This document shows, piece after piece, positions 1 to 20,428 of a stretch of DNA of 20,428 nucleotides. The stretch comes from a virus. The notes beneath the pieces are model-generated. The model was given only the letters and a program-made list of their open reading frames with translations. It made no database searches and was not told the origin of the DNA. Numbering within the stretch: position 1 is the first letter of the stretch; every line of letters begins with the position of its first letter. The position numbers and the translations under genes were made by a program. The stretch lies in IMG/VR virus record IMGVR_UViG_3300024529_000219, positions 1 through 20,428 of that record. One strand, given 5' to 3'.

Positions 1-1
1 G

Positions 2-691
2 TCCTATTACTTTGCCTCCGACCTCTTGGATTGCCAGTATTTCATTTTTGAAACGGCAGTCGTCGATGATTGCTAATAGCGGACGTTCTTCTTCAATATC
101 TTTTAGTGTCCTTTTTATCCAAATAGGTTCCCATATTTTACGCATAACATCTGTGCCAAAGAATTGCATGAACTCACGGGCGGTCATTGGCCCCGGCTCA
201 TGTTCCATTAAGCCGATTGATTTAGGATCAATATCGCTATATTTAGCATTTCCACATGCCGCCCAGTTTGGTTTACATATCACCCCCGGCATATTTTCCC
301 ACAGTAGGTGAGGAATAATCTGGTCTTTATAAGCGTTGCTTCCATAGCACTGCTCGTAGGTCAATCCAAACAAGGACATGCAGATACTCTTTAAAGAATC
401 TGCAAAAGAATACTTCTTAACAAAAGGCCACATGTTATACATGGCCCATTCGACAAACTCAGAATCTCGTCTGGAAACATCTAAAAAGGTGTCTCCTTGT
501 TCCTTTTTACCATCCTCTCCTAAGATTTCTGTATTTATAACAAGCTTACCCGATTCAGGCTCTATGCCAAAATTCTGAACAACTTCTTGGGCACGAAGCT
601 GGTATCCATGCAAAAAGTTGCACGAAGTTGTTTTTCCTGATTGCTTTGCACCGGCAAATGCCAATATTCTAGTTCCCGACTCGTCGCTCAT
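2..691 (-). CDS. P-loop dNMP kinase-like protein, 3' end cut by window edge
   Basis: The reading frame is open from an ATG at 691 to the left edge, 230 codons without a stop, so the C-terminus lies outside the window. A Walker A loop, GAKQSGKT, is at residues 14-21. Near residues 155-200 are an FGTD element and a WIKR element, and at about 210-217 there is DDCRFKNE followed by a GGKVI strand. This order (P-loop, then a Q-FGT-R segment, then D-x-RF-x-NE) is typical of phage deoxynucleoside monophosphate kinases of the T4 gp1 type, which convert dNMPs to dNDPs in the cytoplasm. The start codon overlaps the primase stop as ATGA, so translation is probably coupled. It belongs with the nrd and MazG genes in nucleotide supply. 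The family assignment is from motifs only; another P-loop nucleoside kinase is possible. Confidence 0.72.
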   Translation of the reverse strand, partial: MSDESGTRILAFAGAKQSGKTTSCNFLHGYQLRAQEVVQNFGIEPESGKLVINTEILGEDGKKEQGDTFLDVSRRDSEFVEWAMYNMWPFVKKYSFADSLKSICMSLFGLTYEQCYGSNAYKDQIIPHLLWENMPGVICKPNWAACGNAKYSDIDPKSIGLMEHEPGPMTAREFMQFFGTDVMRKIWEPIWIKRTLKDIEEERPLLAIIDDCRFKNEILAIQEVGGKVIG

Positions 692-1797
692 TCTTTTTCC
701 TTTGTAAATGGTAAATAGGGGAAAATTTCTTGTTCGATATCTTGACCTGTCATCTGCCCCAAGTCGCGTTGCTTCGTTGGAACATTATTGGCCTCGAACC
801 AATCGTCCAAATCCGGCCTAATGTAATTAAATCTTCTTCCGCATTTTTTAATTATTGATTCAGCGGCCTTCTTTCCCGCTTCGTCATAATCTGTTAGTAT
901 AACAATGTTCAACGCTCCTGACGACTCTAGTAGTATTAATTGGTCTTCGCTTAGTGCTGTGCCAAATATTCCTACTGTCATGTTTAGACCGGATTCAAAT
1001 GCTCGCCAAACATCGCCCTGACCCTCTACCAGAATAACCGTTCTTGTTTCAAGTATGTTATCTTTGGCGTGATTTAGTCCGTAAAGTATGTTTTTGTTAA
1101 AACCTTTGCTATGCAACCATTTAGGCTGTAGATGCTCTTTGATCGCTCTACCAACACATCCTACATAGTTGTTAGATTCGTCATACAGAGGAACCACGGC
1201 CCTTCCTGACATGGGCTGATTTTCAACGGTACATTCTCCAACATCAAAAATTTCCAATACTTCATGGTTATAATTCCTTCCCAAAAAATATTCCGAAGGA
1301 ATCTTTAGCTTGTTTCTAATTGACGACCTTGAAAACTGGGACTCTTTTCTCACGATTTCTCTGTTGAATACATCTATTGACCTAAACGATCTATCAATAG
1401 ATTTAGACTCTATATCTTCTATATCAGTATCTAAAAACCAGCAAATAAAATTTGCAGCCTCCGTCATGGATATATCTTTTTTTCTATGCTGTGCCAAGCA
1501 ACCGCGAACAAAGCCAAAAAGATTTCCGATATGCTCTTCTTCACAATGATTTGTCCAGCAGGACCAATTTCCTGCATTAGATTGACCGTCAGTGAATATG
1601 CAGCAGCCCTCTGGATTATCTCCACCATGAATCGGGCAGGCGAAGGCTAGTCTGTTGGGAAACTCTAGCCACTCTACGCCAAAATATTCTAGTAGCTGTT
1701 TCGACTTAGGAAGCAGTGCGTCACAGAGTGACGATATCTTCTTCTTCGTCAAATTCTTCGGTTTCAAATCCTTGCTCTCTTGATCGCGAACTGTCAT
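688..1797 (-). CDS. DnaG-like DNA primase (zinc finger plus TOPRIM)
   Basis: This 369-residue protein has an N-terminal zinc-binding module with CPIH at residues 54-57 and C80/H84/C85 after a WSCW segment. A TOPRIM domain follows, with VEGQGD at about 257-262 and the acidic pair LTDYDEAG at 301-308 (D303, D305). These are the hallmarks of bacterial and phage DnaG-type primases, which make RNA primers for lagging-strand synthesis and partner with a DnaB-type helicase, here encoded just upstream. The protein is shorter than bacterial DnaG (about 580 residues) and has no separate helicase-binding domain that I recognise. The start overlaps the helicase 3' end by 77 bases, which is unusual in length. 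It is kept because it is the only ATG before the zinc finger and an AGGA site lies 9 bases upstream. The stop overlaps the next gene as ATGA. Confidence 0.88.
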   Translation of the reverse strand: MTVRDQESKDLKPKNLTKKKISSLCDALLPKSKQLLEYFGVEWLEFPNRLAFACPIHGGDNPEGCCIFTDGQSNAGNWSCWTNHCEEEHIGNLFGFVRGCLAQHRKKDISMTEAANFICWFLDTDIEDIESKSIDRSFRSIDVFNREIVRKESQFSRSSIRNKLKIPSEYFLGRNYNHEVLEIFDVGECTVENQPMSGRAVVPLYDESNNYVGCVGRAIKEHLQPKWLHSKGFNKNILYGLNHAKDNILETRTVILVEGQGDVWRAFESGLNMTVGIFGTALSEDQLILLESSGALNIVILTDYDEAGKKAAESIIKKCGRRFNYIRPDLDDWFEANNVPTKQRDLGQMTGQDIEQEIFPYLPFTKEKE

Positions 1798-3184
1798 GAA
1801 TTTCGTTCCTAGTTAACCCTTGTTGGATTCTTCCAAATTTACCAAACATTTTTATACTAATGTAGTCACCGTCGTCCAAGCCTTCGCCATGCCTAGCAAC
1901 GACCGGAACAATCTTCCTATCTCCGTTCTCAGGCCCATCTTCTGCCTTTTCCTCATCTGACTTTAGCTTGAAGATCGAGAAGCTGGTACAGAGCCACACA
2001 AGCCTGTCAGAGCCGGAAACAACGTCCGTTGTCTCTTTTGTAATACCGTCACGGTTCAACTGAACAAACGCTAGACATGCAACGTCATACTTTACAACAA
2101 AGTTGTGCAACTTGGTAATTTGAAAACCAAGCACTTGATACTCTTGCATAGATGCGTTAATGCCCTCGCTACCCATTAATTTTAGATAGTCGTACACAAT
2201 AACACAATCGTTTGTTCTGCCAGATTCGTCAAATCCTACATGTTGGTAAATCCATTTTCTCATCTGAGAAATAATGTTCTCAAAAGATTCGCCAGCAATA
2301 CTGATATAGTGGTATGGAATTTCTTGAAGTTTTTTTGCTGCGTTATGAACTTTTTCTTTTTCGATTTCACTTTCTGTAAAACGGCCTGTGGATATTCTGT
2401 TAATCTCTACCCCAGACTCATCAGCCAACATTCTATTGTAGTGATCTTCTTTTGACATTTCTGTGTCTAAAACAAGAACCGGAACACCTATATTTGACGC
2501 TACGTGCTTTGCAACAGCGTCACCAAGCATAGACTTACCAACTTTTGGCCTAGCTGCAACAAGGTCAACACACTTTCTTCTCAGCCCACCGCCGATTGCA
2601 GCATCTAAGGCGGGAAGACCTGTAGGAATCCCCACGAAGTCAGAAACATTTTCAGACAAGAACTCTAAGTAGTCATCTAAGCCATCCCCCAACAATTCAG
2701 TTTTCTTGCTGGAAGACTGATAAATATCACCAGTCGCATCTAGAAGAGGCTCTTCGATCTTGGCGACGATATTCATAATATCTTCGTCGCCAGTAACGTT
2801 GCCTAGTTCTTTTTGACAAGCCTTTAAAGTTTGCGATAAGTCTCTAGCTAGTTTTAACTTCGCTATTTTTGCAGCGTATACCCCTACGTTCTGTTTAGTT
2901 ATAGGAAAGTTAAACAGTGAACGCATGAAGGATATTTCATCCTTGGAGTTCATCTGTTCTGATACGCCTAGGTCGTTACCAGCCGACAGTATCGAGGATA
3001 GCTCGACCTGAGTATTTTCGGAAATAGACTTATAAATGCAGTCAAACAAAAGCTGATTCATAGGATCTGTAAAAGACCGAGAATCTACAAAGTCTACCTC
3101 AAGATAAGCGTCCAAACCGTACTGACACAATGCTGCTAGTACGGCTCTTTCTGCTGCCAAATCGCTTAGTTTCAAACTGCTCAT
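1721..3184 (-). CDS. DnaB-like replicative helicase
   Basis: This 487-residue protein has an N-terminal helical DnaB-N-like region (about 1-120: an AAERAVLAAL helix, then an FTDPMNQLLFDCI segment). A linker leads to a C-terminal RecA-fold motor. The Walker A is ARPKVGKS at 211-218, the catalytic glutamate is in LDTEMS (E242), the Walker B is CVIVYDYLKLM with D332, and a sensor-like glutamine is in AFVQLNRDG (Q375). This is the plan of hexameric SF4 replicative helicases (DnaB, T4 gp41), which unwind the fork 5' to 3'. The acidic C-terminal tail (EEFDEEED) overlaps the primase start. Helicase and primase being adjacent fits a primosome. The start has an AAGAAG-like site and follows the previous gene after 3 bases. 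Confidence 0.93.
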   Translation of the reverse strand: MSSLKLSDLAAERAVLAALCQYGLDAYLEVDFVDSRSFTDPMNQLLFDCIYKSISENTQVELSSILSAGNDLGVSEQMNSKDEISFMRSLFNFPITKQNVGVYAAKIAKLKLARDLSQTLKACQKELGNVTGDEDIMNIVAKIEEPLLDATGDIYQSSSKKTELLGDGLDDYLEFLSENVSDFVGIPTGLPALDAAIGGGLRRKCVDLVAARPKVGKSMLGDAVAKHVASNIGVPVLVLDTEMSKEDHYNRMLADESGVEINRISTGRFTESEIEKEKVHNAAKKLQEIPYHYISIAGESFENIISQMRKWIYQHVGFDESGRTNDCVIVYDYLKLMGSEGINASMQEYQVLGFQITKLHNFVVKYDVACLAFVQLNRDGITKETTDVVSGSDRLVWLCTSFSIFKLKSDEEKAEDGPENGDRKIVPVVARHGEGLDDGDYISIKMFGKFGRIQQGLTRNEIHDSSRSREQGFETEEFDEEEDIVTL

Positions 3185-3187
3185 AAA

Positions 3188-3613
3188 TTATCTTCTTAGG
3201 CAGGAGTCGCAGGTGAAAAAATCTCTAGCGAATGATGGATTAACAAGAACGGACTTGGTACATCTTTGGCAAGTTTGTTCTACTTTTTTAAAGGATGGCC
3301 TTCGTCTTTCGGTTAGCTCAATTTCTGGAGTCTTGTTATTTTTATCCTTATGTTCACCCGTGTCTTGGTAAAGGTTTTCTCTTTGTCTTACTTCTAACGG
3401 TTTAGGATTTTTAGTCTCAGCGTTCATACGAAACTCTCCACCGGAAACCGGATCACGGGGAACTTCTTTCTCTCTATTCGACGCTTGGTTCGTTTCCGCT
3501 ACTGTAACTGGAACCTGATCCAGCAAATCCATAGCCAAATCTAGAAGGTCAACATCTCCCGACTCTTTGGCCTTGTCGATAAGTCGTCTTACCTTTTCTT
3601 TTATGTCGCTCAT
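3188..3613 (-). CDS. Hypothetical protein with C-terminal zinc ribbon
   Basis: I do not recognise a named family for this 141-residue protein. Residues 1-35 look helical and charged. Residues 36-105 are polar, low in hydrophobics and rich in Lys/Glu/Asn/Pro, so probably disordered. Residues 115-138 hold two Cys pairs, CQRC and CDSC, 16 residues apart, forming a likely treble-clef or zinc ribbon element. The start overlaps the previous stop as TAATG, with GGAG a few bases upstream. It sits between a possible recombination mediator and the replicative helicase. A small zinc-binding adaptor at the fork, for example a helicase loader or ssDNA-binding accessory, is a reasonable but unproven guess from position. 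Confidence 0.75.
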   Translation of the reverse strand: MSDIKEKVRRLIDKAKESGDVDLLDLAMDLLDQVPVTVAETNQASNREKEVPRDPVSGGEFRMNAETKNPKPLEVRQRENLYQDTGEHKDKNNKTPEIELTERRRPSFKKVEQTCQRCTKSVLVNPSFARDFFTCDSCLRR

Positions 3614-4074
3614 TATTTTCTCCTAGCCATATTATTTAGTGTGTCTGCCATTTTAATCATTCTTTCCTGCTTACCGTCTACCGACGAAACCCTAGCATGT
3701 GCATGGTTCTTTACTTTAAGTATCTTTGTGGCTAGTGGATTTTCTTTTATAGCAGAGTAATATTTCTTTTCCCATTTAGTAAACCCGTCACCGTATTGGT
3801 CTAATGTACTACCTATTATAAACCAAATAGCACCATCTGCCCAATCTAAAACGATTTTTTCTTTGGCTTTTATTCCGGCCAAGTATTCTGAATACGCATA
3901 GAGCCTAAAAGCGTTGATATAGCACGTTTCCTGACTCCATGACTGCATTTCTTCAAAATCTGCATTGATTACCAGTTCTATCTCTTTAGGTGACTCTACC
4001 TTAGCGAGAAACTTGGAGCTGCTCCATTCTTCAATAGCTTTAACAAATTCTGCCGATCTGTCATCCGTTGTCAT
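3613..4074 (-). CDS. Hypothetical protein, possible UvsY-like recombination mediator
   Basis: This is a 153-residue protein, mostly predicted alpha-helical with mixed charge. The frame is open upstream to 4176, but that would overlap the sulfotransferase by over 100 bases. The ATG at 4074 has a GAGAGG site 6 bases upstream, overlaps the previous stop by only 14 bases, and is preferred. There is an aromatic-rich helix (YINAFRLYAYSEYLAG, about 52-67), then EK-rich segments and a conserved-looking C-terminus with RMIKMADTLNNMARRK. Size, helical content and position three genes after RecA/UvsX resemble T4 UvsY, which loads UvsX on ssDNA. There is no diagnostic motif, so this assignment is an inference; only the existence of the gene is well supported. 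Confidence 0.75.
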   Translation of the reverse strand: MTTDDRSAEFVKAIEEWSSSKFLAKVESPKEIELVINADFEEMQSWSQETCYINAFRLYAYSEYLAGIKAKEKIVLDWADGAIWFIIGSTLDQYGDGFTKWEKKYYSAIKENPLATKILKVKNHAHARVSSVDGKQERMIKMADTLNNMARRK

Positions 4075-4825
4075 ATCTTGCCTCTCTTTGAAACGTATCT
4101 TCGTATAGCTTAATATCTTTCTCCAAAAGTTTACGTGCCTTAGCTGCCAGTTTTTTATTTTCCCAAAAATAAACATCCTTACCTAACTTGGATCGCGTAT
4201 TTCTGACCGGGAAGTTTTCAACCTTGATATCAAAACGAGACATGATTTTTGTAAAATCTTCTTCCAGATTGGAAAAGTCTCCGATAAATTCAACATCGCT
4301 ATTAATCCAAAATGATTGTATTGGGTCTGCATTTGTTGTCTTTCGCCAAAGCATACAGTCCATAAGGTTATTAAAAGCCGCTTCGTGATCTGTACTATCT
4401 AGGATGTGTCTTTTGTAAATTCTGTCCATATTACTATGTACGTTGACTCTATGCCAAAATAAAGAGGTTAGCCAGTCATAAGGACTTCTTAAAAAGATGA
4501 AGTGCCACAATTTTAGATCTTTAGTTCTTTTAAATTTTTTCAGACGTTTTTTTACTGTGCTAACCTGTTGATGTGCAGGAAAGTGATTCTTCCCACCTCC
4601 ATGTTTCCTCCACCATTTCATCCAATCTTGGTATTCTTCGGAATCCTTCCGTCCTACAAACATTTCCGTTTCAGCGTCTCTGGCAAGAGTGCGGACACCT
4701 CTTGTTCCAACCCAGTAAATGTCATCTCCTATATTATTTGACATCCAGTTTCCTATGGAGGTGCCTCCCGTTTTTGGGATGTGGTGACACACAAAGCCTT
4801 TTGTTTTATGTACCATCGTTACCAT
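4061..4825 (-). CDS. PAPS-dependent sulfotransferase family protein
   Basis: This 254-residue protein has both nucleotide-binding signatures of the sulfotransferase superfamily. The 5'-phosphosulfate loop is HHIPKTGGTSI (residues 14-24, K18 being the key lysine). The 3'-phosphate element is FLRSPYDWLTS (111-121, R113 and S121 with the usual spacing). Around 180-190, IGDFSNLEEDF matches the conserved segment that follows in membrane-type carbohydrate sulfotransferases. Such enzymes move sulfate from PAPS to a sugar or other hydroxyl. There is no signal peptide or membrane segment, so it should act in the host cytoplasm, and PAPS would come from host sulfur assimilation. The ATG at 4825 has AAAGG 5 bases upstream and overlaps the nuclease stop by 7 bases; a second ATG at 4816 is possible. 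Its position inside a recombination operon is odd. The substrate is unknown. Confidence 0.85.
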   Translation of the reverse strand: MVTMVHKTKGFVCHHIPKTGGTSIGNWMSNNIGDDIYWVGTRGVRTLARDAETEMFVGRKDSEEYQDWMKWWRKHGGGKNHFPAHQQVSTVKKRLKKFKRTKDLKLWHFIFLRSPYDWLTSLFWHRVNVHSNMDRIYKRHILDSTDHEAAFNNLMDCMLWRKTTNADPIQSFWINSDVEFIGDFSNLEEDFTKIMSRFDIKVENFPVRNTRSKLGKDVYFWENKKLAAKARKLLEKDIKLYEDTFQREARYDNG

Positions 4826-5217
4826 TTTAACCTTTCCTTCCACTGTTCGTCTGTTTCATTAAAAAAAAGCTCTATTAACGCAAGGTCGTTAAGTTGGAAC
4901 CATTCCCTTTTGGTTCTGTCTCTTCCTTGGGCACGGTAAAAATCCATTTTAGTTTTATGATAGAAGTTAACATATTTAAAATGCTGCTCTCCATGAACTT
5001 CTACAAACATTTCCCTGTTTGGCACAAATATGTCACATCTAAGTTTGTTGTTTTTATTCGTCGAAGATCCGGGCAGAGAAACCTCTTCCAAGATTACGTC
5101 GAATGGAAACAGTTCTTTAATAATGCCCACTGCCCGCTTGTGCAGCTTTGACCTCTTTCCTTTACCGCCCTTCGGTTTCCAGTTGTAATCTTTTCCGTCA
5201 AGACCTACAACTTTCAT
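4819..5217 (-). CDS. PD-(D/E)XK-type endonuclease (Vsr/DUF559-like)
   Basis: A 132-residue protein with a basic N-terminus (KPKGGKGKRSKLHKRA) and a nuclease-like core. E44/E45 sit on a first strand, then CDIFVP with D62, then FVEVHGEQHF with E73, H75 and H79. The D-x(10)-E-x-H pattern with GxxH is that of the Vsr/DUF559 branch of the PD-(D/E)XK nucleases. After the core come RDRTKREW and a strand LALIELFFNE, also as in that branch. It likely cuts DNA, perhaps a branched or mismatched intermediate, or host DNA. Its start overlaps the RecA stop as ATGA, so the two are translationally coupled. This argues for a role in recombination or repair, much as other phages pair a recombinase with a resolving nuclease. 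The exact substrate cannot be read from the sequence. Confidence 0.7.
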   Translation of the reverse strand: MKVVGLDGKDYNWKPKGGKGKRSKLHKRAVGIIKELFPFDVILEEVSLPGSSTNKNNKLRCDIFVPNREMFVEVHGEQHFKYVNFYHKTKMDFYRAQGRDRTKREWFQLNDLALIELFFNETDEQWKERLKW

Positions 5218-6362
5218 TCTAATCCTTGTGCGGTCATTTTGTTTAAGAGGTTCATAAAATCGGGGTTTTCTGCCATAAAATTATATAGCTTTATCTGTCC
5301 TTGGAACTTGAAACCCTTGGTTGACAGTAGTTCTTCTTCATTATCAACATCAATGTCAGGTCTTGCATTTTTTAAGATTTTTTTAAACTCTTTCGAGCAG
5401 CCGTCGGACCCAAAAGTAACAAAATCACAAGTACACCATGCTCCACTCTTAGAAACAAGACCAAGATCCATTGCGATTTGGATGTTTTCCTGAACCTTGT
5501 CAATTCCTTTTCCGTATCTTATATAACTCTGAACCTGACCGCCCGGAGGTCCGCAGGATGAGCAAACTATCTTCCAGTTTACGATCTGGCCGATTCTTGT
5601 ACCATTCTCGTCAACCCAACCCTTGATTGCTGGACGGTCCATTCCGCTACCGGCTATTTCCATTCTTGTGTCTGCCTGATACTGAATTTTATTACCGCCG
5701 TCAGACATTTTAGCTTTACCAAACCCACCAGTGTTAGCAATATAGTGAGTGATGGCTATTACCAACCCTCTCTGTTTGGGGAGAAGTTGCCCAATCTTTT
5801 TAGTGAATATTGATAAAATCTTAGGTAGACCTGCACGTCCCGGACTAAAGTCTCCTTCTATTTCTTTTTGAGGAAGCAGAGAAGAAACCGAGTCGATAAT
5901 TAGTACGGCTCCAGTATAATCAGGATGGCTCATCATTTTGTAGGCAGCCTCTAAGAAAACTTCTGCCGACAGAGGTTTGTCCACTGGTGCGATCACATGG
6001 ATTTTAGAAGTGTCAAACCCTTCTACTTGAAAGTTCATGTCTTTCAGTCTGCCCTCTGCGTCCAGATAGATAATAGGACGACCTTCCGCTTGACAATTAG
6101 CTGCAATCTGCATTGCCGTAGTTGTTTTACCACTCTTAGGATCTCCTGTAAGCGTTAGCCAGCACCCTTCGCGAACACCACCACCCAGAGCTAGGTCAAT
6201 AGCGGGACTAATCGAGATCATTCCTAGGTTTTTCTTCTCTTGCAGGACATCAATTCCGCTTTTAATAATATCTCCGTTGTCCTTCAAAATGCTTTTTAAA
6301 TACTTCGGCTTGGTGGATTTTTGATCACTCTGAAACTTATTGCTGTATTCACTTGTTGCCAT
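5214..6362 (-). CDS. RecA/UvsX-family recombinase with extra cysteines
   Basis: This 382-residue recombinase has a Walker A at 73-80 (GDPKSGKT), a catalytic glutamate in YLDAEG (E103) and a Walker B VLIIDSVSSLLP (D147). A segment around 205-220 holds the glycine-rich GGNKIQYQADTRMEI, corresponding to loop L2 and the following strand. The C-terminal part aligns with the RecA core through YGKGIDKVQENIQIAMDLGLV and KSGAW. It forms filaments on ssDNA and drives strand exchange for repair and recombination-dependent replication. Unusual cysteines are C267/C270 (CSSC), C310/C312 (CTC) and C322, at positions where E. coli RecA has none, which suggests a metal site. The start has AAGGA 6 bases upstream and overlaps the previous gene by 14 bases; the stop overlaps the nuclease start. 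Confidence 0.92.
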   Translation of the reverse strand: MATSEYSNKFQSDQKSTKPKYLKSILKDNGDIIKSGIDVLQEKKNLGMISISPAIDLALGGGVREGCWLTLTGDPKSGKTTTAMQIAANCQAEGRPIIYLDAEGRLKDMNFQVEGFDTSKIHVIAPVDKPLSAEVFLEAAYKMMSHPDYTGAVLIIDSVSSLLPQKEIEGDFSPGRAGLPKILSIFTKKIGQLLPKQRGLVIAITHYIANTGGFGKAKMSDGGNKIQYQADTRMEIAGSGMDRPAIKGWVDENGTRIGQIVNWKIVCSSCGPPGGQVQSYIRYGKGIDKVQENIQIAMDLGLVSKSGAWCTCDFVTFGSDGCSKEFKKILKNARPDIDVDNEEELLSTKGFKFQGQIKLYNFMAENPDFMNLLNKMTAQGLE

Positions 6363-6810
6363 CTGCTTTCCTTATTTTTGATAGTAGGCTATTGCTTTTC
6401 TTTTTCTTCTTAGATTTGTATTCGCCCTTGGGCAGCTCTACGACTCTTTTCTCTTGTAGCTCTAGAGCGTCTGTTATCTTTTTGGCTTTCTTTATGCCTT
6501 CTTCAACAAAGTCTAAGGTTAGTACAAACTTTTTGCTTTTATGTAAAAACCCTAGCGAATAAATGTTTTTACCACTAGGGCTGTTTAGATAATGGAATAT
6601 AGGTTTTTCTCCATATTTTTTGATCAACTTATTGGCTACTCTTATCTGAATTTTGTAAGAGTCTCCCTTGTTCCAAAACTTGTATGCAAGACTTCCTTTA
6701 TTTTCTCGCTCGGCCTTTCTAATACAAACCATTTCTGATAGGTACTGGGCGGCAGTGCATGGTTCACCCGTCGATATACTCTTGAACCTTTTGTCGTTTT
6801 TCTGACTCAT
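6349..6810 (-). CDS. Hypothetical protein upstream of recA
   Basis: I do not recognise a named family for this 153-residue protein. Residues 15-40 contain PCTAAQYLSEMVCIRKAE and then LAYKFWNKG. The middle (50-100) reads as alternating helix and strand with KIQIRVANKLIKKYGE and YSLGFLHKSKKFVLTLDF. The C-terminus is strongly basic (KKKKKSNSL), consistent with nucleic acid binding. It overlaps the previous gene by 47 bases and recA by 14. There is no Shine-Dalgarno site before its ATG, only an A/T-rich stretch, so translation may depend on coupling to the upstream gene. Position suggests a replication or recombination accessory protein, but no function can be assigned. Confidence 0.75.
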   Translation of the reverse strand: MSQKNDKRFKSISTGEPCTAAQYLSEMVCIRKAERENKGSLAYKFWNKGDSYKIQIRVANKLIKKYGEKPIFHYLNSPSGKNIYSLGFLHKSKKFVLTLDFVEEGIKKAKKITDALELQEKRVVELPKGEYKSKKKKKSNSLLSKIRKADGNK

Positions 6811-7294
6811 TTTTAAAAATCAATTGTTGGATGTTTGCTTTTGTTAACACTCTCTTGCCACTCAATTCTTCAAACTCATTAAGAGGCCAAACAAACTTTC
6901 TGACATCTATGTGGTCACAATTTTTACCAAGAAGCGAGACTGTTAGACTTTGATAGTCTTTAAAGTCGCCATTCATTGACTGTTCTCTGGCTACCCCTCT
7001 GACCACAGAAAAACCATCTAGACCGTTAGGTTCATTAAAAAATTCTACGCTTGGGCAGCCAAACATATGCAATTTAATGCTCTTTGGAACTGTGCAGGTT
7101 TTATTGCAATGCTTTTCAAACCTTTTCCAAAACCTTTCATATCCCGGTCTTTCATAGTCGGAGTAAATAATGGTCCCATCAGTCATCAACGCTGTCCAGC
7201 CCATAATAAGAAGATTGGACAACTGATGCCTGACAAACGGGTCAAAAGAAGTGCATATTCCGTCGTTTAAGAAAATGGAATCACTGTGTTTCAT
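6764..7294 (-). CDS. Hypothetical protein
   Basis: A 176-residue protein of unknown function with no membrane segment or signal peptide. A compact domain is suggested at about 30-80, with GWTALMTDGTIIYSDYERPGYERFWKRF followed by KLHMFG. The DG-T-I-x-S-D-Y pattern is strand-rich, and two cysteines (C63, C67) flank a KT. The region 100-140 includes FKDYQSLTVSLLG and VRKFVWPLNEFEELSGKR, and the C-terminus is charged and helical. Its ATG lies 3 bases after the previous stop and lacks a visible Shine-Dalgarno site, as does the next gene, so this pair may rely on re-initiation. The open frame, the tight packing and the absence of a competing frame support it as a real gene. Confidence 0.75.
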   Translation of the reverse strand: MKHSDSIFLNDGICTSFDPFVRHQLSNLLIMGWTALMTDGTIIYSDYERPGYERFWKRFEKHCNKTCTVPKSIKLHMFGCPSVEFFNEPNGLDGFSVVRGVAREQSMNGDFKDYQSLTVSLLGKNCDHIDVRKFVWPLNEFEELSGKRVLTKANIQQLIFKNESEKRQKVQEYIDG

Positions 7295-7297
7295 TGT

Positions 7298-7657
7298 TTA
7301 GTTTTTTGGTTTAATTTGGTGAATATGCTGCGAGTATCGTGGACTAACATCTGGTGATTTTCTTTTTGCTCTTGATTCATCAGCGGCCATAGAAGCTGCC
7401 TGCGTTCCTATTGTAGAGCGAACCACTCCGTTTTCAGCAACGTTTCTAGCGTATAGAGGATTATCAGGTTTGCTCTCTTGAACTGGCTCCTCCGGCTTTT
7501 CCGGGCTAGTGGTTTGTTGGAAGTCTTGCTTTGCAATAAATTTATCAACCATATGGACAGATCTACCTAGCTTATCTGCCATGATAGTCGCGGTCGTGTT
7601 GTGGTAATTTTCCACGATATAGGACTTTTCTTTTTTTGAGAGTGGGCCTTTTTTCAT
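7298..7657 (-). CDS. Small protein with N-terminal helix-turn-helix-like segment
   Basis: A 119-residue protein. Residues 5-40 (LSKKEKSYIVENY, then MADKLGRSVHMVDKFI) read as a helix-turn-helix: a basic first helix, a turn, then a recognition-like helix as in sequences that sense codes of repeated sites or in small terminase and transposase heads. The rest (45-119) is Pro/Ser/Glu-rich and probably disordered, ending in a basic HIHQIKPKN tail. It may bind DNA, as a regulator or replication accessory. The start is a TAATG overlap with the previous stop and has GGAG 9 bases upstream. Its assignment as DNA-binding rests only on the helix pattern. Confidence 0.72.
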   Translation of the reverse strand: MKKGPLSKKEKSYIVENYHNTTATIMADKLGRSVHMVDKFIAKQDFQQTTSPEKPEEPVQESKPDNPLYARNVAENGVVRSTIGTQAASMAADESRAKRKSPDVSPRYSQHIHQIKPKN

Positions 7658-8016
7658 TATTTTTTCTCCATTAGTAATCTTCTAGCGAAAGTGTAATCGG
7701 TTCGTTTTTTGCTTTTTAGATACTTCATAAAAGCGTTAAAAGTAGTAGCATCGACCTTTCTAAAAGAAAAGGTTGCAAGTCTAGCTTTTCCTATGTCGGC
7801 ATTGGTATAGTAAGGGTCGATAAGTTCTCCACCAGAGATTCTAACAAAGAACTGATTTGACGTTAGTTCATAATCATAGGTACATGAAACACTTTTTGCA
7901 AACGCTCTTCTTTCATCTTCTACTTTGTTGGAGGATTTTCCAAACCATTCAACAAGAGTTTCTGTTGGTTTAGGTATCCCCATGTTATCAAATTCGTTTT
8001 CTTGATGTTTATTCAT
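7657..8016 (-). CDS. Hypothetical protein
   Basis: This 119-residue protein matches no family I recognise. It has no membrane segment. After an acidic N-terminus it carries IPKPTETLVEWFGKSSNK, then a strand-rich middle (CTYDYELTSNQFFVRISGGELIDP) and a basic helical C-terminus (FMKYLKSKKRTDYTFARRLLMEKK). The start has GGAG 8 bases upstream and overlaps the preceding stop by 8 bases; the stop overlaps the next start as TAATG. It is one of a run of small cytoplasmic proteins between the zinc ribbon gene and recA, likely co-translated with its neighbours. Confidence 0.75.
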   Translation of the reverse strand: MNKHQENEFDNMGIPKPTETLVEWFGKSSNKVEDERRAFAKSVSCTYDYELTSNQFFVRISGGELIDPYYTNADIGKARLATFSFRKVDATTFNAFMKYLKSKKRTDYTFARRLLMEKK

Positions 8017-8278
8017 GAAGGTTCTCCAATAGTTTTTTTACTTTTACGATACATTCAGCTTCCGATGCCGCTTTTATCATTATTCTGGCTTTGTCTCTTA
8101 TTCCAAATTTAGACAGTCTGCCATTGCCAACAACAGATTCTCCAATAATTCCGTTAATATCTATCTCTCTGACTTCTATTTTTAATGTTATTATGGCGGC
8201 GTGAGGTCTGCTCTTTGCGGGTTGAGGCTCTTTCTCAACTCTTTTCCGCATCATTTTTGAAAAGGCTGTTTCCTTCAT
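8009..8278 (-). CDS. Small hypothetical protein
   Basis: An 89-residue protein with a basic N-terminus (MMRKRVEKEPQPAKSRP), a central beta-rich part (AAIITLKIEVREIDINGIIGES) and a C-terminal helix (KAASEAECIVKVKKLLENLHE). No family is recognised. The start overlaps the FmdB-like gene stop as ATGA, with a GGGGAG about 12 bases upstream, longer than ideal, so coupling is likely. The pattern of a small alpha/beta domain with a charged N-terminal tail is common in phage early proteins that bind host or phage machinery, but nothing here identifies a partner. Confidence 0.7.
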   Translation of the reverse strand: MKETAFSKMMRKRVEKEPQPAKSRPHAAIITLKIEVREIDINGIIGESVVGNGRLSKFGIRDKARIMIKAASEAECIVKVKKLLENLHE

Positions 8279-8634
8279 GTTGCTGGCCGCTCCCCTGTTT
8301 TAACCCAGTGAGTTTGCTGCTCAGGGGTCATGGAAACAATTGCACGATTTCGCTCTCTTGCAGAGCGTTGCTTATCGTTAAGTTTTGAGTCTACCTTGTC
8401 GTTAAATCGTTTCGCCTCTAGCTCATAATTGCCCATTTTTGCTGTGTTTCTTTCTGCTTGCTGTGCTATCGAGGTTGGCTCACCTCTAACAATTATGTTT
8501 GGAGCATTGATGAAAATCTTGTTTAGAGTTTGCTGCTCGCAGATAGGACACTTATGAGTTTGTGGAGCGTCGTGTCTCTGAATCATTTCTATGTGATACG
8601 AACAAGGTTCGCACTCAAAGTCGTATGTTGGCAT
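8275..8634 (-). CDS. FmdB-like zinc ribbon protein
   Basis: This 119-residue protein begins MPTYDFECEPC and has two Cys pairs, CEPC (8-11) and CPIC (29-32), the zinc ribbon of the FmdB/putative regulatory protein family. Members of the family are small cytoplasmic proteins whose role is poorly defined; regulatory roles have been suggested. The C-terminal two thirds (about 50-119) is a charged helical extension with RFNDKVDSKLNDKQRSARERNRAIVSMT, seen in phage versions. The start has GAGGA 5 bases upstream. It is the first gene after the terminator at 8656-8698, so it leads the left operon that contains recombination and replication genes. Confidence 0.82.
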   Translation of the reverse strand: MPTYDFECEPCSYHIEMIQRHDAPQTHKCPICEQQTLNKIFINAPNIIVRGEPTSIAQQAERNTAKMGNYELEAKRFNDKVDSKLNDKQRSARERNRAIVSMTPEQQTHWVKTGERPAT

Positions 8635-8655
8635 CTAGTTCCTCATTCCTGTTTA

Positions 8656-8698
8656 GTAAAAATAGGGGGCACTGTATTATAGATGCAAGCACCCCCTA
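8656..8698 (-). terminator. Rho-independent terminator after PhoH gene
   Basis: On the minus strand, TAGGGGGTGC at 8698-8689 can pair with GTGCCCCCTA at 8672-8663: ten base pairs including five consecutive G-C pairs and two G-U wobbles, with a 16-base loop. It is followed directly by TTTTT (8662-8658). It lies 16 bases after the PhoH stop and ends the operon that starts at the nrdA promoter. The loop contains TATAAT (8681-8676). Confidence 0.85.
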
Positions 8699-8713
8699 AA
8701 ACACACCCTTTGA

Positions 8714-9397
8714 CTACTTTAATCTATTTAAGATGCTAGAGATGATCCTGTTACGCACAATGTCTGCATTTGTTAGATAGCAGATGCCGACGCCGTGTAG
8801 GTCATCCAGCCGGTCCATACAATTGCTTAGACCACCGGATAAGTCATAAGCACCTCTTAGGTCAGTTTGGTCTAGATCCCCATTCACAACAGCCTTGGAA
8901 CCGATTCCAATTCTAGTCATGAACATTTTTATTTGCTCAAATGTTGCATTTTGTGCCTCGTCCAAAATCATAAAAGTGTTGTGGAAGTTTCTTCCACGCA
9001 TGTATTCCAAAGGGCATACCTCTATTCTGTTTGTGGCTCGCATAGAATTATAGGTTTCCATTCCTAAGTAAAGTTTCATTTCCTCAATAATTGGAACCAT
9101 GTAAGGATGTACCTTTTCGTTCATTCCACCCGGCAAGAAACCCAAGCCTCTACCAGACTCTATTACTGGCCTAGTTATTATTATTTTTTCAACTCTTTCT
9201 TCCAGTATATACTCACAAGCCATTCCTACCGCTACTGCCGTTTTACCGGAACCTGCGGGACCGCAACAAAAGGTAAGGTCGTTTTCCGACATTAGCGATA
9301 TATAATCATACTGATTGTCGGTTTTGGGTTTAAGTTTTTTTCGGGCGGGTCTAATCGGCTGCTTCTTCTTGTTGTTATCTCTTCTTCTTTTAGCCAT
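8714..9397 (-). CDS. phoH: PhoH-like P-loop ATPase
   Basis: A 227-residue PhoH-family protein. After a basic N-terminus (KRRRDNNKKK, about 1-27) come Walker A GPAGSGKT (46-53) and IIITRPVIESGRGLGFLPG (73-91), the family's signature segment. Walker B FMILDEAQNAT is at 142-152 (D146, E147) and NGDLDQTDLRG follows near 172-182. PhoH-like ATPases are widespread in phages, especially marine ones; a role in RNA or phosphate-stress metabolism has been proposed but not settled. The start has AAGG 8 bases upstream and follows the large structural gene by 9 bases. A Rho-independent terminator lies just downstream. Confidence 0.93.
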   Translation of the reverse strand: MAKRRRDNNKKKQPIRPARKKLKPKTDNQYDYISLMSENDLTFCCGPAGSGKTAVAVGMACEYILEERVEKIIITRPVIESGRGLGFLPGGMNEKVHPYMVPIIEEMKLYLGMETYNSMRATNRIEVCPLEYMRGRNFHNTFMILDEAQNATFEQIKMFMTRIGIGSKAVVNGDLDQTDLRGAYDLSGGLSNCMDRLDDLHGVGICYLTNADIVRNRIISSILNRLK

Positions 9398-9406
9398 GAT
9401 AGTGCC

Positions 9407-10897
9407 TTAGTAGGTGTCAGCGGGTAAAAACTCATGAATTGTAGAATCTTTTACTAAAAATATTTCGCTAGAATCGTTTCGGTAAGATAGTGAGGCTGTT
9501 ACATTTCCGCCTCCTGCATCTCCATCACTAACTGAAAAATCTGTTAAAAAATTCTTTAAACCTAAATTCCATTGCCAATAGGTTGGGGTATCAATCACAG
9601 GGTCTTTTGCTAAAATTCTAATCTCTCTGTCTGCCTTGTTATTTCCCTGAAACTGTTTGGCATAATAAGCATAGAGGTCGCTGCCCGTATTGGCTATTCC
9701 GTAGGAACTAAAATGAGTGTCGGTAACGAGGTGGTCAAACTTGTCTATCGGCGGCTGAATGGCCGATGGATATGTATTGGGACCGATTGTTTTTGGCAAC
9801 ACTTGCATATTGGAGTTGATAAAATGATCCCTAACAACCCCCTCGAATGTGCAACTTACTGCAACGGGAAATTGAAGAATTTTGAAATCGTTTATTCTTG
9901 TTTCACCGCCCTCGTCAGGATTTTCCGCTGTCTGAGCATCTAAATCCGAATAAACATCGCTTCCAGACCACTGCCCATAACTTGAAAGTTCGTTGTAGCT
10001 AAATTCTATGTTAATATTAATAGAAGTGATTCCTAGAATTGGAATACCAGACTCCTCATTACCAAGATAAAACAACTCCTGAACCTCTAACGGTAACCAA
10101 GATAGTTCGAGTCCCGAACTTGCTGGATCGTGAGGGACAATATCTGGATTCAGTATAAGGTCTTTACGGGATAAGGTTCTGGCAGTTCTGGGGAGAGGAA
10201 CCGCATCAAGACTTAAATCTGGGTCCAAGTCCTCGAAAAGTAACGGGTCTGTAACTAGGTCTTGCTCGTAGTATTCAGAAGTAAGAGATATTGTTTCCGT
10301 AATAGATCCCGTTACTCCTATTGAGTAACTTAAAGAATTTAGTATAGCGTTTCTGTAGGTTATTGTTCTACACTCGCCTGTTGTACTAGCTGGATCGGGC
10401 GGGAATACAGAATTAATATCTTCAACACCGTCTTTACCATATACATGAGTTATGTCGTAATACCTTAGCTTACCGTTCCCAACGCCAATTCCCCAATCAA
10501 CATTTGTAACGTGAGCCGTTTCGTAAGTGGTTTGATCGGTTGTGTTGTAGAAAAAATCCCCATTTCCCAACCCATATTCGCCCACCACCGGACCTTCGCC
10601 ACCAGAACTTGGTCCGGCACCGTACTCAAAGTTGTCTTTCAAAGATCCTAGAACTCTAGTGATTTCAATTTGGTATTTTGTCTTACCGTATTTTAATTTA
10701 TCCTGAGTCATCTGACCAAACTCAGGAACTTTTTCTTGAGAAATTTGCCTGTCTACATTTATGCTCTGAACACCGTTCAAAAAAAGGTGGTCAGCGATTG
10801 TCGTTGTCAGAGGTTCACCATCTCCTATGGCCGTTTTGTAAAAAACGGCTTGAGAAAAATAGCCTATTCTGTCGTTAAAGGGTTCCGTGTATGCCAT
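9407..10897 (-). CDS. Probable virion structural protein, tail tube-like
   Basis: This 496-residue protein has no membrane segment and a beta-rich, Ser/Thr/Gly/Asn/Asp-rich composition typical of virion proteins. The N-terminal segment GVQSINVDRQISQEKVPEFGQ (about 42-62), followed by KTKYQIEITRVL, resembles the start of the tail tube fold seen in many phage tail proteins, and the C-terminal part (GNVTASLSYRNDSSEIFLVKD) closes the pattern with more strands. A long central insertion of about 300 residues would make it larger than classical tubes. The start has AGGAG 9 bases upstream. It sits between a MazG-like enzyme and PhoH, away from any visible tail cluster. Virion role is likely; the exact part is an inference from short motifs. 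Confidence 0.72.
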   Translation of the reverse strand: MAYTEPFNDRIGYFSQAVFYKTAIGDGEPLTTTIADHLFLNGVQSINVDRQISQEKVPEFGQMTQDKLKYGKTKYQIEITRVLGSLKDNFEYGAGPSSGGEGPVVGEYGLGNGDFFYNTTDQTTYETAHVTNVDWGIGVGNGKLRYYDITHVYGKDGVEDINSVFPPDPASTTGECRTITYRNAILNSLSYSIGVTGSITETISLTSEYYEQDLVTDPLLFEDLDPDLSLDAVPLPRTARTLSRKDLILNPDIVPHDPASSGLELSWLPLEVQELFYLGNEESGIPILGITSININIEFSYNELSSYGQWSGSDVYSDLDAQTAENPDEGGETRINDFKILQFPVAVSCTFEGVVRDHFINSNMQVLPKTIGPNTYPSAIQPPIDKFDHLVTDTHFSSYGIANTGSDLYAYYAKQFQGNNKADREIRILAKDPVIDTPTYWQWNLGLKNFLTDFSVSDGDAGGGNVTASLSYRNDSSEIFLVKDSTIHEFLPADTY

Positions 10898-10929
10898 TAA
10901 TAATTATCTCCTATCTAGTAATACGCATT

Positions 10930-11319
10930 TCAATCGCCCTCTTTTACAAAAACACCATCAACCATGCGTCCTTTTCGATCCTTAATATCTCCCCAAGCAG
11001 TTTCTAAGCAACATCCGAGCGACAGTCCGTTCCTTTCTGCAATATTGATTAGAACAACCATCATGTCCCCAATATCATCCGAAACAGATTTTCCTTTGCA
11101 GATACTATCGGACAGCTCTCCCGCCTCTTGAATAAGTTTGGCAAACTGATCTTTGTCCGTAGAGCCTTCGATTAGGTTTCGTGCGTGGTGCCATTTCGTA
11201 ATCTTTTCGATTAGGGTTTTGGTTCCTACGTTTTTTTTAATGGAGTTATGACTCTCTTTAAGCATTTCCATTCTAACTACATGATCCTGACACTCAGGAA
11301 GACCTTTACAACATCCCAT
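10930..11319 (-). CDS. MazG-like NTP pyrophosphohydrolase
   Basis: A 129-residue protein of the all-alpha NTP pyrophosphatase (MazG-like) superfamily. Metal-binding motifs are EAGE at 65-68 and DDIGD at 81-85, followed by MMVVLINIAERNGLSL and a C-terminal helix with KDRKGRMVDGVFVK, which is strongly conserved in phage MazG-like proteins. The reaction is hydrolysis of an NTP or dNTP to the monophosphate plus pyrophosphate. The context with nrdA/nrdB points to dNTP pool control; roles in altering alarmone levels have been suggested for other phages but are not established. The N-terminus carries MGCCKGLPEC, an unexplained cysteine cluster. The start overlaps the preceding stop as TAATG. Confidence 0.87.
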   Translation of the reverse strand: MGCCKGLPECQDHVVRMEMLKESHNSIKKNVGTKTLIEKITKWHHARNLIEGSTDKDQFAKLIQEAGELSDSICKGKSVSDDIGDMMVVLINIAERNGLSLGCCLETAWGDIKDRKGRMVDGVFVKEGD

Positions 11320-11528
11320 TATTTTTCCTTCTTAAATTTAAAGTGAATTTTTTCCAAGTTAATTGTCACAAAAACCTCGTCACCAACCTCTTGAACAGAT
11401 GTGCTATCAGTAACAGCTTTTACTACTTTTGATACGCCTTTGAGCATGTCGTCTGTGATACCGTACTTGCTCAATATATTATCAACAAAACTGTCTACAA
11501 TGCCACCAAATCTTTCATCTTTACTCAC
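11319..11528 (-). CDS. Small hypothetical protein with GTG start
   Basis: A 69-residue acidic/amphipathic protein with no named family. Residues 8-40 form probable helices (GGIVDSFVDNILSKYG, then DDMLKGVSKVVKAV), and 48-69 a strand pair ending in a lysine-rich tail (HFKFKKEK). The start is GTG, overlapping the nrdB stop as GTGA, with AGGGGA 6 bases upstream. The stop overlaps the MazG-like start as TAATG. Being trapped between nrdB and the MazG-like gene, it may be a modulator of nucleotide metabolism, but this is only a positional guess. Confidence 0.7.
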   Translation of the reverse strand: MSKDERFGGIVDSFVDNILSKYGITDDMLKGVSKVVKAVTDSTSVQEVGDEVFVTINLEKIHFKFKKEK

Positions 11529-12595
11529 AATAAATCCCCTAGGTCCATGTCATCCAAATCGTTTTTACTAGCACCAATCTTGTAGCTAGTAATCTCATGC
11601 TCTTGTGGAGCGACCTGTACGCTCTCACTACTCATCCAGTGGCTAGTCCATCCAGCAATAGGATTCTTTCCTACATTATCATAGGGAAGTCCAATCGTTT
11701 TTCTGCGTGACATACACAACCAATCAATGTACTGATGTAAAACCTGCTCATTTAACCCTAAGATGGAACCATTTTGAAATAAGTAGGTTGCCCAGTCTTT
11801 TTCTTCTCTAGCTGCATTTTCAAACATCTGACATGCCGCCTCTTGACACTCTGCGGCAACCTTGGTAAACCCTTCGCTTTCTTCTTTGTGAAGAATTTTC
11901 AGTATCGCTTGAGTATTCGCTAGATGTAAAGCCTCGTCACGTTTAATAAGTTTTATAATATCGGCATTGCCAACCATTTTCTTGTTTTCTGCAAAAGCAA
12001 AACTGCAAACAAAACTAACGTAAAACCGTACAGCTTCAAGAATATTGATACTAATGACAGACATATAGATCTGTTTTTTTAAATCGGATTTAGATGATGT
12101 TGAGCAGGCCATTCCCATCAGGTTGTTGTAGTCCTGAATAGCTGACTTCGCCCGCTTCATTATCTCTTTGTCTTCATAAATTCCGTCAAACACCTCTGAG
12201 CTGTCTGCGTACACGTTTTGAATTACATAGCTGTAACTTTGAGAGTGGATCTTCTCAAAGAATTGCCAAGTCATCAAGCAGGCTTCTAGTTCGGAATTGG
12301 TGACAAATTCTAGAAGAGTGGGTACACCTCTACAGATAACACTATCAAGCATTGTCTGGTATTTTAGGTTTGAAGTAAAAATAAACTTCTCATTTTCAGA
12401 CAATTCTTTAAAGTCAGAACGGTCTTTCTTTAGCTCGATTTCCTCTGGTCGCCAAAAATTCATCATCTGCTTGCTGTCAAGATCCTTGAACACAGGATAC
12501 TTGATTTGGTCGTACCGCTGAACACCGAGGTCTTTACCAAGGAAAAGAGGTTGGGTCATAGGGTCTATGTTCTTTGTATTAAAAATCGTTTTCAT
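11525..12595 (-). CDS. nrdB: Class Ia ribonucleotide reductase, beta subunit
   Basis: This 356-residue protein has all ligands of the diiron-tyrosyl radical site: D84, E114 and H117, the radical tyrosine Y121 (in SQSYSYVI), E187 (ILEAVRFY), E221 and H224 (RDEALHLANTQ). These match E. coli NrdB D84, E115, H118, Y122, E204, E238 and H241. The acidic C-terminus (DDMDLGDLL) is the tail that docks in the alpha subunit. It generates the radical needed by NrdA for making deoxynucleotides in the cytoplasm. The frame is open slightly further upstream to a GTG, but the ATG at 12595 overlapping the nrdA stop (ATGA) is preferred. Full length for the family. It is co-transcribed with nrdA. Confidence 0.96.
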   Translation of the reverse strand: MKTIFNTKNIDPMTQPLFLGKDLGVQRYDQIKYPVFKDLDSKQMMNFWRPEEIELKKDRSDFKELSENEKFIFTSNLKYQTMLDSVICRGVPTLLEFVTNSELEACLMTWQFFEKIHSQSYSYVIQNVYADSSEVFDGIYEDKEIMKRAKSAIQDYNNLMGMACSTSSKSDLKKQIYMSVISINILEAVRFYVSFVCSFAFAENKKMVGNADIIKLIKRDEALHLANTQAILKILHKEESEGFTKVAAECQEAACQMFENAAREEKDWATYLFQNGSILGLNEQVLHQYIDWLCMSRRKTIGLPYDNVGKNPIAGWTSHWMSSESVQVAPQEHEITSYKIGASKNDLDDMDLGDLL

Positions 12596-14814
12596 ATTGC
12601 ACACGCTCCAGAGTCGCAGTTCATTTCTTTTTCTGTATCGCCATCGCCGTCAGGTGTATTACAGTAGTAAAAATTCTTTAGTCCGTACTTATATCCGTAA
12701 ATTTGATCTTTGATTAACGCACTAAGGGGAATATTTCCATCTTCGTAATGAGAATAATTGTAGTAAAGATTTGTACTCATGCTCATGTCTACGAATTTTT
12801 GAATTACAGCCGCAACGTCCATAAGGTCACGATTGTTGTCCATTTCCCACGCCATAGTGTAATGCTTCCTACGCATGTGGTAGTTAGGAACTAACTGTTT
12901 CAACACGCCGTTCTTTGCCTTTTTGGATATTAGTAGTGAACGAACTGGCTCAATTCCGTTAGTGCTATTTTGTATAACACTGCTAGACTCGCATGGCATA
13001 ATAGCACTGAGAGTAGAATGACGCAAACCGTACTTTTTGATCCTTTCACGCAAACCTTCCCAGTCCATGTTGTAATTTGGTTTAATTAGTTCGTCAACTT
13101 GTTTCTTATACCAGTCAATAGGCAGCAGTCCGTCTGAATACTTAGTATCGCTAAACTTCGCACAGGGACCAATCTCTTCTGCTAACTCACAACTGGCGTT
13201 AAGTAGGTTCCATTGAATCTGCTCCATAGTCTCATGCACTAGCTCCAACGCTTCCTTACCGTACTTTAATTTGTTCTTTGCTAGGAATCCTGCAAGGTTA
13301 GTAATTCCAATTCCTAACGATCTACGGTCCTTGGTAAAGTTCTCACCAGCAGCTACAGGATAATCTTGATAGTCAATAACAGCCTCTAGCGTTCTTACCG
13401 CCATTCGACATGCTTCTTCAATATCCTTCTCGCTAGAAAGTTCTAGAAGATTTAGTGCTGACAAGATACAAATTCCAATCTCTCCATCTTTGTCATCAAT
13501 AGATTTGATTGGAACTGTGGGTTGGATAATTTCTTGACAAAGGTTTGACATGTGGCAGGGGATGCTCCACGATCCGTGTGCATTGGCTGAGTCAATATTC
13601 ATGCTGTAAATACGACCAGTCTCCAACCTCTCGCGAGCATAGATTTGAGCAAGCTGGCGGGCCGGAACCTTTCTTTTAAACTTTAGGGATCTTTTCCCTT
13701 CGTACTTTATGTAAAGTTCTTCAAACTTTTCGTTATCTCCAAACACTTCGTACAAGCCCTTTGCTTCATGGGGGCTAAATAATGTAATGTCTTCGTTTGC
13801 AATAAGTCGGTCGTAGAACAACTTGCAGAACTGAACGCTGTAGTCTAGCTTTCTTACTCTGTTATCGTCAGTTCCGGCATTGTTCTTTAGTACAAGAATG
13901 TCCTCAATCTCGTAATGCCAAAAAGGTACATGGACCGTAGCAGAGCCTCCACGTAGCCCGTTCTGAGACGTTGACTTCACTGCTGACTCAAAGTTCTTTA
14001 AGTAGGGAATTAGCCCTGTGTGGATGACCTCGCCGCCCCTGATGGGTGAGTTGATTGGTCGCATCCTTCCGATGTTTAGTCCGATACCTGCCCGTCTTGC
14101 TGTGTACTTACCAACAGCGTGGACACTGCTAAAAATAGCATCCAGATTATCATCAACATCAACCAGAACACAACTAGAAAACTGACGTATATTAGTGCGA
14201 ACGCCCGCCATAATAGGGGTGGGAAGATTAATCTTAAATGATGAATAACAATCATAGGCTCTTTTTACCTCTGCAACAGAATCAAACAAACACATAGCAA
14301 TACACATATAGGCAAATTGTGGAGTCTCGTAAATTTGTCCTGTACTTCTATTTTTGACTAAATATTTGTCAATCATTTGCTGCAAGCCAGCGTATGTAAA
14401 ATTGTCATCGCGGGAGTGGTTGACGTACTTACCAAGAGAATCAATCTCTTCTTCTGTCCACCTTTGTTCCATCTGTGGATCGTAGATACCTTGATCTACA
14501 TTTTTTCTGACATAGTTAAGAAAGTCTGGAGAGTCTTTTACCTGCCAAACTTGTTTTCTTAATTGCATGTTCAACAGCCTAGCTGCAACATATTGGTAGT
14601 TTGGGGTTTCTTTAGATATAAGATCGTTTGCCGATTTAATCAATACGTTGTGAATATCTTCTGTTTCTATCTTGTCGTACAATGACAAATTTGCGTTCAT
14701 TTCAATATCGGAAAAGGATACTCCATTGATCCCTTTCGTTGCCCATTGTACGACTTTGTGAATCTTCTCCACCGAGAAGTCTTCTAATGTTTTATCTCTT
14801 TTGGTTACTTTCAT
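12592..14814 (-). CDS. nrdA: Class Ia ribonucleotide reductase, alpha subunit
   Basis: This 740-residue protein is the catalytic subunit. An N-terminal ATP-cone (about 1-90) suggests allosteric activity control by ATP/dATP. Active-site residues are present: C215 (SSCVLVD), NLCQE at 424-428 with the thiyl-radical cysteine C426, and C449 (GICILS). MPCESSS (606-611) and STNGIEPVRS are the substrate phosphate-binding segment. Y716/Y717 (FYYCNT) pass the radical, and the C-terminal CDSGAC (C733, C738) re-reduces the site. This is a complete set, close in length to E. coli NrdA (761). The gene follows a consensus sigma-70 promoter at 14850-14878 and a 36-base leader region, and is coupled to nrdB. 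It reduces NDPs to dNDPs for phage DNA synthesis. Confidence 0.97.
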   Translation of the reverse strand: MKVTKRDKTLEDFSVEKIHKVVQWATKGINGVSFSDIEMNANLSLYDKIETEDIHNVLIKSANDLISKETPNYQYVAARLLNMQLRKQVWQVKDSPDFLNYVRKNVDQGIYDPQMEQRWTEEEIDSLGKYVNHSRDDNFTYAGLQQMIDKYLVKNRSTGQIYETPQFAYMCIAMCLFDSVAEVKRAYDCYSSFKINLPTPIMAGVRTNIRQFSSCVLVDVDDNLDAIFSSVHAVGKYTARRAGIGLNIGRMRPINSPIRGGEVIHTGLIPYLKNFESAVKSTSQNGLRGGSATVHVPFWHYEIEDILVLKNNAGTDDNRVRKLDYSVQFCKLFYDRLIANEDITLFSPHEAKGLYEVFGDNEKFEELYIKYEGKRSLKFKRKVPARQLAQIYARERLETGRIYSMNIDSANAHGSWSIPCHMSNLCQEIIQPTVPIKSIDDKDGEIGICILSALNLLELSSEKDIEEACRMAVRTLEAVIDYQDYPVAAGENFTKDRRSLGIGITNLAGFLAKNKLKYGKEALELVHETMEQIQWNLLNASCELAEEIGPCAKFSDTKYSDGLLPIDWYKKQVDELIKPNYNMDWEGLRERIKKYGLRHSTLSAIMPCESSSVIQNSTNGIEPVRSLLISKKAKNGVLKQLVPNYHMRRKHYTMAWEMDNNRDLMDVAAVIQKFVDMSMSTNLYYNYSHYEDGNIPLSALIKDQIYGYKYGLKNFYYCNTPDGDGDTEKEMNCDSGACAI

Positions 14815-14849
14815 ATTCTTCCCTAGTGTTTACGATATGCCTGCCTATC

Positions 14850-14878
14850 ATTATACACTATTTTGGGACAAAAGTCAA
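14850..14878 (-). promoter_or_regulatory. Sigma-70 promoter upstream of nrdA
   Basis: On the minus strand the -35 hexamer is TTGACT (14878-14873), the spacer exactly 17 bases (14872-14856) and the -10 hexamer TATAAT (14855-14850), an 11 of 12 consensus match. It lies in the intergenic gap 14815-14905, with the predicted start of transcription about 30 bases before the nrdA ATG. It would drive nrdA, nrdB and the genes down to the terminator at 8656. Confidence 0.88.
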
Positions 14879-14905
14879 GTCCAAAATTGATAAAACTTTG
14901 TTTTT

Positions 14906-15232
14906 TTACAGCCTGTCGATTCTCTCGAAAAGGTCTGCAAATTTGTCACCTACCTGCTGACTCAGATTTTTACTGGTATTCTCTGAATTGTTGATTAAAA
15001 TTTTGGTTTCGTTGATGTTTCTATTAACTTCATCAATTTTTTCCTCTAGTGTTTCAACCTTAGATTCAACGCTACCAAGTCTGGTCATCATGGATTCATT
15101 TACTCTTTGTTCTAGCACGATCAATTGCTTTCCTTGTTGAATAAGAGTATAAATAACCCAAGAAAAAACAGGAACAGCAAACATTCCGACTACTTCCGTT
15201 ACGTTACGGATTAGTGTCCAAGTTTCGTTCAT
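14906..15232 (-). CDS. Small membrane protein with coiled coil
   Basis: A 108-residue protein. Residues 8-32 form one hydrophobic segment (VTEVVGMFAVPVFSWVIYTLI), and residues 40-108 are a heptad-like coiled coil (VEQ-, VETLEEKIDEVNRNI, DKFADLFERIDRL). It resembles small phage membrane proteins sometimes annotated as holin- or haemolysin-like, but with the membrane segment first, so a signal-anchored coiled coil facing one side of the inner membrane is the simplest reading. A TTG start 18 bases upstream is possible; the ATG at 15232 is preferred. It lies between the terminator at 15264-15298 and the nrdA promoter, so its own promoter is not evident and it may depend on read-through. Confidence 0.75.
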   Translation of the reverse strand: MNETWTLIRNVTEVVGMFAVPVFSWVIYTLIQQGKQLIVLEQRVNESMMTRLGSVESKVETLEEKIDEVNRNINETKILINNSENTSKNLSQQVGDKFADLFERIDRL

Positions 15233-15263
15233 TGCTTTACTCTCTGTCAACGATGAGGTTATG

Positions 15264-15298
15264 AAAAGTAGGACTCGCTCACACCGAACGAGTCCTAC
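15264..15298 (-). terminator. Rho-independent terminator after virion gene
   Basis: On the minus strand GTAGGACTCG (15298-15289) and CGAGTCCTAC (15277-15268) form a perfect 10-base-pair stem with an 11-base loop, followed by TTTT (15267-15264). It lies 21 bases after the stop of the virion gene at 15319-16005. The same stem without a T-run could fold on the plus strand, but no plus-strand gene ends there. Confidence 0.9.
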
Positions 15299-15318
15299 GC
15301 CTAAACAACCAATATGAA

Positions 15319-16005
15319 CTACATACCAGTAATAGGTTTGTAATCGTAGAAGTCTCCGCTTGTAGCGAAGTTAAGATCTACGAAATCGACCTTCATAACA
15401 AGTGAACCCGGAACTGCTCTAGTTGGGTTAGCAGCAGCATCGCTGTTAGCCGAAGTAGCTCCAGTTGTAGGATCAAGCATGTCAACGTTAGTCAAAGTCG
15501 CTGGAACCTCTGCGGCAGTGCCAGCGGAGTTGAGCCAGTTAAGACGAGAAGGAATCTTAGTGCCATCATCAAGAACGCCAGTGAAGGAGAACTCATTCGC
15601 TCTCCATTTTGCAAGCAAGCGAACGCCAAAGTCGTGCTTAAATCTTGCGACAGTCGAACGATCAGATGGATTACTAGGAATAAGAACTGCATCTGTTGCA
15701 ACACCAGAAATCGTTGTGCTGATTGTACGAATAACGTACTGACCAGCTTCGTGATAAGCGAACGTTCCACCAGAAAGAATTTTCTGAGTACCGTACATAC
15801 CGCCTGTTGGAGCGACGGGATAAGCTCTTTCAACAACACCGTAGGACTTTACAACGTCATCTACAGCGTCTTTAAGTAAAAAAGCTTTTGTAATAACGGA
15901 ACCAGTAATTCCGTTTCCAAGTAGAGTACCACCTTGTTCTTGTGCGGCAAAAGCCCCACCAGTGGTGTTTTTCAAATAGTTTGCCGAAGCACCGGGAACA
16001 GCCAT
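15319..16005 (-). CDS. Probable virion structural protein
   Basis: A 228-residue protein with an Ala/Gly/Thr-rich composition, no membrane segment and no enzyme motif. It begins MAVPGASANYLKNTTGG and ends with VMKVDFVDLNFATSGDFYDY. Base composition is visibly richer in G+C than the neighbouring genes, as often seen for highly expressed virion proteins. It has a strong AGGAG site, an 83-base leader (16006-16088) and its own strong terminator, which fits an abundant protein such as a capsid decoration, head fibre or minor structural component. I do not recognise a specific family. It directly follows the phage sigma factor gene, which may control it. Confidence 0.75.
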   Translation of the reverse strand: MAVPGASANYLKNTTGGAFAAQEQGGTLLGNGITGSVITKAFLLKDAVDDVVKSYGVVERAYPVAPTGGMYGTQKILSGGTFAYHEAGQYVIRTISTTISGVATDAVLIPSNPSDRSTVARFKHDFGVRLLAKWRANEFSFTGVLDDGTKIPSRLNWLNSAGTAAEVPATLTNVDMLDPTTGATSANSDAAANPTRAVPGSLVMKVDFVDLNFATSGDFYDYKPITGM

Positions 16006-16089
16006 AGGAATCTCCTAAGAGTAAAAAAGTTAATTTTCCAAATTATCCATTAATAGCTGTCCGGTTCCTAGGTAACTATACGCAATTTA
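16006..16089 (-). other. Leader region of the virion gene
   Basis: This 84-base gene-free gap (16006-16089) is the longest untranslated stretch before a structural gene here. It contains the AGGAG site about 6 bases before the ATG. It has no consensus TTGACA/TATAAT pair. A promoter read by the phage sigma factor encoded just upstream could sit here, but no motif can be defined from one example. Confidence 0.35.
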
Positions 16090-16566
16090 TTAAACTCCGC
16101 ACTCATCTTTGCAAATATTTATGGCATTTTTTAATCTACGCCTTGCAGTTTCTCTGCTATACCCGTTGATTTTGCCAATTTCTTTCATTGTCAAATTTTG
16201 ATAAAATCTTTGACTCAGTATCTCCCTTACTTCTGCTGGAAGACCTGACGTTATATCTGTGTACTCTTGATAGATTTCAGCTTTGTAGTCTCCCTTTTCA
16301 ATGTCGGAACAGTTGTACTCCAGTTTCTTTTTCTTAACCTTGTTTTTTAAAGCATAAGAAAGCTGACTGTAAAGAAAAGATGTAAACTTAGATTTGGTTT
16401 CGTCGTGCTTTTCAATACATTTCCACAAGGTGTTCATCTTGATGGACTCAATTTCATCCAAGTCAATGTTTCTACGGTATCTATTTGCGACTTTGTTCAT
16501 AATGTTAGAAACATTAGAATCGTTCCACTTAGATGTAAACTGCTCACTAATCTCAATATTATCCAT
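16090..16566 (-). CDS. Phage-encoded sigma-70-family factor
   Basis: A 158-residue protein with two parts of a small sigma factor. Region 2-like: 20-78, with LWKCIEKHDETKSKFTSFLYSQLSYALKN, the helix pattern that binds core RNA polymerase and the -10 element. Region 4-like: 110-148, with a helix-turn-helix in LTMKEIGKINGYSRETARRRLKNAI that would read the -35 element. There is no region 1 or 3, as in short ECF-type factors. It should bind host core RNA polymerase and redirect it to phage promoters, perhaps late ones. A GAGAGGA site precedes the ATG, which overlaps the previous stop by 8 bases. The following gene is a virion protein, consistent with a role in late expression. It could also be a remote sigma-like regulator. 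Confidence 0.8.
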   Translation of the reverse strand: MDNIEISEQFTSKWNDSNVSNIMNKVANRYRRNIDLDEIESIKMNTLWKCIEKHDETKSKFTSFLYSQLSYALKNKVKKKKLEYNCSDIEKGDYKAEIYQEYTDITSGLPAEVREILSQRFYQNLTMKEIGKINGYSRETARRRLKNAINICKDECGV

Positions 16567-17188
16567 GTTTTCCTCTCAAAATTATGCCGCCACGCGACTG
16601 TTTAAGTTCTACGAGTTTGTTCAGCCGTTCCATATATTGCTGATCTAGCTCATCCGATACAACGTAATCCAAATTTCCATTAATGCTGACCAGTATCGAC
16701 CAGTATTTTTGGTTCTCTAACTGTTTCTTTACTAGGTCAACGGTTGCCCTGACCTCATCTGTCATCACCTCTTTTTCTGTGTAAACGCAAAGTTTGTTCT
16801 CTATCTCCTGCCTAACTTCCTGAAAGTCAAATTGTAAATAGGGAACCCCAATAAAAAATGTGTAACGATCCATAATCTTCAAACAGGCAATTCCGTCTGT
16901 ATCCGATATATCATCCTTTATTTCTGCCGTTATGTCAAAGTTTGAAGTCCCTATCCAGCAGTCCCATCTGTCAGAAGGTTTAAACATAGACTCCGTACTA
17001 AATATTCCAACAGGAGTTTGAATAGCTATAGTATGTCTATATGTTAAAGGGGTTACTTCTTGATACCCTTCTTCTTCCATCGCTCCTAGCATTTCCTCCA
17101 TCATATTAGCATCTGCTGCTATTGACATTAGAAACTGGTCCGACTGAGCGTTCCAACTTCTCCAAATTATACTTTTAGCTTTTGGCAT
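16559..17188 (-). CDS. Hypothetical protein upstream of sigma factor
   Basis: I recognise no family for this 209-residue cytoplasmic protein. The N-terminus has RSWNAQSDQFLMSIAADANMM, then an acidic helix MEEEGYQ. The middle is strand-rich (HTIAIQTPVGIFSTESMF; WDCWIGTSNFDITAEIK; YTFFIGVPYLQFDF), and the last 60 residues contain helices with charged faces and end in SRGGIILRGKHG. A GAGGT site lies 6 bases before the ATG. It is the first complete gene after the internal promoter at 17453-17481, so it may be co-expressed with the sigma factor. An anti-sigma role would be a guess without evidence. Confidence 0.78.
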   Translation of the reverse strand: MPKAKSIIWRSWNAQSDQFLMSIAADANMMEEMLGAMEEEGYQEVTPLTYRHTIAIQTPVGIFSTESMFKPSDRWDCWIGTSNFDITAEIKDDISDTDGIACLKIMDRYTFFIGVPYLQFDFQEVRQEIENKLCVYTEKEVMTDEVRATVDLVKKQLENQKYWSILVSINGNLDYVVSDELDQQYMERLNKLVELKQSRGGIILRGKHG

Positions 17189-17197
17189 AACGTTACC

Positions 17198-17563
17198 TCA
17201 TATAGTGTAGGCAGATTTGTCGGGAGATATCAGGGGCTTCTTTCTAAAGTCTTTTACTTCTGAACTTAAATCGCTATTCGGTAAGTGATAATTAACAAGT
17301 TTAAGAAAAGATTCAAATTCTAGCTCCGTACCATTTAATACGCATTGTTCTTTCATTTTTGTTAAAATCGACACTGTGAAATCATTGTGTATGATTTCGT
17401 AGAATATTTGTGAAAGAGCGTAAATTCCATTTTCGCCTTCTTCCCAGTCCATATTATACTGTATCGAACCCCCTTTGTCAACCCAAAATGTCAGATTTGA
17501 CACACTAAGTGAGTAATCGCTATCCTCCTGTAAGTCTTGGGATTTGCCTGACGCAGTATCCAT
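17198..17563 (-). CDS. Hypothetical protein containing an internal promoter
   Basis: A 121-residue protein of unknown family. Residues 1-20 are acidic and polar; 20-60 carry a strand-rich part (SVSNLTFWVDKGGSIQYNMDW), and 60-105 are helical (ALSQIFYEIIHNDFTVSILTKMKEQ). The start ATG has AGAGGA 5 bases upstream and overlaps the previous gene by 44 bases. Codons for residues 28-37 contain the full-consensus promoter TTGACA-N17-TATAAT, so these residues (VDKGGSIQYN) may be constrained by DNA function as well as by protein. The protein's own function cannot be told from the sequence. Confidence 0.72.
   Translation of the reverse strand: MDTASGKSQDLQEDSDYSLSVSNLTFWVDKGGSIQYNMDWEEGENGIYALSQIFYEIIHNDFTVSILTKMKEQCVLNGTELEFESFLKLVNYHLPNSDLSSEVKDFRKKPLISPDKSAYTI
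17453..17481 (-). promoter_or_regulatory. Full-consensus sigma-70 promoter inside a gene
   Basis: On the minus strand TTGACA (17481-17476), 17-base spacer (17475-17459), TATAAT (17458-17453): 12 of 12 consensus bases at optimal spacing. It lies about 80 bases into the gene 17198-17563 and points toward the 209-residue protein and the sigma factor. The terminator at 15264-15298 would end the transcript after the virion gene. Confidence 0.82.
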
Positions 17564-17891
17564 ATTTATCCTCTAAAAAAATATTTTCTAATGGTTGAGT
17601 CGAATAGTCAGCTCTAGCGGATATAATATCCTTTGGAACGGACGAGCAATAAATAGCTTCTACAGTTGATGGTCCATCCTTCGTCAGAGCCATTAGTTTT
17701 GGCGTCAGAAAGTCGCAATGAACATTGCACACCTCTGAACAAAGCTTCTCTAAGGATTTTTCTACACTGCAAGCCGAAATAAAACTTTGAGGAAATTTGC
17801 CATCAGCACCAATAATGACACTAACCGAAGGTATAATCCCAGCAAAGTTACTTGGTATTTCAAGAATTATCAGGGTTATCTTTGTTTTCAT
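17520..17891 (-). CDS. Hypothetical protein
   Basis: A 123-residue protein with an alternating strand/helix pattern: a hydrophobic strand KITLIILEIP, then SVSVIIGADGKFPQS, a Cys-containing helix (CSVEKSLEKLCSEVCNVHC), a strand KLMALT and a further strand VEAIYCSSV. The order recalls a Nudix fold, but the Nudix box REUxEExGU is absent, so I do not call it a Nudix hydrolase. Five cysteines cluster at 41-59. The start overlaps the previous gene by 32 bases, with AGGT about 5 bases upstream, and the 3' end overlaps the next gene by 44 bases. Overlaps on both sides make the exact start less certain. Confidence 0.62.
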   Translation of the reverse strand: MKTKITLIILEIPSNFAGIIPSVSVIIGADGKFPQSFISACSVEKSLEKLCSEVCNVHCDFLTPKLMALTKDGPSTVEAIYCSSVPKDIISARADYSTQPLENIFLEDKYGYCVRQIPRLTGG

Positions 17892-18090
17892 CAGCTACCT
17901 GCTCCATCTGAGTCTTTAGCCTTTCTGCGTTTTTTAGAAATTCACAGTGGCAACCGTAAACATTAATAGCTTTCACCAAATCTTCTACAGCGTTCTTCTT
18001 CGTTGGGTCTGCAAGTATGCTGTTTATTTCAAAGAGCCGCCCATCTGCCTGAGCCTTTACTTTTGAAATCACTACGTCAACAATATTCAT
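17860..18090 (-). CDS. Small hypothetical protein
   Basis: A 76-residue, mostly helical protein with no membrane segment. The first 45 residues form helices (NIVDVVISKVKAQADGRLFEINSILADP) and the C-terminal part a charged helix ending in ENKDNPDNS. Two cysteines (YGCHCEF) lie near residue 47. No family is recognised. It follows the 151-residue membrane protein after 7 bases and overlaps the next gene by 32 bases, so it is probably co-translated. Gene calling rests on the packed layout and the absence of a better frame. Confidence 0.7.
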   Translation of the reverse strand: MNIVDVVISKVKAQADGRLFEINSILADPTKKNAVEDLVKAINVYGCHCEFLKNAERLKTQMEQVADENKDNPDNS

Positions 18091-18097
18091 ATTTTTC

Positions 18098-18553
18098 CTA
18101 ATTAGCTAATGCGTATGCTAGTCCACTAAAATCGTTTGAAAGGCTTTTCTTTTGCTCTTGAGAAACAACAGCATTTTTTACACCTATTGACTCTTTAAAA
18201 AGTCCCTCAATGCCGTCTGCATAACCGTCATACTTACCCGCCAAGCTGGTTCCAAACTCGCTTTCAGCAGCCAGTACGTATATGTCGTTTACCTGTTGAC
18301 CCTCACAATCCCAGTCTTCTACCCTTTCGGAAAAAACCATATTAAATATCGCCAGTTGTAACCTATCATCCTTATCGGTTACAAGACTGGCAATACTTGA
18401 AACATTTTCCAAAGTAGCAGTGTCGGGTTTAGGAATATCTAAGGCTGGAACTGTGGGCAGGGGGATGTTTGGGATATTGTTCTGAATAGAATCCCAAAAG
18501 AACCCCACCAAAATTAGACAAACTCCAAGCATAGCTCTAATATTATTCGTCAT
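18098..18553 (-). CDS. Membrane-anchored hypothetical protein
   Basis: A 151-residue protein with one hydrophobic segment at the N-terminus (about 5-21, IRAMLGVCLILVGFFWDSI), followed by a proline-rich linker (NIPNIPLPTVPALDIPKP) and a soluble domain of about 100 residues. That domain has acidic patches and a Gly/Asn-containing middle (GKYDGYADGIEGLF). The topology suggests anchoring in the inner membrane with most of the protein on one side. A TTG start one codon earlier exists; the ATG at 18553 is preferred. It overlaps the upstream gene by 11 bases. A spanin- or holin-partner role is possible from position, but no lipobox or family motif is seen. Confidence 0.72.
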   Translation of the reverse strand: MTNNIRAMLGVCLILVGFFWDSIQNNIPNIPLPTVPALDIPKPDTATLENVSSIASLVTDKDDRLQLAIFNMVFSERVEDWDCEGQQVNDIYVLAAESEFGTSLAGKYDGYADGIEGLFKESIGVKNAVVSQEQKKSLSNDFSGLAYALAN

Positions 18554-18860
18554 CAATTTCTACCTCATTTTCTCTTGCTGCGATTAGTAAAGGAAAAACC
18601 TCATCCAATTTTTTGCAAGCGTCCCACAGTTTTCTTTCTTCACAACTCTCCATTAGTCGCTCCCACTGTCTAACAATTTGTGTTAGATTTGGAGGACTTG
18701 TTACATCCACAACAGGATCGTTGGGTTTTGGTTTTGGTTTTACATCGTCCCACGAAGGTATTTTGTCCTTAACGTTTTCCCACAAAAGAGGAAAGACAAG
18801 GACTGCCCCAAGACCTAGAAAAATCCACTGAATAACACTTACGTCACTTAGAAATTCCAT
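18543..18860 (-). CDS. Small membrane-anchored protein
   Basis: A 105-residue protein with an N-terminal hydrophobic segment (about 9-27, IQWIFLGLGAVLVFPLLW), a linker rich in Lys/Pro (KPKPKPNDP), then a helical acidic domain (LTQIVRQWERLMESCEERKLWDACKKLDEVFPLL) with two cysteines and a Glu/Asp-rich end. It looks like a single-pass anchor with a cytoplasmic or periplasmic helical domain. No named family. It follows the holin candidate after 16 bases and overlaps the next gene. The four consecutive genes with N-terminal hydrophobic segments suggest a shared envelope task. Confidence 0.72.
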   Translation of the reverse strand: MEFLSDVSVIQWIFLGLGAVLVFPLLWENVKDKIPSWDDVKPKPKPNDPVVDVTSPPNLTQIVRQWERLMESCEERKLWDACKKLDEVFPLLIAARENEVEIDDE

Positions 18861-18876
18861 CCTAAAACCTTCTTAA

Positions 18877-19053
18877 TTACTTTGTTTCTCTAACGGTATC
18901 ACCGATTACCCAAGCGACAACGATTGTCACAATTCCGAGCATCTGTTCTTGGTTCAGCTCAATGCCTAAAACATCGGCAGCTATAACGCTTACCAAACCT
19001 ACTGCACTAACCCAAAAACGTCTTGAGGTTAGCAACGATTTCCACTTACTCAT
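18877..19053 (-). CDS. Putative holin
   Basis: This 58-residue protein has the size and pattern of a small phage holin: a basic N-terminus (MSKWKSLLTSRR), a first hydrophobic segment at about 13-30 (FWVSAVGLVSVIAADVLG), a short hydrophilic turn with LNQEQ, and a second hydrophobic segment at about 37-53 (LGIVTIVVAWVIGD) before a charged tail. Holins form membrane holes that let the endolysin reach the cell wall. The ATG at 19053 is preferred over one 6 codons upstream because AAGGAG lies 8 bases before it. A hairpin (19065-19085) overlaps the edge of that site. Other small two-helix membrane proteins could look alike. Confidence 0.65.
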   Translation of the reverse strand: MSKWKSLLTSRRFWVSAVGLVSVIAADVLGIELNQEQMLGIVTIVVAWVIGDTVRETK

Positions 19054-19064
19054 AAAAAATCTCC

Positions 19065-19085
19065 TTAACAATTAACTATTGTTAA
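19065..19085 (-). repeat. Inverted repeat next to the holin ribosome binding site
   Basis: On the minus strand TTAACAAT (19085-19078) and ATTGTTAA (19072-19065) form an 8-base-pair A/T-rich hairpin with a 5-base loop. Its 3' arm ends within the AAGGAG ribosome binding site of the holin candidate (19066-19061 on the minus strand). A weak stem, but well placed to dampen translation. Confidence 0.6.
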
Positions 19086-19099
19086 CAACCGGTAGTCGG

Positions 19100-19501
19100 T
19101 CAAGTTTTTCCGAAGAGGCGACCACCAAAAAAACCTCTTCTACTCTTAATTGTCTTTTGTTTTTTAACAGGTGCAGGAGATACTGATTCTGGTTCCTGAC
19201 CGCTGTGATACGGGCAGGGGGAAACATGACCATCTCCTTGAACTATTTTACCAGTCCCCTTACAGATGCACTTTTTAACATCTGGATCTGGCCCCGATGG
19301 AACAATCGGTTTTGGATCGGGTTCTGGCTCAACTTTTAAAACTTCCCTTTCGGCCTCTAAAAAACTCTCTGTCGTTCCCTCTATTATACTTTGTATTTCG
19401 TCATTTGTCAACCCTGAACTTGAGAATTTGTCAGAATTTGTAAAATAAACAAATGAAAGTACGGCAACTACGCCTATTACGGCTCTTTGTTTTACGCTCA
19501 T
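19100..19501 (-). CDS. Membrane-anchored protein with Cys/His motif
   Basis: A 133-residue protein with one hydrophobic segment at about 6-21 (RAVIGVVAVLSFVYFTN), an acidic helical region and a proline-rich linker (VEPEPDPKPIVPSGPDPD). C78, C80, C96 and H99 form a compact knuckle (CICKGTG, then CPYH), likely a zinc site similar in feel to a DnaJ-type repeat half. The C-terminus is basic with glycines (KSRRGFFGGRLFGKT). Together it looks like an anchored protein with a small metal-binding head. It overlaps the protease stop by 1 base. Codons near 19383-19411 contain a full-consensus promoter. Confidence 0.7.
   Translation of the reverse strand: MSVKQRAVIGVVAVLSFVYFTNSDKFSSSGLTNDEIQSIIEGTTESFLEAEREVLKVEPEPDPKPIVPSGPDPDVKKCICKGTGKIVQGDGHVSPCPYHSGQEPESVSPAPVKKQKTIKSRRGFFGGRLFGKT
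19383..19411 (-). promoter_or_regulatory. Full-consensus sigma-70 promoter inside a gene
   Basis: On the minus strand TTGACA (19411-19406), 17-base spacer (19405-19389), TATAAT (19388-19383): 12 of 12 consensus bases. It lies within the first third of the gene 19100-19501 and points toward the holin candidate and the next membrane proteins. Confidence 0.82.
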
Positions 19502-20427
19502 TAGAAAACCCTATTGATAGTGTATTTAATGTCTCTTGCTGGGAACCCGTCAAACTTACTAAAGACCCAAGACCCGCCACCAGCAAGCATACCGCGAGCA
19601 TCTTTTTCTCTAATCCAAAAACTACCGTCCGGTTGGCCGTGGCGTTTTGGTCCACTGTTCCACTTTCCCCAGCTATTTTGTACTAGAAATAAAGTTTCTT
19701 TAAATACCTCATGAGTATCATCGCAGGCAATCCAAGCCATAGCATGATTCCAACCCTTAGATCGTTTAGCGATACCGTTACTATCCCTTCTAGAAGAAAA
19801 GCCGTACCCAGAACATACAGAAAGAGCATAACCATTAGCCAAAGCATCTCTAGCTTCCTCTACAGTTCTCACGTTTGATATTGTTGTTACTTGGTGCTTT
19901 TGTGCTTCCGTTTTGTAAACACTGTTAGGAATTTTATGCCTAGCACCGACACTAGAGTCGTAAACAGATAAATCTATATCTCCGTAATCTTTTCTGATTA
20001 GAACTCCACCGGCATCGTTGACATACCTTGCCGCACCAGAGCAGCTCATTCCCTGCCCCTTGTGCCCTCTGTACTGATAAATTCCCTCTGTGGCACCTCT
20101 AGCAAGCCAAGCCTCTCTTTCTTCTTTTTCGAGAATCTCAACAGCTCTAGTAATGTCTATAGCATTTCTGGTAGAGTGAGAAACGCAGTCGCCAGTAGTT
20201 TGTCTTTCACTGGGACCAAACCCATCGTCAAACTCTTCTACGCACTTGAATGGTAGACTAAGCTCCCCCTCCCCCGATCCGAATAGATTGTATGCGGCAG
20301 CTCCAAAAATAGGCATAGGAAGTTCTCCAAGCAGAAGCATGGTATCCTCTTCGTCGCAAAAGCCACCAACAAACCCATTCCGGTAATGATTAAGGGTTGC
20401 TCTAGGTGTTAAAAATGCACTATCCAT
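19501..20427 (-). CDS. Papain-like (C1 family) cysteine protease
   Basis: A 308-residue protein (start ATG at 20427, one base from the window edge, so an upstream extension cannot be excluded) with papain-like catalytic elements in order: QTTGDCVSHS (76-85, oxyanion Gln Q76 and nucleophile C81), GWNHAMAWI (225-233, catalytic H228) and QNSWGKW (250-256, N251). This is the Cys-His-Asn arrangement of peptidase family C1. There is no secretion signal or pro-peptide. The central part (100-200) is rich in Gly/Arg/Asp and probably loops over the active site. It lies upstream of four membrane proteins with a holin-like member. It may act in lysis or virion entry, or as a host-directed protease; the sequence does not decide between them. 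Confidence 0.82.
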   Translation of the reverse strand: MDSAFLTPRATLNHYRNGFVGGFCDEEDTMLLLGELPMPIFGAAAYNLFGSGEGELSLPFKCVEEFDDGFGPSERQTTGDCVSHSTRNAIDITRAVEILEKEEREAWLARGATEGIYQYRGHKGQGMSCSGAARYVNDAGGVLIRKDYGDIDLSVYDSSVGARHKIPNSVYKTEAQKHQVTTISNVRTVEEARDALANGYALSVCSGYGFSSRRDSNGIAKRSKGWNHAMAWIACDDTHEVFKETLFLVQNSWGKWNSGPKRHGQPDGSFWIREKDARGMLAGGGSWVFSKFDGFPARDIKYTINRVF

Positions 20428-20428
20428 T

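Follow-up and report, generated by a model that had tools for sequence, protein, structure and literature searches.

A phage gene that holds an exact bacterial promoter within its reading frame raises the question of whether that promoter is real and, if so, which genes it serves. The window analyzed here, the whole of a 20,428-nt IMG/VR virus fragment in which the long ORFs all lie on the minus strand, presents such a case. The initial annotation had reported a perfect sigma-70 match inside the gene at 17198-17563 and had regarded its occurrence by chance in 20 kb as improbable. Both statements proved correct. On the minus strand, positions 17453-17481 spell TTGACA AAGGGGGTTCGATACAG TATAAT, a 12/12 match to the consensus with a 17-nt spacer, and thus has the form of a housekeeping sigma-70 promoter (TTGACA and TATAAT, 16-18 nt apart).

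17453-17481, minus strand: embedded perfect sigma-70 promoter, with a predicted start at ~17446 and conserved synonymous sites.
17198-17563, minus strand: 121-aa ORF (ORF121) with an ATG start that hosts this promoter; the peptide VDKGGSIQYNMDW spans the hexamers.

Under a first-order Markov model, 0.0053 exact sites with a 17-nt spacer are expected on the two strands of the window and two were observed, the probability of at least two being 1.4e-5. The site is therefore not unique, as a second 12/12 site and an 11/12 site are present on the same strand.

19383-19411, minus strand: second perfect sigma-70 promoter, embedded in the ORF at 19100-19501 through the codons TTG ACA ... ATA AT.
19100-19501, minus strand: 133-aa ORF (ORF133), an open frame that hosts the second perfect promoter.
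14850-14878, minus strand: intergenic nrdA promoter, TTGACT-17-TATAAT (11/12), located 36 nt upstream of nrdA, with the -10 region AGTGTATAAT.

Relatives' loci were retrieved by protein similarity to ORF121, the sigma factor, ORF209 and NrdA. The promoter itself was never the query, so the promoter counts are free of selection for the promoter. The resulting set comprises 80 non-redundant loci (1.27 Mb). Within ORF121, the hexamers are encoded as (g)TT-GAC-A.. and TAT-AAT, and all four synonymous bases are kept in 17 of the 20 orthologues with a site-compatible peptide, while the codons for Asp, Gly and Cys beside them are variable. When the orthologues are clustered at 75% nucleotide identity, 11 of 14 clusters carry the site, with 6.4% predicted for each from codon usage (binomial 2e-11; such cluster-based p values assume independent clusters and are indicative only). 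As the synonymous bases are kept, conservation acts on the DNA and not on the protein alone. In the case of ORF133, all 22 peptide-compatible orthologues use TTG (Leu), ACA (Thr) and ATA (Ile), and the perfect site is present in 21 of them (18/19 clusters).

Conservation of these bases, synonymous sites included, which the initial annotation had proposed as a check, holds for most of these ORF121 orthologues. The refuting case named there, relatives with the gene but not the hexamers, is also observed in part, in four lineages. The ORF121 peptide is kept without them in three clusters (L081, L087 and L026), and the close relative L061 (55% identical) has TTGATA/TATCAT in their place. These four lineages retain the upstream ORF133 site, either perfect or with one mismatch (L026). 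Since the gene is kept without the hexamers there, the copy at 17453 is selected but replaceable, that is, useful to the phage and not indispensable. As judged from these sequences, the site at 17453-17481 behaves like a real promoter under DNA-level selection.

Across the 80 loci, perfect hexamers with a 17-nt spacer occur 90 times in gene-sense orientation and never in antisense. A 16-nt spacer gives 19 and 0, respectively, and all other spacings give 0 or 1. The sites recur inside the orthologues of ORF121, inside those of ORF133 and ahead of nrdA in the intergenic gap, and the -35 box is preceded by A-rich or T-rich tracts. In the long relatives (60-173 kb), perfect sites with 16- or 17-nt spacers cluster in the small-ORF region. 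They often stand ~30-60 nt ahead of a gene start, as is the case for many small ORFs and for rIIA, rIIB and an endonuclease. A region without perfect sites contains the genes for TerL, the tape-measure protein and a relative of the major head protein. Such an arrangement, with many near-identical sense copies before early genes, is that of phage early promoters, and the class would mark rIIA, rIIB, the small-ORF arrays and nrdA as early-type genes.

Downstream of the promoter at 17453 lies a tightly packed unit that includes a phage sigma factor.

16559-17188, minus strand: 209-aa ORF (ORF209), the first complete gene downstream of the 17453 promoter, encoding a putative protein.
16090-16566, minus strand: phage sigma factor of 158 aa, in which regions 2 and 4 are indicated by Pfam, by a profile search and by an AlphaFold model.
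16003-16076, minus strand: leader that extends to the ATG of the 228-aa ORF and carries five GGA motifs in almost every relative.
15319-16005, minus strand: 228-aa ORF (ORF228), the last gene of the unit.
15268-15298, minus strand: intrinsic terminator ending the unit, a 14-pair stem followed by TTTT.

The 158-aa protein has the two regions that define the sigma-70 family. Pfam places region 4 over the cut-off (E 2e-11) and region 2 under it, and both sigma2 and sigma4 are matched by the profile search and the AlphaFold model. The gene was found in 9/9 long relatives. According to the initial annotation, the transcript would carry the 209-residue protein, the sigma factor and a virion gene before ending at a terminator at 15264. 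The terminator was confirmed as the stem at 15298-15268, its position being kept in 32/42 relatives vs 0/55 and 1/64 at control positions. No strong hairpin terminator lies between the 17453 promoter and this stem, where the one candidate is a weak 5-pair hairpin at 16598-16586. The promoter at 19383-19411 also reads into the sigma operon with no predicted terminator between. The three downstream ORFs are likewise as proposed, but the virion assignment of the last was not confirmed, as searches of PHROGs and Pfam with the 121-, 209- and 228-aa proteins gave no convincing match and the fold prediction for the 228-aa protein (pLDDT 44) was left unused. GenBank phages searched with the 209-aa and 308-aa proteins gave no match, nor did GTDB genomes scanned with the 209-aa family for a clue to the host. 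Elsewhere in the window, a 260-aa ORF (4061-4843, minus strand) contains HIPKTGGTS and is sulfotransferase-like by eye; it occurs in only 3 of the 80 loci.

The leader of ORF228 has features of its own. Among 32 relatives, five GGA motifs (six in two) stand between the late-type motif described below and the start codon, compared with ~1-2 in controls, and the first two are 6 nt apart in 30 of the 32. In many relatives, a GGATCTC sequence is able to pair with the Shine-Dalgarno region. The segment looks like a CsrA/Rsm-type leader or that of another riboregulator. CsrA was sought as an explanation and was not found in ten long relatives, and Rfam gave no match on 14700-17600.

It has further been observed that a second motif, TGYGTATA, accompanies the sigma gene.

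16077-16084, minus strand: late-type motif TGCGTATA in the gap that separates the sigma gene from the 228-aa ORF; TGYGTATA occurs nowhere else in the window.
17333-17344, minus strand: TGCGTATTAAAT within the 121-aa ORF (peptide CVLN), a TGYGTATTA variant.

The gap between sigma and ORF228 contains TGYGTA in 32/32 relatives and the full TGYGTATA in 26 of these. In eight long relatives, the motif lacks a -35 box, and its density 20-90 nt upstream of genes is ~30 times that in coding DNA. It is located ahead of the gene that follows TerL and of further operons in the opposite-strand virion block. An unbiased 8-mer ranking places TGTGTATA first (38-fold), with fragments of TTGACA/TATAAT next. The T4 late consensus is TATAAATA. 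This was rejected as the late motif, being weakly enriched (3.6-fold vs 38-fold for TGTGTATA) and not the leading element upstream of virion genes that T4-type late promoters would provide. TGYGTATA, more than the TTGACA/TATAAT class, is a candidate target for the phage sigma, a pairing that we infer. Its occurrence as a -10-only element ahead of both the virion operons and the 228-aa ORF lends independent support to the suggestion of a transcription cascade. Within the TGCGTATTAAAT of ORF121, the Val codon is GTA in all 39 orthologues that have that Val (31% expected), and two relatives have the TGYGTATT form in place of the motif between sigma and ORF228. It is possible that TGCGTATTAAAT serves as an embedded, self-activating promoter for the phage sigma.

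At nrdA, the two kinds of signal meet. The -10 region AGTGTATAAT of the promoter at 14850-14878 is also similar to the late-type motif, and TTGAC(A/T) is combined with GTGTATAAT both here and in the nrdA gaps of L084, L081 and L123, as if both polymerase forms could read the promoter. The late-like GTGTATAAT suggests that the early and late classes are not cleanly separate. In distant relatives, nrdA has its own embedded TTGACA-17-TATAAT (L116:3061, L118:2954, L127:6230, L132:11721 and L076:11721), encoded via the peptide VDKLVKPKYNMDW, which is similar to that of ORF121.

The promoters of the class also share an element within the spacer. CGATA occurs, sense-oriented, in 56 of 146 non-redundant spacers vs ~2.6 in shuffles, and alignment of the spacers on CGATA reveals a G two bases before it in 81%, giving GNCGATA. 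The distance of CGATA to the -10 box is variable, and GNCGATA varies in position from both boxes (e.g., L135, L152 and L173). As the element floats, which a fixed polymerase contact would not, a separate, putative binding protein is its likelier reader. The spacer at 17453-17481 has TTCGATA, a partial element with T instead of G two bases before CGATA. Sought in the literature as elements of phage promoters, TGTGTATA and GCCGATA gave chance matches only.

The reading that accounts for the locus with good probability is that of an early promoter for host sigma-70 within the 121-aa gene, which drives ORF209, sigma and ORF228, followed by use of TGYGTATA by the phage sigma. Transcription by the host RNA polymerase would begin near 17446, inside the packed operon, and the transcript would cover the 209-aa, sigma and 228-aa genes and end at the terminator at 15298-15268. 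The perfect promoter at 19383 would supply the sigma operon with further transcripts. The phage sigma would then direct the host polymerase to the -10-only TGYGTATA before the virion operons and the 228-aa gene. The sequences show the site with its DNA-level conservation, the promoter class and its strand bias, the TGYGTATA motif, the terminator and a sigma fold, whereas promoter activity, early timing and use of host sigma-70 are inferred. Recognition by the sigma-70 of the host is an assumption of this reading.

It is very improbable that the hexamers are present simply because a peptide (V-D-K-x5-Y-N-x-D-W) is conserved, and that they have no promoter role. The retention of the peptide without hexamers in L081, L087 and L026 would fit, as would the same peptide pattern in the NrdA of distant relatives, which also gives hexamers. 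However, 11 of 14 clusters agree at all four synonymous bases, where 6% would be expected for each, beside variable Asp, Gly and Cys codons, the 133-aa gene yields the same hexamers from an unrelated peptide (LT.....II), and the class is strictly sense-oriented. The 17453 promoter might instead be used by the phage sigma, which would make it a middle or self-activating promoter. Region 4 of that protein could bind a -35 element, and every long relative searched that has the promoter class also has the sigma. Nonetheless, the hexamers match the housekeeping consensus base for base, the sigma gene is itself downstream of the promoter, and a different motif, TGYGTATA, stands after that gene and before the virion operons, which makes this reading improbable.

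More weight belongs to a real host-type promoter that acts at a delayed-early or middle stage and is restrained or turned off via GNCGATA, although this too is rather unlikely. The excess of CGATA over shuffled spacers and the TTCGATA of the 17453 site speak for it; the element at 17453 is, however, partial and partly codon-determined, and GNCGATA has no known binding protein. The early host sigma-70 promoter is retained as the preferred reading. A broader proposal, tentative and somewhat doubtful, is that this uncharacterised phage group combines exact-consensus early promoters bearing a floating GNCGATA operator (an off or on switch) with TGYGTATA as a new late specificity that its own sigma reads. 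With the two signals also embedded in the gene ahead of sigma, the host polymerase would start the sigma, which would then sustain itself.

For a widespread uncultured phage group, these results offer a concrete transcription map, with early promoters, a probable sigma motif and the start and end of the sigma operon. They also provide a clear case of strong promoters kept within protein-coding DNA at synonymous sites. GNCGATA and TGYGTATA constitute two regulatory predictions that are testable without culture of the phage.

Promoters within phage coding sequence have a precedent in lambda, where pAQ is embedded in gene Q. The double constraint is alike, whereas the sequence is unrelated and the exact consensus here is kept across many lineages. 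The T4 factor gp55 is not known to have a full region 4, in which it differs from the 158-aa sigma with its regions 2 and 4. In T4, early transcription relies on strong sigma-70 promoters, and the late promoters are served by a phage sigma (PMC5780444); the present phages would resemble it in both respects and differ in the late motif. In Listeria phage CKA15 (P100-like, Herelleviridae), the promoters measured early are SigA-like, with TTGACTT and TATAMT, those measured late consist of an extended -10 only, and a phage sigma rises mid-infection (PMC12282133). The combination of sigma-70-type early promoters, a -10-only late-type motif and a phage sigma is shared, with the timing measured in CKA15 and predicted here. 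The late motif of CKA15 is TGCTATATTA as opposed to TGYGTATA, and the passages that describe its promoters make no mention of a GNCGATA spacer element (PMC12282133). By analogy with these systems, the overall scheme is best read as a T4/SPO1-like early-to-late cascade.
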